Made by a program: the position numbers and the translations under genes
Assembly: GCF_028993575.1 (NCBI RefSeq)
Contig: NZ_CP118615.1
Location: 4,865,001 to 4,929,000, forward strand
Direction of reading: 5' to 3'
From: Micromonospora cathayae
Lineage (GTDB): Bacteria > Actinomycetota > Actinomycetes > Mycobacteriales > Micromonosporaceae
Length of the DNA: 64,000 nt
Notes under the pieces: generated by a model
Database searches by the model: none
Told to the model about the DNA's origin: nothing
What the model saw: the letters and a program-made list of their open reading frames with translations, nothing else
Part shown: in pieces, positions 1 through 64,000 of the stretch
Numbering within the stretch: the stretch's first letter is position 1
Layout of the letters: every line of letters starts with the position of its first letter

Positions 1-120
1 CCAACCACGCCGTGCCCGCCCGTTCGCAATGCATTGGAGTGCCATGGTTGCAGCGGAGAGTTTGCGACCAAAGTGAACGAAGCTGAGCCAGTTGATCTTT
101 AGAACGCCAGTTCAGGAAGT
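1..120 (+). promoter_or_regulatory. Probable CRISPR leader
   Basis: This stretch is clearly more A+T-rich than the rest of the window and directly abuts the first CRISPR repeat. Its end, with a TTTAGAAC-type segment and a terminal GGAAGT, resembles the leader/repeat junction of actinobacterial type I-E arrays. That places the leader on the left and transcription of the array rightward. No gene is seen here, and the upstream side is cut by the window edge. Confidence 0.4.
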
Positions 121-210
121 CTGCTCCCCGCGCACGCGGGGGTGATCCCACACCCGACTGGCGGGCGGCGAGCCGGCGGCGCTGCTCCCCGCGCACGCGG
201 GGGTGATCCT
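121..210 (+). CRISPR. Minimal type I-E CRISPR array: two repeats, one spacer
   Basis: Two 29-base repeats lie at 121-149 and 182-210. They are identical except for the last base (C versus T) and carry the hairpin CCCCGCGCACGCGGGG typical of actinobacterial type I-E repeats. They enclose one 32-base spacer (150-181), giving the canonical 61-base period. A third repeat would be expected near 243 but is missing; the sequence passes into an IS701-type transposase relic instead. No cas gene is present in the window. The array is probably an interrupted or orphan remnant. Confidence 0.85.
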
Positions 211-249
211 TCCTGGTATATCCCGTCGATGCTCTTGCCATATATATGG

Positions 250-733
250 CGCACAGCGTCTTGCGGTGGGCGTGGCTGGTCGTATGCCGCCCCAGCTCCC
301 AACCGCTGACCATGGTCGGGGTAACGCCGGAGTGCCCGCCGGGCCTGGTAGTGGTCCAGGCCGACCTCGGTCCTGGCGTTCTGGAAACACTCCCCGATCG
401 CCCACCGGGTTCCCGCGACGCGGATCAGGGTCTCGTGAGGCTCCAGCCGTTCTTGACCACCAACGGCGACAGCAACCCTACCAGGTAGCTGAGCGCCTGC
501 CGGCGGGGCTCCGCACGACCGAACCGGTGCGCGATCCGGGCGAGCAGGTCGTCCAGACTCGCCCGCCACCCGACGATCTCATCGACCAACACACAGCGCA
601 AGAGCCTGCCCCGGCCTCCGACCGACCACAACAGACTCGCGGTGCGATCGATCAGCCAACGGGCGCGTAGCATTGACATCGACAGCTGCCCTATCGGCGG
701 CACTTCGGCACGGATCATGCCATGAGCTGGCAA
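250..733 (-). pseudogene. IS701-family transposase relic with internal deletion
   Basis: Reading leftward from an ATG at 733, the first hundred codons match the N-terminus of IS701-family DDE transposases (segments such as WRASLDDLLARIAHRFGRAE and PRRQALSYLVGLL). A C-terminal segment (AGTRWAIGECFQNA...EVGLDHYQ) follows almost at once in another frame near 450-300. The catalytic middle of a protein of roughly 400 residues is therefore missing, and the tail decays by frameshifts. Its left end falls where the next CRISPR repeat should be, so insertion into the array is likely. A perfect palindrome, GCCATATATATGGC (237-250), marks the junction. Confidence 0.7.
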
Positions 734-826
734 TACTCCAGATCACAGCTACGACTGGAATAATGGGAGGCCAGATCTTGTCAACCCTGGGTTGTCGCTA
801 GATCGGCTTCTGGATAGATTCGATGC

Positions 827-2032
827 ATGGCGGTGCCCGCTCCAACCATTCGCGCCGCCCTGCCGAGCCTTCTCACGCTCATGGCAGCAACGTTCGTCGC
901 CGTGACGACGGAGATGTTGCCGATCGGCCTGCTGCCGCTGATCGGCGACGAGTTCCTCGTCAGCGAGAGTCAGACGGGGCTCCTCATCACGCTCTTCGCG
1001 GTCATGGTCGCCGTGCTGGCGGTTCCGGCCACCCTGCTTACCGCTCGGCTGCCGCGGAAGCCACTTCTGCTGGCATGCCTCGCGTGCTACGGCATCAGCA
1101 ACGCCTGCGCGATGGCAGCACCCAACCTCGCTCTGATCGCCGTGGGACGGGTCCTGGGGGGACTCACGCACGCACTGTTCTTCTCGGTGTGTATCGGCTA
1201 CGCAGCACGCCTCGTCGCACCGGGATTAACGGGACGAGCCCTCGCCATCGCGTCCGCGGGCGTCTCCGCCGCCTTCGTCCTAGGTGTGCCACTCGGCGTT
1301 TCATTGGGGACGCTTCTTGGCTGGCGCGGGGCGTTCGCCATGGTGTCCGGGTGCGCAGCGCTGACCCTCCTGCTCGCGGCGACAACAATCCCTCCCGTCC
1401 CGGTTACCCGAGGCCGGACATCGAACCGGGCAGGAACGTGGAGACGCTTCGCCACGGTGCTCACATCGAACGGACTCGTCTACCTCGGGCACTACCTGCT
1501 CTTCACCTACATCACCGTGCTGCTTCTCACCGGTGGCGCATCAACCGCCGCACTCGGCCCCCTCCTCTTCGGCTTCGGCGGCGGCGGGCTGGTGACTCTG
1601 ATCGTCGCCGGCCGCCACTTCGATGCCGCTCCACGACGAAGCCTGCTGAGCATCGTGACTGTCATGGCCGTCGGCATGGCCGCTGCCGCCGCGCTACATC
1701 CCGCCCTGATCGCGACCGTGGTTGCCTGCGCGGTATGGAACGCCGCCTTCGGCGCGGTCTCTCCCATCTACCAGGCCGCCGCCGTCACGGCAGATGCGAC
1801 GACACCCGAGCTCGCGGGTGCCTGGGTCAACGCGACTTGCAACGCCGGCATCGCCCTCGGGGCAGCGATCGGCGGGTTCGTTCTGGACAGGTACGACATC
1901 GCCGCCGTGGGATGGACTGCGGCAGTCATCACAGGCGTGGCCCTCGCTATCGCCGCAGTCGCGAAGCTCTCTTTCCCTCCCCGGGCTCCCGCTCAGGCCG
2001 GTACTCCACGCCCGCGGACCAGCGGAAGGTGA
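827..2032 (+). CDS. MFS transporter, DHA1-type drug/sugar efflux family
   Basis: This is a 401-residue major facilitator protein of the DHA1 (AraJ/chloramphenicol-exporter) type, predicted to export small molecules across the cytoplasmic membrane by proton antiport. The N-terminal helix contains the TEMLPIGLLPLIG segment typical of this subfamily; the loop after TM2 (TARLPRKPLLL) and GRVLGGLTHALFF in TM4 fit the family, and about twelve hydrophobic segments span the protein. It stands alone between an IS701 relic and an ISL3-like footprint, and its codon use is less strictly GC-ending than its neighbours, which fits horizontal transfer. The substrate cannot be read from sequence. Confidence 0.85.
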   Translation: MAVPAPTIRAALPSLLTLMAATFVAVTTEMLPIGLLPLIGDEFLVSESQTGLLITLFAVMVAVLAVPATLLTARLPRKPLLLACLACYGISNACAMAAPNLALIAVGRVLGGLTHALFFSVCIGYAARLVAPGLTGRALAIASAGVSAAFVLGVPLGVSLGTLLGWRGAFAMVSGCAALTLLLAATTIPPVPVTRGRTSNRAGTWRRFATVLTSNGLVYLGHYLLFTYITVLLLTGGASTAALGPLLFGFGGGGLVTLIVAGRHFDAAPRRSLLSIVTVMAVGMAAAAALHPALIATVVACAVWNAAFGAVSPIYQAAAVTADATTPELAGAWVNATCNAGIALGAAIGGFVLDRYDIAAVGWTAAVITGVALAIAAVAKLSFPPRAPAQAGTPRPRTSGR

Positions 2033-2050
2033 ACGTCGTCCACGGTCTCG

Positions 2051-2092
2051 ACGCTTCCCTACAGCAACGGCCCCACCGAAGGCGTCAACAGC
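2051..2092 (+). pseudogene. ISL3-type transposase footprint
   Basis: One frame reads LPYSNGPTEGVNSS, which closely matches the strongly conserved C-terminal SNGxTEGVN motif of ISL3-family transposases. Nothing recognisable of the transposase remains on either side. The hit is very short, so this is a suggestion of an old insertion rather than a firm element. Confidence 0.3.
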
Positions 2093-2097
2093 AGTGG

Positions 2098-2131
2098 GGA
2101 GCGGGCAAGATCAACTGATCTCGCCCGCTCC
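2098..2131. terminator. Bidirectional terminator-like hairpin
   Basis: A 16-bp stem with one mismatch and a 2-base centre lies between the convergent MFS gene and the GH43 gene. The inner part is GATCA/TGATC and the outer part is GGAGCGGGC. It ends with CTCTTC on the plus side. Position and symmetry fit termination in both directions. Confidence 0.55.
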
Positions 2132-2158
2132 TCTTCGCCTCGGGGGTGCCTGACCCGG

Positions 2159-5119
2159 CTATCGCACCGTCAACTTCTGGTAGTCGGCGGCGTAGGGCTG
2201 GTAGGTCGGGTTGCCGGAGTAGGCAACGTGGACCCGGTAGCCCCCGGGCCGCAGGTCGGCAGTCTGCAGCTCGACGACGGCCTTCCCGTCCGCCAGTGGC
2301 ACGACCTGCGCGGTGCCGCCGAAGGTGACGGTGACCTCGCCGGTCGGGGTCGGAGCGTTCTGCTTCTGCCCACCACCGGGCCCGACCGTCACGTTCAGCC
2401 GGAACGTGTCCCCGCGGACAACCGACGCCGGCGCGGCCTTCGCCCGGACCTTGACGGCGGCCGGGCCGGCGGGCACCTCGAACGACGCCGTACCGGCCGA
2501 CGCCTTCAGGTAGTCGAACCCGAGGTACTCGACCTTGACCGTCCGGGCACCCGTCGGCAGACCCGTCGGTAGCGTGACCGTGGCCGCGCCGCCGCTCAGC
2601 TGGGCGAGCTGCGACCACGAGCCGATGCTGAACCGCACCTGACCGCCGGTCTCGAACCCGTCGGCCGCCTTCACCGTGGCGGTGGCCGTGGTCGTCTGGG
2701 CCCCGCTCGCGTACGGCTCGACAGCCACCTCGGTGGTGGTCGTGACGTCGCTGTTCGGGATCCCACGGATGTCATTCCACTCACGGAGGGTGAGCGGGAT
2801 CACGGTGCCGTGACGCGGACGGACGACGCCCGCGTTGGTCATCGTGATCGCTTTGGCGTTCCAGGTCGTCGCCTCGATGTTCTCGTGGCACGCGGCCTGG
2901 TATCCACCACCGTTCGTGTACCGGTCACCCCAGAGGTAGAACTGGCCGGGGCAGGAGGTGTCACCAGGGTTGGCCTTGAAGACGACCGGCCCCTCGTACC
3001 CCTGGTTGGCGACCCACGTCGTGCGCCCCAGCGCCGGCGCGACCAACGTCCAGTTGTTGATGTTGCTGTCCAGGAAGTCGGTGTGCTTCTCCGAGAAGAT
3101 GTCCGAGCCCTGGTTGCCGGCCTCGTTCTTGGTCACCCGGTAGTAGTGGTCACCGACCCGGATCGCGGTCGTGTCGATCCGCGACAGCGGAGCCGGGTCC
3201 TGCCAGACCTGGGGGGCGGAGAACGTCTGGAAGTCGCGTGTCGTGGCGTACCACATCTGCGCGTTGCCCTGACCGGTGCGGTTCACGGGGTCGTTCCACA
3301 GCGACTGCGCCCAGAACACGACGTAGGCACCGATCTCCTCGACCCACAGCGACTCGGGTGCGAAGGCGTTGCCCGCGTTGTCGGGGGCGACCTTCACGTG
3401 CCGCTGCGGAGTCCAGTGCACGAGGTCGTGCGACTCGAACACCTCGATGTACTGGGTGTCGTTGATGGCGTATCCGCCCTGGTCGTACCAGTTCAGGTCG
3501 GTGGCGATCATGTAGAACGTGTCGCCGTCGGGTGAGCGGACGATGTGCGGGTCACGAAGGCCCTGGTCGCCCAGCTGGGAGATGAGCGACGGCCGGCCTC
3601 CGGTCAGACCGGTCCAGTCCAGGGCGGTGTTCCCGTTGGACGTGGCGAACATGATCTGCTCGCCGTCGGCGATTCCCTCACCCTTGAAGTACCCCATGAA
3701 GTACCGCTCGTGCTCCTCGGAACGGGGCATGGCGGTGATGGTCACCGGGAACGATTTCGTCTTCGAGGCCGAACCCTTGGTGATGGTCGCCGTCAGGGTG
3801 GCGGCGACATCCGCACGGCCGAAGGCCGGGCGGGTCACCTCACCCGTCGGGGTCACGAGGTCAGTGGTCGACGTCCAGGTGATGGTGGACCCGAACTCGC
3901 CGTCGGCAGCGAGGGCGAGATTGCCGCGCACGTCGTCCGCGGCGTACAGGGTCAGGTCGAACGTGTCACGGTCGACCGCCTGCGCGTCGTCGAACTCGGC
4001 CTTCACCACGACGGGGATCTCCCGTGTGGTGACCTCTTGGCCGCCCTTGCGGACGGTCGCCGTGAGCGTGGCTGTCGCGTCGGGCTGCCCCTGCCCGGGT
4101 CGGGTGATTCTGCCGGTCACCGGAACCTTGCGGGCGCTGGCGAGGGCAGGCGGCGTGTAGACCTGGACGACCGACGGGTCCGAACTCGTCCACGTGATGG
4201 CCGAGCCGGCCACGGAGCCCACCTTGGGCAGAACCATGTCCCGTACGACCGCACTGGTCAGGCCGAGGTCGATGGCGGCGGCGTCGGCGCGAACGCCGCC
4301 GGAGACGGTCCTGCGCGCCAGGGCGAGTGTCTCGTCGAGGCTCACCGCCCGGTCGTAGACCCGGAAGTCCCGGATCGTTCCGCGGAACGAGTAGTGGCCC
4401 GACGTCTGCGAGCGGGCGAGGAAGTTGCAGTTGGTTCCCGCGGCGTTCACCGACGGCGGCGTGGTCAGGTTCGTCGACGTCGCATGCAGCACGCCGTCGA
4501 GGTAGAGCCGGCCGGTCCAGCTCGTGCCGTTCGCGTTCAGTGACTGGGTGTAGGTGACGTGAGTCCACGCGCTCTCGGGCATGCGGACCCGGTTCTGTTG
4601 GAGGTTCGCCGAACCCACCGCCACCCGGAACCGCTGGGTGTTCGACGCGAAGATGGAGCCCTGGGCGCCGGTGTCGACGTCGCACGAGCCGGACTTCGCG
4701 CCGAAGCTCCACATCTGGTGCTCGCCGACGTTCGCCGGGTCGATCCACACGTCGTAGTCGACGGTGAGGTTCGACATGCCCGCGGTGAGGTTGTTCGGCA
4801 GCGCCACGTACCCGCCGTCGAGGGCGCCTTCGTAGGAGTCGGGGTTGAATCTGACTCCGTCGCCGGTCAACCTCGCCTTCTCCGGATTCACGAGCGTGGC
4901 GTTCGCCGCCGAGCCCGCGCTGCCCGAGTTGACCAGCGTCGTCCCACTGGTCTCGTCGAGGGCGAAGTGGTGCACCAGACCCTCGGTGAGCTGCTCGTCG
5001 GCAGCGTGCGAGGGCGTCGGTGCGAACGAGACCGCAAGAAGCGCACCCAGTGCCAGGACCGCGACACCTCCACCCTTCCGACGCAGCCGGGGACGTGACC
5101 TCTGCTGTCGCAATCTCAA
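2159..5119 (-). CDS. Secreted multidomain glycoside hydrolase (LamG, Ig-like, GH43-type)
   Basis: This is a 986-residue exported enzyme. A basic, hydrophobic signal peptide (residues 1-39, ending PTPSHA) is followed by a LamG/concanavalin-like carbohydrate-binding domain (about 45-265), two bacterial Ig-like modules (about 275-465), a five-bladed propeller of GH43/GH62 type (about 470-790, with GLRDPHIVRSPDG and FAPESLWVEE supplying likely Asp and Glu active-site residues) and a C-terminal Ig-like repeat pair. It probably attacks arabinose- or xylose-containing plant polysaccharides outside the cell. The start is TTG, chosen because AAGGAGGA sits five bases upstream and the signal peptide begins there. 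A LacI-type operator lies about 50 bases upstream. The exact substrate is unknown. Confidence 0.85.
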   Translation of the reverse strand: MRLRQQRSRPRLRRKGGGVAVLALGALLAVSFAPTPSHAADEQLTEGLVHHFALDETSGTTLVNSGSAGSAANATLVNPEKARLTGDGVRFNPDSYEGALDGGYVALPNNLTAGMSNLTVDYDVWIDPANVGEHQMWSFGAKSGSCDVDTGAQGSIFASNTQRFRVAVGSANLQQNRVRMPESAWTHVTYTQSLNANGTSWTGRLYLDGVLHATSTNLTTPPSVNAAGTNCNFLARSQTSGHYSFRGTIRDFRVYDRAVSLDETLALARRTVSGGVRADAAAIDLGLTSAVVRDMVLPKVGSVAGSAITWTSSDPSVVQVYTPPALASARKVPVTGRITRPGQGQPDATATLTATVRKGGQEVTTREIPVVVKAEFDDAQAVDRDTFDLTLYAADDVRGNLALAADGEFGSTITWTSTTDLVTPTGEVTRPAFGRADVAATLTATITKGSASKTKSFPVTITAMPRSEEHERYFMGYFKGEGIADGEQIMFATSNGNTALDWTGLTGGRPSLISQLGDQGLRDPHIVRSPDGDTFYMIATDLNWYDQGGYAINDTQYIEVFESHDLVHWTPQRHVKVAPDNAGNAFAPESLWVEEIGAYVVFWAQSLWNDPVNRTGQGNAQMWYATTRDFQTFSAPQVWQDPAPLSRIDTTAIRVGDHYYRVTKNEAGNQGSDIFSEKHTDFLDSNINNWTLVAPALGRTTWVANQGYEGPVVFKANPGDTSCPGQFYLWGDRYTNGGGYQAACHENIEATTWNAKAITMTNAGVVRPRHGTVIPLTLREWNDIRGIPNSDVTTTTEVAVEPYASGAQTTTATATVKAADGFETGGQVRFSIGSWSQLAQLSGGAATVTLPTGLPTGARTVKVEYLGFDYLKASAGTASFEVPAGPAAVKVRAKAAPASVVRGDTFRLNVTVGPGGGQKQNAPTPTGEVTVTFGGTAQVVPLADGKAVVELQTADLRPGGYRVHVAYSGNPTYQPYAADYQKLTVR

Positions 5120-5168
5120 CTGATCCTCCTTGCTCGACGTGGAAATCTCTCTGAAATGGACAAGGGTT

Positions 5169-5180
5169 GTTAACGCTAAC
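5169..5180. promoter_or_regulatory. LacI-family operator upstream of the GH43 gene
   Basis: GTTAACGCTAAC is a near-perfect inverted repeat with a central CG, the classic form of LacI-family operators controlling actinobacterial glycosidase genes. It lies about 50 bases before the TTG start of the GH43 gene, where it could block transcription until a sugar ligand is present. No LacI gene is in the window, so the regulator would act in trans. Confidence 0.55.
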
Positions 5181-5511
5181 TACGGCGTAGTGCCAGGTCA
5201 ACGAGACGATGCGGGGTGGCCGAGGTCGGGGAGTGGGGTCTCCGGTGGACAAGTCGTGCTTCGCACCAGCCAGCACCCCAGCAGGTGCCCGTTCCGGGGG
5301 TTCCGTGCGGCTTCCCCCGGCGTTGCGGGACGGCATCGGTAGGCGAGGGTTGCCGCCGTCGAAGCACTACCAGGGCCGGTTCACGACGGGCGCCCACGGG
5401 CGGGCCATGGACCGGCTGGTCGACCAGGCAAGGTCGGCCGGCGCCGAAGTCGTCGATCCGCTCCCGCGTCCCGCTGCTCCGGCCGCGTACCGACGGGTGT
5501 TGCCACCGGCC

Positions 5512-5649
5512 GGGCTCGGCGGCCAGCAGCCGGCGGGTGTAGGAGTGCGACGGCGTGGCGAGCACCTGCTGGGCGGGCCCGCGCTCGACGATGTCGGACT
5601 CTCGCATCACCAGGACGTCGCCGCCCAGGTCACGGCCGAGGTCGAGGCT
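5512..5649 (-). pseudogene. Relic of an oligopeptide-type ABC ATPase (C-terminus)
   Basis: About 46 codons match the region after the H-loop of DppD/DppF-like ATPases, with VLVMRESDIVERGPAQQVL and HSYTRRLLAAEP corresponding to the usual 'HPYTRxLLxAxP' end of the family. No Walker motifs remain in any frame, and the reading frame runs on into meaningless sequence. The rest of 5181-5511 and 5650-5685 shows no gene. This is a decayed transporter fragment between two active operons. Confidence 0.5.
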
Positions 5650-5685
5650 CGTCCGGCCTGGTTCTTGAACCAGATCTGTCGAGAA

Positions 5686-6486
5686 CTACCGATCCGACCG
5701 CGTGCCGCGCTTGGCCTGCTGGATCTGCTCGTAGACGTGGGTCCGCAGTTCGGTGAACCGGGGCAGGGCCCGGGTGGTGAGCTGATCGCGTTCCTGCGGG
5801 AGGTCGATCACGAGGTCCTCCTGCACCCGGGTCGGTGAGTTCGACAGGACGAGCACGCGTTCGCCCAGATACACCGACTCGTCGATGTCGTGCGTCACGA
5901 ACACCGTGGAGATCCTGCGGGTCAGGTGCAGCTCCCGTACGAGATCCTCCAGGTCCGCGCGGGTCTGCGCGTCCACCGCGGCGAACGGCTCGTCCATGAT
6001 CAGCACTTCCGGCTGGTACGCGATGGCGCGGGCGATCGCCACCCGCTGCTGCATCCCACCGGAGAGCTGCCACGGATGGCTCCGCGCCGACTGCCGAAGC
6101 CCGACCGCGTCGAGGGCGTCGGCGACCATCCGCTCACGTTCGCCCCGGGAGAGCTTCTTGTGGCGAAGCGGGAGCTCCACGTTGCCCCTTACCGTCAGCC
6201 ACGGGTAGAGGCTGCGGCCGTACTCCTGAAAGACCACGGCCATCGCCGGGCTCGGGCCCGTCACCGGCGACCCCTCCATCTCGACGAGGCCACTGGTGGG
6301 CCGGAGCAGCCCGGCCAGGCACTTCAGGAGAGTGGTCTTTCCGCAGCCCGAGGGACCGACGATGCACACCAGTTCGCCAGGGCTCATGGTGAAGCTGAGA
6401 TCCCCGATCGCCTCGACCTCGCCCCGGCCGGAGGCATAGACCTTGCGCAGGTGCTCGACCCTCAGCAGGGGACTCCCGTCAGCCAC
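5686..6486 (-). CDS. ABC transporter ATP-binding protein (SsuB/TauB/NrtD type)
   Basis: This 266-residue ATPase energises the importer encoded just upstream. Walker A (GPSGCGKTTLL), Q-loop (VFQEYGRSLYPWLTV), signature LSGGMQQRVAIARA, Walker B (VLIMDEPFAAVD) and H-loop (VFVTHDIDES) are all present, so it should be active. The SLYPWLTV stretch and short length match the nitrate/sulfonate/taurine family. The start is GTG at 6486, overlapping the end of the preceding permease by 8 bases. It is the last gene of a four-gene minus-strand operon. Confidence 0.9.
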   Translation of the reverse strand: MADGSPLLRVEHLRKVYASGRGEVEAIGDLSFTMSPGELVCIVGPSGCGKTTLLKCLAGLLRPTSGLVEMEGSPVTGPSPAMAVVFQEYGRSLYPWLTVRGNVELPLRHKKLSRGERERMVADALDAVGLRQSARSHPWQLSGGMQQRVAIARAIAYQPEVLIMDEPFAAVDAQTRADLEDLVRELHLTRRISTVFVTHDIDESVYLGERVLVLSNSPTRVQEDLVIDLPQERDQLTTRALPRFTELRTHVYEQIQQAKRGTRSDR

Positions 6487-7294
6487 GGGTGACCTCCTTC
6501 AATCCGTGGTACCAGCGCAGGACGCGACGTTCGACGACACCGAAGACCACGGCGAGGAAGACGCCGATGAGGCCGAGCAGGAGGATGCCGCTCCACATCT
6601 CCGCGATCAGGTAGTTCCGTTGGAAGTAGGCGATCCGGTAGCCGAGACCGGCGGACGAGGCGAACATCTCCGAGATGACCATGAGGATCAGGGCCACCGA
6701 GAGCGCCTGCCGTACGCCGGTCATGATGCGCGGACTCGCCGCCGGGAGGATCACCAGCCACAGTCGGTCCCACCGGGAGATCCGGAACGAGCGCGCGGTC
6801 TCCATCATCACGCTGTCGGTCGCTCGGACGCCTTCGATCGTGTTCAGCAGGATCGGCCAGATCGCGCCGGACACGATGACGACGACCTTCATCGTGTCGG
6901 TGATGCCGAGCAGGAGCATCGCGACCGGAATCAGCACGGGTGGCGGAATCGCGCGGAAGAACTCCAGCAGTGGCTCGAGGATCTCACGTAGCGGACGGAG
7001 CCTGCCGATGACGACGCCCGCGGCGACGCCGAGGAGGATCGACGCGAAGACGCCGGCCAGGAGCCGGTACACGCTCGGCAGGACGTCGTCGACGATCGCC
7101 GGGCCGATCCAGGTCTGCCGGAACGCGTCGAGGAGCGTGTGCGGGCCGACGAGAAACCGGTTCGTCGACCGGGTGGACCAGACGGCCCAGAGCCCGATGG
7201 CCAGGACGGGCAGCCCGACCGCGAACAGGAGGTTCTCGGCGACCCTGACGCCCAGGCTCCGGGGGCGGGCCCTTCCCTCGCCGGGCGCGGTCAT
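6479..7294 (-). CDS. ABC transporter permease (SsuC/TauC type), second subunit
   Basis: This 271-residue inner-membrane permease has about six hydrophobic segments and the cytoplasmic EAA-like loop (SFRISRWDRLWLVILPAASP) that contacts the ATPase. The start is ATG at 7294 inside an ATGA overlap with the upstream permease gene; longer in-frame extensions read through that gene and were discarded. It presumably forms a heterodimer with the 7291-8061 product, which is unusual because most Ssu/Tau systems use one permease gene. Confidence 0.9.
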   Translation of the reverse strand: MTAPGEGRARPRSLGVRVAENLLFAVGLPVLAIGLWAVWSTRSTNRFLVGPHTLLDAFRQTWIGPAIVDDVLPSVYRLLAGVFASILLGVAAGVVIGRLRPLREILEPLLEFFRAIPPPVLIPVAMLLLGITDTMKVVVIVSGAIWPILLNTIEGVRATDSVMMETARSFRISRWDRLWLVILPAASPRIMTGVRQALSVALILMVISEMFASSAGLGYRIAYFQRNYLIAEMWSGILLLGLIGVFLAVVFGVVERRVLRWYHGLKEVTRG

Positions 7295-8061
7295 CGGGCC
7301 GCCTCGTCCGAGAGCACCGACTGGTGCCAGGCCAGCGAGCGGCGTTCGACGACGCGGAACACGACGTTCACCAGCAGGCCGAGGATCCCGGTGACCACGA
7401 CGAGGCCGTACAGGCCGACGGCGTCCCCGGCGGTGCGGGAGAGCTCGATCTCGCGCCCGAGGCCGGGGTTGCCGATCACCATCTCGGCGGTGACGGCCAG
7501 GATGAGCGCGACCGCCGCGCCGAGACGCAGGCCGGTCATCAGGTACGGCAGAGCGGTCGGAAGGACGAGGTACCGCAGACGTTCGCGGCGGGTGAGGCCG
7601 AAACTCCGCGCGGTGTCCCGGGCCACGGCGTCGACGTCGGCGACGCCGTAGATCACCTGCACGAACACCTGCCAGAACGCCGCGTAGACGATGATGACGA
7701 GCGCGGCGCGCATCTGCAGGCCGAACATCAGCACGGCGAGGGGGATCAGCGCGACCGACGGCACCGGCCGCAGGAACTCGACAGTCGTGTGCGTCGCGCG
7801 GCGCAGGAACGGCACCATCCCGACCACCGTCCCCAGCGCGACCGCCGCGAGCGTCGCCACCGTCAGACCGATCGCCCACGACGTCATGGTGAGCCGGATT
7901 CGCCGCCAGAACGCCAGGTCGCGGACCTCCTGGGACAGCCACCCGAACACGTCCGTGACGTACGGCAGGTAGTGCGGGTCGACCAGTCCCAGTGTCGGGA
8001 TCAGTTGCCAGCCGACGAGGAACCCCAGCAGGCCCACGGCGCCCAGCAGGATCTTGCGCAT
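7291..8061 (-). CDS. ABC transporter permease (SsuC/TauC type), first subunit
   Basis: This 256-residue permease begins with a membrane anchor (ILLGAVGLLGFLVGWQL) and carries the EAA-like loop SFGLTRRERLRYLVLPTALP. It is a diverged paralogue of the downstream permease, overlapping it by 4 bases and following the binding-protein gene by 7 bases. Two distinct permeases with one binding protein and one ATPase suggest a heterodimeric importer. Confidence 0.9.
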   Translation of the reverse strand: MRKILLGAVGLLGFLVGWQLIPTLGLVDPHYLPYVTDVFGWLSQEVRDLAFWRRIRLTMTSWAIGLTVATLAAVALGTVVGMVPFLRRATHTTVEFLRPVPSVALIPLAVLMFGLQMRAALVIIVYAAFWQVFVQVIYGVADVDAVARDTARSFGLTRRERLRYLVLPTALPYLMTGLRLGAAVALILAVTAEMVIGNPGLGREIELSRTAGDAVGLYGLVVVTGILGLLVNVVFRVVERRSLAWHQSVLSDEAAR

Positions 8062-8068
8062 CGGCCGG

Positions 8069-9043
8069 CTACTGCTGCTGGACGAGGCGGTCGAAGTCGG
8101 GTCGCCGGTCGAGTACGCGGTACTTCTGGGCGAGCGTCACGAGTTGCTCCAGGCCGCCCCGGTCGAGCTCCCACCCGAATGCCGGGAGCCGTACGGAATC
8201 CGCTACCGCGTCCGGCAGTTCGAGGTTGTCCTTGATGGCTTGACGCAGGTCGGCTTCGTTGGCCGGATCCTTGGCCCAGGTGAGCGTCTTCTTCATCGCC
8301 GACGAGAAGTCCGCGACCAGTGTGGCGTCGGATTCCCTCAGCTTGGTCGACGTGATCGTCGTCAGGGTGGTGAGTCCGGGAACGGTGGCCTGATACGGGG
8401 CGACCACGAGGACGTCACCGCGTTCGCGTAGCTGGGTGATGAACGGCTCGGTCACCCAGGCGGCGTCGATGTTGCCGGCGGCGAGCTGAGCCGGCGCGTC
8501 CGGGAAGGCCACCTCGACGAACTTGACCTTGGTGGGATCACCGCCGTCCTTCTCGACCGCGGCCATGATCGTGACATCGCCGGCGGCGCCCAGGCTGTTG
8601 ACCGACACCGTGCGCCCGGCGAGCTGGGCCGGCCGGGTGATGCCCGACCTCGCCGTCGTCAGGACGGCGTTGATGTCGTCACCGTCGGCGTAGGACGACG
8701 CGTAGTTCCCGATGATCACCACACCGAGGTTCTGCAGATCGGCGCGGAACGGGCCGAACGGCTGACCGATGGCGAAGTCGATGTCGCCGTTGATCAGCGC
8801 CGGGATGGCCTGTGCGCCGCCCTGTGCGGGCACGACCTCCACATCGAGCCCCTGCTCCCGGAAGATGCCCGCCCTGATGCCACCCCACAGGGCGGCGGTC
8901 TCGCTGATCGGTAGCGCCGCCACGCGGACCTTGCGTAGGTCGCCGCTTGCTCCGGGGGACGGGCCGGTGGCATCGGAATCCGTGCAACCGGTCAGGGCGA
9001 TCGCGACGCTGGCGAGAACAGCGAGGGCGGTGACCTTCTTCAT
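8069..9043 (-). CDS. Substrate-binding lipoprotein of the ABC importer (SsuA/TauA/NMT1 family)
   Basis: This 324-residue lipoprotein has a signal peptide ending in the lipobox LTGC (Cys20). The mature part has the NMT1/SsuA layout: a GIFREQGLDVEVVPAQGG segment after the first helix, NGDIDFAIGQP, and an AGNIDAAWVTEPFI hinge region. It would capture a small sulfonate, aromatic acid or thiamine precursor outside the membrane. The start was set at ATG 9043, which has GGAAGGG upstream and begins the signal peptide. It is the first gene of the operon and diverges from a PhzS-like monooxygenase, suggesting that the imported compound may be the oxidised substrate (inference). Confidence 0.88.
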   Translation of the reverse strand: MKKVTALAVLASVAIALTGCTDSDATGPSPGASGDLRKVRVAALPISETAALWGGIRAGIFREQGLDVEVVPAQGGAQAIPALINGDIDFAIGQPFGPFRADLQNLGVVIIGNYASSYADGDDINAVLTTARSGITRPAQLAGRTVSVNSLGAAGDVTIMAAVEKDGGDPTKVKFVEVAFPDAPAQLAAGNIDAAWVTEPFITQLRERGDVLVVAPYQATVPGLTTLTTITSTKLRESDATLVADFSSAMKKTLTWAKDPANEADLRQAIKDNLELPDAVADSVRLPAFGWELDRGGLEQLVTLAQKYRVLDRRPDFDRLVQQQ

Positions 9044-9293
9044 GGACGGGCCCTTCCGTGCGAAGCGCTGGTGCATCCGGAGGAGTGGGGCCGGCAAGGT
9101 GGGGTTGGGCATCCGACCGCGTCGATCAGCGTCATGCAGAGGTGATTGATTGTCAAGAATTCTTATATGAAGATCGGCATTGCTGGTCGATCGCTTTGCC
9201 TCGATATGAATTCTGCTGGGAAACGCCTTGACGCATGACGATTTTGTGACCAAACTGTGCGGTTGGCGGTGCGGCGGCGGAGGGAGCGACGAC
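9044..9293. promoter_or_regulatory. Divergent promoter region with AT-rich palindromes
   Basis: This 250-base divergent region is unusually A+T-rich between 9145 and 9260. It contains a perfect palindrome, AAGAATTCTT (9155-9164), and a second GAATTC-centred site near 9207-9213. Symmetric AT-rich sites of this kind are typical MarR targets, and the MarR gene lies in the rightward operon. A TTGACG at 9229-9234 with CAAACT about 16 bases later is a possible rightward promoter. Both operons may be controlled from here. Confidence 0.4.
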
Positions 9294-10532
9294 GTGGCGA
9301 TCGTGATCGTGGGGGCTGGTATCGGTGGCCTCACCACCGCTCTCAGCCTGCACCGGGCCGGCTTCCGTGACATCGCCGTCTACGAGCGCGCCGCCGCGCT
9401 GCGCCCGCTCGGCGTCGGGATCAATCTGCTCCCGCACGCCGTTCGGGAGATCAACGAACTGGGTCTCGGTGAACGCGTGGAAAGGTTGGGCGCCACGCCC
9501 GGCACGCTGGCCTACTACAACCGGAAGGGTCAGCAGATCTGGAGCGAGCCGCGCGGACTGGACGCAGGCTATCGCTGGCCGCAGCTTTCCGTGCACCGCG
9601 GCCGGTTCCAGATGGAGCTCCTCGCCGTGGTGCGGGAACGGCTGGGTGCCGACGCGGTACGCACCGGGCACCGGCTCGTCGGCGTCCGGGACGGCGTCGC
9701 ACGCTTCGAGACGGCAGCAGGGGAGGTGAGCGTCGCGGCCGACCTGATCGTCGGAGCGGACGGCATCCATTCCGCGCTGCGCCGGCACCATCGGCCCGGC
9801 GAGGGAGCGCCGCTGTGGAACGGGCTGACGCTGTGGCGGGGGACGGCACGGGCGCCCGGATTCCTGGACGGGCGGACCATGATCATGGCGGGGGACGCGG
9901 AACAGAAACTCGTCGCGTACCCGATCGGCGCGGGCCTGATCAATGTCGTCGCCGAGCGGCGCGGGCCCGGATTCGCCGGACCCAACGCGGACTGGAACCG
10001 GGCGGTCGACCCCGCGCCGGTCGTCTCGCTCTTCGCGGACTGGCGTTTCCCGTGGCTCGACGTGCCGGAACTGCTCGCCGCCGCCGACGAGATCCTCGAA
10101 TACCCCATGGTGGACCGCGACCCGATCGACGTGTGGACCCACGGGAACACGACGCTGCTCGGGGACGCGGCGCACCCGATGTACCCGAACGGTTCCAACG
10201 GGGCGTCGCAGGCGATCCTGGACGCGCGTACCCTCGCCTTCCACCTCGCCACCGCGCCGACGGTGCGGCAGGCGCTCGGCGCCTACGAGGCGGACCGGCG
10301 GCCGGCGACCACCGCGCTCGTGCTGAGCAACCGGCGGCAGGGCCCGGAACAGGTGATGGTGCTCGCCCACGATCGCGCGCCGGACGGGTTCGAGCACATC
10401 CACGACGTCATCCCGCCGGAGGAGCTCACCGAGATCGCCACCGGGTACAAGAAGACGGCCGGCTTCCTGCCCGCCGAGCTCAACGAACGGGCCTCCCTGA
10501 CGCCGACGGCCTTCTCGGGCGTCCTGCCGTGA
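9294..10532 (+). CDS. FAD-dependent aromatic monooxygenase, PhzS-like
   Basis: This 412-residue class A flavoprotein hydroxylase would use NAD(P)H and O2 to hydroxylate an aromatic substrate. It has the N-terminal GxGxxG (VGAGIGGLTTAL), an RPLGVGINLLPHAV segment, GADGIHSALR in the middle and the FAD-binding LLGDAAHPMYPNGSNGASQA near residue 295. The RPLGVGIN, WSEPRG, SVHRGRFQM and EYPMVDRDP stretches follow Pseudomonas PhzS closely, although no phenazine core genes are present. The start is GTG at 9294 (GGAGGG nine bases upstream); the longer frame lacks a better site. Its stop overlaps the MarR start (GTGA). Confidence 0.85.
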   Translation: MAIVIVGAGIGGLTTALSLHRAGFRDIAVYERAAALRPLGVGINLLPHAVREINELGLGERVERLGATPGTLAYYNRKGQQIWSEPRGLDAGYRWPQLSVHRGRFQMELLAVVRERLGADAVRTGHRLVGVRDGVARFETAAGEVSVAADLIVGADGIHSALRRHHRPGEGAPLWNGLTLWRGTARAPGFLDGRTMIMAGDAEQKLVAYPIGAGLINVVAERRGPGFAGPNADWNRAVDPAPVVSLFADWRFPWLDVPELLAAADEILEYPMVDRDPIDVWTHGNTTLLGDAAHPMYPNGSNGASQAILDARTLAFHLATAPTVRQALGAYEADRRPATTALVLSNRRQGPEQVMVLAHDRAPDGFEHIHDVIPPEELTEIATGYKKTAGFLPAELNERASLTPTAFSGVLP

Positions 10533-10996
10533 CCGGCGCGGAAGCGACCGAACTGGACGCGGCGCGACTCGCGTCGGTGATCTCACCGCTGCGCCGCACG
10601 CTGCTCGCCGCCGCCCGGGCCACCGAGCACCTGCCGGAGATCCCGGACGCGCAGATCGAGATCGTGCGGGCTCTGCCCCGGGGCACGGTGTCCGGTCCCG
10701 GCGAACTCGCCGAACGACTCCGCCTGAGCCGCTCGACGGTCAGCAACCTCCTCACCACGATGGAGGGCAACGGTCTCGTCGAGCGCCGCCGCCGTCCCGG
10801 CAACCACCGTCACATCGAGGTCCTCGCCACCCCGAAGGCCCTCGACCTGTTCGACCGCTTCGACCTCGCGAGCGGAGACCTGGTCGCCCGCGCCGCGGCC
10901 ACCCTGCCGGCGGCGGACCGCGCGGCGCTCGCCGCCGCGGTGCCCGCGTTGGAACGCCTCCGCGACGCCCTCGCGCATGCCAAGGACGCGCCATGA
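10529..10996 (+). CDS. MarR-family transcriptional regulator
   Basis: This 155-residue winged-helix regulator has a recognition helix region (GELAERLRLSRSTVSNLLTT) followed by a wing with basic residues (VERRRRPGNHRH). It is coupled to the monooxygenase by a GTGA overlap, so the two are co-translated. MarR proteins in this arrangement usually repress their own operon until an aromatic ligand binds. The AT-rich palindromes at 9155-9213 are candidate targets. Confidence 0.85.
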   Translation: MTGAEATELDAARLASVISPLRRTLLAAARATEHLPEIPDAQIEIVRALPRGTVSGPGELAERLRLSRSTVSNLLTTMEGNGLVERRRRPGNHRHIEVLATPKALDLFDRFDLASGDLVARAAATLPAADRAALAAAVPALERLRDALAHAKDAP

Positions 10997-11070
10997 GTAC
11001 GCGCCAACCGGGCATCCGCCACGTCGAGTTCCGCCCCCGCGGCGTCGAGCTGCCGGCCGGGAACCCGTGA
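10993..11070 (+). CDS. 25-residue micro-ORF coupled on both sides
   Basis: An ATG at 10993 overlaps the MarR stop (ATGA). The frame runs 25 codons to a TGA at 11070, which overlaps the GTG of the DUF3237 gene (GTGA). The peptide starts MSTRQPGIRHVEFRPRGVEL and matches no family I know. It could be a real small protein, a translational coupler that hands ribosomes to the next gene, or the stump of a deleted gene. The double overlap is the only support. Confidence 0.35.
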   Translation: MSTRQPGIRHVEFRPRGVELPAGNP

Positions 11071-11531
11071 GCGCCCCGGCGGTTCCCGGTCTGGAGGCCG
11101 CGTTCGAGGTGGAGGCCCGGCTCGGCACGCTGGAGGACCACGGGATGACCCGGACGGGCCACCGCCGCGTGGTGCCTGTCGTCGGTGGCCGGGTCACCGG
11201 CCTCTTCGAGGCTGACATCCTTCCTGGCGGCGCCGACTGGCAGCTGGTCCGCCCCGACGGCGCGATCGAGATCGACACGCGCTACTCGGCGCGCACCGCC
11301 GACGGCGGTCACGTCTACATCCGGACGTTCGGCGTCCGCAGCGGCCGCCCGGAGATCCTCGAAGCGTTGCTCCGCGGCGACGCGGTCGACCCCTCCGAGT
11401 ACTACTTCCGGCTGGGCGTACGACTGGAGACGTCGGTGCCCACGCTGGCCGTCCTGGAGCAGTGCGTCTTCGTGGCGTCGGCAGTACGCGAGACCGATCG
11501 GGTGCGCTACACCGCCTACCGCGTCACGTAG
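11067..11531 (+). CDS. DUF3237 family protein
   Basis: This is a 154-residue protein with the DUF3237 beta-barrel signature: LFEADILPGGADWQLVRPDG, then DTRYSARTADGGHVYIRT, and YYFRLGVRLETSVPTL near the C-terminus. The family's biochemical role is not established; members often sit beside genes for aromatic degradation, as here beside the PhzS-like monooxygenase. GTG at 11067 is the start used in the overlapping gene chain; an upstream in-frame start would overlap the MarR gene. Confidence 0.8.
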   Translation: MSAPAVPGLEAAFEVEARLGTLEDHGMTRTGHRRVVPVVGGRVTGLFEADILPGGADWQLVRPDGAIEIDTRYSARTADGGHVYIRTFGVRSGRPEILEALLRGDAVDPSEYYFRLGVRLETSVPTLAVLEQCVFVASAVRETDRVRYTAYRVT

Positions 11532-11544
11532 GGCGTGTTTCAGG

Positions 11545-11722
11545 CGATCAGCTGATCGTCAGTGAGCAAGGGCGCGTGGTCGGCGCCCTGCGCGCGCAGC
11601 GCGCCCAGGTTATCGAACTGATCGACCGTCTCCAGCAGCTCAGCTCCGGACTGGATCGGATGGTTGACGCCCACGAGCGCGGCCTGCTGCTCACCGCCGA
11701 TGAGTACTCCCGAGGTCTGCGG
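11545..11722 (+). pseudogene. Possible MerR-regulator tail relic
   Basis: One frame shows a coiled-coil-like stretch (LRAQRAQVIELIDRLQQL...) followed by DAHERGLLLTADEY. This resembles the C-terminal effector linker of MerR regulators, where 'ERG..LT.EE' is common. No DNA-binding domain precedes it. The perfect 14-base palindrome CGATCAGCTGATCG lies at 11545-11558. The identification is weak. Confidence 0.25.
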
Positions 11723-11750
11723 CGAAACCGATGCTGCGAGACTCAACGGC

Positions 11751-12005
11751 ATGGTGCCGTTGCGGATCACGTACGACGGGATAGCTGACGCGGTCTATAT
11801 CTACCTTCAGCCAGATAGCGAGGGTGCACCGGCGATCAAGACGTACCCGTGTGACCCCGTCGAGGTGGACGGGATGATCAATCTGGACTTCGACGCAGCG
11901 GGCCGACTCCTTGGCGTCGAAGTTCTGGACGCCCGCGCGAAACTTGCCCCAGAGCTTCTAGCGGCTGCCGAAGACATCACCAAGCGAGCAACGAGCAGCC
12001 AGTAG
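11751..12005 (+). CDS. DUF2283 family protein
   Basis: This is an 84-residue protein with the DUF2283 pattern: RITYDGIADAVYIYLQP at the N-terminus and NLDFDAAGRLLGVEVLDA later. Such proteins are small beta-rich units of unknown function, often found in accessory regions. The start is ATG at 11751, where homology begins; no convincing ribosome site is visible, so expression is uncertain in this degraded neighbourhood. Confidence 0.7.
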   Translation: MVPLRITYDGIADAVYIYLQPDSEGAPAIKTYPCDPVEVDGMINLDFDAAGRLLGVEVLDARAKLAPELLAAAEDITKRATSSQ

Positions 12006-12016
12006 AACCAACCCGC

Positions 12017-12115
12017 ATGCGGCATATCCGGATGTCGGAAGCGGAGGAGCGGTACGGCGACGTGCTCGGTCATGTCGTCATGCAGGACCCGAGGGCAACC
12101 AGCTCCGCGTCGTGT
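12017..12115 (+). pseudogene. VOC/glyoxalase-like C-terminal relic with frameshift
   Basis: A short frame reads ERYGDVLGHVVMQDP. If one G had been lost at about 12092, the sequence would continue EGNQLRVV and stop. VMxDPEGNxxxVV is the usual end of glyoxalase-like (VOC) proteins. The N-terminal two thirds are absent. This is a plausible decayed gene end, based only on this motif. Confidence 0.3.
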
Positions 12116-12125
12116 GATGTCACGA

Positions 12126-12269
12126 TCACCGCAAGACTCGCAGGTCGGACTCGGTGTGCACGCGAGTCTGGCCACGGTAGCGGCCCAGGAAGGCCGACAG
12201 CGCGGCGCGCAGAACGAGTTGATCGCCAGGCACGACACCGCGAGCCGAAGCAGGGGAGACAGCCGGCAT
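12126..12269 (-). pseudogene. N-terminal relic of a tyrosine-recombinase-type integrase
   Basis: Reading leftward from an ATG at 12269, the last part reads ALSAFLGRYRGQTRVHTESD LR, like the N-terminal core-binding (SAM-like) domain of actinobacterial site-specific integrases, in which 'AFLxRYxGxTRxxTxxDLR' is typical. The frame then stops with no catalytic domain. It is a remnant and cannot be functional. Confidence 0.35.
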
Positions 12270-12363
12270 CACCGTGCGCCACCATCCGTGATGAACACCA
12301 GTCCACCTGAAGCGGCGGATCAGGATGGGGTCGCCTCGGTGCCCCGGCTGGCGTGCGGCGACG

Positions 12364-12756
12364 TCAGGCGGTGCCGAGGAGGTCCCACCGGTTGCCGGCG
12401 ATGTCGAGAAAGACCGCGACTCGGCCATAGGATTCGGTGCGTGGTTCCCGGACGAAAGTGACACCCGCCTGCGTCATACGCAGGTGTGCGGCGTCGAAGT
12501 CGTCGACGCGGAGGAAGAACCCGACTCGGCCGGCTGCCTGGTTACCGACGGCGGCGCGCTGGTGTTGTCCGTCTGCGCGGACGAGCAGAATCCCGGTCTG
12601 GGCACCCGGCGGCCGGACGACGACCCACCGCTTGGGTCGCCCTTCGTTGGTCAGAGATGGGGAGTCCTCGACGAGGTCAAAGCCGAGTACGTCGGTGAAG
12701 AACGTGATCGCCGGGTCGTACTCGTCGACGATCAGGGCGACCAGGTCGATTCGCAT
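12364..12756 (-). CDS. VOC (glyoxalase/bleomycin-resistance fold) family protein
   Basis: This is a 130-residue protein built of two beta-alpha-beta-beta-beta units. It opens VALIVDEYDPAITFFTDVLGF, carries GFFLRVDDFDAAHLRM in the second half and ends with VAVFLDIAGNRWDLL, the family's C-terminal strand. VOC proteins bind a divalent metal and act on small electrophiles or sequester antibiotics; the substrate is unknown. ATG at 12756 is the natural start. It diverges from the hypothetical gene at 12813. Confidence 0.85.
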   Translation of the reverse strand: MRIDLVALIVDEYDPAITFFTDVLGFDLVEDSPSLTNEGRPKRWVVVRPPGAQTGILLVRADGQHQRAAVGNQAAGRVGFFLRVDDFDAAHLRMTQAGVTFVREPRTESYGRVAVFLDIAGNRWDLLGTA

Positions 12757-12812
12757 CGCGGCAGCGTACCCGGGGTCGGACCGCCCAGGCGCCTTGGTGG
12801 CGGCATGATCGA

Positions 12813-13358
12813 GTGGTGGTGGAGGCAGTTGGGGTTCGATGGTTCCCGGACGAGGTCGGTCGCAACGAGGGGGAGGTCGCTTTCCTGGAACGGCTTCGGC
12901 GGGAAGCATCCTGCTGGGCCGTCGACGGGCTCTCGCCGGAGGACGACACGTCGTCGCAGTTGTGGCTGGCGCCGCTGTACGTCGACGTTGATGTTCCCGG
13001 GCTCACCATCCGGCGTCGCACCCTGCAGGTCGGTTACTGGACCGATGGACCGCTCGGACAGGTACTCCAAGGTGTTTGGGGCGACGACTACCTTCTGGAT
13101 GACCACGACGGCAACGATCCCGAGAACCTGACCGTGGTCGGGGTACGGGCCAGCCATGAGAACTACGCGGAGTGGGCCGCTGCCTGGCTGTTGCGCCAAC
13201 TGAGACGGCCTGTTGTGCGGGAGGAGTGGCTGGCCGGGGATCGCGTGGCCGCTGCGACATGGCGGCTGGACGATACTGGCCGTGTCCTCGCCAGGCACGG
13301 CCACAGTTCCCGCCGCCTCGTGCGCCGTCGCGCTGACCGTGTTGTCGCAGTGAGGTGA
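12813..13358 (+). CDS. Hypothetical protein
   Basis: This is a 181-residue acidic protein with good third-position GC, no signal peptide and no membrane segment. It includes EAVGVRWFPDEVG, a tyrosine/tryptophan-rich middle (VGYWTDGPLGQVLQGVWGDD) and an Arg-rich tail. I do not recognise the family. The start is ambiguous: consecutive GTG codons at 12813-12821 all fit. Confidence 0.6.
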   Translation: MVVEAVGVRWFPDEVGRNEGEVAFLERLRREASCWAVDGLSPEDDTSSQLWLAPLYVDVDVPGLTIRRRTLQVGYWTDGPLGQVLQGVWGDDYLLDDHDGNDPENLTVVGVRASHENYAEWAAAWLLRQLRRPVVREEWLAGDRVAAATWRLDDTGRVLARHGHSSRRLVRRRADRVVAVR

Positions 13359-13718
13359 GCCTCGTGAGGTTCTGCCGGACCGGGATGCATGGGTTACCGG
13401 CACGCCGTCCGTCGACTCGGCGACGACCACGTCAGCCATGCTCACGCGATTCGCGACGGTGCCGACTACGCCCTGCATGCCTGCTGACCGCTGCGATCGG
13501 CGCGATCTGGTTCAGCCCGTGCGTTCGGGCGAAGAGGGGCGTCGATCGGGCGAAGGGACCGACATGTTTGCGCAGCTCAGTGGAGGCATGCGACATGCCG
13601 ACCGCACCTACCCGCTGACCTACGATCAGGCTGCGCGGGCGGTTTCCCGCTGGCCTGATCGACGTGCGTCACCTTGGACCTCACGCCCGGCGTACGGTGG
13701 GCTGGTCGTCCGGTCGGG
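13359..13718. other. Non-coding stretch, probably decayed
   Basis: No frame shows a convincing product or ribosome site. Short open frames exist on both strands, but their composition is random. The stretch sits between a hypothetical gene and the PcaL relic and is best read as degraded sequence. Confidence 0.5.
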
Positions 13719-14070
13719 TCACGTCTGCTCCGGCGGTAACGCCTGCCGGGCTGCGGCGAATGCCCGGTTCGCCGCTGGCACGCCGGCGTAGATGCCGACC
13801 TGGAGCAGGACCTCGCTGATCTCCTGTCGGGTGAGTCCGTTGCGTGGTGCGGCCCGGACGTGCATCCCCAGGTCCTGGAAGTCGGTGGTGAAGGCGTCGG
13901 TCGCGGCGACGGTCCGGTCGGGGGCGTGTCCGGCCAGCCACATGCCGACCATCGCGCCGAGGGAGAGCCCGGCGTAGTGCACCCGCCGGACGTCGAGGTC
14001 GTCGGGGAGGCGGAGCAGTTCCCGGCCGAGCAGCTCGATGGTGTACGGGCCCGGCGGTACGGCTTCGCTG
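13719..14070 (-). pseudogene. PcaL-type relic (3-oxoadipate enol-lactonase/carboxymuconolactone decarboxylase)
   Basis: The open frame joins two catalytic pieces. A lactonase-like alpha/beta hydrolase middle (LLRLPDDLDVRRVHYAGLSLGAMVGMWLA, with the nucleophile-elbow GLSLG) runs through the oxidative tail of that domain and directly into the last 45 residues of a carboxymuconolactone decarboxylase (RNGLTRQEISEVLLQ, YAGVPAANRAFAAA). Natural PcaL fusions are about 380 residues; here both domain ends are missing, so internal deletions have occurred. It is a relic of protocatechuate degradation. Confidence 0.65.
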
Positions 14071-14119
14071 CTGGTCAAGCCGGGTGACGCCGAGGCGGCG
14101 TGGCTGGCCGTCGACCGGG

Positions 14120-14290
14120 CCATGCTGGCGTGGCTACCTGCACGCCGACGGGCCGGCGAACGCCGCCCGCGCCCTCATCGAGGCGGAACGCACCGCGCCT
14201 GCCGAGATCCGGCACCGACCGGTCGCCCGGGACTGTCCTCGCCGAGATCGCCCGCGACCCGTACGCCCCGACCACGATCACGTAGCTCGC
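14120..14290 (+). pseudogene. Possible regulator C-terminal relic
   Basis: Two frames read successively as ANAARALIEAERTAPAEIRH and VLAEIARDPYAPTTIT. This looks like the TPR-like tail of actinobacterial XRE regulators, broken by a frameshift near 14230 and closed by a TAG. The identification rests on this pattern alone. Confidence 0.2.
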
Positions 14291-14314
14291 CGTCCCCCTC
14301 GGGTGGGCTGGGCC

Positions 14315-14528
14315 GTGACCGCGCCGTTCCTGTCCTTCGCGCGGATCCGTAACCGGCTGATCCTCACCGCCCGGACCGTCCTGCGTCAGCACCACCCCGG
14401 AGCCGACGGCCACTGTCGGGCCTGCCGAAGCCGGACTGTCCGGTGGCGACCGCCGCGCGGAACGTCCTGCGGGTGGCCGGCGATGTGCAGTGGCGGGGTG
14501 CGACCGCAGCCGACCGGGACGGTCCCTG
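14315..14528 (+). pseudogene. Frameshifted small cysteine-motif protein
   Basis: A GTG at 14315 opens a frame reading LILTARTVLRQHHPGADGHC. After a CxxC motif (GHCRAC) the coding quality jumps to another frame near 14430, which reads DCPVATAARNVLRVAGDVQW. Together they resemble a common 60-70-residue actinobacterial protein with a CxxC...DCP zinc-like motif. As it stands it is frameshifted. Confidence 0.35.
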
Positions 14529-14641
14529 ACCAGCCGGATGACGTGGTCCTCGCGGGCAGGCCGTCGGGGCCGTGGCCGCCCCGACCGGCTGGTGTCGTCA
14601 GGCCGACACCGCAGATCGGATGCGGTCTATACGATGCCGTT

Positions 14642-15010
14642 GTGCGCCGTACCCGAGCCCTGGCCCTGGTTCTCGTCGTTCTCCTCACCGGCTGTAGCGA
14701 GCCCGCCGAGCCGGCTGACGCGCCGGCACCCAGCGAAGGCGACCGGTGGGCGTGCCGGAAGTTGCAGTCCACCACGCTCGACCTGTCCGAGCCGATGCCC
14801 GGCGACGACCTGGCGATCGGCCGCGCCGCGTCCGGGTCCCCGCACGCCGAAACCCGGGCTGCCGGTGATGCGCTGGTGGCTGCCGTGAAGCAGGCGGAGG
14901 GCGCTTCGCCGGGCAGCGTCGCGGCCGCCGGCGCGGAAGTCGCGATCGCCAAGGCCCGACAGGCATTGGGGAAAGCCTGCATCAGCCAGTTGGGTGAGGG
15001 TGTCTGGTAA
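14642..15010 (+). CDS. Small putative lipoprotein (paralogue 1)
   Basis: This is a 122-residue lipoprotein. The signal peptide (RTRALALVLVVLLTGCSE) gives a lipobox LLTGC at Cys18. The mature part has a conserved pair of cysteines (WACRKL and KACISQL), an Ala-rich helical middle and no known domain. It is clearly related to the lipoprotein at 16371-16766, with near-identical DNA over the signal peptide, so the two arose by duplication. GTG at 14642 begins the signal peptide. Function unknown. Confidence 0.7.
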   Translation: MRRTRALALVLVVLLTGCSEPAEPADAPAPSEGDRWACRKLQSTTLDLSEPMPGDDLAIGRAASGSPHAETRAAGDALVAAVKQAEGASPGSVAAAGAEVAIAKARQALGKACISQLGEGVW

Positions 15011-15182
15011 TCGACACGTGGCCGTACGGCACCCGGGGCCGGTTCCGCGTCACGTCGCACCCGAGCGCGGCTGATGCGTACGGCGGGACGCGTTCCGGTC
15101 GCGCCGGGTCCAAGCTGGTGAGGCACGCCCAGGACGCGGAAAGTGAGTGGCCGGCGGGGCGAGGGACGGGAAGGATGCGTCG

Positions 15183-15722
15183 ATGGCGCGATCGGCCGTC
15201 TTAAATCGTTTCCAGGACCTCTGGGTCGGCCTCGCGGGTGTCGCCACCAGCTTTCCGGCGAGCGGCGTACGGGTGGTCGTCGCTGGCGGGTCGCGGCTGT
15301 GCCCGCCGGGGTGGGCGGGCATCGTGGTGGTGGGGACCTCGGGCCTCGCCACCGCCCGTTTCCTGCGCGAATCGCTCGACGGTAGGCCACCCTCGTCGGC
15401 CGTCGAGGCCGGGCGGTGGAGCGGCCGGCACGGCGTACGGGTGGTCGCGGCAGCGGGTTACCGCCGGTGGCCGTACTCGGTCGCGCACCTCTGCGTGCTC
15501 ACCAGCACCCACCTCCGGGGTCGTGGACTGGCCGGTGCGGTGGCGTCCGCTGCGGTCGCGGAGGCGCTCCGGAACCGGCTGCTGCCGCAGTGGCGGGCAC
15601 GTCCCGAGCCGTCACGACGGGTCGCCCGCCGGCTCGGCTTCCGTGAACTCGGGGCCCAGGTGAGCCTCAGGATCGCGGACCATCAGGGGGAACGACAGCA
15701 ACCGGCTGCCACTCCCGCCTGA
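15183..15722 (+). CDS. GNAT-family acetyltransferase (FR47-like), possibly shortened
   Basis: This is a 179-residue protein. The C-terminal half has the acetyl-CoA-binding signature HLRGRGLAGAVASAAVAEAL, followed by LPQWRARPEPSRRVARRLGF typical of FR47-like acetyltransferases. The N-terminal half starts like the family (NRFQDLWVGLAGVATSFPA, SRLCPPGWAGIVVVG), but a stretch between the halves seems missing, because relatives run to about 250 residues. ATG at 15183 has GGGAAGGA upstream. Its 3' end overlaps the convergent GNAT gene by 56 bases. Confidence 0.7.
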   Translation: MARSAVLNRFQDLWVGLAGVATSFPASGVRVVVAGGSRLCPPGWAGIVVVGTSGLATARFLRESLDGRPPSSAVEAGRWSGRHGVRVVAAAGYRRWPYSVAHLCVLTSTHLRGRGLAGAVASAAVAEALRNRLLPQWRARPEPSRRVARRLGFRELGAQVSLRIADHQGERQQPAATPA

Positions 15723-16257
15723 GCAGCCCGTAGACCCACGAGTCGGAGACCTCGCCGTTGACGACGCAGTCCTCCCGCAAGGTCCCTTCCCGTACGAAGC
15801 CGAGTTTCTCCAGGACGCGGGCGGATGCCACGTTGCGGGTGTCGGTCTCGGCCTGGACGCGGTTCAGGTCCAGCGTGTCGAACGCCCACCTCAGCAGGGC
15901 ATGTGCGGCCTCGGTGGCGTAGCCGTGGCCCCACGCCCTTTCGCCGTAGCAGTAGCCCAGCGAGGCGCTGCGGTAGTCCGGATTCCACCGGTTCAGGCTG
16001 CACCAGCCGAGGAAGGCCCGGTCGGAGCGGCGTTCCACGGCCAGTCTCGTGCCGGTGCCGTCCTCCGCCATCCGCCGGCAGGCCGTGACGAACCGCTCGG
16101 CGCGTACCCGTTCGCTCCACGGCGGCGCGTCCCAGTAGCGCAGCACGTGGGCGCTGCTGTGCAGCGCGAAGAGGTCGTCCGCGTCCGCGTCGCCGAAGGG
16201 CCGCAGTCGCAGGCGGGCGGTGTGCAACGTGGGGGCGGGCAGCGACGTACCCGGCAT
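15667..16257 (-). CDS. GNAT acetyltransferase, RimJ/RimL type
   Basis: This 196-residue acetyltransferase is of the RimJ/RimL type, which modifies N-termini or small amines with acetyl-CoA. It begins LHTARLRLRPFGDADADDL, has FLGWCSLNRWNPDYRSASLG in the centre and the pyrophosphate-binding ERAWGHGYATEAAHALL, then SARVLEKLGFVREG. The start was set to ATG 16257, which has GGGAGG five bases upstream; longer frames have no homology. Confidence 0.85.
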   Translation of the reverse strand: MPGTSLPAPTLHTARLRLRPFGDADADDLFALHSSAHVLRYWDAPPWSERVRAERFVTACRRMAEDGTGTRLAVERRSDRAFLGWCSLNRWNPDYRSASLGYCYGERAWGHGYATEAAHALLRWAFDTLDLNRVQAETDTRNVASARVLEKLGFVREGTLREDCVVNGEVSDSWVYGLLRREWQPVAVVPPDGPRS

Positions 16258-16370
16258 GTTCCCTCCCGTGGTCGGTGACCGCTTCACCAGACACCCGATG
16301 GCGATCGCGTGCAACGGGTTTCGAGGTCCTGTCTCGCGGATCCGGTGGTGTCGCCACTACGGTGTGCAAG

Positions 16371-16766
16371 GTGAGCCGTATTCGCGCCCGAGCCCTGGCC
16401 CTGGTTCTCGTCGTTCTTCTCACCGGCTGCAGCGAGGACGCCACCGAGCCGGCTGCCGCCCCGTCGCCCGGTAGCAGTGGCGGAGGTGGCGAGGACGACC
16501 GGTGGGCGTGCCGGGAACTGCAGGCCAGCCTGCTCGACACGTCCGGCGCACAGCCCGACGAGAACGCGGCGATCGGCGGTGCCGCCGCGCGGTCCACGCA
16601 CGCCGACACCCGGGCCGCCGGTGCTGCGCTGGTGGCCGCCGCGAAGCAGGCGGAGGGCACGAAGCCGGGCAGCGCCGAGGCGACCACCGCGGAACTGGCG
16701 ATCGCGAAGGCCCGAGGGGAGCTGCTGGAGGCGTGCCTCAGCCAGTTCGGCGACGCTCCCGGGTAA
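16371..16766 (+). CDS. Small putative lipoprotein (paralogue 2)
   Basis: This is a 131-residue lipoprotein with lipobox LLTGC at Cys20. The mature protein shares with paralogue 1 the order: Ser/Pro/Gly-rich linker, DDRWACREL, a helical AAARSTHADTRAAG segment and a closing EACLSQF. The two conserved cysteines suggest one disulfide. No domain is recognised. GTG at 16371 begins the signal peptide. Confidence 0.7.
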   Translation: MSRIRARALALVLVVLLTGCSEDATEPAAAPSPGSSGGGGEDDRWACRELQASLLDTSGAQPDENAAIGGAAARSTHADTRAAGAALVAAAKQAEGTKPGSAEATTAELAIAKARGELLEACLSQFGDAPG

Positions 16767-16866
16767 CGCCGGGTCCGCGGTCGCGGCCGGTCCGCGTGAC
16801 GGGGCTGGCCGGTACGCCGGGCAAGCAGCGAAAACCCGTTAGCCCGGTACCCGGTCGGTCGGTAGC

Positions 16867-18177
16867 GTGCCCCGGGTGGTGACGGGGGAACGGCTCGACG
16901 GCCGGTTCGGCAGGCTGTGGGCGGCGACCACCACGTCCGCCCTGGGCAGCGGGTTGAGTACGGTGGCCGCGCCGCTGCTGGTCTCCACCCGTACCGACGA
17001 TCCGCTGCTGGTGTCCGGGGCGTTCGCCACGGCGTGGCTGCCCTGGCTGCTGTTCGCGCTGCCCGGCGGCATCCTGGTGGACCGGGTGGACCGCCGCCGG
17101 CTGATGATCGTCGTCGACTGGTTGCGGGTGGGCGCGCTGGCCCTGCTGGGCGCGGCCATCGCCGGCGGTTTCATGACCATCCCGCTGTTGTACGCGGTGC
17201 TGTTCGGGCTGAACACCGGCGAGATCGTGTTCCGGACCGCCAGTCAGGCCCTGGTGCCGGCCGTGGTGCCGCCGGCCCGGCTGGAACGGGCCAACGGCTG
17301 GCTGGTGGGCGGGTCCACCGTCGCGCAGGGGATGCTCGCCGGCCCGTTGGGTGGGTTCCTGTTCGTGCTGGCGGCGAGCGCCCCGTTCTTCGCCAACGCC
17401 GTCACGTACGCGGTGGGTGCGGTGCTGGTCGCCGGGATCGCCGGCTCGTACCGTCCGGACCCGGTGGCTCCCGGCACCCGCTCGGTCCGGGCGGAGCTAC
17501 TCGAGGGGGTCCGGTGGCTGGCCGGGCAGCGGCTGCTGCGCACCATGGCGGTGCTGATCGGGCTGCTCAACGTCACCCTGACGGCGGCGTTCGCGCTGCT
17601 GGTCCTGCTCGCCGAGGAACGGCTCGGTCTGGGTGAGGTCGGCTACGGCGTGCTGCTGGCCTGCATGGCGGTCGGCAGTCTGGTCGGGTCGCTGATCGGT
17701 GACCGGCTGATCGGGTGGGTGACCGCGACCTGGACGATCCGGGTCGGTCTGCTCACCGAGGTGCTCATGCACCTGCTGCTGGCCGTGTCCACCGACGCGT
17801 GGCTGGTCGGTGCCGGGTTGGTGCTGTTCGGGGTGCACGGCGCGCTGTGGGGGATCGTGGCCGTCTCGTTGCGGCAGCGGCTCACCCCGCCCCGGCTGCT
17901 GGGGCGGGTGGGCAGCGTGAACCTGTTCGTGGTGGCCGGTGGCAACTGTGTCGGCGCGCTGCTGGGTGGGGTGTTGGCGGCCCGGTTCGGGCTGACCGCG
18001 CCGTACTGGGTGGGGTTCGTGGTGGCGGTGCTGGTCACCGCGTCGACCTGGCGGGTCTTCGACCGGGCCACCGTCTCCCGGGCGTACGCGTCCGCGCCGC
18101 CGCCGGAGGGGGAGCTCCGTTCCCGGGTCGACGCGGTCGGCCGACCGTCCGATCCGAGTGTCCCGAACGAGCGTTAA
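16867..18177 (+). CDS. MFS transporter, DHA3/enterobactin-exporter-like
   Basis: This 436-residue permease of the MFS_3 group exports small molecules, often siderophores or macrolides. Hydrophobic segments alternate with the loop LPGGILVDRVDRRRLMI after TM2, and TGEIVFRTASQALVPAVV in TM4 is a hallmark of this group. A soluble C-terminal tail of about 40 residues follows the last helix. The start is GTG 16867, with two further GTGs nearby; the first gives the expected basic N-terminus. It is 9 bases upstream of the acyl-CoA dehydrogenase gene on the same strand. Confidence 0.88.
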   Translation: MPRVVTGERLDGRFGRLWAATTTSALGSGLSTVAAPLLVSTRTDDPLLVSGAFATAWLPWLLFALPGGILVDRVDRRRLMIVVDWLRVGALALLGAAIAGGFMTIPLLYAVLFGLNTGEIVFRTASQALVPAVVPPARLERANGWLVGGSTVAQGMLAGPLGGFLFVLAASAPFFANAVTYAVGAVLVAGIAGSYRPDPVAPGTRSVRAELLEGVRWLAGQRLLRTMAVLIGLLNVTLTAAFALLVLLAEERLGLGEVGYGVLLACMAVGSLVGSLIGDRLIGWVTATWTIRVGLLTEVLMHLLLAVSTDAWLVGAGLVLFGVHGALWGIVAVSLRQRLTPPRLLGRVGSVNLFVVAGGNCVGALLGGVLAARFGLTAPYWVGFVVAVLVTASTWRVFDRATVSRAYASAPPPEGELRSRVDAVGRPSDPSVPNER

Positions 18178-18186
18178 GCTGGCGGG

Positions 18187-19332
18187 GTGTTGACTGTCGA
18201 CCGGATCCTGCCCACCGACGAGGCCCACGACCTTCTGGAGTTGGCCACCGAACTCGCCGACCGGGAGCTCGCGCCCCGGGCCGCCGGGTTCGAGGAACGC
18301 GCCGAGTTTCCCCGGGAGGTGCTGCGTACCCTCGGCCGGGCGGGCCTGCTGGGCCTGCCGTACCCGGAGGAGCACGGCGGCGCGGCCCAGCCGTACGAGG
18401 TGTACCTGCAGGTGTTGGAGATCCTGGCCAGCCGGTGGTTGGCGGTGGCCGAGGCGGTCAGCGTGCACACCCTGGCCTGCTACCCGATCGCCCAGTACGG
18501 GGACGAGGAACTGCGTAAGCGGTTGCCGGACATGCTCGGCGGGGAGCTGCTCGGGGCGTACTGTCTCTCCGAGCCGCAGGGTGGGTCGGACGCGGCGGCG
18601 CTGACCACCCGGGCGGTCCGCGACGGCGACGACTACGTGGTGTCCGGCACCAAGGCGTGGATCACCCACGCGCACAGCGCCGACTTCTACAACATCTTCT
18701 GCCGTACCGGTGGGCCGGGCGCGAAGGGCATCTCCTGTCTGGTGGCCGACGCCGGTACGCCGGGGATCGTGCCGCAGGCCGCCGAGAAGACGATGGGGTT
18801 GCGGGCGTCGCCGGTGGCGCAGATCGCGTTCGACGACGCCCGGGTGCCGGCGGACCGGCTGGTCGGCGGGGAGGGCATCGGCTTCACGATCGCCATGTCG
18901 GCGCTGGACTCGGGGCGGTTGGGTATCGCGGCGTGCGCGGTGGGGCTGGCCCAGGGCGCGTTGGACTACGCGGTCGGCTACGCCCGGGAGCGGCGGCAGT
19001 TCGGCCGTCCGCTGGTGGACTTCCAGGGGCTCGGGTTCACCCTGGCGGACCTGGCGACGCAGGTGTCGGCGGCGCGGGCGTTGACCCTCGCGGCGGCGCG
19101 GTTGCGGGACGCCGGGCGGCCGTACTCGATCGAGGCGGCGAAGGCGAAGCTGTTCGCCTCCGACGTGGCGATGCGGGTGACCACGGACGCGGTGCAGGTG
19201 CTGGGTGGTGCCGGGTACGTCGCGGACCATCCAGTGGAGCGGTTCATGCGGGAGGCGAAGGTGCTGCAGATCGTGGAGGGCACCAACCAGATCCAGCGGC
19301 TGGTGATCTCCCGGGCGCTGGCGAAGGGCTGA
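18187..19332 (+). CDS. Acyl-CoA dehydrogenase
   Basis: This 381-residue FAD enzyme introduces a double bond between C2 and C3 of an acyl-CoA. Features are YCLSEPQGGSDAAAL (FAD/substrate loop), TGTKAWITHAHSAD, a RRQFGRPLVDFQGL helix and a VLGGAGYVADHPVERFMREA region, ending with VEGTNQIQRLVISRALAK. Length and order fit short/branched-chain enzymes. The catalytic Glu is likely in the EAKVLQIVEG segment (GTNQIQ end). GTG at 18187 is the start. An Lrp regulator follows. Confidence 0.9.
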   Translation: MLTVDRILPTDEAHDLLELATELADRELAPRAAGFEERAEFPREVLRTLGRAGLLGLPYPEEHGGAAQPYEVYLQVLEILASRWLAVAEAVSVHTLACYPIAQYGDEELRKRLPDMLGGELLGAYCLSEPQGGSDAAALTTRAVRDGDDYVVSGTKAWITHAHSADFYNIFCRTGGPGAKGISCLVADAGTPGIVPQAAEKTMGLRASPVAQIAFDDARVPADRLVGGEGIGFTIAMSALDSGRLGIAACAVGLAQGALDYAVGYARERRQFGRPLVDFQGLGFTLADLATQVSAARALTLAAARLRDAGRPYSIEAAKAKLFASDVAMRVTTDAVQVLGGAGYVADHPVERFMREAKVLQIVEGTNQIQRLVISRALAKG

Positions 19333-19415
19333 TTCCGCTCCACTGTGGCCCACTGTCGGGGCGGCGGGGTGGGGTGTCGTCGCCCGGCCCAGGTTTTCCC
19401 GGTAGGTTGCCTGGC

Positions 19416-19892
19416 GTGGAGGAGATCGACCGTGCCATCGTCGCGGCGCTGACCGTCGACGGCCGCCTGTCGTACACCGATCTGGCCGAGCGGGTGGGCC
19501 TGTCGGTGTCGGCCGTGCACCAGCGGGTGCGGCGGCTGGAGCAGCGTGGCGTGATCCGGGGGTACGCCGCGCAGGTGTCGTTCGAGGCGTTGGATCTGCC
19601 GCTGACGGCGTTCGTGGCGATCCGCCCGTTCGACCCGTCGCAGCCGGACGACGCGCCGGAGCGGTTGGCCCACCTGCCGGAGATCGATTCGTGTTACTCG
19701 GTGGCGGGGGAGGACTTCTACCTGCTGCTGGTGCGGGTGGCCGGGCCGGCCGACCTGGAGCGGGTGTTGCAGGAGATCCGTACGGCGGCGAACGTGACGA
19801 CCCGGACCACGGTGGTGCTGTCCACCCCGTACGAGAATCGTCCGCCGGGGATCGGGGCCCGGCGGGTCCGTCCGGTGGGGGAGGGCGACTGA
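19416..19892 (+). CDS. Lrp/AsnC-family transcriptional regulator
   Basis: This is a 158-residue regulator. The N-terminal helix-turn-helix (DRAIVAALTVDGRLSYTDLA, then LSVSAVHQRVRRLEQRGVI) precedes an AsnC ligand-binding domain (VAGEDFYLLLVRVAGPADLE). It would sense an amino acid and control nearby metabolic genes; the lysine module starting at 20.9 kb is an obvious candidate target, but this is inference. The start is GTG at 19416. Confidence 0.88.
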   Translation: MEEIDRAIVAALTVDGRLSYTDLAERVGLSVSAVHQRVRRLEQRGVIRGYAAQVSFEALDLPLTAFVAIRPFDPSQPDDAPERLAHLPEIDSCYSVAGEDFYLLLVRVAGPADLERVLQEIRTAANVTTRTTVVLSTPYENRPPGIGARRVRPVGEGD

Positions 19893-19901
19893 GCCTGCGG
19901 C

Positions 19902-20468
19902 TCAGCGCGCGTTCCAGCCGAGGATGACCTGTCGGCCGTGTTCGTGGCCGAGCACGCTGAGGGTGGCGGTGTCCAGTCGGAGCCGGCCGCCGGCGGCCGG
20001 TGGCAGTCCGATCCAGCGGGCGCCGAGGACCCGCAGGGCGTGCGCGTGGGCGACCAGGGCCACGTCGCCGCGTTCCAGCAGCGGGGTGACCCGGTCCAAG
20101 ACCCGGTCGAGGCGGGCGCCGATCTGCTCGGGTGACTCGCCGCCGGGGCAGCCGTCGTGCCAGATGTCCCAGTCGGGGCGTTCGGTGTGGATGTCGGCGG
20201 TGGTGCGTCCCTCGTAGTCGCCGTAGTGCCATTCGGTCAGGTCGTCGTCGACGGCGCTGACGGTGAGCCCGGCCAGGTCGGCGGTGTGCCGGGCCCGTCG
20301 GCGGGGGCTGGCGAGCACGGCGACGAAGTGGTGGCCGGCGAGGCGGTCGCCGAGCGCGCGGGCCTGGCGTTCGCCGTCGGGGGTCAGTTCCAGGTCGGTG
20401 TACGAGGTGTGCCGGCGGGCGGCGCTCCACTCGGTTTCGCCGTGTCGGATCAGCACCAGTTCTCCCAT
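19902..20468 (-). CDS. Histidine phosphatase family protein
   Basis: This 188-residue member of the phosphoglycerate-mutase-like superfamily has the catalytic RHG motif at the start (LVLIRHGETEW), an arginine in SPRRRARHTA, a conserved Glu in WHYGDYEGRT and the second histidine in VALVAHAHALR. All four catalytic residues are in place. The substrate may be a sugar phosphate or a nucleotide. ATG 20468 is preferred over TTG 20480 because the strand starts there. Confidence 0.88.
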   Translation of the reverse strand: MGELVLIRHGETEWSAARRHTSYTDLELTPDGERQARALGDRLAGHHFVAVLASPRRRARHTADLAGLTVSAVDDDLTEWHYGDYEGRTTADIHTERPDWDIWHDGCPGGESPEQIGARLDRVLDRVTPLLERGDVALVAHAHALRVLGARWIGLPPAAGGRLRLDTATLSVLGHEHGRQVILGWNAR

Positions 20469-20623
20469 CGGCCCAGTCAACCATCACCGGTCCCCACCTA
20501 GCGTCCTAGGATGCTCTAGGCGATGTGTGCCACGGCAGACCGGATGTTTCCCGCAAAGCCCCAGCGGGCACACCAGGTCAGGGCCCGACGACGGGCCGGC
20601 ACAGCCGGAGGGGAGTGGTGAAC

Positions 20624-20818
20624 ATGAGCTTCGCCGACAAGATGAAGAACAAGGCCGACGAGCTGACCGGTGCCGCCAAGGAGCGCATCGGCAACGCCAC
20701 CGACAACGAGCGGATGCGCGCCGAGGGCGCCACGCAGCAGACGGACGCGCGGGCGCGGCAGGCCGGCGAGCACGTCAAGGACGCCGGTCGGGATGTGCGA
20801 GACGCATTCACGAAGTGA
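20624..20818 (+). CDS. CsbD-family stress protein
   Basis: This is a 64-residue, highly charged helical protein of the CsbD family: FADKMKNKADELTGAAKERI is the diagnostic start. Such proteins accumulate under general stress and have no known enzymatic role. ATG 20624 has GGAGGGG upstream. A strong hairpin lies directly after the stop. Confidence 0.88.
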   Translation: MSFADKMKNKADELTGAAKERIGNATDNERMRAEGATQQTDARARQAGEHVKDAGRDVRDAFTK

Positions 20819-20823
20819 CGAAC

Positions 20824-20866
20824 GACGGCGGGGCCGTCCGGTTACGCACCGGACGGCCCCGCCGTC
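20824..20866. terminator. Strong bidirectional terminator
   Basis: A perfect 18-bp stem (GACGGCGGGGCCGTCCGG and its complement) with a 7-base loop lies between the csbD stop and the kamA stop, which face each other. It should terminate both transcripts. Confidence 0.8.
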
Positions 20867-20882
20867 TGTGTCCTGCCGACCC

Positions 20883-22286
20883 TCAGTCGTCGACGCGGTG
20901 GGTGGTCCACCAGCGTCGGCCGTCCTCGGGCAGCGTGTCGATCGGGTCGTAGTACGCGTACCGCTTGTCGAGGGCTTCCAGGTCGGTCGACTCGATCGAG
21001 GTGCGGTAGTTCTTGGTCCAGTACGAGATGCCGCGTTCGCGGTCGTACTCGGTGAGCATGTGCACCCAACGTTTGCCGACGAACGGCACGTCGCAGACGA
21101 TCCGAGGGGTGGCGTAGCCGGGCAGGTACCCCATGATGTCGTGCTGGAGCTGCTGGGCGTGCCAGACCGGGACCCGCCAGTGCTCGGCGTTGGGGATCAT
21201 GTCGCACATGTAGAAGTAGTACGGCAGGATGCCGGCCTCGCCCTGGAGCGCGAAGCACAGGTCGAGCAGGTCGGTGGCGGTGGCGTTGACGCCGCGCATG
21301 AGCACGCCCTGGTTGCGGACGTCCCGGACGCCGACGTCGAGGGCGGTCTGGGCGGCCCGGGCGACCAGCGGGGTGAGCGACTGGGCGTGGTTGACGTGGG
21401 TGTGGATGGCCAGGTTGACGCCCCGTCGGGCGGCGGTGCGGGCGACCCGCTCCAGCCCTTCGACCACGTCCGGCTGGAGCCAGTGCTGGGGCAGGCCCAT
21501 CAGGGCCTTGGTGGCGAGCCGGATGTCCCGGACGGTCTCGATGTCGAGCAGCCGCATCAGGTACGACTCGAGGTTGCGCCAGGGGACGTTGGCGACGTCG
21601 CCGCCGGAGACCACGACGTCCCGTACGCCGGGGTGGGCGCGCAGGTAGGTGATGTGGGCGTCGAACCGGTCGACCGGCTTGAGGGTGAGCTTGAGCTTGT
21701 CGACGGTGGGGGTGGAGTTGCCGACCAGGTCCATCCGGGTGCAGTGCCCGCAGTACTGCGGGCAGGTGGAGAGCAGCTCGGCGAGGACCTTGGTGGGGTA
21801 GCGGTGGGTGAGGCCCTCGGCGACCCACATGTCGTGTTCGTGCAGGCTGTCGCGGCTGGCGTACGGGTGGGACGGCCAGTCGGTGCGCCGGTCGGAGGCG
21901 ACGGGGAGCATGTAGCGGCGGACCGGGTCGGCGAGCAGCGCCTCGGTGGTCATCGGCGCGAACGGCACCATCGTGTTGATCATCTGGGGTGGCACCAGCA
22001 TCGACATGGTGGCCAGGGCCTTCTGGTCGGCCTCCAGGTCGGTGTAGAAGGTGTCGTCGACGGTGTCACCGAGGACGGTGCGCAGCTGCTTGACGTTCTT
22101 GACGCAGTTGACGCGTTGCCACTGGGCGGATTCCCACTGGTCGCGGGTGACGTGCCGCCAGCCGGGGAATCGGGTCCAGTCGGGTTCGACGAGGGGGGCC
22201 CGACGGTACTCGTAGGGCTGGCCGGCGGTCGGTGCCGTGACCGGGGTGGGGCCGGTGAGCGTCTCCACCGGTTGTGTCTGTGTCAC
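20883..22286 (-). CDS. kamA: L-lysine 2,3-aminomutase
   Basis: This 467-residue radical SAM enzyme converts L-lysine to L-beta-lysine with PLP and a 4Fe-4S cluster. The CxxxCxxC cluster motif appears as CPQYCGHC, followed by RMDLVG; the SAM-binding VVSGGDVANVPW comes next, and PNAEHWRVPVW and FVGKRWVHMLTEYDRERG (PLP-lysine region) follow. The N-terminal 45 residues are an extension relative to clostridial KamA. GTG 22286 has GAGGAGGG upstream. It diverges from kdd, sharing one regulatory region with the other pathway genes. Confidence 0.92.
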   Translation of the reverse strand: MTQTQPVETLTGPTPVTAPTAGQPYEYRRAPLVEPDWTRFPGWRHVTRDQWESAQWQRVNCVKNVKQLRTVLGDTVDDTFYTDLEADQKALATMSMLVPPQMINTMVPFAPMTTEALLADPVRRYMLPVASDRRTDWPSHPYASRDSLHEHDMWVAEGLTHRYPTKVLAELLSTCPQYCGHCTRMDLVGNSTPTVDKLKLTLKPVDRFDAHITYLRAHPGVRDVVVSGGDVANVPWRNLESYLMRLLDIETVRDIRLATKALMGLPQHWLQPDVVEGLERVARTAARRGVNLAIHTHVNHAQSLTPLVARAAQTALDVGVRDVRNQGVLMRGVNATATDLLDLCFALQGEAGILPYYFYMCDMIPNAEHWRVPVWHAQQLQHDIMGYLPGYATPRIVCDVPFVGKRWVHMLTEYDRERGISYWTKNYRTSIESTDLEALDKRYAYYDPIDTLPEDGRRWWTTHRVDD

Positions 22287-22427
22287 GAACCCTCCTCGGT
22301 GCGGTGTGCTGCCAGCGAAGCCCGTAGGCTACTGGAAAATCTGCGGTCAAGAAATTAGTCTGCCGTAAGTTTTCCCGCGACGCGAGTCCTGGCCAGGGCT
22401 TCGAGCGGTTGTTCAGGGGAGGTAGCC
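22287..22427. promoter_or_regulatory. Divergent promoter of the lysine module
   Basis: This 141-base region between kamA and kdd contains an A+T-rich island (22325-22375) with GGAAAA (22334-22339) and TTTTCC (22370-22375) as an inverted pair around two related CTGCGGT/CTGCCGT elements. Lrp-type or similar regulation is possible, as an Lrp gene lies nearby. The kdd start has a clear GGGGAGG site. No operator can be named from sequence. Confidence 0.4.
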
Positions 22428-23489
22428 GTGACGTCACCCGTGGGTCTGCACCGCGTCGTGGAACCGGCGGGGGTGCTGCCGCAGGCGGCGTGGCGGTTGG
22501 ACGCCGCCCGGGAGATCGCGCCGAACGAGGTACGGATCCGGGTGGAACGGCTGAACCTGGACGCGGCGAGCTTCCGGCAGTTGTCCGACAAGCACGGCGG
22601 TGACGGCGAGAAGGTCCGCGCCGAGGTGCTGGACATCATTTCCACCCGTGGGAAGATGCAGAACCCGGTGACCGGCTCGGGCGGCATGCTGATCGGCACG
22701 GTCGAGGAGGCGGGCCGGCGGTCGCCGCTGGGCCTGCGCCCCGGTGACCGGGTGGCGACGCTGGTGTCGCTGACCCTGACGCCGCTGACCGTCACCGACG
22801 GGCTGGCCCGCTGGGACGGCCGGGGCGAGCAGGTGCCGTGCGACGGGTGGGCGATCCTGTTCGCCCGGTCCATCGCGGCGGTGCTGCCGGCCGACGAGGA
22901 CCCGCAGCTGTCGTTGGCGGTGCTCGACGTGTGCGGGGCGCCGGCGCTGACCGCCCGGGTGGTGTCCCGGTACGTCGAGGACCGGCGGCGCGCCGGTGAC
23001 GGGCGTCCGGTCACCGTGGCGGTGGTCGGCGGGGCGGGCAAGAGCGGGTCGCTGTCCCTGGCGGCGGCGCGGCGGGCCGGCGCGACCCGTACGGTCGGGG
23101 TGGTGCCGGTGGTGGCGGAGCGGGACGCGCTGGTGGCGGCCGGGCTGGCCGACGAGGTGGCGTTGGCCGACGCCCGGGACCCGGTGGCGTTGTCGTCGGC
23201 GGTGACCACGGCGCTGGGGGTGCCGGCCGACGTGACGGTGGTGTGCGTGGACGTGCCGGGCTGCGAGCACGGGGCGATCCTGGCGACCGCGGACGGCGGT
23301 ACGGTGATCTTCTTCTCGATGGCGACGAGTTTCGCGGCGGCGGCGTTGGGCGCGGAGGGCCTGGCGGCGGACGTGACGATGCTGGTGGGCAACGGCTACG
23401 TGCCGGGTCACGCCGAGTTGGCGTTGGAGTTGCTGCGGTCGGAGCCCGGGGTGCGGGGGTTGTTCGCGGCCCGGTTGGCGGCAGACTGA
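22428..23489 (+). CDS. kdd: L-erythro-3,5-diaminohexanoate dehydrogenase
   Basis: This 353-residue protein has a GroES-like N-terminal domain and an NAD(P)-binding fold (VTVAVVGGAGKSGSLSLAAA). Segments such as VERLNLDAASFRQLSD, RGKMQNPVTGSGGMLIG and GDRVATLVSLTLTPL match Kdd, which oxidises 3,5-diaminohexanoate to 3-keto-5-aminohexanoate in lysine fermentation. It is first in the rightward operon; its TGA overlaps the ATG of the amidohydrolase (TGATG). The start is GTG 22428. Confidence 0.9.
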   Translation: MTSPVGLHRVVEPAGVLPQAAWRLDAAREIAPNEVRIRVERLNLDAASFRQLSDKHGGDGEKVRAEVLDIISTRGKMQNPVTGSGGMLIGTVEEAGRRSPLGLRPGDRVATLVSLTLTPLTVTDGLARWDGRGEQVPCDGWAILFARSIAAVLPADEDPQLSLAVLDVCGAPALTARVVSRYVEDRRRAGDGRPVTVAVVGGAGKSGSLSLAAARRAGATRTVGVVPVVAERDALVAAGLADEVALADARDPVALSSAVTTALGVPADVTVVCVDVPGCEHGAILATADGGTVIFFSMATSFAAAALGAEGLAADVTMLVGNGYVPGHAELALELLRSEPGVRGLFAARLAAD

Positions 23490-25060
23490 TGGTCATGACG
23501 AACCCCTCGACGCTGTACCGCGGTGGAGTGCTGCACTGTCCGGCGGAGCCGCGCGCGACGGCGCTGCTGGTGCGGGACGGACGGATCGCCTGGCTGGGGG
23601 TGGACGCCGACGCGCCCGCCGCGGACCGGGTGGTGGACCTCGACGGTGCGTTGGTGACGCCGGCGTTCGTGGACGCGCACGTGCACGCCACCGACACCGG
23701 CCTGGTCCTGTCGGGGCTGGACCTGTCGGCGGTGCGGTCGGCGGAGGGGTTGCTGGCGGCGGTGGCCGGGTTCGCGGCGGGCCTGCCGGCGGACGCGGTG
23801 GTGCTGGGGCACGGCTGGGACGAGTCGACGTGGGGGGTGCCGGAGCTGCCGGACGCGGCGGCGCTGGACCGGGCGGCCGGTGGCCGGCGGGTGTACCTGT
23901 CGCAGGCGTCGATCCATTCGGCGTTGGTGTCGTCGGCGCTGCTGGCGGCGTGTCCGGAGGCGGCCGGGGCGGCGGGGTTCGACGCGTCGGGCTGGGTGCG
24001 GCGGGACGCGCACCACGTGGTGCGGGCGGCGGCGCAGGGGTCGGTGACGCGGGCGCAGCGGGTGGCGGCGCAGCGGGTGGCGTTGGCGCACGCGGCGTCG
24101 TTGGGGATCGCGGCGGTGCACGAGTGCGGTGGGCCGGAGATCTCCGACGAGGAGGACTTCACCGGCCTGTTGGCGTTGTCGGGGGTCGGGGTTCCTGAGG
24201 TGTACGGGTACTGGGGTGAGCTGTCGGGGGCGGCGCGGGCCCGGGAACTGGGGGCGGTGGGTGCCGGTGGGGACCTGTTCGCGGACGGGGCGTTGGGGGC
24301 GCGGACGGCGTACGTGTCGCAGCCGTACGCCGACGGTGCCGGGTGCGGGCACGGGTACCTGAGCGCGGAGCAGGTACGCGACCATCTGGTGGACTGTGCG
24401 GCGTACGGGATGCAGGGCGGGTTCCACGCGATCGGGGACCAGGCGGTCGCCACGGTGCTGGCGGGGTTCGCGGCGGCGGCGGAGACGTTGGGCGTGGACC
24501 GGTTGCGGGCGGCCCGGCACCGGGTCGAACACGCGGAGATCATGAGCCGGCGGTTGATCGCCGGGTTCGTGGAGTTCGGGATCGTGGCGTCGATGCAGCC
24601 GGCGTTCGACCGGTTGTGGGGTGGCGCGGGCCGGATGTACGAGTCGCGGTTGGGGCTGGAGCGGTCGTTGGCGTCGAATCCGATGGGTGCGATGCACGCG
24701 GTGGGGGTGGCGTTGGCGTTCGGGTCGGACTCCCCGGTGACGCCGTTGGATCCGTGGGGTTCGGTGCGGGCGGCGGTGGCGCACCACAACCCGGTGCAGC
24801 GGATGAGTGTGCGGGCGGCGTTCGCGGCGCACACCCGGGGTGGGTGGCGGGCGGTGCACCGCGACGGTGAGGGGGTGCTGGCGTTGGGTGCGCCGGCGAC
24901 GTTCGCGGTGTGGTCGACGCCGGCCGGGGTGGAGCGGGGGCTGCCGGTGCTGCAGGCGGCGGATCCGGAGGCGCGGGGCGCGGACGATCCGACCCCGCTG
25001 CCGGTGTGTCGGCGCACGGTGCTGCGCGGTGACGTGATCTTCGAGGAAGGGTCTTCGTGA
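23489..25060 (+). CDS. Amidohydrolase (YtcJ-like) embedded in the lysine operon
   Basis: This 523-residue member of the amidohydrolase superfamily has an N-terminal metal motif FVDAHVHATDTG (HxH), DQAVATVL and RHRVEHAEIM in the barrel, and a late FGSDSPVTPLDPWGSV Asp. It matches YtcJ-type enzymes that hydrolyse amide or related C-N bonds. It is translationally coupled on both sides (TGATG before, GTGA after), so it likely contributes to the pathway, though it is absent from the clostridial lysine clusters known to me. It occupies the place where a 3-keto-5-aminohexanoate cleavage gene might be expected, but its family is unrelated to that enzyme. Confidence 0.85.
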   Translation: MVMTNPSTLYRGGVLHCPAEPRATALLVRDGRIAWLGVDADAPAADRVVDLDGALVTPAFVDAHVHATDTGLVLSGLDLSAVRSAEGLLAAVAGFAAGLPADAVVLGHGWDESTWGVPELPDAAALDRAAGGRRVYLSQASIHSALVSSALLAACPEAAGAAGFDASGWVRRDAHHVVRAAAQGSVTRAQRVAAQRVALAHAASLGIAAVHECGGPEISDEEDFTGLLALSGVGVPEVYGYWGELSGAARARELGAVGAGGDLFADGALGARTAYVSQPYADGAGCGHGYLSAEQVRDHLVDCAAYGMQGGFHAIGDQAVATVLAGFAAAAETLGVDRLRAARHRVEHAEIMSRRLIAGFVEFGIVASMQPAFDRLWGGAGRMYESRLGLERSLASNPMGAMHAVGVALAFGSDSPVTPLDPWGSVRAAVAHHNPVQRMSVRAAFAAHTRGGWRAVHRDGEGVLALGAPATFAVWSTPAGVERGLPVLQAADPEARGADDPTPLPVCRRTVLRGDVIFEEGSS

Positions 25061-26616
25061 CAGGGAAGCTTGACCTGGATCCGGTGCTGGTGGCGCGGGC
25101 GCGGGAGTTGGCGCGCCGGGCCGGGCAGCCGGTGGTGGATCTGGCGCGCAGCCACACGACGGTGTCGGTGGAGCGGGCGGTGCTGCGGCTGGCCGGGGTG
25201 GTCGGCGCGGACCCGGACGGTATTCCGTGGGTGAACCGGCTCGTCGACGCGGTGGTCGCGGACGTGGGGCTGGGGCACGGGGTGGCGGTGCCGGTGTTCG
25301 ACGCCCTCGTCCGGGAGCAGCTCGACGACGTGACGTTGCTGGCGCAGAAGGCGGCGGCCGGGTCGGTGCGGTTCACGCAGCCGTCCGGGAAGGCGGCCAC
25401 GGCGGCCCGGCGGGCCGCCCGCCGGGCGGTGGCGGCCGGGGTGCGGCGCATCGACCGGCGGCGCGCCGAGCGGGACCGGCTGGTGAAGCGGTACGGGGAT
25501 CCGGCGCAGCGGCCGTGGATCTACCTGATCGTGGCGACCGGTGACATCTACGAGGACATTCCGCAGGCGCAGGCGGCGGCGCGGGCCGGCGCGGACGTGA
25601 TCGCGGTGATCCGGTCGACGGGGCAGTCGCTGTTGGACTACGTGCCGGAGGGCGCGACCCGGGAGGGTTTCGCCGGGACGTACGCGACGCAGGAGAACTT
25701 CCGGCTGATGCGGGCGGCGTTGGACGCCTCGTCGAAGGAGCTGGGCCGGTACGTGCGGTTGACGAACTACGCGTCGGGTCTGTGCATGCCGGAGATGGCG
25801 ACCCTGGCCGGCCTGGAGCGGCTGGACATGATGCTCAACGACTCGATGTACGGGATCCTGTTCCGGGACATCAACCCGGTCCGGACGTTCGTGGACCAGC
25901 GGTTCTCGCGGCAGGTGCACGCGCGGGCGGGGATCATCATCAACACCGGTGAGGACAACTACCTGACCACCGCGGACGCGGTGGACGAGGCGCACACGGT
26001 GACGGTGTCGCAGCTGCTGAACGAGTTCTTCGCGCACGAGGCGGGCCTGGCGGACTGGCAGCTCGGCCTGGGGCACGCGTTCGAGATCAACCCGGATGTG
26101 CCGGAGTCGTTCCGGTTGGAGTTGGCGCACGCCCTGTTGGCGCGGGAGTTGTTCCCGGACGCGCCGTTGAAGTGGATGCCGCCGACGAAGCACATGACCG
26201 GGGACGTGTTCCGGGGGAACCTGCTGGACGGTTTCTTCAACCTGGTGGGCACCATGACCGGGCAGGGCATCCTGCTGGTGGGGATGATGACGGAGGCGGT
26301 GGTGACGCCGTGGTTGTCGGACCGGGACATCGCTCTGCAGAACGTGCGGTACGTGCTGGGCGCGGCCGGTGGGCTGCACGAGGATTTCGTGCCGGCGCCG
26401 GGCGGGTTCATCCAGCAGCGCGCCAACCGGGTGCTCGGTGAGGCGGTGGACCTGTTGGAGCGGATCGGGGAGCAGTCGTTGTTGACGGCGATCGCCGAGG
26501 GCACGTTCGGGATCATGAAGCGGCCGGCGGACCGGGGCAAGGGGCTGGCCGGGGTGGCCCGGCACGAGGCGGACTACTACAACCCGGCCACCGAGATCCT
26601 GGAGCAGCCGGCATGA
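25057..26616 (+). CDS. kamD: Beta-lysine 5,6-aminomutase, alpha subunit
   Basis: This 519-residue PLP/adenosylcobalamin enzyme subunit shows family segments GDIYEDIPQAQAAARAGADV, VIRSTGQSLLDYVPEG, TYATQENFRLMR and NSMYGILFRDIN-like NDSMYGILFRDIN, and the closing RPADRGKGLAGV region. With KamE it moves the terminal amino group of beta-lysine. The start is GTG 25057 within a GTGA overlap with the amidohydrolase stop. Confidence 0.92.
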   Translation: MTGKLDLDPVLVARARELARRAGQPVVDLARSHTTVSVERAVLRLAGVVGADPDGIPWVNRLVDAVVADVGLGHGVAVPVFDALVREQLDDVTLLAQKAAAGSVRFTQPSGKAATAARRAARRAVAAGVRRIDRRRAERDRLVKRYGDPAQRPWIYLIVATGDIYEDIPQAQAAARAGADVIAVIRSTGQSLLDYVPEGATREGFAGTYATQENFRLMRAALDASSKELGRYVRLTNYASGLCMPEMATLAGLERLDMMLNDSMYGILFRDINPVRTFVDQRFSRQVHARAGIIINTGEDNYLTTADAVDEAHTVTVSQLLNEFFAHEAGLADWQLGLGHAFEINPDVPESFRLELAHALLARELFPDAPLKWMPPTKHMTGDVFRGNLLDGFFNLVGTMTGQGILLVGMMTEAVVTPWLSDRDIALQNVRYVLGAAGGLHEDFVPAPGGFIQQRANRVLGEAVDLLERIGEQSLLTAIAEGTFGIMKRPADRGKGLAGVARHEADYYNPATEILEQPA

Positions 26617-26703
26617 GCGAACGCACCGAGCGCAGCGAGGGCCGTGAGGCCATGCCCGACCGGGACGGCATGAGCGAACGCACCGAGCGCAGCGAGGGCC
26701 GTG
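26610..26703 (+). repeat. In-frame direct repeat at the kamE start
   Basis: A 37-base sequence beginning GGCATGAGCGAACGCACCGA occurs at 26610-26646 and again at 26667-26703, exactly 57 bases (19 codons) apart. Both copies begin with an in-frame ATG and encode MSERTERSEGR. The GAGCGNAGCGAG-rich sequence resembles dispersed repeats found at gene starts in Micromonospora-type genomes (recollection, not checked). Confidence 0.85.
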
Positions 26704-27467
26704 CGGTCGACAGCACGAGTGGCAAGACGATCGTGCGGCCGTACGGGGACACCACCGGTGACGGCATGGTGCAGGTGTCGTTCACGTTGCCGGTGCCGCA
26801 CGACAAGCGCGCCGAGGGCGCGGCGGTGCAGCTGGCCAACAAGATGGGCCTGGATCCGGCGATGCTGGTGCACGCCAAGCAGATGGGTGACGGGTTCACG
26901 TTCTTCGTGGTGTACGGGCGGGTGAACCATCTGGTGGACCTGTCGGCGGTGCGGGTGGTGGAGCGGGACTTTCCGCTGCTGGCCGCCAAGGAGGTCAACG
27001 CGGTGGTGAAGCGGCGGTTGCGGCGGAAGCTGTCGGTGGTGGGGGCGTGCATCGGCACGGACGCGCACACCGTGGGTATCGACGCGATCCTCAACGTGAA
27101 GGGCATCGCCGGGGAGAAGGGCCTGGAGTACTACCGGGAGTTGGCGGTGACGAACCTGGGTGCGCAGGTGAGTGTGCCGGAGCTGGTGGAGGCGGCGCGG
27201 CGGGAACGCGCCGACGCGGTGCTGGTGTCGCAGGTGGTGACGCAGCGGGACGCGCACCTGCACAACACCCGGGAGATGTCGGCGGCGTTCCGGGAGGCGA
27301 TGCCGGCCGGGAAGCGTCCGCTGCTGATCGTGGGTGGGCCGCGGTTCGACGAGACGATGGCCGCCGACCTGGGCGTGGACCGGATCTTCGGGCGGGGCAC
27401 CACGCCGGGTGAGGTGGCGTCGTACCTGGTGCACGCGTTGGTGACGAACAGGAAGGCGAGACCATGA
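26613..27467 (+). CDS. kamE: Beta-lysine 5,6-aminomutase, beta (B12-binding) subunit
   Basis: This 284-residue cobalamin subunit carries the base-off B12 signature DAHTVG (Asp150, His152). Eleven residues after the histidine comes Lys163 in NVKG, matching the PLP-binding lysine of the clostridial beta subunit, so both cofactors should bind. The first 31 residues are a duplicated MSERTERSEGR element, not conserved; the second ATG (26670) gives a more usual length of 265 residues and may be the true start, though the first ATG forms an ATGA overlap with kamD. Confidence 0.92.
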   Translation: MSERTERSEGREAMPDRDGMSERTERSEGRAVDSTSGKTIVRPYGDTTGDGMVQVSFTLPVPHDKRAEGAAVQLANKMGLDPAMLVHAKQMGDGFTFFVVYGRVNHLVDLSAVRVVERDFPLLAAKEVNAVVKRRLRRKLSVVGACIGTDAHTVGIDAILNVKGIAGEKGLEYYRELAVTNLGAQVSVPELVEAARRERADAVLVSQVVTQRDAHLHNTREMSAAFREAMPAGKRPLLIVGGPRFDETMAADLGVDRIFGRGTTPGEVASYLVHALVTNRKARP

Positions 27468-27856
27468 GCGATCCCCGGGTCGGGTTGACCGTCATCCACC
27501 GCCGGTATGTGCCGTATTCGCACGCGCACTACGCGGGGAACCTGGTGGACGGGGCGTACGCGTTGGGGTTGTTCGGGGACGTGGCGACGGAGGTGTGTAT
27601 CCGCACCGACGGGGACGAGGGGTTGTTCGCGTCGTACTCGGACGTGCAGTTCCGGGCCGCCATGCGGGCCGGTGACGTGTTGGAGGTGTCGGCGACGGTG
27701 ACCCGGGTGGGTACCCGCAGCCGCACCATCGACTTCGCGGCGCGGGTGGTGTGCCGGGGCCGCCCGGACCGGGGCGCGTCGGCGGCGGAGGTCCTGGACC
27801 CGCCGATCGTGGCGGTGACGGCGACCGGCACGGTGGTCGTGCCGCCGCAGGCGTGA
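27464..27856 (+). CDS. kal: 3-aminobutyryl-CoA ammonia lyase
   Basis: This 130-residue hot-dog-fold enzyme releases ammonia from 3-aminobutyryl-CoA to give crotonyl-CoA. Diagnostic stretches are AHYAGNLVDGAYALGLFGDV, VCIRTDGDEGLFASYSDVQF and RAGDVLEVSATVTRVG. Length matches clostridial Kal. An ATGA overlap couples it to kamE. Confidence 0.88.
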   Translation: MSDPRVGLTVIHRRYVPYSHAHYAGNLVDGAYALGLFGDVATEVCIRTDGDEGLFASYSDVQFRAAMRAGDVLEVSATVTRVGTRSRTIDFAARVVCRGRPDRGASAAEVLDPPIVAVTATGTVVVPPQA

Positions 27857-29184
27857 GCCTGGTCGTCTGCGCCGACGTCGGGTCCACCTGGACGAAGGTC
27901 GCGGTGGTGGACCGGGCGGCGGGGGCGCTGGTGGGGTCGGCGGCGGCTCCGACGACGGTGGGTACGGACGTGCTGCACGGCCTGGACGCGGCGGTCGCGG
28001 CGGCCGGGGCCGGGTTGCCGACCGCCGGCGTGCCCTGGCTGGTGTGTTCGTCGGCCGGTGGTGGCCTGCGGCTGGCGGTGGTCGGCTACGAGCCGCTGGT
28101 GACCGCGCAGGCGGGCCGGCGGGTGGGGTTGTCGGCGGGCGCGCACGTGGTGCACGTGGCCGCCGGCCGGCTGGGTGGCGCGGACCTGGCGGCGTTGCGG
28201 GCGGCCCGCCCGGACGTGGTGCTGCTGGTCGGTGGCACCGACGGCGGGGACGCGGACACCCTCACCCACAACGCGACCCGGTTGGCGCGGGCCCGCTGGC
28301 GGGTGCCGACGGTGCTGGCCGGCAACGTCGACGTGCGGGATCAGTTGTCCGCGCTGCTGGCCGGGGCGGGGGTGCCGGTGACGGTGGCCGACAACGTGCT
28401 GCCCCGGATCGGGGTGTTGGCGCCGGCGTCGGCGCGGGCGGCGATCCGGGAGGTGTTCCTGCGGCACGTGATCGGCGGTAAGCGGCTGTCGCGGGGGCCC
28501 CGGTTCGGGCGGCTGGTGCGGGCGGCCACCCCGGACGCGGTGTTGACCGGGGTGGAGGTCCTCGCCGACGTGGTCGGTGGTGACCTGGTGGTGGTGGACG
28601 TGGGTGGGGCCACCACCGACGTGTACTCGGTGTTGACGCCGGACGAGCGGGCCGACGGTCCGGGTCGGGAGGTGGCCGGGTCGCTGTGGCGGGCCCGGAC
28701 CGTCGAGGGTGACCTGGGGATGCGGTGGAGCGCGCCGGGGGTGGTGCGGGCCGCCGTGGACGAGCGGCTGCTGGATCCGGTCGGGGCGGAGGTGTTGGCG
28801 GTGGCGGCGCGGGCCCGCGCCGACGACCCGGGGTGGGTGCCGGTGGACGCGGCGGACGCGGTGGTGGACCGGCGGATCGCCGGGTTGGCGGCGACGGTGG
28901 CGGTGCGGCGGCACGCCCGGGGCGCCGGTACGGGGGAGCGGGCCGGCCGGGATCTGCGGGACGTGCGGCTGCTGGTCGGGTCGGGGGGTGTGTTGCGGCA
29001 TGCCGCCCCGGACGACGCGCGGACGGTGTTGTCGGCGGTGCTGTCCGACCATGCCGGCGGTTGGGCGGTGCCGCGGGCGGCCCGGCCGGTGGTGGACAGC
29101 GCGTACGTGCTGGCGGCGGCGGGTCTGCTGGCCGGCGAGTTCCCGGCGGCGGCGCGGGCGCTGCTGCGGGACCGGTTGGGGTGA
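27853..29184 (+). CDS. MutL/GlmL-type aminomutase reactivating ATPase
   Basis: This 443-residue protein has the actin-like ATPase fold of glutamate-mutase L proteins: VVCADVGSTWTKVAVVD at the start, SSAGGGLRLAVVGYE, VVLLVGGTDGGDADTL and VVVDVGGATTDVYSV as phosphate loops, and LLVGSGGVLRHA late. Such proteins release damaged cobalamin from aminomutases; here the partner would be KamDE. The start is GTG 27853 (GTGA overlap with kal). It is the last gene of the operon and is followed by a terminator. Confidence 0.85.
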   Translation: MSLVVCADVGSTWTKVAVVDRAAGALVGSAAAPTTVGTDVLHGLDAAVAAAGAGLPTAGVPWLVCSSAGGGLRLAVVGYEPLVTAQAGRRVGLSAGAHVVHVAAGRLGGADLAALRAARPDVVLLVGGTDGGDADTLTHNATRLARARWRVPTVLAGNVDVRDQLSALLAGAGVPVTVADNVLPRIGVLAPASARAAIREVFLRHVIGGKRLSRGPRFGRLVRAATPDAVLTGVEVLADVVGGDLVVVDVGGATTDVYSVLTPDERADGPGREVAGSLWRARTVEGDLGMRWSAPGVVRAAVDERLLDPVGAEVLAVAARARADDPGWVPVDAADAVVDRRIAGLAATVAVRRHARGAGTGERAGRDLRDVRLLVGSGGVLRHAAPDDARTVLSAVLSDHAGGWAVPRAARPVVDSAYVLAAAGLLAGEFPAAARALLRDRLG

Positions 29185-29219
29185 ACCGCCCCCGGCGACA
29201 GCTCCACGCCGGGGGCGGT
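29185..29219. terminator. Bidirectional terminator
   Basis: A 13-bp perfect stem (ACCGCCCCCGGCG and its complement) with a 9-base loop begins right after the MutL stop and ends 9 bases before the stop of the convergent PhoX-like gene. Confidence 0.75.
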
Positions 29220-29227
29220 CCGGTGGG

Positions 29228-30607
29228 TCACAGCGAGCCGCGCCGCCACGGGCCGGTGATCGCGAACGTGATGCCGGGGTTCTGCACGTTGACGAACAGC
29301 CAGTTGCCGTTCTTCGGTTCGAAGGTGGATCCGCACCATTCGGAACCGGAGTAGTCGCCGGCGGGCACGGTCTTGCCGGGGATGCCGCCGGCCGGGACGA
29401 CCACCTGGTTGAGGGCGAACGGGAAGATCTCCCCGTCGGTGGTGAGGCCGTGCAGGTATTCGCCGGAGCTGCCGTCCTCGCACAGCACGATGCCGCCGCG
29501 CGGGCTGACGCAGATGTTGTCGGGGTTGTTGAGCACGGCCGCGTCCGGGGAGGCGAACAGCACCCGCATCCGTTCGGTCGCCGGGTCGTACTCGAAGACC
29601 TGGCCCTGGCCGGCGGGGCCACCGCTGGTGGAGACGACGTAGACGCGGTCGTTGCCCCACCAGGCGCCTTCGAGGCGGCGGAACACGGCGCCGCCGGCGG
29701 CGATGCCCTGCTGGACACAGCTCGTCTCGCCGGGGCCGGGGTCGGGGTTGCCGACGCTGACCCAGCGGAGGCTGTCGTAGTGGGTGTCGGTGCCGTCGCC
29801 GTAGGTGGAGTAGGAGCCGCCGGTGCCGATGGCGAGCATCTGGAGGGTTCCGCCGGCGGCCAGGGTGCCGGGGGTGGTGGGCAGGTAGCGGTACAGGCCG
29901 GACGGGGTGGCGTCCTCGGTGAGGTAGACGATGCCGGTGCCGGGGTCCACGGCGACGGCTTCGTGGCTGAACCGGCCCATCCCGCGCAGCGGCCGGGGGT
30001 CGCCCTTGCCGGTGTGCGGGACTTCGAACACGTAGCCGTGGCGGGTGCCGTCGGGGCCGATCTCGGTGGTTTCCTCGCAGGTCAGCCAGGTGCCCCACGG
30101 GGTGGGTCCGCCGGCGCAGTTGCGGATGGTGCCGCCGAGGCTGGCCCAGGAGCCGGTGAACGCGCCCCGGTCGGGGTCGAAACCGACGGTGGTGGTGCCG
30201 CCGGTGGCGGCCGGGTTGTAGGCGGGGGTGGTGAACGCGCCGCTGTAGCCGCCGCGTTCGTGGTTGCGGACCAGGGCGATGGTGCCGTCGGCGCGGCGGA
30301 AGGCGGCCATGCCGTCGTGGGCGCCGGGGGTGGGCAGACCGTCGGACATCAGGTCGCCGGTCCACCCGTACGACAGGTATTCGAAGCCGCGCGGCAGGCG
30401 CAGCAGTTCCAGGCCGGTGGTGTGGTCGCGGGCCGGGTACAGCGGCCCGTAGTCGGGGCTGGCGGGCAGCTTCTTCAGGGGGGCGGCACCGGCGGTGCGG
30501 GCCCCGAGGGCGTCGAGCGGGCCGAGCGCGGTCAGCGCGGCGGCGGTCACCGAGCCGCGGAGCACGCCGCGGCGGGTGGGTCGGATCGGCTGGTCAGGTG
30601 CCGTCAC
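29228..30607 (-). CDS. PhoX-like (DUF839) Tat-exported phosphatase
   Basis: This 459-residue protein begins with a Tat signal (TRRGVLRGSVTAAALTALG). The mature part has the DUF839/PhoX beta-propeller markers GLELLRLPRGFEYLSYGW, PTPWGTWLTCEETTE, RFSHEAVAVDPGTGIVYLTED and ICVSPRGGIVLCEDG. PhoX enzymes are calcium/iron-dependent phosphatases acting outside the cytoplasm. The start is GTG 30607, with GGAGG five bases before it; earlier in-frame starts lack homology. Whether it hydrolyses phosphate esters is not certain from sequence. Confidence 0.82.
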   Translation of the reverse strand: MTAPDQPIRPTRRGVLRGSVTAAALTALGPLDALGARTAGAAPLKKLPASPDYGPLYPARDHTTGLELLRLPRGFEYLSYGWTGDLMSDGLPTPGAHDGMAAFRRADGTIALVRNHERGGYSGAFTTPAYNPAATGGTTTVGFDPDRGAFTGSWASLGGTIRNCAGGPTPWGTWLTCEETTEIGPDGTRHGYVFEVPHTGKGDPRPLRGMGRFSHEAVAVDPGTGIVYLTEDATPSGLYRYLPTTPGTLAAGGTLQMLAIGTGGSYSTYGDGTDTHYDSLRWVSVGNPDPGPGETSCVQQGIAAGGAVFRRLEGAWWGNDRVYVVSTSGGPAGQGQVFEYDPATERMRVLFASPDAAVLNNPDNICVSPRGGIVLCEDGSSGEYLHGLTTDGEIFPFALNQVVVPAGGIPGKTVPAGDYSGSEWCGSTFEPKNGNWLFVNVQNPGITFAITGPWRRGSL

Positions 30608-30788
30608 GGCTACCTCCTGCGTCGAGGGGGGTGTGTGCGCCGCTGACGCTAGGAGCGGTACTGATCGTCGGTCACCTGCGTGAACGTGAATCCTGACTGA
30701 ACGGTGCGCGCCGGGGGTTTCAGGTTCCGTCCATCCGACTCGCCGGGCGCGACACGCCGTGTCGGGTGGCGCGACTGGCCGGGGCGGG

Positions 30789-31118
30789 TTGACAGTGCCG
30801 GGGGGTGACCACGTACCGTCTTTGAGTCCTACCACGGGAAGCGGCTGTTGTTCGCTTCGTCCCTTCGTCCGCTGGCCGAGCGATCCCCCCGAGGGTTGCG
30901 GCGGCCAGGTCCAGCGGGCGGGGGTCGGCGGGGCGGCGCGAACCGGCCGCGGTTACCGGTGTACGGGCGAGACGAGAGGCACGGCCAGTAGACAACGGCC
31001 CGGCGGGGGCAGCCAGTCCACCGCCTGGTCGGTCCGAAGGTCCGGCGCAGCTCGTCATCGTCCCACCGGCCGGGAAGGGCCTGGGAGCATCGGGGCGTGG
31101 CAGTAGCCACGCCCCGAT
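30789..31118 (+). ncRNA. Candidate non-coding RNA with promoter and terminator
   Basis: Between the PhoX-like gene and the XRE gene lies a 530-base gap without a plausible ORF. It has a TTGACA (30789-30794) with TACCGT 19 bases later, then about 270 bases rich in possible stems, and ends in a 13-bp perfect hairpin (31089-31118, loop AGTA) followed by TTCCGTTTCC on the plus strand. That order fits a stand-alone plus-strand RNA. I compared it mentally with RNase P RNA, tmRNA and SRP RNA and saw none of their signatures. The hairpin could instead end the XRE gene (stop at 31140). Confidence 0.3.
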
Positions 31119-31139
31119 TTCCGTTTCCGTGGGTGTCGG

Positions 31140-31724
31140 TCAGTCGCCGGCGGGTCGGGCCCGGACGTGGATGCGTTCGCCCTGCGGCCCGAACAGCGAC
31201 AGCAGTTCCGCCGGCTCGGGGTCGGGGTTGGCGATGGCGTGCGGCAGGCGGGTGTCGAACTCGGCGACCTCGCCCGGGGTGAGGATCAGGTCGTGGTCGG
31301 CCAGCAGCAGCCGGACCCGCCCGGACAGCACGTACAGCCATTCGTGGCCCTCGTGGGTCTGCGGCTGCGGGTCGGTGGGGGTGTGCCCGGGGATGATCTG
31401 TTTGAACGCCTGCACACCGCCGGGGCGGCGGGTCAGCGGCAGGAACGTCATGCCGTGCCGGACGATGGGGCGGGGCCGTACCCGGGGGTCGCCGGTGGGG
31501 TCGGCGCCGACCAGGTCGTCCAGCGGCACCTGGTGGGCGCGGGCCAGCGGCAGCAGCAGTTCCAGGGTGGGGCGACGCTGACCGGACTCCAGCCGGGACA
31601 GGGTGCTCACCGAGATGCCGGTGGTCTGGGCCAGTTGGGCGAGGGTGGTGCCGCGTCGGGTGCGTAGCGCCCGGAGCCGGGGGCCGACGGCGGCCAGCAC
31701 CGCCACTTCCTCGTCTGTTGCCAT
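31140..31724 (-). CDS. XRE-family regulator with cupin sensor domain
   Basis: This is a 194-residue regulator. An N-terminal helix-turn-helix (LAQLAQTTGISVSTLSRLES, residues about 20-60) is followed by a cupin barrel (HEGHEWLYVLSGRVRLLLAD, DTRLPHAIANPDPEP). Cupin-XRE proteins usually repress a divergent gene and respond to a small metabolite. Its start codon (ATG 31724) lies inside a triple TTGCC/GGCAA site, suggesting autorepression. It diverges from the oxidoreductase-methyltransferase fusion. Confidence 0.88.
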   Translation of the reverse strand: MATDEEVAVLAAVGPRLRALRTRRGTTLAQLAQTTGISVSTLSRLESGQRRPTLELLLPLARAHQVPLDDLVGADPTGDPRVRPRPIVRHGMTFLPLTRRPGGVQAFKQIIPGHTPTDPQPQTHEGHEWLYVLSGRVRLLLADHDLILTPGEVAEFDTRLPHAIANPDPEPAELLSLFGPQGERIHVRARPAGD

Positions 31725-31743
31725 AACGGCAACGATACTTGCC
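31718..31743. promoter_or_regulatory. Triple half-site operator (TTGCC/GGCAA)
   Basis: Three alternating half-sites occur: TTGCC (31718-31722), GGCAA (31728-31732) and TTGCC (31739-31743). They make two overlapping palindromes with 5- and 6-base spacers, directly over the XRE start codon. This suggests binding by the XRE-cupin regulator, controlling both its own gene and the divergent fusion gene. Confidence 0.55.
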
Positions 31744-31803
31744 GGTTGGTCGGGGTGGGGCGCACCGTGGCGGCACACACCCCGCGACGGAGGGCACAGG
31801 AAC

Positions 31804-33384
31804 ATGGACGACAGGTACGACGTGGTGGTCATCGGTGGCGGGCCGGCCGGACTCAGCGGGGCGCTGACCCTGGCCCGGGCCCGCCGGTCGGTGCTGGTGG
31901 TCGACGCCGGGCAGCCCCGCAACGCCCCGGCCGGTCAGGTGCACGGGCTGCTCGGCCAGGACGGTGTCGCCCCGGCGGAGCTGCTGGCCGCCGCCCGCGG
32001 CGACGTCACCCGGCACGGCGGGCAGGTCACCGCCGGCACCGTCACCACGGTCACCCGCGACGACGGGACCGGTTTCCTGGTCACCCTCGCCGACGGGCGG
32101 ATCACCCGGGCCCGGCGGCTGCTGGTCGCCACCGGCGGCGTCGACCGGCTGCCCGACATTGCCGGCCTGGCCGACCGGTGGGGCCGTGACGTGCTGCACT
32201 GCCCGTACTGCCACGGCTTCGAGGTCGCCGACCGGCGGATCGGCGTGATCGCCGACGGCCCCCTGGCGGTGCCGCAGGCCCTGCTGTGGCGGCAGTGGAG
32301 CGACCAGGTGCTGCTGCTGCGCCACCACGGTCCCGCCCCGGACCCCGGGCAGGCCGAGCAGCTCGCCGCGCGGGCCGTCCCGGTCGTCGACGGCCCGGTC
32401 ACCGGCCTCACCGTCGACCACGACCGGCTCACCGGGGTGCGGCTGGCCGACGGCACCACCGTGGCCGTGGACGCGCTGGTGGTGGCGTCCCGGCTGACCG
32501 TCCGCGCCGACCCGCTCGCCGCGCTGGGACTCGTCCCGTCCGACGCCGAGCACCAGGGGCACGTCGTCGGTACCCTGCTGCCCGCCGACCCGTCCGGCGC
32601 CACCGCCGTGCCCGGGGTGTGGGTGGCCGGCAACGCGTCCTCCGTCACCGCGCAGGTCGTGACCGCCGCCGGGCAGGGCGTCACCGCCGCCGCGGCGATC
32701 AACGCCGACCTGGTCGCCGAGGACACCGACCGGGCCGTCGACGGCTACCGCCGGGACCTCGCCACCATGTTCGAGCAGGACGCCTGGGAGGAGCGGTACC
32801 GGTCCCGGACGGCGGTGTGGAGCGGCCGACCCAACCCGCAGCTCGTCGTCGAGGCCGGTGACCTCACCCCCGGCCGGGCCCTCGACGTGGGCTGCGGGGA
32901 GGGCGCCGACGCGGTGTGGCTGGCCGGGCGCGGCTGGCAGGTCACCGCCGTGGACCTCGCCCCCACCGCCGTGCAGCGGGCCCGCGCGCACGCCGCCGCG
33001 GCGGGCGTCGGCGACCGGGTCACCGTCCGGCACGCCGACCTGCGGGTCACACCCCCAGAGCCGGGGGCGTACGACCTGGTGTCGGCGCACTACGTGCACC
33101 TGCCCGCCGCCGCGTGGCGGGACCTGGTGGCCCGGCTCGCCGACGCGGTGGCCCCCGGCGGCACCCTGCTGATCGTCGGCCACCACCCGTGGGACCTGCG
33201 CACCACCGCCCGGCGCATGCACTTCCCCGACCTGATGTTCACCGCCGAGCAGGCCGCCGACCTGCTCGACCCGAACCGGTGGCAGGTGACGGTGGCGCAG
33301 GCCCGCCCCCGCGCCACCACCGACCACGACGGCCGGGACGTCACCGTGCACGACGCGGTGCTGACCGCCCGCCGGCTGGCCTGA
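31804..33384 (+). CDS. Fusion: thioredoxin-reductase-like oxidoreductase and SAM methyltransferase
   Basis: This is a 526-residue two-domain protein. Residues 1-310 form a low-molecular-weight thioredoxin reductase fold: FAD site VVVIGGGPAGLSGAL, redox motif HCPYCHGFEV, and GVWVAGNASSVTAQV near the end. Residues about 325-526 form a class I methyltransferase with SAM motif ALDVGCGEGADAVWLAGRGW and EPGAYDLVSAHYVHLP. Joined reductase and methyltransferase activities suggest detoxification of a compound that is reduced and then methylated (thiol, metalloid or quinone); this is inference. The ATG start follows CACAGGAAC. Confidence 0.88.
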   Translation: MDDRYDVVVIGGGPAGLSGALTLARARRSVLVVDAGQPRNAPAGQVHGLLGQDGVAPAELLAAARGDVTRHGGQVTAGTVTTVTRDDGTGFLVTLADGRITRARRLLVATGGVDRLPDIAGLADRWGRDVLHCPYCHGFEVADRRIGVIADGPLAVPQALLWRQWSDQVLLLRHHGPAPDPGQAEQLAARAVPVVDGPVTGLTVDHDRLTGVRLADGTTVAVDALVVASRLTVRADPLAALGLVPSDAEHQGHVVGTLLPADPSGATAVPGVWVAGNASSVTAQVVTAAGQGVTAAAAINADLVAEDTDRAVDGYRRDLATMFEQDAWEERYRSRTAVWSGRPNPQLVVEAGDLTPGRALDVGCGEGADAVWLAGRGWQVTAVDLAPTAVQRARAHAAAAGVGDRVTVRHADLRVTPPEPGAYDLVSAHYVHLPAAAWRDLVARLADAVAPGGTLLIVGHHPWDLRTTARRMHFPDLMFTAEQAADLLDPNRWQVTVAQARPRATTDHDGRDVTVHDAVLTARRLA

Positions 33385-33481
33385 GCCGCACCCGACCCGG
33401 CCGACCCGGCGGCGCGTCGGGTGCGGCCCGGGTCGACCGGTGCCGGGCGGGTAGCCTTCGGCAGGCTGATCGGAAGGTGAG

Positions 33482-35074
33482 GTGCCGGTGACCACGCTCG
33501 ACCAGACCCGTCCCGCCGAGGCGGGCAGCCCGCCCACGCCGCCGCGTCCCCTGCCCCTGCGGGTGGCCGTGCCGCTGGCGGTCGCGGCGGGGCTGGCGCT
33601 GCTGGCCGCGTTCCCCCCGTACGGGTGGTGGCCGCTGGCGCCGGTCGGGGTGGCGGCCCTCGCGGCGGCCACCCACCGCCGCCGGGTCCGCGCCGGCGCG
33701 GCCCTGGGGTTCCTCACCGGTGTGGCCCTGTTCGCGCCACTGCTGGCCTGGACGAACCTGCACACCGGCAACCTGCCGTGGGTGCTGCTGTCGCTGTCGC
33801 AGGCCGCCTACCTGGCGCTGCTCGGCGCGGCCACCGCCTGGGTGTCCCCGCTGACCGACCGGCACCGGGCGGCCTGGCCGGTGGTCACCGCGCTGCTGTG
33901 GGTGGGCCAGGAGGCGCTGCGGGACCGCACCCCGTTCGGGGGGTTCCCGTGGGGTCGGCTGGCGTTCAGCCAGGGCGACTCGCCGCTGCTGCGGCTGGCC
34001 GCGCTCGGCGGCGCCCCCCTGGTCACGTTCGCCACCGCGCTCGCCGGTGGGCTGCTGCTGCACCTGCTGTGGCGGTCGTGGCGGCCCACCGCCGCCGCGA
34101 CCTGGTGGCCGGTGGCCGGGCTGGTGGTGCTGCTCACCGTCGGGCTGGCCGTGCCGGTCGGGGTACGCGGCGGCGGTGACCGGATCACCGTGGCGATCGT
34201 GCAGGGCAACGTGCCGCGCCTCGGCCTGGACTTCAACGCTCAACGGCAGGCGGTGCTCGACAACCACGTCGACGCGACCCTCGACCTGGCCCGCCGGGTC
34301 ACCTCCGGTGAGGCCGACCGGCCCGACCTGGTGGTGTGGCCGGAGAACTCCAGCGACATCGACCCGCTGCGCGACCCGGCCGCCGGGGCGCGTATCTCCC
34401 AGGCCGCCGACGCCGTCGGCGTGCCCGTGCTGGTCGGCGCGGTGCTGCGCGGCCCCGGCCCAGGACAGGTGCGCAACGCGGGAATCCTGTGGCGGCCGGG
34501 CACCGGCCCCGACACCGACCAGCTGTACACCAAACGCCACCCGGTGCCGTTCGCCGAGTACGTGCCCATGCGTGACCTGGCCCGCAAGGTCAGCAGCCAG
34601 GTCGACCGGGTCCGGTCGGACTTCGTACCGGGCACCGAACCGGGCGTGCTGCGTACCGACGTCGCGGTGCTCGGTGACGTGATCTGCTTCGAGGTCGCCT
34701 ACGACGGGCTGGTCCGCGACACCGTCACCGGCGGCGCGCAGCTGCTGGTGGTGCAGACCAACAACGCCACCTTCGACGAGTCGGAGGCGTTGCAGCAGAT
34801 GGCGATGGTCCGGTTGCGGGCCGTCGAGCACGGCCGCGACGCCCTGATGGCCTCCACGGTCGGGGTGTCCGGGTTCGTTTCCCCCGACGGCCGGGTAGAC
34901 GGTGCCACCGGGTTCAACACCGGCGCGGTGGTGGTCCGGCAGATGCGCCTCGGTGACGGCCGGACCGTCGCCACCCGGGTGGGGGTGTGGCCCGAGGTGC
35001 TGCTGGTGGTCGCCGCCGGGCTGGTCCTGGCCGGGGCGGCGGTGCCGCGCCGCCGGCGGGTGGTCCCCGGGTAG
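33482..35074 (+). CDS. lnt: Apolipoprotein N-acyltransferase
   Basis: This 530-residue membrane enzyme adds the third acyl chain to lipoproteins. Six or more N-terminal helices (about residues 20-215) precede a nitrilase-like domain with the catalytic triad visible as Glu in VVWPENSSDID, Lys in YTKRHPVPFAEYVP and Cys in GDVICFEVAYDG. It is immediately upstream of ppm1; in Mycobacterium tuberculosis the two functions are fused in one protein. GTG 33482 has GGAAGG upstream; GTG 33488 is an alternative. Confidence 0.92.
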   Translation: MPVTTLDQTRPAEAGSPPTPPRPLPLRVAVPLAVAAGLALLAAFPPYGWWPLAPVGVAALAAATHRRRVRAGAALGFLTGVALFAPLLAWTNLHTGNLPWVLLSLSQAAYLALLGAATAWVSPLTDRHRAAWPVVTALLWVGQEALRDRTPFGGFPWGRLAFSQGDSPLLRLAALGGAPLVTFATALAGGLLLHLLWRSWRPTAAATWWPVAGLVVLLTVGLAVPVGVRGGGDRITVAIVQGNVPRLGLDFNAQRQAVLDNHVDATLDLARRVTSGEADRPDLVVWPENSSDIDPLRDPAAGARISQAADAVGVPVLVGAVLRGPGPGQVRNAGILWRPGTGPDTDQLYTKRHPVPFAEYVPMRDLARKVSSQVDRVRSDFVPGTEPGVLRTDVAVLGDVICFEVAYDGLVRDTVTGGAQLLVVQTNNATFDESEALQQMAMVRLRAVEHGRDALMASTVGVSGFVSPDGRVDGATGFNTGAVVVRQMRLGDGRTVATRVGVWPEVLLVVAAGLVLAGAAVPRRRRVVPG

Positions 35075-35086
35075 ATCCGCAACGGA

Positions 35087-35108
35087 ACCGGCCCCGTGCG
35101 GGGCCGGT
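35087..35108 (+). terminator. Hairpin between lnt and ppm1
   Basis: ACCGGCCCCG and its perfect complement form a 10-bp stem with almost no loop and no following T-run. It is likelier to attenuate transcription or protect the RNA end than to stop transcription fully between the two co-directional genes. Confidence 0.35.
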
Positions 35109-35128
35109 GGGACGGGGGAGGTCCACAG

Positions 35129-35902
35129 GTGGGCGAGCGGACCGGACAGCCGGACGTGGGGCGGGTGCTCGTGGTGGTGCCCACCTTCAACGAGGCCGAC
35201 AACCTCGCCGGGATCGTCGACCGGGTGCACCGGTCCACCCCGGCGGTGGACGTCCTGGTCGCCGACGACAACAGCCCCGACGGCACCGGCGCGCTCGCCG
35301 ACGACCTGGCCCGCGCCGACGACCGGGTGCACGTGCTGCACCGCCACGGCAAGGAGGGGCTCGGCGCGGCGTACCTGGCGGGGTTCGCGTGGGCGCGGCG
35401 ACGCGGCTACGACGCGGTGGTGGAGATGGACGCCGACGGCTCCCACGCCCCCGAGGACCTGCCGGCGCTGCTGGACGCCGCCCGCGACGCCGACGTGGTG
35501 ATCGGTTCCCGCTGGCAGCGCGGTGCCCGGGTGCTCAACTGGCCGTGGCGGCGGCTGCTGCTGTCCCGGGGCGGCAACCTGTACGCGCGGTGGGCGCTGC
35601 GGATGCCGGTCTCCGACGCCACCGGCGGCTACCGGGTGTACCGGCTGCGCGCCCTGGACCGGGTCGACCTGGAGTCGGTGTGTTCCCGCGGCTACTCGTT
35701 CCAGGTGGAGCTGTCGCGGCTGCTGCACCGGGCCGGGGCACGGATGGTGGAGGTGCCGATCACGTTCGCCGAGCGGGAACGCGGTGCCAGCAAGATGAGC
35801 CCGTGGATCGTGCTGGAGGCGCTGTGGCGGATCACCGCGTGGGGCCTGCAGGACCGGCGGTGGGGGCGACGACGACGGCCGGTACCGGGCCGCTGGCCGT
35901 GA
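35129..35902 (+). CDS. ppm1: Polyprenol monophosphomannose synthase
   Basis: This 257-residue GT2-family glycosyltransferase moves mannose from GDP-mannose to polyprenol phosphate for lipoglycan and protein mannosylation. Markers are VLVVVPTFNEADNLAGIVDR, VADDNSPDGTGALAD, the metal-binding EMDADGSHAPED and SDATGGYRVYRL. It lacks the membrane domain of larger enzymes, as expected where Lnt is separate. GTG 35129 has GGGAGG nine bases upstream. Confidence 0.9.
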   Translation: MGERTGQPDVGRVLVVVPTFNEADNLAGIVDRVHRSTPAVDVLVADDNSPDGTGALADDLARADDRVHVLHRHGKEGLGAAYLAGFAWARRRGYDAVVEMDADGSHAPEDLPALLDAARDADVVIGSRWQRGARVLNWPWRRLLLSRGGNLYARWALRMPVSDATGGYRVYRLRALDRVDLESVCSRGYSFQVELSRLLHRAGARMVEVPITFAERERGASKMSPWIVLEALWRITAWGLQDRRWGRRRRPVPGRWP

Positions 35903-35949
35903 CCGTGGCATGCTTGACGCGTCAGACGTCCCCGAGGCCGGATTGAGGT

Positions 35950-36459
35950 GTGATGGGCCGCAGGTGGAGGTTCGTGCCGCTGGCAGCGCTGGCCGGTCTG
36001 CTCGCCGAGTTGGCGGTGTTCGTGCTCGTGGGCCGGACGATCGGGTTCGGTTCGGCGGTGCTGCTGGTGTTCGCCGCGTCGCTGGTGGGTCTGTTGCTGC
36101 TGCGCCGGGAGGGCATGCGCGCCTGGCGGGGTTTCCGGGCCGCCGTGGATTCGGGTCAGCCGCCGGGCCGGCAGCTCACCGACGCCCTGGTGGGGCTGTT
36201 CGGTGCGGTGCTGCTGGCCGCGCCGGGGCTGCTGTCCGGCGCGGTGGGGGTGTTGCTGCTGGTGCCGCCGCTGCGGCGGCTGGCCGGTGGCGGGGTGCAG
36301 CGGTCCGCTGAGCGGCGGGTGTCGTCGATGGTCGCCGGTGACCTGTTCGGGCCCCGCCGGGTTCGCGTGTACCGGGGTGAACCGCAGCCGACGCCGCGTC
36401 CGGAACCGGCCGATCCGGCCGCCGCCATCGAAGGTGAGATCGTCGAACCCGGCCGCTGA
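35950..36459 (+). CDS. fxsA: FxsA family membrane protein
   Basis: This is a 169-residue membrane protein with the FxsA core: hydrophobic segments at residues 8-28 and 30-50, the LLRREGMRAW loop, and DALVGLFGAVLLAAPGLLSG with a third and fourth segment. FxsA proteins were first known from suppression of phage exclusion in E. coli; their molecular role is unclear. The start is GTG or the adjacent ATG (35950/35953), after GAGGT. Confidence 0.85.
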   Translation: MMGRRWRFVPLAALAGLLAELAVFVLVGRTIGFGSAVLLVFAASLVGLLLLRREGMRAWRGFRAAVDSGQPPGRQLTDALVGLFGAVLLAAPGLLSGAVGVLLLVPPLRRLAGGGVQRSAERRVSSMVAGDLFGPRRVRVYRGEPQPTPRPEPADPAAAIEGEIVEPGR

Positions 36460-36484
36460 CGTCCGGCACCACCCCACACGACAA

Positions 36485-36522
36485 ACGTCGCCCCCCGGGA
36501 CAGCAGGTCCCGGGGGCGACGT
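36485..36522. terminator. Bidirectional terminator between fxsA and rbpA
   Basis: A 15-bp GC-rich stem with one bulged C (ACGTCGCC...CCGGGAC pairing with GTCCCGGGGGCGACGT) separates the converging fxsA and rbpA genes. Confidence 0.7.
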
Positions 36523-36532
36523 CGTGGATCGG

Positions 36533-36874
36533 TCAGGCGCGGCCGCGGCGGGTCCGGACCTCCTGCAGCCGCTCGGCGAGGATGTCCTCCAGCTCGGCGA
36601 TCGACCGGCGCTCCAGCAGCATGTCCCAGTGGGTACGCGGCGGCTTGGCCTTCTTCTGCTCGGGCTCGTTGCCGTCGACCAGCCGGGCGACGCTGCCGTC
36701 GAACTTGCACTCCCAGGTCGTCGGGACCTCGGCGTCGACGGCGAACGGCACCTCGAACTGGTGACCCTTGGCGCACAGGTACTCGCGGGTCTGACGCGGC
36801 GCGAGCTCCGTGTTGCGGTCGGACTCGTAGCTGACCGCGCCCAGACGGCTACCGCGCAGCATGCGCTCGCCCAT
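36533..36874 (-). CDS. rbpA: RNA polymerase-binding protein RbpA
   Basis: This is a 113-residue actinobacterial transcription factor that stabilises sigma-HrdB/SigA holoenzyme open complexes. It begins MGERMLRGSRLGAVSYESDR, has the zinc-ribbon-like core EYLCAKGHQFEVPFA...PTTWECKFDG with Cys residues in place, and ends with the sigma-interacting LERRSIAELEDILAERL. The start was set at ATG 36874 with GAGGGGAAG upstream; a longer frame exists but has no homology. Confidence 0.93.
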   Translation of the reverse strand: MGERMLRGSRLGAVSYESDRNTELAPRQTREYLCAKGHQFEVPFAVDAEVPTTWECKFDGSVARLVDGNEPEQKKAKPPRTHWDMLLERRSIAELEDILAERLQEVRTRRGRA

Positions 36875-37137
36875 GTTCGACTTCCCCTCGTCGGTGGTGC
36901 TGGTCTTCTCGGTGTAACGGCTCACCGCGACCAGAGCATTCCCTGGTCACCGCCGGTGACGCGGTGATGCTCGTCCGTGGGCGCTGATCGGCCGCGCCGG
37001 TGTCCCGGCGGGGCGGCCCGACCGGTTGCGCACGGTGCGAGTGTGTTGGCTGGCACCCGACATGGTACCCGGCCGCCGCCGCGCACCCACGTCGGCGACC
37101 ACCGTCCCGGTTCCCCGGCCAGCGGGGAACCGGCAGG

Positions 37138-38295
37138 TCAACGCGACGATCCGGAGGCCAGCCGGGCCAGCGCCGCCGCCAGGTCACTGACCTGGTCGGC
37201 CAGCTGGGCGGCCCGGGCCACCGCGGCGTCCCGGTCGGTCTCGGCGGCCCGCAGCCGGGCCGTCAGCTCGGCCAGCTGGGCCTGCGCGGTGGCCGCCGCC
37301 TCCCGGGCCGCCGCCGCGTCGGCGACGGCCCGGTCGCGGTGCGCGACCACCGAGGCGACCTCCTCCCGGGCGCGTCGCGTCGTCGCGGTGGTCTCGTCCC
37401 GCGCGGCGTCGGCGTCGGCGCGGGCCGCCTCGGCGACCTGCTGCGCGTCGGTGGCGTCCCGGCGGGCCCGCTCGGCGTCCGCGCGGGCCTGCGCCGCCTC
37501 CGCCCTGGCCTGCTCGGCGGCGGCCCGCTGCGCGTCGGCGGCCTGCCGGGCGGTGTCGGCGTCGGCGCGGGCCCGCTCGGCGCGTGCGGCGGCGTCGGCG
37601 GCATCCGTGTCGGCGCGCTGCGCCTGCGCGCGGGCGGTGTCCCGTTCCAGCGTCAGCTCCGCCACCCGCCGCCGTTCGGTGTCCCGTTCCGCGCGTACCG
37701 TCCGCAGGTCGTGGCGGGCGGCGTCCCGGTCGGTCTCGGCCTGCGTCCGCAGCGCCTCGGCGGCGCTGGCCGCCCGGCGGGCCGCGTCCCGGGCCTGCTC
37801 GGCGGCCTCCGCCCGCCCGGCGGCGGCCTCGGCGGCCTCGGCGTGCCGGGCCGCCTCGGCGCGGGCGTCGTCACGTTCCGCGCCCGCCACCCGGGCCTCC
37901 CGGCGGGCCGCTGCCGCTGCCGCGGCGGCGTCCTCCGCCGCCCGGCGCGCCTCGTCCCGTTCCGTGTGGGCCTGCGCGACCTCGCTGGCGGTCTCCGCGC
38001 GGACCTGCGCCAGCTGCCGCTCCACCCCCACCGGGGACAGCTCGGCGTGCAGCGCCTCGGTCAGGGTCGTCACGATCTGGTCGAGCCGGTCCACCGCCTC
38101 CCAGGTCCGCGCCACCTGACCGGGCAGGCCGGGGGCGTTGCGGTGCCGCATCCGGCTGTTCCGGGACGCCCGCTGGCAGGCCCCGTCGTTGTCGCGGCAG
38201 TACCGGAACGGGCGGCCCGCGCCGACCCGCTGCGGGACGTCCCGCCCGCAGTGCGCGCAGGGACGGGTGTCGACGGGAGTGGCCTGGTCGTCCAT
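37138..38295 (-). CDS. Long Ala/Arg-rich coiled-coil protein with N-terminal zinc motif
   Basis: This is a 385-residue protein. The first 50 residues contain CAHCGRDVPQR and RYCRDNDGACQRAS, a compact four-cysteine (zinc-ribbon-like) motif. Residues about 75-370 are one continuous, strongly charged heptad-like helix (repeats such as ARAEAARHAEAAEAAAGR) with no hydrophobic membrane segment. This resembles proteins that link a nucleic-acid- or protein-binding head to a long stalk. No specific function is known to me; the absence of stops in other frames reflects the GC composition. Confidence 0.75.
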   Translation of the reverse strand: MDDQATPVDTRPCAHCGRDVPQRVGAGRPFRYCRDNDGACQRASRNSRMRHRNAPGLPGQVARTWEAVDRLDQIVTTLTEALHAELSPVGVERQLAQVRAETASEVAQAHTERDEARRAAEDAAAAAAAARREARVAGAERDDARAEAARHAEAAEAAAGRAEAAEQARDAARRAASAAEALRTQAETDRDAARHDLRTVRAERDTERRRVAELTLERDTARAQAQRADTDAADAAARAERARADADTARQAADAQRAAAEQARAEAAQARADAERARRDATDAQQVAEAARADADAARDETTATTRRAREEVASVVAHRDRAVADAAAAREAAATAQAQLAELTARLRAAETDRDAAVARAAQLADQVSDLAAALARLASGSSR

Positions 38296-38383
38296 CGAGG
38301 GCGAAGTCTAGGCCACCGCTGGGGGAATGCCCGACCGGTACGGCACGCTGGGTGGGGGGACAGACCGACCGGGGAGGTGGGCC

Positions 38384-38860
38384 GTGGTGGACGCGTGGGA
38401 GGCGACGGTCGAGGCGCAGATCCGGGCCGCCGTGGACCGGGGCGAGTTCGACAACCTGCCCGGCGCGGGCCGGCCGCTGCCCGGCCGGAACCTGCCGTAC
38501 GACGAACAGTGGTGGATCAAGAGCTTCCTCGAGCGGGAGGCCATCGGCAGCGACGTGCTCCTGCCCACCCCGCTGCTGCTGCGTAAACGCGTCGAGCAGC
38601 TCCCCGACGAGGTCCGGGACCTGCCCACCGAGGCGGCCGTGCGGGCGTACGCGGGACAGCTGAACGCGCAGATCGTGGCGTGGCTGCGTACCCCCACCGG
38701 CCCCCGGGTGGTGGTCCGCCCGGTCAACGTCGACGCGGTCGTGGCGCGGTGGCGCGCCGACCGCCGACCGGCCCACCCACCCACAGCGCCCACCGCCGAT
38801 GCACCCGCCCACCGGCCGGCGCGGCGACGTCGCCGCTGGCTGCCCTGGCGTCGCCGCTGA
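38384..38860 (+). CDS. DUF1992 (DnaJ-C28-like) protein
   Basis: This is a 158-residue protein with the DUF1992 core: EATVEAQIRAAVDRGEFDNL, GAGRPLPGRNLPYDEQWW and ERE AIGSDVLLPTP in sequence. The family is found beside J-domains in eukaryotes and alone in bacteria, with unknown role. The C-terminus is a basic tail (RRRRRWLPWRRR) that may bind nucleic acid or membrane. GTG 38384 has GGGGAGG upstream. Confidence 0.82.
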   Translation: MVDAWEATVEAQIRAAVDRGEFDNLPGAGRPLPGRNLPYDEQWWIKSFLEREAIGSDVLLPTPLLLRKRVEQLPDEVRDLPTEAAVRAYAGQLNAQIVAWLRTPTGPRVVVRPVNVDAVVARWRADRRPAHPPTAPTADAPAHRPARRRRRWLPWRRR

Positions 38861-39030
38861 CCCACCGCCGGGCCGCGCGGGCCGGCGCGTCCCCGCCGGC
38901 GGCCCGCGCCCGGTCACCCGCCGCCGTCCCGGACGAACCCGACGGCGGCCCGGCCTTGACCTTGCCCCTCGGGCAACACCCAACCTGGGGCGTACCGGCC
39001 GACACCGGCCGGCACGACGAGGAGGGTGAC

Positions 39031-40092
39031 GTGGGGCTGCTGACCATCGGGGTGTTCGCCCGTACCGTGCGGCTGACACCGAAGGCGTTGCGGCTCTACG
39101 ACGACTTGGGGCTGCTCCCACCGGCGGCGGTCGACCCGGACACCGGCTACCGGCTGTACCACCCGGACCAGGTGCCCCGGGCCCGGCTGATCGGTCGGCT
39201 CCGCGCCATCGGCATGCCCCTGGCGGAGATCCGCGCGGTGTGCGGGCTGCCCCCGGCCGCCGCGGCCGAGGCGGTCGACACCTACTGGCGGCGGGTCGTC
39301 GACGACACCGCCGCCCGGGGCCGCCTCGCCACCGTCCTCGTCGACCACCTCTCCGGAAGGGACACCGCCGTGCGCGAACCCGGCATCGGTTTCCGCTACG
39401 CCACCGGCTGCGAGACCGGCCCCGTACGGGACAGCAACGAGGACGCCACGTACGCCAGCGACCGGCTGCTGGCCGTCGCCGACGGCATGCGCGGCCCCGG
39501 CGGCGCGTCGGCCGCCGCCACCGCCGTCGCCGCGCTGGCCGCCCTGGACCCGGTCGTCGCGCCCGCCGTGGACCTGCTGACCATGCTCGCCGCCGCGGTC
39601 ACCGACGCCGACCGCGCGGTACGCCGGTACGCCACCGCCGACCACCAGCCGGTCACCACCCTGACGGCGGTACGGTGCGCCGGCACGCAGGTCGCCCTGG
39701 TGCACATCGGCGACACCCGGGTCTACCTGCTGCGCGACGGCGGGCTGCACCAGCTCACCCGGGACCACACGTACGTGCAGTCGCTGGTCGACCAGGGCCG
39801 GCTCGACCCGGCCGAGGTGTCGACGCATCCGCAGCGGTCCCTGCTGGTGCGGGCCCTCGGTGCCGGCGAGCGCGTCGAGGTGGACCTGTCGGTGCGGGCC
39901 GCCCAACCGGGCGACCGGTACCTGCTGTGCTCCGACGGGCTGTCGACGGTGCTCGACCGGGCCGACCTGCACGCCGTGCTCACCGCCGCACCCGACCCGG
40001 ACCGGGCCGTGACGGACCTGATGGCCCGCGCGTACGCGGCGGGCGCCCTGGACAACATCGCCTGCGTGGTCGCCGACGTCGTCACCGACTAA
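39031..40092 (+). CDS. MerR DNA-binding domain fused to a PP2C phosphatase
   Basis: This is a 353-residue fusion. Residues 1-70 are a MerR winged helix (TIGVFARTVRLTPKALRLYD, GYRLYHPDQVPRARLIGRLR). Residues about 115-353 are a complete PP2C domain: GPVRDSNEDA and VADGMRG metal ligands, VHIGDTRVYLLRDGGLHQLT, LLCSDGLSTV and GALDNIACVV. All four metal-binding aspartates appear present, so phosphatase activity is expected. The MerR effector domain is replaced by the phosphatase. GTG 39031 has GGAGGG five bases upstream. The stop overlaps that of the convergent 40089 gene. Confidence 0.88.
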   Translation: MGLLTIGVFARTVRLTPKALRLYDDLGLLPPAAVDPDTGYRLYHPDQVPRARLIGRLRAIGMPLAEIRAVCGLPPAAAAEAVDTYWRRVVDDTAARGRLATVLVDHLSGRDTAVREPGIGFRYATGCETGPVRDSNEDATYASDRLLAVADGMRGPGGASAAATAVAALAALDPVVAPAVDLLTMLAAAVTDADRAVRRYATADHQPVTTLTAVRCAGTQVALVHIGDTRVYLLRDGGLHQLTRDHTYVQSLVDQGRLDPAEVSTHPQRSLLVRALGAGERVEVDLSVRAAQPGDRYLLCSDGLSTVLDRADLHAVLTAAPDPDRAVTDLMARAYAAGALDNIACVVADVVTD

Positions 40093-40682
40093 CCGGTGGA
40101 CGGGCCGTCCGCGTCGAGGGCGGCCCGCCACGACCACCCGGTGCGGCGGGGCCGGTCCCCGAGCGGGGCCCGGCCGGTCGACCAGAGCAGCACCGCCGCC
40201 GCCTCGCCGTCCGGGGCGTCCGGGAAGAGCCGCCGCAGCACGGCGGCGCTGGCGTCGGCCGGCAGCCGCCACGGCACCCCGAGGCCCCGGGTGATGTCGT
40301 GGGTGTGCAGCAGGATCTCGGCCACACCCATGGCCGCGAAGCCCTCCGGGTCACACGGCCCCCAGTGCCAGGCGCGGACGTCCGGGTCGGCGGTGTCGAC
40401 GGCCGTGGCCAGCAGCGTGGCGCAGGCGGTGACCACCCGGAGCACGTCGGCCGGGCCGGCGGTGTCGGGGACGGTCAGGTCGAACGGCAGGTACCCGTCG
40501 GTGGGTCGGCCGGCGAGCTGGCCGGCGTAGGCGAGCAGGTCGTGGGCGACGTGCACGGCGGTGTCCCGGCAGCTCCACTGCAGCGGCCCGGCCGGCACCG
40601 TCCAGTCGCCGTGGACCTGCGGCCGCAGCACCCGGACCAGTTCGGCCGCCGCACCCGTCACCGCCGGCCCGTCGAGCCTCAC
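40089..40682 (-). CDS. DinB/MDMPI-fold (maleylpyruvate isomerase-like) protein
   Basis: This 197-residue four-helix protein resembles mycothiol-dependent maleylpyruvate isomerase N-terminal domains. WTVPAGPLQWSCRDTAVHVA near the start and AEILLHTHDITRGLG carry the histidines that bind metal in the DinB fold. Such proteins use mycothiol as cofactor or conjugate to it. It is last in the six-gene block: its GTG start (40682) forms a GTGA overlap with the 40679 gene, which argues that it belongs to the same pathway. Confidence 0.75.
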   Translation of the reverse strand: MRLDGPAVTGAAAELVRVLRPQVHGDWTVPAGPLQWSCRDTAVHVAHDLLAYAGQLAGRPTDGYLPFDLTVPDTAGPADVLRVVTACATLLATAVDTADPDVRAWHWGPCDPEGFAAMGVAEILLHTHDITRGLGVPWRLPADASAAVLRRLFPDAPDGEAAAVLLWSTGRAPLGDRPRRTGWSWRAALDADGPSTG

Positions 40683-41395
40683 CGCGACCCCGGCGCGGTC
40701 AGGCAGGCGTACGCCCGCAACCGGTCGGGACGGTTCCGGTCTCGGTGCACCCGGACCGCGTCGGCAGCGCCCAGCGTCGCGTCGTCCAGGTCCGGCAGAT
40801 GCGTCACCACCAGCGGCTCCCCGGCCGGCAGCACCCCGGTCACAACCGCCTCCACCAGCGTGTGGTTGACGTGCACCAGGTAGTCGGCGATGGTCAGCCC
40901 GTCGGTGGCGACCGCCAGCCGCCAGGCCCGGCCGCCGGCCCCCGCCCCGCCGGGCACCACCAGCTCCGCCGGCACGGTCAACGGCCCGGCCGGGAACAGC
41001 TTCACCAGCCGACGCAGCCCGGTCACCTCGGCCGCCGGGGCCGGCCCGTACCAGGCGATCCCGGCGTCCACCCGCGCGAACCCGAACCGTTCCCGCAGGT
41101 TCGCCGGATTCCCGGCCAGGAACACGGTACGGGTGAAGGCCGCCAGCCACGCCCGCCCCTGCTCCGGGTCCAGCGACGCGGCGAACCGCGGCGCCGACCC
41201 GGCCAACGCCACCGGGTCGAACCGGTTCAGCACCACCACCGCCGTCAGGTCCACCGACGGTGCCGCCGGCCCGGCCCCGACGTGCGGGTCCCCGGCACCG
41301 GCCGGCGGGTCGAGCCAACCGTCGGCGTCGACACCGGCGCGACGCATCCGTTCCCGCAGCACCCCGGCCAGGAACTCCTGCCGTCCGTCCGTCAC
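40679..41395 (-). CDS. Protein of unknown function in the GH3/ArgRS-like cluster
   Basis: This is a 238-residue soluble protein. Features visible are VDLTAVVVLNRFDPVALAGS, TRTVFLAGNPANLRERFGF and LTIADYLVHVNHTLVEAVVT, with a mix of strands and helices and no signal peptide. I recognise no family. It is coupled by GTGA overlaps to the ArgRS-like gene upstream and the DinB-like gene downstream, so it likely has a dedicated role in this pathway. Confidence 0.65.
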   Translation of the reverse strand: MTDGRQEFLAGVLRERMRRAGVDADGWLDPPAGAGDPHVGAGPAAPSVDLTAVVVLNRFDPVALAGSAPRFAASLDPEQGRAWLAAFTRTVFLAGNPANLRERFGFARVDAGIAWYGPAPAAEVTGLRRLVKLFPAGPLTVPAELVVPGGAGAGGRAWRLAVATDGLTIADYLVHVNHTLVEAVVTGVLPAGEPLVVTHLPDLDDATLGAADAVRVHRDRNRPDRLRAYACLTAPGSR

Positions 41396-42537
41396 ACCAA
41401 CACCAGCCTCGTCAGTTCCCGTACCGGCGGCCGGCCGTGCCGGGCCAGCAGCGCCGACGTCAACCGGTACGGGTCCACGTAGTGGTGCCCGCCCATGGCC
41501 CGCCGCAGGAAACGGTCCACCTCGCCGAGCCGGGCCCGGGGCGCCGTCGCCAGCAGCCGGCCGGCCCGGGTCACCGCCGCCCGTAGCTGCTCCACCCGGA
41601 ACGACTGCTGGGTGCCCCGCCCGAGGACCGCGATGAAGTACAGCCGCAACCCGAGCCGCACCGCCGCGTCGTCGGCATCACCGTCGGCGAGGGCGTCCCG
41701 TACCGCCGACAGGGTGTACCCCTGCCAGCCGCCGTGCCGACTGGACCGCACCACCCCGTCGATCGGTACCCGGTCCACCACCTCCCGGGACACCCGCGCG
41801 CCGAGTGCGGTCAACACCCGGTCCAGCAGCAGGTAGTCCTCGGCCAGTTCCCGGTCGTACAGCAGCACCACCTCGTCGTAGCCGGCCGCCACCGGGACGA
41901 GTTCCCGCAGCGCGCAGGCCAGGTAGTTGGGCTGCCCGTCCGGGGACACGATCTGCCGCAGCGGCAACCCGAACCGGGTGGCGTCCAGGTACACCGGCCC
42001 GCCGTCGGCGCGCAGGTCCAGGCACAGCGACCGGCTGGCCAACGTGTCCACCGTCTCGGCCAGGGTCGACGCGGGCGGCTGGGCCACCCCCAGGCCCGGG
42101 TCGTGCAGGCCGAGCGCCCGGTAGTGCCCGACCCACAGGTCCACCAGGCGGGCACTGGCCGGGTGCACCCAGCCGGTCTGCTCCACCCGCCGCCGGTACG
42201 GCAGCAGCGCCCGATGGTCGGGGCGCTGCGGCTGCGCCTGGTACCGCACGTACCACTCGCCGATCTCGTCCTCGCCGAGCGTGGCGAAGTCGACCCGCGG
42301 GCCGGCCCGGTCCAGGTACTCCCAGAACCCGAGCGTCTGACCGGTCACGTTGTACGTGGTGAGGCTGTACCGCAGGTCCACGTCCGCGACCAGCGCGGTG
42401 GCCTTGTAGAGGGCGTCGACCCAGAGCAGCCCCTTGACGTGGCTGGGGGTCAACGGTTTGGTGGGGGTGACCGTCACCGGCGCGACCAGGACCCGGGGCA
42501 CCCTCCCGGTGTCCCCACCGGTGGCCGGGGCGGTCAT
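41392..42537 (-). CDS. Stand-alone class I aminoacyl-tRNA-synthetase-like ligase (ArgRS-like core)
   Basis: This is a 381-residue protein. Residues 25-46 (TPTKPLTPSHVKGLLWVDAL...) align without gaps to the ArgRS region N-P-T-G-P-L-H-V-G-H; the HIGH box reads TPSH, keeping the second His (33). Further along, PVYLDATRFGLPLRQIVSPD then GQPNYLA resemble the ArgRS 'LWLxTTxFGxxxDRVxxxxDGTxTY' segment, RSSRHGGWQGYTLSAV (264-279) is placed like the KMSKS loop, and VRLGLRLYFIAVL follows. The anticodon-binding domain is essentially missing (about 60 residues remain). The most likely role is an ATP-dependent ligase that adenylates a carboxylate without acting on a cognate tRNA, or that uses charged tRNA. 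The start is ATG 42537, and a GTGA overlap follows. Confidence 0.6.
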   Translation of the reverse strand: MTAPATGGDTGRVPRVLVAPVTVTPTKPLTPSHVKGLLWVDALYKATALVADVDLRYSLTTYNVTGQTLGFWEYLDRAGPRVDFATLGEDEIGEWYVRYQAQPQRPDHRALLPYRRRVEQTGWVHPASARLVDLWVGHYRALGLHDPGLGVAQPPASTLAETVDTLASRSLCLDLRADGGPVYLDATRFGLPLRQIVSPDGQPNYLACALRELVPVAAGYDEVVLLYDRELAEDYLLLDRVLTALGARVSREVVDRVPIDGVVRSSRHGGWQGYTLSAVRDALADGDADDAAVRLGLRLYFIAVLGRGTQQSFRVEQLRAAVTRAGRLLATAPRARLGEVDRFLRRAMGGHHYVDPYRLTSALLARHGRPPVRELTRLVLV

Positions 42538-42577
42538 CGGCCGGTGCCGGCGGTCACCCGGGGCCGCACCGGGCCGG

Positions 42578-43456
42578 TCACACCCGCCGTCCGTGGACGC
42601 AGAACACCCGCTCGACGTCGGGCACCAGGTCACGTGGCGGCACCGGGTCCCGCCACCGGCCGCCGTAGTCGGCGCCGGGTTCGCCCGGCTGCACGGCGAC
42701 CGCGTCGATGCCGTACTCGGCGAACAGCAGTTCCGGGGTGTCGCTGCCGAACAGCCACGGGCTTCCCCACGCCTCGAACACCGCCAGCAGTGGCCGCATC
42801 ACCGGTGACCGCAGCGCCTGCGCGTTGACCATGTCGCAGGCCACCCGGCTGCCGGGGGCGGTGCTGGCGGCCACGGTGGCGAGCAGTTCCCGGGCCTGCC
42901 GTTCCGGCAGGTAGTACAGCAGCCCCTCCAGCAGCCACACCGAGGCCCGCGTCGGGTCGTAGCCGGCGGCGACGAGCGCGTCGGTCCAGCCGGGGACGAG
43001 CAGGTCCGCGCCGACGGTGCGGCGGGTCACCCCCGCCGGCAGGGCCTCGTCGCCGAGCACGGCGTCCTTGAACGCCAGCACCTGCGGCCGGTCCACCTCG
43101 AAGATCTCCACCTGCGTCGGCCAGGGCAGCCGGTAGGCGCGGGTGTCCATGCCGGCCGCGCCGATGACGATCTGCGTCGGGCCGGAGTCGGCGACGGCGG
43201 TGAGCAGGAAGTCGTCGAGGAACCGGGTCCGGATGGCGTTGTAGTCGGTGGTGTTCGGCAGCGGCCGCTCCGGCGCGGGTTCGGCCCGCTTCTCCCCGCT
43301 GACCGTGTCGACCGTACCGAACAGGTCGGGGCCCAGTTCGGCGGCGAGTTTCACCGCGTACGGGTCGGCGTAGAGGCGGTCCGGTCGGGCCGTCTCCTGG
43401 GCCCGCAGCGCGGCGGTGAGCAGCGCGGTCCTCGCCACGGCGTCGAAGCCGTCCAT
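42578..43456 (-). CDS. SAM-dependent methyltransferase, TIGR00027 (LCM-like) type
   Basis: This 292-residue methyltransferase is of the leucine-carboxyl-methyltransferase-like group. It has DGFDAVARTALLTAALRAQE at the start, TTDYNAIRTRFLDDFLLTAV, the SAM-binding VIGAAGMDTRAYRLPW, and VWLLEGLLYYLPERQARELL. The group methylates carboxylates or hydroxyls of natural products. ATG 43456 has AAAGGA upstream. It lies 40 bases before the ArgRS-like gene and 62 bases after GH3. Confidence 0.85.
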   Translation of the reverse strand: MDGFDAVARTALLTAALRAQETARPDRLYADPYAVKLAAELGPDLFGTVDTVSGEKRAEPAPERPLPNTTDYNAIRTRFLDDFLLTAVADSGPTQIVIGAAGMDTRAYRLPWPTQVEIFEVDRPQVLAFKDAVLGDEALPAGVTRRTVGADLLVPGWTDALVAAGYDPTRASVWLLEGLLYYLPERQARELLATVAASTAPGSRVACDMVNAQALRSPVMRPLLAVFEAWGSPWLFGSDTPELLFAEYGIDAVAVQPGEPGADYGGRWRDPVPPRDLVPDVERVFCVHGRRV

Positions 43457-43518
43457 GCCTGTCCTTTCGCTGGCGGTCGACGGCGACGCGGGTCGCGTGC
43501 CGGTGGTGTGGCGGCCGG

Positions 43519-45180
43519 TCACCGGCCCAGCACCCGCTGCCAGCCGGCCTCGTCCCGCTGGAAGACCCGGTCCTTGACCTGGGCCGGCCGGGTGCCCTGG
43601 GCGACCCGCCACTGCCATTCGGTCAGGAACCGGTCGGCGGGCACCAGGTGCAGCACGGGCGGGTCGAGGCGACCGGCGGCCCGCGCCGTCCGGTAGCCGG
43701 CCGACACCGATCCGAGGGCGGTGTCGAGGGCCCCGGCCAGCGTCCGGGTCTCGGTGTCGCCGAACGGCCGGAACGGGGCCAGCGCGAACTCGTACCGGGG
43801 CACGTCGACGCCGGTGTCGACGGCCCGGCAGGTGGCGTTGACGACCTCCAGGCCGCCTCCGTCCAGCGCGGTCCGCAACGCCCGCACCACGTGCGACTCG
43901 CGGAGCCGTTCCCCGGCGACGTCGCTGAGGTTGCGGCGGCCGGCGTACTCGACGCGGGGCACCCCGGCGACCCGGTCCACGACCCGCACCACGTCACCGA
44001 GCGCGTACCGGTACAGCCCGCCGACGTGGGTGAACACCACGTGGTACTCCTGTCCCTCGGCCAGTTCGTCGTGCCGCAGGGTGGGGCTGTCCGGCCGGAT
44101 GTCGTCGTCGGCGGGCAGGAACTCGTACCAGGCGGCGGGCACCACCAGCGGCCCGGCGGTGGGATGCCGGTCCAGGGCGACGGCCACCGGCCCTTCGGAC
44201 GCGGCGACCGGCGCGGGCAGCACGGTGACGCCCGGCCCGAAGGCTTCCCGCAGCCGGGGCAGGTACAGCGAGGCGAGCCCGGTGGTCCAGCAGAAGATCA
44301 GCTCCAGGTTCGGCCACACGTGCGCCGGCAGCAGGGTGCCGTGGTACGCGGCGAGCCGTTCCAGCTGGGCGGCCCGTTCCCGGTCGGCCGGCCCGTACGG
44401 GTGGCCGCCGAGGGTGCCGTCGTGCAGGTCCTTGACGATGCGCGGCCACCACTGGGCGAGCTGGTGGGGCACCGCCGCGACCATCGCCGGGTTGATGCCG
44501 ATGACGCAGCGCAGGTCGGCCTGCACGGCCAGCCGCAGCCGCAGGTAGGCGCGTTCGAGGTGGTCGGCGTCGGCGGCGTGGGCCGGCAGGGTGGCCCAGG
44601 GCGCGCGGGTGCCGGGTTCGGCGGACAGGGGTTCCCCGAAGGCGGTACCGAAGTCGACCTGGCTGGCCCCGGCGTGCGGGCGGCCCGACGCGGTGGTGTC
44701 CACCGGCACCGGGTCGTGTTTGAGGTTCAGCGTCGAGTCGTCGTGGGCCAGTACGGCGGGGAAATGTTCGGCGAAGTTCGCCCACGCCGCGTAGTAAAAA
44801 GGAAAGAACACCCGTTTCATGAAGGTCCGGGTGATGGGGATCTTCTTGCTGTCGCCGGTGCTGCCGCTGCTCTTGAAGAACACCACCGGATCGTCGGCGG
44901 AGAGCACATTCTGCTCACCGGCGGCGGCGCGTTCGATCCACGGCGCCAGGGCGTCGTAGTCACGGATCGGCACCGCCGACCGAAAATCGTCGATATTCCG
45001 GATTCGCGCGAAGCCGTGTTCGACGCCGAATGCGGTGCCGGCGTTGTGGGCCAGTACGTCGGCCAGGGCCTGCTGTTGGTGTTCGGCGGCGGTGGGCAGC
45101 GCCCGGCGCAGCGCGTCCCGTTCGGCGACGACCCTATGCCGGTACTGGGTCAGCCGCGACGAGGTCGGGGTCTGGGTCAT
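43519..45180 (-). CDS. GH3-family acyl-acid amide synthetase
   Basis: This is a 553-residue ANL-superfamily-type enzyme of the GH3 family, known in plants for coupling jasmonate or auxin to amino acids via adenylates. The ATP motif is VVFFKSSGSTGDSKKIPIT, the second motif appears as PVAASEGPVA, and the third is GGLYRYALGDVVRVVD. Bacterial GH3 proteins occur in natural-product clusters. Here it probably forms an amide between an acyl acid and an amine or amino acid. ATG 45180 overlaps the preceding kinase gene by 47 bases. Confidence 0.85.
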   Translation of the reverse strand: MTQTPTSSRLTQYRHRVVAERDALRRALPTAAEHQQQALADVLAHNAGTAFGVEHGFARIRNIDDFRSAVPIRDYDALAPWIERAAAGEQNVLSADDPVVFFKSSGSTGDSKKIPITRTFMKRVFFPFYYAAWANFAEHFPAVLAHDDSTLNLKHDPVPVDTTASGRPHAGASQVDFGTAFGEPLSAEPGTRAPWATLPAHAADADHLERAYLRLRLAVQADLRCVIGINPAMVAAVPHQLAQWWPRIVKDLHDGTLGGHPYGPADRERAAQLERLAAYHGTLLPAHVWPNLELIFCWTTGLASLYLPRLREAFGPGVTVLPAPVAASEGPVAVALDRHPTAGPLVVPAAWYEFLPADDDIRPDSPTLRHDELAEGQEYHVVFTHVGGLYRYALGDVVRVVDRVAGVPRVEYAGRRNLSDVAGERLRESHVVRALRTALDGGGLEVVNATCRAVDTGVDVPRYEFALAPFRPFGDTETRTLAGALDTALGSVSAGYRTARAAGRLDPPVLHLVPADRFLTEWQWRVAQGTRPAQVKDRVFQRDEAGWQRVLGR

Positions 45181-45859
45181 TGTTCCGTCTCACAATCTGT
45201 TCCACCCGGCGGGCGATCACGTCGATGTCGGCGTCCGACTCGACGACGAAGGTCGGCAGCCCTCGGACCTCGGCGAACATCTCCCGGCGCAGGTCGGCCT
45301 GGAACCGTTCGAAGGCCTCCCGGCCGGGGCGGGCCCCGTAGTGTTCGAACCGGTTGAGGCGGTCGCCGCTGGCGGAGCGCCGCCACGCGGTCCGCACGTC
45401 GGTGTCGAGGTAGATGACCCCGCGGGGCGCCGGGAAGGACCGCCACCAGTCGAAGAGCACGTCGTTGACGAGCCCGGCGAGCCGGCACTTGGCGAGGATC
45501 TTGTAGTAGTACGAGTCGACCAGCACCGGCTCGCTCCCCGGCTGGCGCAACGCCTGGTCACGGAGGAAGACCACGGCGGTCTGCAGGACGCTGAGCACCA
45601 GGTCCGGCGAGTACCGGTCGGCCGCGCCGCGCAGCGCCTCGGGCACGATGTCGTCCCGCAGCCGGCTGATCAGCGGGAGTCCGGGGTCGAGAAGGCCGTC
45701 GTCGTAGGAGACCGCGGCCCACCCGGTGGTGTCGCTGACGGCGGTCAGGACCGAGGACTTGCCCGCGTAGTCGGGGCCGAGCAGCACCCAGAACGGGGCG
45801 TACCCGCCGACGGCGGCGGGCGGGCGTGGCGCCGGCGCGGTCGGGTCGGACGACGACAT
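45134..45859 (-). CDS. P-loop kinase, thymidylate-kinase-like
   Basis: This is a 241-residue NTPase. Walker A reads LLGPDYAGKSSVL, and the LID/core regions include VLVDSYYYKILAKCRLAG and GVIYLDTDVRTAWRRSA, as in thymidylate-kinase-like proteins. It could phosphorylate a nucleotide or a small substrate such as a hydroxy acid. It is the first gene of the block, starting at ATG 45859, and its 3' end overlaps GH3 by 47 bases. Confidence 0.78.
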   Translation of the reverse strand: MSSSDPTAPAPRPPAAVGGYAPFWVLLGPDYAGKSSVLTAVSDTTGWAAVSYDDGLLDPGLPLISRLRDDIVPEALRGAADRYSPDLVLSVLQTAVVFLRDQALRQPGSEPVLVDSYYYKILAKCRLAGLVNDVLFDWWRSFPAPRGVIYLDTDVRTAWRRSASGDRLNRFEHYGARPGREAFERFQADLRREMFAEVRGLPTFVVESDADIDVIARRVEQIVRRNNDPDPDLVAADPVPA

Positions 45860-46265
45860 CCCCGGGCCCTCCCCACCTGAATGGCGCCGGTTTTCCGGAC
45901 GCGATCCGACCCGCGATTCCGCTACCGTTTTCGGCCTAAAGCCGCGCCGGGCGAATCACGTGCTTTTTGCGCACTTCGGTGCGCCATTGCTCTGCCCGGG
46001 AGCGGAATCGTGTCCCGTCGGCTGGCGCGTGCCGACATTACGTCGGAAGGATCTTCGATGTCAACGTCCGGTGGTCGACAGACCACAGCGCGCGACCGGC
46101 CCGAGTGGCCTTGATGTCGTTCGATAGGCGACGGTTCCGCCCGATCCCATTTGCGGGGTAGGAAATGTGGCCGGTTGATCTGCGGAAACGCGGTGACGTG
46201 GGCGCAGGGGCGCGGTCGGAGTCAGCCGATGTCGGCGCGGTGAACCGCCGGGGCCGAGTGGTCGG
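45860..46265. other. Upstream region of the GH3/ArgRS-like block
   Basis: This 406-base region is less GC-rich than its surroundings and carries no large ORF with homology. It presumably holds the promoter for the minus-strand block, whose first start is at 45859, and a small plus-strand ORF at 46058-46114. No operator stands out. Confidence 0.5.
46058..46114 (+). CDS. Possible 18-residue small ORF
   Basis: An ATG at 46058 is preceded by GGAAGGA at a good distance and encodes MSTSGGRQTTARDRPEWP. The frame ends with TGA overlapping an ATG (TTGATG). No homologue is known to me. It could be a leader peptide or chance. Confidence 0.25.
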   Translation: MSTSGGRQTTARDRPEWP

Positions 46266-46607
46266 TCAGCTGTCGGTGGCGCGTGGGGCGTACATGATGA
46301 TGGCGACGCCGACCAGGCAGATCGCGGCGCCGACGACGTCCCACCGGTCCGGGCGGAACCGGTCCACGACCATGCCCCAGGCGAGGGAGCCGGCGACGAA
46401 GACGCCGCCGTAGGCGGCCAGGATCCGCCCGAAGTTCGGGTCGGGTTGCAGGCTGGCGACGAACCCGTACGCGCCGAGCGCGACGACGCCGGCGGCGATC
46501 CACCACAGGCCGCGGTGTTCCCGCCAGCCCTGCCAGATCAGCCAGGCGCCGCCGATCTCGGCGAGCGCGGCCAGGATGAACAGCAGCAGGGAGCGGACGA
46601 CGGTCAC
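46266..46607 (-). CDS. YnfA/UPF0060 family membrane protein
   Basis: This 113-residue protein has four hydrophobic helices and family motifs ([40 protein letters not shown]). It resembles small multidrug-resistance exporters in topology, though its activity is uncertain. GTG 46607 is the start giving the usual length. Confidence 0.87.
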
Positions 46608-46996
46608 GTCCGGGACCGTACCCGGACGTGACCGTCGCCAGTACGCACGGGTGGCCCGTCGTCGCCCAGCAAGGCGGCCCTGGGCGGGCCGCGCATGCCG
46701 TGCGCCGTCGACGCCGCCGACCCGTGATACCGGTACCGCACCCACCTCGACGACCGGCGCGCCTCCACCTGCCAGCGGGAGATCCTGGTGGCGCACGCCG
46801 GTCCGGTCGACGGGTCAGCTTCTCCGCCACCGACACGTTCGGCCACGTCGTGCCGTCGGGGCCGCCGGCGGAGACCCTGGACGTGGTGCGCCGCGCGGAA
46901 CGGGCCAGAGCCCCGGAGCAGGGGAGCCGGCAAGAAACGTGTCACCAGCCGGGAACGAGAGCTGGCCGTCGAGTCCTGACGCGTGCCGACGCCTGT
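46608..46996. other. Gap without a convincing gene
   Basis: A 389-base gap between ynfA and the response-regulator gene. Plus-strand frames near 46628-46985 contain pieces such as SATDTFGHVVPSGPP that look faintly coding but shift frame and have no ribosome site. I see no supported gene. Confidence 0.5.
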
Positions 46997-47602
46997 TCAG
47001 ATCCAGCCGTTCGCCCGGGCTCGGTGCGCGGCCTCGATCCGGTTCCGTGTGCCGGTCTTGCCGATCGCCGCTGACAGGTAGTTGCGGACTGTGCTTTCCG
47101 ACAGGTGTAGCCGCGCGGCGATGTCCGCGACTGTCGCGCCGTCCACGGCTGCGACCAGAGCCTCCCGCTCCCGGTCGGTGAGCGGATTCGGTCCCGCTGA
47201 CAACGCTGCCGCTGCGAGCGCCGGGTCGATCACCCGCTCGCCCGCGAGCGCTCGCCGTACGGCTGCCGCCAACTGCTCGACCGGCCCGTCCTTGACGAGG
47301 AATCCGGCCGCGCCGGCTTCCATCGCCCGGCGCAGGTAGCCGGGCCGGCCGAAGGTGGTCAGGATGAGGACTCGGCAGCCGGGTAGATCCTCCCGCAGTT
47401 GCGCCGCGACGTCGAGTCCGTTGCCGTCGGGCATCTCGATGTCGAGCAGGGCCACGTCTGGACGTGTGTCCACGGCGGCCCGCAGTGCTTCGGCCGCGGT
47501 GCCGGCCTGGGCGATCACGTCGATGTCCGGCTCGAGGTTCAGCAGCAGGGCGAGGGCGCCGCGCATCATGCCTTGGTCCTCGGCGAGCAGCAGCCGGATC
47601 AT
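46997..47602 (-). CDS. NarL/LuxR-family response regulator
   Basis: This is a 201-residue regulator. The receiver domain has the acidic pair after IRLLLAED, the phosphoacceptor in VALLDIEMPDG and the Lys in FLVKDG. A LuxR helix-turn-helix follows (LTDREREALVAAVDGATVAD, LHLSESTVRNYLSAA). An ATGA overlap couples it to the histidine kinase. It likely controls the ABC exporter genes just upstream in the same operon. Confidence 0.9.
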   Translation of the reverse strand: MIRLLLAEDQGMMRGALALLLNLEPDIDVIAQAGTAAEALRAAVDTRPDVALLDIEMPDGNGLDVAAQLREDLPGCRVLILTTFGRPGYLRRAMEAGAAGFLVKDGPVEQLAAAVRRALAGERVIDPALAAAALSAGPNPLTDREREALVAAVDGATVADIAARLHLSESTVRNYLSAAIGKTGTRNRIEAAHRARANGWI

Positions 47603-48705
47603 GCGGTCACCATCGCGGGCAGGTGTGCGGTCAGTTCGATCCCGCCGTTGGGCATCGGGCCGACGTGCAGCGTGCCTCCGGCCTGGTGGACTCGTTCGAC
47701 GAGACCGCGCAGCCCGTTGCCGGGTGGAGCGTGTCGACCTACGCCGTTGTCGCGGACGGTGAGTGTCGCCCCGCCGGTGCCGGAGCTCACCACGATGTCG
47801 CAGCGGGTGGCTGCGCTGTGCCGCATCACGTTCGTCACCGCCTCGCGCAGCACCCAACGGAACACCTCGTCGGCCTGCACGCCGAGTGGGGGCCCGGTCT
47901 CGTCGAGTGTGACCTGGACGCCGATGTCGGTCAGGACGGTTCGGGCGTTGTCCAGCTCGCGGGCGAAGCTGTGCTCGCGGTAGCCGGTGACGGCTTCGCG
48001 GACCTCGGTCAGCGCGGTACGGCCGATCCGTTCGATGTCGGCCGCCTCCCTCGCGGCGCGTTCGTGGTCGGCGGGGACGAGGCGGCGGACCACCTCGGCC
48101 TTGACCACGATCAGGGACAGGGTGTGGCCGAGTAGGTCGTGCAGGTCCTGAGCGAACCGTAGGCGTTCCCGCTCGACAACGGTGCGGGCGAGTTCCTGCT
48201 GTGTGCGGCGTAGTTCCTCGACGAGCCGGACGAACCGCACGAAGGCGATGGTGGACGCGCCGGCCAGCCCGGTGATCAGGGCGATCGGGGTGGTGTCGGC
48301 GGCTGGCAGGGAGTGCACGGAGCCGATCACGAGGATGGCGGCGATGCTGCCGCCGACCCAGGCGAATCCGGCTGCCGGGCGGACGAGACCCAGCGCGCCG
48401 GCCGAGCATACGAACAGGAGGAGGGTGAGCCAGCTGCCGCGCCCGGCGGCGTAGGCGGCGGCCAGCCCGGTACCGAGCAGCGCGAGGACGGCCAGCCCCG
48501 CATGGTGCACGACGGGACGGACCGGCAGGTGCACCACAGGCACCGCCACCAGGGTCATGTAGAGCAGTACGAAGACGATCAACCCGGTGGCGGCCACCGG
48601 CCGGTGCGTCACCGCGGCGGCTACGGGCAGCAGGAACCACAGCCACGCCGTGTGCGCGACCAGGAGCGCGACCCCGCGCCGCCGGGTATGCCGGTCGCCG
48701 GACAT
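47599..48705 (-). CDS. NarL-type sensor histidine kinase
   Basis: This is a 368-residue DesK/NarX-like kinase. An N-terminal membrane domain of about six helices (residues 10-165) precedes the HisKA_3 box with phosphoacceptor in RLRFAQDLHDLLGHTLSLI and a catalytic HATPase domain (VLREAVTNVMRHSAA, TVRDNGVG). The start is ATG 48705. It ends in an ATGA overlap with the response regulator gene. Confidence 0.9.
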   Translation of the reverse strand: MSGDRHTRRRGVALLVAHTAWLWFLLPVAAAVTHRPVAATGLIVFVLLYMTLVAVPVVHLPVRPVVHHAGLAVLALLGTGLAAAYAAGRGSWLTLLLFVCSAGALGLVRPAAGFAWVGGSIAAILVIGSVHSLPAADTTPIALITGLAGASTIAFVRFVRLVEELRRTQQELARTVVERERLRFAQDLHDLLGHTLSLIVVKAEVVRRLVPADHERAAREAADIERIGRTALTEVREAVTGYREHSFARELDNARTVLTDIGVQVTLDETGPPLGVQADEVFRWVLREAVTNVMRHSAATRCDIVVSSGTGGATLTVRDNGVGRHAPPGNGLRGLVERVHQAGGTLHVGPMPNGGIELTAHLPAMVTA

Positions 48706-48725
48706 GATCGCCACCGTATCCGCTG

Positions 48726-49454
48726 TCAGCGGCGCGCTGTCGAACGCCGGTACGCCCACGCCGCGACGAGGGCGAACCCTGCGGTCCAGGCGGCCAGGAC
48801 GGCCAGGCCCGATCCGGTGGGCGGGTGCCCGGCTGCGGAGCGCCAGCCGAGCTCGGCGTACCGGTAGGTCGGCAGCGCGTGCGCGAGGCTCCGCAGACCT
48901 TGCGGGAAGTAGGCGGCGGGTGCGAGCAGTCCGCCGAGCACGGACAGCGCGAGGAAGACCAGGAAGTTGACCGGCACGGCCATCTGCGGGGACAGTCCGT
49001 AGCCGATGGCGAGGCCGAGCAGCGCGAACGGCGCCGTGCCGGCCCACATGAGCAGCAGCAGCGCGACCCACCGGCCAGTCGACAGTTCGACGTGATGCTG
49101 GATGGCCGCGGCCGCGCCGACCGCGATCACCGGTGGGATCGCGGTGAGGCTGCTGACGAGGGCTTTCACGGCGACGACCCGCCCGGCCGGCAGCGGGGTG
49201 GTCCGGAGCTGGTGCAGCCAGCCCGCCGCGCGTTCCTGGGAGACCGCTGATCCGACCATCAGGACGCCCGCGACAGCGCCGTACCCGGCCAGGCCGATCA
49301 TGACGGCGACCGGTGCGGCCAGTCCTTCGAGGCGGTCACCTGCGGACCAAGCCGAGAAGATCAGGTACGTGGCTACCGGCCCGATGATCGAGAAGAACAT
49401 CAGCCGGGGGTCCCGCACGAGGCGGCGCAGTTCGAATCGTAGGTAGGCGCGCAT
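48726..49454 (-). CDS. ABC-2 type permease
   Basis: This 242-residue permease has six hydrophobic segments: YLRFELRRLVRDPRLMFFSI at the start, then SQERAAGWLHQLRTTPLPAG as a cytoplasmic loop, and FLALSVLGGLLAPAAYFPQG. It forms an exporter with the ATPase encoded upstream (1-base overlap). The downstream kinase is 20 bases away, so all four genes form one operon. Confidence 0.88.
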   Translation of the reverse strand: MRAYLRFELRRLVRDPRLMFFSIIGPVATYLIFSAWSAGDRLEGLAAPVAVMIGLAGYGAVAGVLMVGSAVSQERAAGWLHQLRTTPLPAGRVVAVKALVSSLTAIPPVIAVGAAAAIQHHVELSTGRWVALLLLMWAGTAPFALLGLAIGYGLSPQMAVPVNFLVFLALSVLGGLLAPAAYFPQGLRSLAHALPTYRYAELGWRSAAGHPPTGSGLAVLAAWTAGFALVAAWAYRRSTARR

Positions 49455-50194
49455 CAGTGCTCCGTTTCGGTGGCGACGGACGATTCGGTGAGAGCGAGGA
49501 ACGCCCGGTCCAGGGAGACGTCGTCGCGTACGCCGGCTGTCGCGCGGATCTGCGCGGGTGTCCCGTCGGCCACGATCCGCCCCGCGGCGAGGACCACGAT
49601 CCTGTCGGCGTACTCGTCGGCCTCGGGTAGCTGGTGGGTGCTGAACACGACGGTTCTGCCGTCGGCTGCATACGAGCGGATGGCGGTCCAGAACGCCTGC
49701 CGTGCCGCGACGTCCATGGCGGCGGTTGGCTCGTCGAGGATCAGCAGATCGGGGTCGCCGGCGAGGGCGAACGCGAAGCGGGCCCGCTGTGCTTCGCCGC
49801 CGGACAGTTTGTCGAGGCGTCGGCGGGCGAGTCCGGTCAGGCCCGCCGCGGTCAGGATCCGGTCGGTGTCCAGTGGGTGGGGGTACAGGGCTCGGGCCAG
49901 TTCGATCACGTCACGGACGGTGGCCCCGGGCACGAACGCGCCGTCCTGGAGCATCGCGCCGATTCGGCCGGCTCGGATCGCCTCGGCGGGGGTGCCGCCG
50001 AACAGCGTCGCCGTTCCCGTGTCCGGTGGGGCGAGACCCAGCATCATCGACATCGCTGTGGTCTTGCCCGCGCCGTTCGGGCCGAGCATGGCGACCACGC
50101 TGCCCCGCTCGACCGTCAGGTGGAGGTCGTCGACGGCTCGGACGGAACCGAACCTCCTGCTGATCCCGGTGAGGCGTACCGCCATGTCGTCCAT
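49454..50194 (-). CDS. ABC transporter ATP-binding protein (exporter)
   Basis: This 246-residue ATPase has Walker A (GPNGAGKTTAMSMMLG), the signature KLSGGEAQRARFAFALAG, Walker B (LLILDEPTAAMD) and an H-loop (VVFSTHQLPEADEYAD), typical of ABC-2 drug or peptide exporters. ATG 50194 was chosen; upstream frame is not conserved. It is the first gene of the ABC/two-component operon. Confidence 0.9.
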   Translation of the reverse strand: MDDMAVRLTGISRRFGSVRAVDDLHLTVERGSVVAMLGPNGAGKTTAMSMMLGLAPPDTGTATLFGGTPAEAIRAGRIGAMLQDGAFVPGATVRDVIELARALYPHPLDTDRILTAAGLTGLARRRLDKLSGGEAQRARFAFALAGDPDLLILDEPTAAMDVAARQAFWTAIRSYAADGRTVVFSTHQLPEADEYADRIVVLAAGRIVADGTPAQIRATAGVRDDVSLDRAFLALTESSVATETEH

Positions 50195-50690
50195 GACGAT
50201 CACGCTATGAAACCGCTGGTCACGCGAGCAGAGCCGCGAATACGCGGTCCGCCGTGACAAATGTCCTTTGGGAACAGGTCGGTGAGCGACGTGGACCGGG
50301 ACCACGGGCGGGGGCGGCTCGGATGCCGACGGATCTTCGCCGAGAAGCGGTCCGGCCGCGACACCGACCGCGACCGTCCACGTGCCTGACACACCTCGCC
50401 CGGATTACCTAATTACCGGTAACGACAATCCGATAATCCGGTCGGACAAAAGGGGCATAGGGTCTGCACATCATAATGTCAGTTAAGGTGCGTAAGGATT
50501 TACGCTGGTGCACAGCGTGCCTTGCTGCCCTGGTCGCGCGGGCGCGCACCGAGCCGGCCGCGCTTGCCGGCCGCCGACGTAGGTAGCGAGGCTTCGCCGG
50601 CTCTGGAGGAGGACGGCTACTTCTCGGACGCCAGTGGTGCGGGGCGTGGCCACAGGTACCCACGGGCCCGTGGGCGACAGTTGATCAGCT
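50195..50690. promoter_or_regulatory. Intergenic region with nested inverted repeats
   Basis: This region lies upstream of the ABC exporter/two-component operon. An A+T-rich part contains TTACCGGTAA (50413-50422) nested between CGGATTA (50401-50407) and TAATCCG (50434-50440), a layout that could be an operator for the NarL-type regulator. Near 50660 CCCACGGGCCCGTGGG is another palindrome. No gene is supported here. Confidence 0.35.
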
Positions 50691-51746
50691 CTAGGAGATC
50701 GCTCGGTACTGGAAGCCGTGGAGCGTCGCCGTGGCGTGCCCGGCGGGCTCCCCGTCCGGCGGGGTGACGGCGATGGCGAACACGTCTCCCGAGCCGTACG
50801 CGTCATCGACCACCGTGAGCGTGATCACGTCGTCCCTGTCGTGGGTGAACACCGTCAGGGTGAGCTTGCGTTCTGTCACGCGGATGGTGATCTGGGCCTG
50901 CGTGAACGTGCCGGTGGGTTCGCCGGCTATCGCGGTCACTTCAGGCTCGATCCGATAGATACGTACGCCGCCCGACGCGCACGCCGACACGCCGTATCTG
51001 TCACGCATCAGCATGCTGATACACGACGTGGGACCCAGAGCGTCGGCGTGGAGGGTGATCTCGTAGGCGGGTGGGAAGGCCCGCCCGGGCCAGTGGAGCG
51101 AGACGCGGGCGTCCCGGTAGGCCGCCCGCTGACCGGTACAGGTGACCTTGCCCTTCAGGAGGGTCCAGCGTGCACCCCCGTTGTCGCATCCCGCCCCGGG
51201 CGCATCGGCCTGGTAGAGCCTCGGCACGGTGGGCTTGGCTGCCGGGCCGCCGACGAGCCCCGGTGCCGCCTCGGATCCGCGCCAGAGCAGTACCGCGCAC
51301 AGGCACAGCACGAGCAGAAGAACAAGGGGAGGCACGGTGCCCCGCGCCGGTGGGTGAGAGTGCTTCTCGATCGTGACGTCGTGCATCACGACGGTGGTGA
51401 CAACACCGTGGTGATGGGCGGTCGCGCCACCCGAGGGTGTGATCTGTGGGGGCCGTTCGTCACCGGCCGGCTGTCGTCCGGTGTCGGCCGGCACACCGCC
51501 CGTGGTGGGGGCCGCGACAGTGTCTTCGACCCGGTTCGGCCCGGGCGCCGGCACACCTGGCGGCGAGGGTGGGGGCAGGAGGTACGGCGCGCCCATGGCG
51601 ATCAGCGCCACCACCGCGCTGATACCGCTGGCCAGCTTGTCGGCCTTGTCCAGTCCCACCACGAGCAGGTATCCGGCCAATGCGACGACGATCACGCCGA
51701 ACACCACGCGTGCAGCCCACACCCAGTGCCGGGTCCGACGAGGCAC
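50691..51746 (-). CDS. Membrane protein of unknown function
   Basis: This is a 351-residue protein. Two N-terminal membrane helices (WAARVVFGVIVVALAGYLLV; SGISAVVALIAMGAPYLL) precede a Pro-rich cytoplasmic linker, a third helix (LVLLLVLCLCAVLLW) and an extracytoplasmic beta-rich domain with four cysteines, ending FAIAVTPPDGEPAGHATATL. No family is recognised. Such paired-helix N-termini occur in actinomycete proteins tied to self/non-self systems, but nothing further supports that here. The start is GTG 51746. Confidence 0.6.
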   Translation of the reverse strand: MPRRTRHWVWAARVVFGVIVVALAGYLLVVGLDKADKLASGISAVVALIAMGAPYLLPPPSPPGVPAPGPNRVEDTVAAPTTGGVPADTGRQPAGDERPPQITPSGGATAHHHGVVTTVVMHDVTIEKHSHPPARGTVPPLVLLLVLCLCAVLLWRGSEAAPGLVGGPAAKPTVPRLYQADAPGAGCDNGGARWTLLKGKVTCTGQRAAYRDARVSLHWPGRAFPPAYEITLHADALGPTSCISMLMRDRYGVSACASGGVRIYRIEPEVTAIAGEPTGTFTQAQITIRVTERKLTLTVFTHDRDDVITLTVVDDAYGSGDVFAIAVTPPDGEPAGHATATLHGFQYRAIS

Positions 51747-51967
51747 AGCAACCCCCAGGTCAACGATCAGTTCACTGGGTACTGGCTTCGACCGATGGAC
51801 GCACACCACCCACGGTAGTGCCACAGTAACCGAAGTCGCCGGCAGTGGGTGCTCTCGGGCCGGGTCGGTAGTCCGTGCACGTCGCACCGCAAGGCCCGCC
51901 CGCCTGCCTGGCGTCCCGGACCGCCGGTGTGACGGACGGTCCCGGCGCCGTTGTGGCCAGGAACGAC

Positions 51968-51998
51968 AAAGGGCAAGGAGTCCGGCTCCCTGCCCTTT
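51968..51998. terminator. Hairpin upstream of rox
   Basis: A 13-bp stem (AAAGGGCAAGGAG/CTCCCTGCCCTTT, one mismatch) with a 5-base loop lies between the divergent membrane protein gene and rox. It may insulate the two promoters or act as a leader structure. Confidence 0.4.
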
Positions 51999-52009
51999 CC
52001 AAGGTATAG

Positions 52010-53602
<1,593 letters not shown>

Positions 53603-53682
53603 CCGGCGTGGTGGTCGACGCACGTCGGTGACGACCGGCGGGCGTCGAACCCGCGCCCGGGGCGGTGGTCGCGCCGACCGGG

Positions 53683-54142
53683 TCAGGGGCCGGTGGCCGG
53701 CGCGGGCCTGGGCGGCCTCGGCGGCCTGCCGTTCCCGCCAGCGGCGTTGGGCGTCACGGTTGCAGGCCCGGCAGGTCCGGCGGTACGTGCCGGTGGTCGG
53801 GTCGGTCTCCCGCTCGTGGCCGTTGCGGCAGCGGGGCGCCCGGGCGCGGGTACGGCTGTTCTCGGCGGGGGTGATCTGACGCAGGTGGGTGGGTTCGATG
53901 CAGTCCCGGACGCCGCAGAGGTGGTCGACGTGCAGGTCCGGGTCGTGGTCGCCGACGAAGACGGCGTAGGCGGCGATGTGTGCCCAGGCGCGCCCGGCGA
54001 CCTTCTGGTAGTCGCCGGGTCGGTTGCCGTAGCCGCGCACGACGAGGCAGCCGGTGCCGGTCCGGGTGGAGCGGGCGAGCAGGTGCTCGCGCAAGCTGTC
54101 GGGGGTGAAGTGGCGGGACAGCCCGTTGACGCCGGAGAGCAT
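53683..54142 (-). CDS. HNH nuclease domain protein, stop codon apparently lost
   Basis: From ATG 54142 the frame encodes an HNH domain (YAVFVGDHDPDLHVDHLCGV, then C...PTHLRQITPAEN) followed by a small CxxC...CxxC zinc motif (CRNGHERETD, RTCRACNRDA) and a basic tail. The domain is intact and of the HNH_3 type common in actinomycete mobile regions. In this frame no stop appears until 51767, antisense to all of rox; an out-of-frame TGA at 53683-53685 is where relatives would be expected to end. A one-base change probably removed the natural stop. The given end is therefore provisional. Confidence 0.5.
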
Positions 54143-54199
54143 GCGTCGCAGGGTACGGGCTGGTCCGGACGTCGTCAGCCTCGGCCGCACGTCCTCCGC

Positions 54200-54228
54200 T
54201 TGACGATCGGGCGGGTACGCGTTATCAA
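54200..54228 (+). promoter_or_regulatory. Sigma-70-type promoter of the Hsp20 gene
   Basis: TTGACG (54200-54205) and TATCAA (54223-54228) are separated by exactly 17 bases. This is one of the best vegetative-type promoters in the window and lies just before the HAIR box. Confidence 0.65.
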
Positions 54229-54237
54229 AGAAGAGGA

Positions 54238-54258
54238 GTTGAGTCCACCAGACTCAAC
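54238..54258. promoter_or_regulatory. HAIR operator (HspR-binding site)
   Basis: TTGAGT-N7-ACTCAA (arms 54239-54244 and 54252-54257, with flanking G and C) matches the HspR-associated inverted repeat (CTTGAGT-N7-ACTCAAG) at 12 of its 14 fixed positions; only the outermost base of each arm differs. It lies at or just after the expected transcription start, so HspR binding would repress hsp20. Heat would relieve repression through DnaK titration. Confidence 0.8.
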
Positions 54259-54295
54259 CTGAAGCTTCGGTACAGGAGAACCGAGGAGGCACACC

Positions 54296-54724
54296 ATGCT
54301 CATGCGTACCGACCCGTTCCGGGAGATCGACCGGCTCGCGGACCAGTTCTTCGGCACCGCCGCCCGTCCGGCGGTCATGCACCTGGACGCCTACCGCGAC
54401 GGCGACCACTTCTACGCCGTGCTCGACCTGCCCGGTGTCGACCCCGACAGCATCGACTGCACCGTGGAACGCAACGTGCTGACCGTCCGGGCCGAACGCC
54501 GCCGTCCCACCGGCGACACCGTCGAACTGGTCGCCGCCGAGCGGCCCATGGGGACCTTCACCCGACGACTGTTCCTCGGCGACACCCTCGACACCGACCG
54601 TCTGGAGGCCGGCTACGACAACGGGGTGCTGACCCTGCGGATCCCGGTGGCGGAACGGGCCAAGCCCCGCCGGGTCGCCGTGCTGGCCGCCAACGGCACC
54701 GGCCGCAAGGAGATCAACGCCTGA
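54296..54724 (+). CDS. Hsp20/alpha-crystallin small heat-shock protein
   Basis: This 142-residue chaperone holds unfolded proteins in the cytoplasm. The alpha-crystallin domain (about residues 25-115) includes FYAVLDLPGVDPDSIDCTVE, NVLTVRAERRR and the AGYDNGVLTLRIPV C-terminal strand. The N-terminal arm is short (MLMRTDPFREIDRLADQFF). ATG 54296 has GAGGAGG upstream. Its promoter carries a HAIR element, so it belongs to the HspR regulon. Confidence 0.92.
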   Translation: MLMRTDPFREIDRLADQFFGTAARPAVMHLDAYRDGDHFYAVLDLPGVDPDSIDCTVERNVLTVRAERRRPTGDTVELVAAERPMGTFTRRLFLGDTLDTDRLEAGYDNGVLTLRIPVAERAKPRRVAVLAANGTGRKEINA

Positions 54725-54803
54725 CCGGTACGACGAGGCGCGCCCACGTACGCCCGGGCGCGCCTCGTCGCGTTCCCCGCCGGAAGCTGAGAGCCTTTCC
54801 GGT

Positions 54804-55805
54804 ATGCCACCCTCGGACGTTCCGGTGCGGTACCGCCCGTCGTCGACCCCCGCGCTGCCCGGCGGGCCGGTCGATTTCACCGAGGCGTGGCTGGCCAACC
54901 GGCGACTGTCCGCCCACACCCGGGACGCCTACCGGCGGGACGTCACCGGCTGGCTGACCTGGTGCGCCGACCACGGCATCGACCCGCTGCGGGCGACGTT
55001 CCTGCACGTCAACGCCTACGCGCGGGCCCTGGAGACCACCCTCGGCGCCCGGACGGGTCGGCCGTTGACCCCGGCCACCATCGCCCGCCGCATGTCGGCG
55101 GTGTCCAGTTGGTACGACTTTCTGCTGCGCCTGCGGGCCGTCGAGGTGAACCCGGTCGCCGGCGCGGACCGGCCGCACGTGGACCGGGACCATTCCGCCA
55201 CCGTCGGACTCACCCCGCAGGAGGTGGACGCGCTGCTGGCCGCGGCCCGCGCCGACACCGGCCCGACCGCCGTCCGGAACCAGGCCGTGCTGGCGTTGCT
55301 GGCCGATCTGGGGCTGCGGGTCGGGGAACTGGTGTCGTTGAACGTCGACGACCTGGGTGTCGAGCGGGGCCACCGCAGTGTCCGGTTCGTCGGCAAGGGT
55401 GGCCGGTCCCGGCGGCGGGCGTTGACGCCGGGCACCGCGTACGCGGTGGACGCGTACCTGGCGCAGCGGGCCGCCGGGCAGGGCGTGCCGGTGGCCGACC
55501 TGACCGGTCCGCTGCTGGTCACCGCCACCGGCGGCCGGCTCGACCGGCACTCGGTGTTCCGGCTGGTGCGGCGGCTGGCGCGGGCCGCCGGCATCCCGGC
55601 GTGGGCGAAACTGTCCCCGCACTCGCTGCGGCACTCGTTCGCCACCACCGCCCGCGCCGAGGGCGTCCCCCTGGAGGACGTGCAGGACGCGATGGGGCAC
55701 GCCGATCCGCGGACCACCCGCCGCTACGACCGGGACCGGCACAACCTGGACCGGGATCCGGCGTACGTGATCTGGGCGGCCCGGTCCCGACGTACCCCCG
55801 GCTGA
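54804..55805 (+). CDS. Tyrosine recombinase (XerC/D-like integrase)
   Basis: This is a 333-residue recombinase. The N-terminal SAM-like core-binding domain (AWLANRRLSAHTRDAYRRDV) precedes the catalytic domain with all residues in place: Arg in LGLRVGEL, Lys in GKGGRSRR, HxxR in SPHSLRHSF, His in DAMGHADP and nucleophile Tyr in TRRYDR. It stands alone without excisionase, phage or ICE genes, so it could be a solo recombinase or an orphan left by a mobile element. Confidence 0.88.
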   Translation: MPPSDVPVRYRPSSTPALPGGPVDFTEAWLANRRLSAHTRDAYRRDVTGWLTWCADHGIDPLRATFLHVNAYARALETTLGARTGRPLTPATIARRMSAVSSWYDFLLRLRAVEVNPVAGADRPHVDRDHSATVGLTPQEVDALLAAARADTGPTAVRNQAVLALLADLGLRVGELVSLNVDDLGVERGHRSVRFVGKGGRSRRRALTPGTAYAVDAYLAQRAAGQGVPVADLTGPLLVTATGGRLDRHSVFRLVRRLARAAGIPAWAKLSPHSLRHSFATTARAEGVPLEDVQDAMGHADPRTTRRYDRDRHNLDRDPAYVIWAARSRRTPG

Positions 55806-55840
55806 CCCGGCCCGGCGGACACGCCGTGGGGCGGCCCGGT

Positions 55841-56480
55841 TCAGTGGCCGATGCTGTCCAGTTCGGTCATGTCCTGGGCGGACAGGGACAGTCCGGCGCC
55901 TGCGGTGTTCTCGCGCAGGTGGGCGACGGACGAGGTGCCCGGGATGAGCAGAATGTTCGGCGAGCGCCGCAGCAGCCAGGCCAACGCGACCGACATCGGC
56001 GTCGCCGCCAGCCGCTCCGCGACCCGCGAGAGGGTCTGCGACTGCAGGGGCGTGAACCCGCCCAGGGGGAAGAACGGCACGTAGGCGATGCCGTCGGCGG
56101 CGAGCTGGTCGACGAGGTCGTCGTCGTGGCGGTGGGCGAGGTTGTACATGTTCTGCACGCACACGATCGGCGCGGTCCGGCGCGCTTCGGCAACCTGCTC
56201 CGCGGTGACGTTGCTGACCCCGATGTGGCGGACCAGGCCCTCCCGCTGAAGGTCGACGAGCGTCTCGAGCGCCTCGGTGACCGGGTCGGGCCGGGGGCCC
56301 TGGGCGTCGCCCATCCGCAGGTTGACCAGGTCGAGGGTCGGGACGCCGAGGGAGTCGAGGTTCTCGTGGACCTGCCTACGCAGGTCGTCGGGACGCCGCG
56401 CCACCGGCCAGCCGCCCCGCGTGTCGCGGGTGGCGCCCACCTTGGTGGCGATGACCAGCGACGAGAGGACGTGATCATCG
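55841..56480 (-). pseudogene. Aldo/keto reductase, N-terminally truncated
   Basis: The frame encodes the last two thirds of an aldo/keto reductase: SSLVIATKVGATRDTRGGWP (strand beta-3 onward), DLVNLRMGDAQGP, VRHIGVSNVTAEQV, and ALAWLLRRSPNILLIPGTSS. The first 50-60 residues, including the catalytic Asp/Tyr region, are missing, and no suitable start codon lies before the homology. The break falls just upstream of the HxlR promoter, so a deletion likely removed its 5' end. Confidence 0.75.
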
Positions 56481-56542
56481 TGGTGCCTTTCGCTTCCCGC
56501 CGGGCTGGTGCCTCCCGGCTGCTGGCACCAGTGTTGAAGACA

Positions 56543-56561
56543 TACTTCCCTTCCGGAAGTA
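56543..56561. promoter_or_regulatory. HxlR-type operator
   Basis: TACTTCC-N5-GGAAGTA is a perfect 7-bp inverted repeat 40 bases before the HxlR start and on the side of the truncated reductase. HxlR regulators bind such GTACTTCC-type palindromes and control a divergent oxidoreductase. The site survives although the reductase does not. Confidence 0.65.
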
Positions 56562-56600
56562 GGTACCCTGAGGTGCGTAACCGTCCCGAACGGGGGAAAG

Positions 56601-57029
56601 GTGGGGCCAGTGGCGACGACGGCGGCCGCCGGGAAAAGGGCACAGGCCAAGGCCGAGTACGACGCGTTCCTGGCGGCGTGTCCCAGCCGTCAGCTCCTCG
56701 ACCGGATCTCGAACAAGTGGGTCGTGCTGATCCTGTGCGCGCTGGGAGGTGACGGGTCGCACGGCCCGACGGCGATGCGCTACTCGGAACTGTCCCGGCT
56801 CCTGGCCGGCGTCAGCCAGAAGATGCTGACCCAGACGCTGCGGGCCCTCGAACGCGACGGGCTGCTCACCCGTACCGTCACACCCACCGTGCCCGTCACC
56901 GTCACCTACCGACTGACCGACCTGGGTTTCTCCCTGCACCACCTGACCCGTGGGCTGCGGGGCTGGGCACAGGACCACATGGGCGACGTCCTCGCCCACC
57001 GGGCGAACAACGACGCGACCACGGTCTGA
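56601..57029 (+). CDS. HxlR-family transcriptional regulator
   Basis: This is a 142-residue winged-helix regulator: ACPSRQLLDRISNKWVVLIL, then YSELSRLLAGVSQKMLTQTL and the wing RTVTPTVPVTVTYRLTDLG. The single Cys in ACPSRQ aligns with the redox-sensing cysteine of this family. GTG 56601 has GGGGGAAAG upstream. Its usual target, an aldo/keto reductase, is truncated next door. Confidence 0.88.
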   Translation: MGPVATTAAAGKRAQAKAEYDAFLAACPSRQLLDRISNKWVVLILCALGGDGSHGPTAMRYSELSRLLAGVSQKMLTQTLRALERDGLLTRTVTPTVPVTVTYRLTDLGFSLHHLTRGLRGWAQDHMGDVLAHRANNDATTV

Positions 57030-57032
57030 GAA

Positions 57033-58736
57033 TCAGCAGAGCAGGTCGACGTGCTGGTGGGCGTCCACCGCGATCTCCTCGTGCCGCAGCCACCGGCGCG
57101 CCCACAGCCGGGCGGCCACCTCGGCCGGTTCGTCGCCCCACGCGGCGTGTTCGACCAGCAGCGCGCAGGTCAGCGCCGATGCGGCGCGCAGCGCCACCGC
57201 CCGCGCGCCGGCGACCGCCGCCACTCCGGCCGGGTCGGCGGCGACCTGCGCGAACGTGTCCCGCAGTTCCTCGGTGACCGCGGTGAGGGTGTGCGCGAGC
57301 GCGGGGGACAGGCTGCGGGCGGTGTCCGCGGCGGCGGCGAGCCGACGCAGCAGCGGCCGGCCCGCGTCCTCGCGGCTGACCGCGCGCAGCACGTCCAGGG
57401 CGAGCACGTTGGTGGTGCCCTCCCAGATCGGCAGGACCTGCGCGTCGCGCAGCAGCCGGGGCACGCCGGTGTCCTCGACGTAGCCGGCCCCACCGAACGC
57501 CTCCACGTACTCGCTGGCGCAGGACACGGCGAGCCGGCCGGTGGCGAGTTTCGCCAGCGGCGCGACCACCCGCAGTTCGGCGGCGGCGTCCGGGTCGGCG
57601 CCGATCTCCACCCGGCCCATCAGCGCGAACGCGTGCCCGGCCAGTACGAACGCGCCGGCGGTGTCCACGCCCAGGGTGCCCAGGGTGGCCCGGTGCAGCG
57701 GCGAGTCGACCAGCCGGCCACCGGCGACCTGCCGGGCGTCGGCGTACGCACGGGCGTACGCCAGGCCGCGCCGCATCCCCGACACGGCGGCGGCGGCGTT
57801 GTGCAGCCGGGTCACCACCACCAGGGTCATCGCCCGGGCCAGGCCGGGTTGGGTCGGGTCACCCAGCGGCAGCGCGTACGCGTCCCGCAGCCCCACCTCG
57901 GCGGTGGGCAGCGCCCGGGTGCCGAGTTTGTCCTTGAGCCGGTGGATCCGTACCCCGGGGGCGGGGCCGGTCGGGTCACCACCGACCGCGAGGGGCGAGT
58001 CGGCGGCGTACCGGGGCACCAGGAACGGGGCGAGGACCCGGCTGCCCCGGCCGGCCCCTTCGGGGCGGGCCAGGGCCACCGCCAGCGCCGAGTCCACCGC
58101 CGAGCAGAACCACTTCTCGCCGGTCAGCCGCCATGATCCGTCCCGGGCGGGCCGGGCCAGGGTACCGGAGCGGGCCAGGTCGGAGCCGCCCTGCGACTCG
58201 GTCATCCACTGCCCGCTGGTGACCGCCACGTCCGGGTCGGTGGCGGTCAGCCGGGGCAGCCACGCGTCCCGCACCGCCGGGTCGACCTCGGGACGCGACA
58301 GCAGCGCGGCGGCCCCGTCGGCCATCGCCACCGGGCAGGAGAACGTGGCCGACTCCGCCCCGTACAGGTGCAGCAGGGCGTGCTGCACCACCCGGGCCGC
58401 CGCGCCCCAGGTGCCGCGCGCGTCCGGCAGGTACGGCAGGGCCACCACGGCGTGCCGGGCGGCGGCGGCGCGTTGGGTCCGCCAGCCGGCGGAGGTCTCC
58501 ACCCGGTCGACGCGGGCGCCCCACGGGTCGTAGCGGACCAGGCGGGGCGGGTGCGCTTCGGCGTCGGCGTGCGCGGCGCGCAGCGGGCCGACCACGTCGG
58601 CGGCCAGGTCGGCCAGGCGGCCCTTCGCGGCGGCGTGCCCGGCCGGGCCGAGGTGCCGCTCCAGCCACGACCGCAGCAGCGGGTCGCCGGTGTACGGGTC
58701 GGACGGTGCCGGGACCTGTTGCACGAAGCGGACCAT
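57033..58736 (-). CDS. AidB-like acyl-CoA dehydrogenase
   Basis: This is a 567-residue enzyme of the acyl-CoA dehydrogenase superfamily, longer than usual and with the AidB layout: SDPYTGDPLLRSWLERHLGP at the start, SGQWMTESQGGSDLARSGTL, LTGEKWFCSAVDSALAVALA and FGGAGYVEDTGVPRLLRDAQ then WEGTTNVLALDVLRAV. AidB binds FAD and DNA in E. coli and is induced by alkylation damage. ATG 58736 has AGGAG; the longer ORF start is unlikely. Confidence 0.88.
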   Translation of the reverse strand: MVRFVQQVPAPSDPYTGDPLLRSWLERHLGPAGHAAAKGRLADLAADVVGPLRAAHADAEAHPPRLVRYDPWGARVDRVETSAGWRTQRAAAARHAVVALPYLPDARGTWGAAARVVQHALLHLYGAESATFSCPVAMADGAAALLSRPEVDPAVRDAWLPRLTATDPDVAVTSGQWMTESQGGSDLARSGTLARPARDGSWRLTGEKWFCSAVDSALAVALARPEGAGRGSRVLAPFLVPRYAADSPLAVGGDPTGPAPGVRIHRLKDKLGTRALPTAEVGLRDAYALPLGDPTQPGLARAMTLVVVTRLHNAAAAVSGMRRGLAYARAYADARQVAGGRLVDSPLHRATLGTLGVDTAGAFVLAGHAFALMGRVEIGADPDAAAELRVVAPLAKLATGRLAVSCASEYVEAFGGAGYVEDTGVPRLLRDAQVLPIWEGTTNVLALDVLRAVSREDAGRPLLRRLAAAADTARSLSPALAHTLTAVTEELRDTFAQVAADPAGVAAVAGARAVALRAASALTCALLVEHAAWGDEPAEVAARLWARRWLRHEEIAVDAHQHVDLLC

Positions 58737-58850
58737 CGGGCACTCCTGGTGTTTCACGACGGGGTTGCGTCGACCGTAGACGATGCCTGCCGGCGGCGAC
58801 AGCCGTGACCGGCTGCGCGGGCGGTGTCGGGTTATCTAGCGTGGGTCATC

Positions 58851-59306
58851 ATGTCCTCGGCGTCGTGGTCCCGTCCGCACCGGCCGCACCGGCCGGTGCG
58901 GGCCGGCGCGACCGTCGTCGCCGCGCTGCTCGGGTTGTGTTGTGTGGGGGTGGCCGGGCTGGGCGTGTGGAACGTGCAGGCGGTCCGGCAGGCCGACGCG
59001 CCGGTCCGCGCCACCGCCGACGCGTTCCTCACCGAGGTCACCGCCGGTGACGCCGACGCCGCCTACCGGCGGTTGTGTGCGCCGGCCCGGTCCCGGTGGT
59101 CACCGATCGGGTTCGCCGCGTGGGTGCGTACCCCGCCGGTGCTGACCGGCCACCAGATCACCGACGTGTCGGTGGCGACCCGCGACGGCCGGCCGACCGG
59201 CACGGTCACCGTGCGGCTGACCCGCGACGGCGGGGCCGCCGAACAGCGTGACCTGCCGGTGGTGAAGGAGGACGGCGGGTGGCGGGTCTGCGGTGACCCG
59301 TTCTGA
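58851..59306 (+). CDS. Small exported protein with lumazine-like/DUF4878 fold
   Basis: This is a 151-residue protein with one N-terminal membrane helix (ATVVAALLGLCCVGVAGLGV, residues about 20-39) and an NTF2-like domain outside (ATADAFLTEVTAGDADAAYR, then TVRLTRDGGAAEQRDLPVVK, closing EDGGWRVCGDPF). It resembles DUF4878-type lipoproteins of actinomycetes. Function unknown. The start is ATG 58851. Confidence 0.75.
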   Translation: MSSASWSRPHRPHRPVRAGATVVAALLGLCCVGVAGLGVWNVQAVRQADAPVRATADAFLTEVTAGDADAAYRRLCAPARSRWSPIGFAAWVRTPPVLTGHQITDVSVATRDGRPTGTVTVRLTRDGGAAEQRDLPVVKEDGGWRVCGDPF

Positions 59307-59408
59307 CGCCGCACACCGGCTCGTCGACCGTCCGACCCGCCGAACACCGCGGCGACCGCCCCGGCGGTCGGCTGCGGCGGCTGTTGCCGCAGCGCGCCGG
59401 TCGACGCC

Positions 59409-60101
59409 TCACACCGGCACCGGCTCGTCGACCAGGTGACCGTCCCGCAGGGTGAGCACCCGGTCGGCGACCCGCATCATCGTCGGGTCGTGCGTGGCGA
59501 CCAGCGCGGTCATGCCCCGGGCCCGGACCAGGGCCCGCAGCAGGTCCATCACCGCCTGGCCGGTCTCGGAGTCCAACTGGCCGGTGGGTTCGTCGGCGAT
59601 CAGCAGCGCCGGGTCGTGGGCCAGGGCCCGCGCCACGGCCACCCGCTGCTGCTGCCCGCCGGACATCTCGTACGGGCGTTGCCGGGCGTGTCCGCCCAGG
59701 CCGACCAGTTCCAGCAGCACCGCGACCCGCTGGTCACGTTCGGCGGCCGGCACCTTCGTCAGCCGCAGCGGCAGGCCGACGTTCTCCGCCGCCGAGAGGA
59801 TCGGGATCAGCCCGAACGACTGGAACACGAACCCGACGGTGTCGCGGCGCAACGCCAGCAGGTCCCGTTCGGCGCCGGCGGTCACGTCCCGGCCGGCCAC
59901 CCGGATCCGGCCGGCGGTGGGCCGGTCCAGCCCGCCGACCAGGTTCAGCAGGGTGGTCTTGCCGGCACCGGAGCGTCCCCGGACCGCCACCAGCTCACCG
60001 TGTCCGGCGGTGAACGACACGTCCCGCAGGGCGTGCACGACCTGCCCGGCGCCGGGGTAGTCGCGGCTGACGCCGTCGACGACGACCAACGGTTCGCTCA
60101 T
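59409..60101 (-). CDS. ABC ATPase, MacB/LolD type
   Basis: This 230-residue ATPase works with FtsX-type permeases. Motifs are Walker A (GRSGAGKTTLLNLVGG), the extension loop VFQSFGLIPILSAAENV, the signature MSGGQQQRVAVARALA, Walker B (LLIADEPTGQLDS) and an H-loop (VATHDPTMMRVADR). The ATGA/GTGA overlap with the upstream gene places it at the end of a four-gene operon. Confidence 0.9.
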   Translation of the reverse strand: MSEPLVVVDGVSRDYPGAGQVVHALRDVSFTAGHGELVAVRGRSGAGKTTLLNLVGGLDRPTAGRIRVAGRDVTAGAERDLLALRRDTVGFVFQSFGLIPILSAAENVGLPLRLTKVPAAERDQRVAVLLELVGLGGHARQRPYEMSGGQQQRVAVARALAHDPALLIADEPTGQLDSETGQAVMDLLRALVRARGMTALVATHDPTMMRVADRVLTLRDGHLVDEPVPV

Positions 60102-61063
60102 CGGTTCTCCTCGGTGCCGGGGCGGACCCGCACGTGGTCGGTTTCCAGGGTGAGCCGGACCCGGTCACGCAGGGCGAGCGCGTCGACGAACGCGGCGGGC
60201 AGCTGCATGCGGCCGGTGCGGTCGAGGACCGCGTACTCCTCGGTGACCACCTCCTCGACGCCGTCGACGCCGACACGCGCCGAGCGGCGTACCTCGCTGG
60301 CGGTACGGCCGTCGCGGATGGCCACGGTCCGGCGGACCTGACCGGCCACCGCCGGGTCGTGGGTGACCACCACCACGGTGACGCCCAGTTCGGCGTTGAT
60401 GGTGCGCAGCGCCCCGAACACCTCCCCGGCGGTGGTCTCGTCGAGTTCCCCGGTCGGTTCGTCGGCGAACAGCACCTCCGGGTCGTTGGCGACCGCGACC
60501 GCGACCGCGCAGCGTTGCTGTTCGCCGCCGCTCATCCGGGCCGGCCGACGGTCGGCGCAGTGCCCCACCCCGACCAGGTCCAGCAGTTCGGCGGCCCGCC
60601 GTCGGGCGGCCCGGCCCCGCCGGCCGGCCAGCCGCATCGGCAGCTCGACGTTCTCGGCGGCGCTCAGGTACGGCAGCAGGTTCCGGGCGGTCTGCTGCCA
60701 CACGAACCCGACGGTGTGCCGCCGGTACGCCAGCCGGCGTTTCGCCGACATGGTCAGCAGGTCGTAGCCGGCGACCCGGGCGATGCCGGCGGTGGGCACG
60801 TCCAGCCCGGACAGGATGTTCAACACGGTGGACTTCCCGGAGCCGGACGCGCCGACGATCGCCAGCAGCTCACCCCGGTCGACGACCAGGTCGAGCCCTT
60901 GCAGGGCGACGACCTCCACCCCGTCGGTGGAGAAGATCCGCACCAGGCCGTCGCAGACGATGTGTCCGCGGAGCCGGTCGGTGCCGCCGGCGCGGGCGGC
61001 GGCCGCGTCGGCGGCGCGGCGCTGCAACGCGGCCAGGTCCGGGACGGTGGGCACGGCGGTCAC
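60098..61063 (-). CDS. ABC ATPase, MacB/LolD type, with C-terminal AbrB-like extension
   Basis: This is a 321-residue ATPase with Walker A (GASGSGKSTVLNILSG), the loop VWQQTARNLLPYLSAAENV, the signature RMSGGEQQRCAVAVAVAN, Walker B (VLFADEPTGELDE) and an H-loop. After about residue 245 it continues with a domain reading EEYAVLDRTGRMQLPAAFVD then ALALRDRVRLTLETDHVRV, which has the pattern of the swapped-hairpin AbrB/SpoVT fold. Such tails might mediate dimer contacts or regulation. GTG 61063 sits in a GTGA overlap with the permease gene. Confidence 0.85.
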   Translation of the reverse strand: MTAVPTVPDLAALQRRAADAAAARAGGTDRLRGHIVCDGLVRIFSTDGVEVVALQGLDLVVDRGELLAIVGASGSGKSTVLNILSGLDVPTAGIARVAGYDLLTMSAKRRLAYRRHTVGFVWQQTARNLLPYLSAAENVELPMRLAGRRGRAARRRAAELLDLVGVGHCADRRPARMSGGEQQRCAVAVAVANDPEVLFADEPTGELDETTAGEVFGALRTINAELGVTVVVVTHDPAVAGQVRRTVAIRDGRTASEVRRSARVGVDGVEEVVTEEYAVLDRTGRMQLPAAFVDALALRDRVRLTLETDHVRVRPGTEENR

Positions 61064-63762
61064 GGGTTCTCCTCTCCCAGCCGGAGCACCTCACCGAGGC
61101 GCATCCGTCGGTTCACCAGCATCTCCACGGCCAGTCCGGCGGTCAGGCCGGCGGCGACCAGCGCGAGTACCGCACCCACCACGAGGGGGTCCAGGTGCCA
61201 GCCGGCGGTCACCCCGGGCGTGAACGCGGACAGCCCCAGCGCCGGGCCGAGCAGCCACGGCAGCACCACCCCGACGGTGGCGCCGGCCACCGCGGCCACC
61301 CCGACCAGCGGCACCAGCTCGTACACCAGCAGCCGCCGGCCCTGGGCGGCGGAGAACCCCAGGGTCCGCAGCCGGGACAGCACCCGGGCCCGGGCGCGGG
61401 CGTCGGCGAGGACCGCGAACCCGACCGCGAGCAGCGCCAACGCGCCGCCACCGACCGCGCCGACGGTGAACGTGAGGGTCAGTACGTCGTTGGCGCCGCT
61501 GCGGTCCAGGGCCCGCCGGTGGGCGTGCCGGGTGAGCACCTCGGCCGGCAGTTCCGGCACGGTCACGTCGGTGCCGAGCACCGCCGCCTGCCACTGCCGC
61601 TGCCCGTCGTCGGCGACGGCCAGCAGCGCCGCCCGGTCGGGGTCGTCACCGGCGAGCAGGTACCGGTTGGGGATGATCGGGGTGTCGACGGGTTCGGGCA
61701 GCGCCTGCCAGGGCAGCACCACGAACCGGTCGGTGCCCAGGTCCACGCCGGGGAACGTGTCGGTCACCGCGGCCACGGTGAACCCGTACAGCCGGTTCTG
61801 CACGTCGGCGGCGGCGGTGCCGTCGACGGCGGCGGCGACCTGCGGGGACACCACCGCCGGTACCGGCCCGTCGCCGCGGGTGGCGGCGGTGAGCACGGCG
61901 GGCACGTCGACGTCGACGCCGCTGTCGGCGACCACCCGCGCGAACGCGGGCCCGTCGACGACCAGGATCCGGGCGGTGGTGAGGACCTGCGCCTGCGGGT
62001 CGGTGCCGGTGAGCACCGACCGGCTGGACTCCACCCGTACCGGGGCGACCGCGTCGACGCCGGGCACGGCGGCGAGCCGGCCACCGGTGGCGGGCGTGAA
62101 CGCGTACCCGGTGAGCCACGCGTCGGCGGGGACGCTCAGGTCGGTGGCGGTGTCCCGGGCCCGACCGACGGTGTCGGTGACGACGGCGCTGAACACGCCG
62201 GTGGCGACCGCGACGACCAGCACCGCGAGGGGGCCGGTGGTGACCGGCGCGCCGCGTCCGGCGCGGGCCACCCCGAGGAAGAACAGCGCGCCCCGGGCCC
62301 GGGTGGCGGCGGCGTCGAGCAGCCGCAGCGGCCCGGGCAGGGCCCGCAGCGCCAGCAACGCCACCGCGACGGCGGCCAGCGCCGGCACCGCGGCCAGGTA
62401 CGCGTCGACGGTGGCGCCGTCACCGACGCCGCGTCGGCGCAGCAGCACCACCCCCAGTACGGCGACCGCCAGGACGGTCACCTCGGCGGTGAGTCGTCGG
62501 GCCGACGGGCGGCGGCGTACCAGGTCGTGCCGGCCGGTGACGACGGTGGCCCGGTGTTGTCCGGTGACCGCGAGCACCGGCACCACGGCGGTGGTGACCG
62601 CCGCGATCACCGGCAGCGCCCACCAGGTGCCGCCGGGGCGGCCCGGAGCGGCGAGTCCGGCCAGTGCGCCGGCGAGGACGGCGGCGGGTTGCAGCAGCGC
62701 CGCCTCGGTCAGGGTGCGTCGGGCGACGGCCGGCAGGGACGCTCCCCTCGATCGCAGCAGCGTCAGTTCGGCGTGCCGGCTCTGCACGGCGATCCGGGCG
62801 GCCAGCAGGACCAGGCCGAGCAGGCTGGCCAGCAGTCCGGCCTGCACCATGGCCAGCAAATTACCCACCGAGGTGAGCTGGGCGGCGAACCGCACCAGGG
62901 TGGTGTCCAGGGAGGTCTGCACGGTGGCGTCGGGCAGCCACGGGTGGCGGCGGGCCGCGCCGAGCGCCGCCGTGACCGCTTCGGTCGACGACGCGTCGAT
63001 GCGGTCGGTGTCGAACCGGTACCGCCAGGTGTGCTGGGCGGTCAGGCCGGTGCCGGCGGCGACGGCGGTGACACCGGCGGGGTCGGTGACGGCGACCGCG
63101 ACGAACGGGTCGCCGTCGTTGACGGGCAGCAGGGGTTCCAGCGCCTGCGGCATGGCCTGCCACACCGGTGCGGTGGCGTCGGCGGGCGTGAACACCCCGG
63201 ACACCACCAGGTCGGCGGGGGCGGCGTCGCCGCGTATCCCGAGCCGGACGCCGGGACGCAGGTCCAGTGCGGCGGCCACCGCTTCGGACACGGCGACCTG
63301 GGTGGGTCGGCCGGGGCTGCTGGCCGGCCACCGGCCGGCGGTCAGTCGGGCCGCCTGCGGTACCCCGGTCTGGGCGCGCAGGCCGAGCTGGACCCGTCCG
63401 CCGCCGCCGAGCGGGCCGACGTCGCCGACGGCGACGGCCCGGTCGGCGTCGATGGCGACGGCCTGCCACCGCTGGTCGACCAGGTCGGGCAGCGGCGCGG
63501 GCAGGTCGGCGGCGAACCGGTCCAGGGTGTCGGGTGCGGTGGGCGCGGTGCGGGCGGCGATGGTCAGGTCCCGCGCCTGGTACGGCAGCGGGGTGACCGC
63601 GGCGCGCAGGCTCCGGTCGGCGTGGTCGTTGGCGAGTCGGGGCGCGGCGGTGACCAGAGCGGCCGCGACCAGCCCGAGGGCGGCCAGCAGGGTGGCCGGG
63701 CCGGCGGTGGCGCGCAGCCGACGCCAGGGCCCGGCGCTGCCGTGTGGTCTCATCGGGGTCAC
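61060..63762 (-). CDS. FtsX-like ABC permease (large)
   Basis: This 900-residue permease has an N-terminal helix (LLAALGLVAAALVTAAPRLA), a large extracellular region, two FtsX core units (membrane segments around residues 300-420 and 760-880) and the short cytoplasmic coupling sequences LLRSRGASLPAVARRTLTEA and LSRLRTLGFSAAQGRRLLVY. It probably exports or extrudes membrane-embedded compounds. GTG 63762 overlaps the stop of the next gene upstream (GTGA). Confidence 0.85.
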   Translation of the reverse strand: MTPMRPHGSAGPWRRLRATAGPATLLAALGLVAAALVTAAPRLANDHADRSLRAAVTPLPYQARDLTIAARTAPTAPDTLDRFAADLPAPLPDLVDQRWQAVAIDADRAVAVGDVGPLGGGGRVQLGLRAQTGVPQAARLTAGRWPASSPGRPTQVAVSEAVAAALDLRPGVRLGIRGDAAPADLVVSGVFTPADATAPVWQAMPQALEPLLPVNDGDPFVAVAVTDPAGVTAVAAGTGLTAQHTWRYRFDTDRIDASSTEAVTAALGAARRHPWLPDATVQTSLDTTLVRFAAQLTSVGNLLAMVQAGLLASLLGLVLLAARIAVQSRHAELTLLRSRGASLPAVARRTLTEAALLQPAAVLAGALAGLAAPGRPGGTWWALPVIAAVTTAVVPVLAVTGQHRATVVTGRHDLVRRRPSARRLTAEVTVLAVAVLGVVLLRRRGVGDGATVDAYLAAVPALAAVAVALLALRALPGPLRLLDAAATRARGALFFLGVARAGRGAPVTTGPLAVLVVAVATGVFSAVVTDTVGRARDTATDLSVPADAWLTGYAFTPATGGRLAAVPGVDAVAPVRVESSRSVLTGTDPQAQVLTTARILVVDGPAFARVVADSGVDVDVPAVLTAATRGDGPVPAVVSPQVAAAVDGTAAADVQNRLYGFTVAAVTDTFPGVDLGTDRFVVLPWQALPEPVDTPIIPNRYLLAGDDPDRAALLAVADDGQRQWQAAVLGTDVTVPELPAEVLTRHAHRRALDRSGANDVLTLTFTVGAVGGGALALLAVGFAVLADARARARVLSRLRTLGFSAAQGRRLLVYELVPLVGVAAVAGATVGVVLPWLLGPALGLSAFTPGVTAGWHLDPLVVGAVLALVAAGLTAGLAVEMLVNRRMRLGEVLRLGEENP

Positions 63763-64000
63763 CGGTCCTCTCCGCCGCGCAGCCGGCCGGCTTCGGGTCG
63801 GCCGCGTAGCCGCGCCGCCGTGACAGCGGTGGCGGCCAGCGCCAACGCCAGCACCCCGGCGGCGGTGGCCAGCAGCGGCGGCCAGTCGATCAGCAGCACG
63901 GGGGTGGGGGTGGGGCGGCCCGCCGCCGGGGTCAGGATGACCAGGGGTGCCATGGTGGCGGCGACCGCGACGCCGACGGCCACGCCGACCAGTACGCCGG
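63759..64000 (-). CDS. FtsX-like permease, C-terminal part (cut by window edge)
   Basis: The open frame continues past the right edge. The visible 80 residues include two hydrophobic segments (GVAVGVAVAATMAPLVIL and LLATAAGVLALALAATAVTA) and a basic end (RLRGRPEAGRLRGGEDR), matching the final helices of FtsX-type permeases. It forms a GTGA overlap with the next gene, so it is in the same operon and presumably encodes a second permease partner. Confidence 0.7.
   Translation of the reverse strand, partial: GVLVGVAVGVAVAATMAPLVILTPAAGRPTPTPVLLIDWPPLLATAAGVLALALAATAVTAARLRGRPEAGRLRGGEDR

Follow-up and report, generated by a model that had tools for sequence, protein, structure and literature searches.

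The window analysed here, 64,000 nucleotides of the single 7.2-Mb contig that makes up the Micromonospora cathayae genome, carries a block of six minus-strand genes at positions 40089–45859. The first gene (45134–45859) encodes Kin, a TMPK-like P-loop kinase of 241 residues, and is followed by the genes for a GH3 acyl-adenylate amide synthetase of 553 residues (43519–45180), for MT, an LCM/TIGR00027 SAM-dependent methyltransferase of 292 residues (42578–43456), and for ARS, a putative ArgRS-derived acid-activating enzyme of 381 residues (41392–42537); all four start with ATG. The last two genes start with GTG and encode a 238-residue DUF6182 protein (PF19680, 216.9 bits; 40679–41395) and a 197-residue MDMPI_N/DinB-like protein (40089–40682). 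The coordinates and frames given by the first-pass annotation were exact on recheck, as were the 47-base overlap of the kinase and GH3 genes, the gaps of 62 and 40 bases, and the two GTGA overlaps that join the ARS, DUF6182 and MDMPI-like genes. Its gene identities also held, except that the protein it had listed as unknown belongs to the named family DUF6182. No sigma-70-like promoter was found between positions 40000 and 46300 of the window, and Rfam gave no match between 38000 and 50500.

The GH3 protein matches PF03321 (162 bits), PF23571 (59 bits) and PF23572 (29.9 bits), each above the cut-off of 23.6, and its best ten PDB sequence matches are plant GH3 enzymes. Residues G106, T108, G109, K112, E329, G330, R391 and D396 are invariant among 25 sequences including that of the window, and the motif residues of the family are thereby kept. 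The three domains and the motif residues mark the protein as an acyl-acid amide synthetase, for which amide formation is predicted. It shares the GH3 domains and the acyl-adenylate amide ligase type with OlsH, but was rejected as an OlsH, scoring 72.4 bits with NF052613, far below the cut-off of 620. In the kinase, G28, D30, G33, K34, D53, D101, D115 and S116 are invariant among 24 sequences including the window, and the Walker A glycine and lysine are kept in all of them. An assignment as thymidylate kinase was not supported: the TMPK profile PF02223 matched weakly, with E 0.18 and 11.9 bits, where the cut-off is 27. The methyltransferase matches PF04072 (166 bits) and TIGR00027 (222.6 bits, cut-off 93.55), and the MDMPI-like protein matches MDMPI_N (PF11716) with 28.5 bits against a cut-off of 24.2. 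The enzymatic activities ascribed here to GH3, the kinase and ARS are predictions from their motifs.

ARS is a relative of ArgRS both by fold and by a co-linear profile, in agreement with the kinship proposed in the first-pass annotation; searches of Pfam and NCBIfam at E 1 found nothing for it. The ARS profile found nothing in the uncropped alignments of two normal ArgRS sets (Prob 0.1), whereas it reached Prob 80.9 with the uncropped alignment of two divergent ArgRS-like sequences. With the ArgRS alignments cropped, ARS matched 21 ArgRS sequences with Prob 26–27 and E 7e-4, 7 of 28 frames having been dropped for an unfit HxGH pattern; the values were Prob 80–87 against the two divergent sequences alone and 88–93 against both sets joined. 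Among PDB sequences, the ARS HMM retrieved only 2zue (E 1.4). A separate ArgRS gene lies elsewhere in the host genome (PF00750 above the cut-off), and ARS is therefore not the housekeeping copy.

In all 76 ARS sequences compared, the second histidine of the HIGH motif is kept and the first is gone, the HxGH of ArgRS being mostly TPSH in ARS. K27, H33, K35, R267 and G269 are invariant in the same 76. The first-pass annotation had named catalytically dead GH3 and ARS proteins as fatal to its pathway idea; GH3 keeps its motif residues and ARS its invariant set, but the activity of ARS is uncertain because the first histidine is lost throughout. Two further positions separate ARS from ArgRS: the invariant Asn six residues before HxGH is replaced by Thr or Ser, and the invariant Asp of YxxxD by Ala, Thr, Val or Met, in 76 of 76 sequences. 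Both residues occur in 21 of 21 members of our ArgRS reference set, which comprises the 21 of 28 frames picked by the HxGH pattern, and we take them to bind arginine. Since both are replaced, arginine is an unlikely substrate of ARS. Unlike ArgRS, moreover, ARS lacks the N-terminal tRNA-binding domain, as the model aligns only from about ArgRS residue 111 (6ao8) and no Pfam match was obtained. Its C-terminal helices align to the end of ArgRS, although ARS is shorter and the anticodon-binding domain gave no Pfam match. As a separate observation, the open frames at L083 (656 aa) and L089 (830 aa) encode ArgRS-like proteins of actinomycetes that are divergent and carry CPNANKPLHVGH motifs. These proteins stand apart from normal ArgRS, and their match to the ARS profile is the closer one.

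In the DUF6182 protein, residues 48–134 adopt a PTH2-like fold, and an additional C-terminal domain, absent from PTH2, carries the invariant residues H178, E182 and R215; fold comparison of this domain gave no clear fold. The likeness to PTH2 lies in the fold: none of 72 DUF6182 members matched Pfam PTH2, and a profile comparison with actinomycete PTH2 (hhalign; sequences from 17 of 19 loci, two having been dropped for a failed frame) was not significant at P 0.083, the real run being the best of 13 (one real, one reversed and 11 shuffled). Nothing in the host genome itself matched PTH2 at an E-value of 0.001 or below. The invariant motif W-x4-T-x-T-x-F-x-x-G-x-P at residues 83–97 also fits the mitoribosomal protein mL65/MRPS30, which accounts for seven of the nine PDB sequence rows for the motif (best E 0.0069), all within one protein family and over a short stretch.

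To follow the genes across actinomycetes, we read 33 loci found with ARS as bait, namely the window, L018, the plasmid locus L073 and 30 further stretches. L017 (the same match as L019), L029 (a 48-residue fragment) and the second copy in G721 were left out, as were the weak matches in G085 and G124 (E 7e-4 and 4e-4); L028, L069 and L072 were kept though weak. The order kinase–GH3–MT–ARS–DUF6182 on one strand occurs at 17 of the 33 loci, including the window, and these are spread over three actinomycete families (f1, f20 and f21). All five genes are present at 18 loci. Because this arrangement recurs, the block is not a product of chance, and the genes being conserved together, the pathway idea does not founder on a lack of conservation. 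On the ARS strand, DUF6182 was found at 30 loci, GH3 at 25, the kinase at 24 and MT at 19; at L026 (G184), DUF6182 lies about 21 kb off, beyond the stretch read. Thus, ARS and DUF6182 are a nearly constant pair and form the core of the cassette. The MDMPI-like gene, on the other hand, occurs at the window alone (1/33). The co-occurrence foreseen in the first-pass annotation therefore extends to five of its six genes; the MDMPI-like gene is a local addition that is not supported as a pathway member, and the idea of mycothiol use is accordingly not supported either. With that gene removed and DUF6182 placed at the core, the pathway reading, supported in part, is mostly right. Since GH3 is absent from 8 and MT from 14 of the 33 loci, the chemistry is not one fixed pathway.

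The cassette is sporadic. At E 0.001, ARS was found in 12 of 200 genomes of the host's own family, of which nine matches are strong (E under 1e-80), two are marginal and one, in G031, is partial (E 3.9e-19, in two pieces) and without DUF6182. The corresponding counts were 16 of 249 in the family of G553, 3 of 35 in that of G360 and 6 of 394 in a class-wide draw that included the host genome. Over the 200 own-family genomes, the DUF6182 model matched exactly the nine strong-ARS genomes, and the kinase was found in seven of these nine plus one weak outsider (G118, E 6.5e-5). DUF6182 was not found in any of 14 named control genomes. A protein search with ARS scored 7992 candidates, of which 600 were relatives with an E-value of 0.001 or below, and those with organism names among the 120 matches listed are from actinomycetes. 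Distance correlations among the five genes (0.61–0.87 over 18 loci) lack a housekeeping control and carry no weight.

Neighbouring genes, whose presence was assessed by tblastn over the 33 loci with domain scans on representatives, divide the loci into types. Type A has the five genes; at nine loci an FAD monooxygenase and a LysR-substrate-binding protein accompany them, and six of these nine (L022, L055, L056, L058, L059 and L063) carry a hydrolase and a second methyltransferase as well. In type B (L024, L027, L066 and L073), an HMG-CoA reductase and another TMPK-like kinase are present; L027 has no GH3 match and, as read by eye, adjoins polyketide-synthase-like genes. In L073, Pfam places the HMG-CoA reductase (349.5 bits) and an APH kinase domain (39.8 bits) in one fused protein. 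At this ARS–DUF6182–GH3 locus (L073:15157–18721), the HMG-CoA reductase–APH fusion and the TMPK-like kinase resemble the reduce–phosphorylate–phosphorylate logic of mevalonate metabolism. Type C (L025, L067 and L068) has the order kinase–DUF6182–x–ARS with AfsA-, FabH-, ketosynthase- and PPDK-like genes. The butyrolactone-synthase-type (AfsA) gene occurs at three loci, and that of L067 narrowly exceeds the ScbA/BarX cut-off (200.5 against 200). L026 also has a ketosynthase-like gene. L065 has ARS–DUF6182–GH3 without any of these neighbours. We consider it very unlikely that the block is an immunity, regulatory or otherwise non-biosynthetic operon. The LysR substrate-binding domain protein at nine loci would suit such a role, with no HTH match in the one scanned, but the GH3, methyltransferase, monooxygenase, HMG-CoA reductase, butyrolactone-synthase and ketosynthase-like neighbours speak against it, and none of the six window proteins matched the anti-phage models of PADLOC at E 0.1.

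One form of the cassette has been described before. In Streptomyces sp. CB02414, the rubiginone cluster contains a nine-ORF insert, rubM2–rubP4, to which the available text of the report assigns no function and for which it suggests an insertion (PMC8487521). The published pathway, as far as that text goes, gives the insert no step, and antiSMASH placed the counterpart in S. hundungensis (DWB77_01891–01899) in no recognisable cluster (PMC8487521). The insert reads methyltransferase, hydrolase, LysR-type protein, 254 aa (DUF6182), 373 aa (ARS), oxidoreductase, methyltransferase, GH3 and 209 aa (kinase) (PMC8487521). It shares gene order and similar protein sizes with our fullest loci, the six that have all nine genes, a likeness judged by order, size and annotation alone; the window cassette lacks four of the nine. 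The first-pass annotation knew of no described cluster with this combination; the insert shows that the combination is not wholly without precedent. The word 'arginyl' is absent from the available text of that paper (PMC8487521), which, among the open-access papers listed in a survey judged by titles and starts of abstracts, was the only one with the cassette. This survey gave no Streptomyces cluster combining ArgRS and GH3, no function or ArgRS link for the cassette and no mention of DUF6182. Natural-product enzymes derived from aminoacyl-tRNA synthetases are known, such as SbzA and AcmF, but these are IleRS- and AlaRS-like, whereas ARS is ArgRS-type; the available main text of the review that covers them uses none of the words ArgRS, arginyl and GH3 (PMC12945691). 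An ArgRS-derived enzyme of this kind that has a GH3 ligase and a protein of PTH2-like fold as partners did not turn up in our survey and is not known to us.

In one of the genomes, G721, two equal-scoring ARS copies (L039 and L051; C1:71510–72604 and 8710675–8711769) are present on a contig of 8,783,278 bases. Their positions at the two chromosome ends mirror each other exactly, like those of genes within terminal inverted repeats. Another ARS locus, L073, is carried by a linear Streptomyces plasmid of 1.04 Mb. The mirrored copies and the plasmid locus suit a mobile accessory element. On balance, we lean slightly towards a mobile, sporadic specialised-metabolite cassette of actinomycetes, with two adenylate-forming enzymes and with ARS and DUF6182 at its core. 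ARS and the GH3-type ligase probably build a small molecule jointly; that a small molecule is made at all is an inference. In such a cassette, ARS would form the adenylate of an acid, either a carboxylic acid or an amino acid that is not arginine. DUF6182 would accept the acyl group, either off this adenylate or off the end of a tRNA, and pass it on to a small acceptor. The kinase would phosphorylate the acceptor or an intermediate, GH3 would activate a second acid as adenylate and close the amide, and the methyltransferase would cap a carboxylate or hydroxyl, with the FAD monooxygenase and hydrolase contributed at other loci.

How the adenylate is used could take two forms. In mycothiol synthesis, MshC, which is CysRS-type and not ArgRS-type, directly couples a small amine with the acid that it has adenylated. 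ARS might likewise join its acid straight to a small amine, free of tRNA, with DUF6182 as a structural or hydrolytic helper, which we regard as a real possibility though short of likely. That ARS instead charges a non-arginine acid onto tRNA, from which DUF6182 moves it on to the acceptor of the pathway, seems rather doubtful to us. The ArgRS ancestry and the nearly constant partner of PTH2-like fold favour this transfer, and tRNA-dependent natural-product enzymes exist, as the available text of a review documents (PMC12945691). However, ARS lacks the N-terminal tRNA-binding domain, the sequence kinship of DUF6182 and PTH2 is not significant, and a scan of 31 loci, 30 of them distinct, gave three tRNA genes, none of them among those of the cassette. 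A bolder version, in which DUF6182 would be a PTH2-fold hydrolase turned acyltransferase with a new H178/E182/R215 active site, paired with a tRNA-charging ARS and shared by GH3-, HMG-CoA-reductase- and butyrolactone-synthase-type pathways, is unlikely. If the pair uses tRNA, a new enzyme fold would be added to tRNA-dependent biosynthesis; if not, ARS would be an independent case of an aminoacyl-tRNA synthetase turned small-molecule ligase. Either way, ARS and DUF6182, two widespread uncharacterised actinomycete families, now have a common genomic setting and a role that can be tested, and the cassette points to new metabolites in Streptomyces and its relatives.

Comparison of six same-genus loci with window positions 30001–56000 (blastn, E 1e-20, pieces of more than 150 bases) revealed neither synteny nor an empty site, so that the borders of the cassette cannot be set from these loci. 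Five of them have only a MerR–PP2C gene in common with the window, apart from a 160-base piece at 55841 in one of the five; for the sixth, the YnfA region is the only shared part. The MerR–PP2C gene (38680–40092) encodes a MerR-type HTH fused to a PP2C phosphatase, is convergent to the cassette and overlaps the stop of the MDMPI-like gene with its own. It is present nearly full-length at at least 60% identity in 21 of 41 same-genus genomes, the host included, and partially in G817. On the cassette's own strand and upstream of it, genes for a YnfA-type protein, a LuxR-type response regulator, a histidine kinase and an ABC-2 transporter occupy 46266–50392; these genes may serve in export or may be unrelated.
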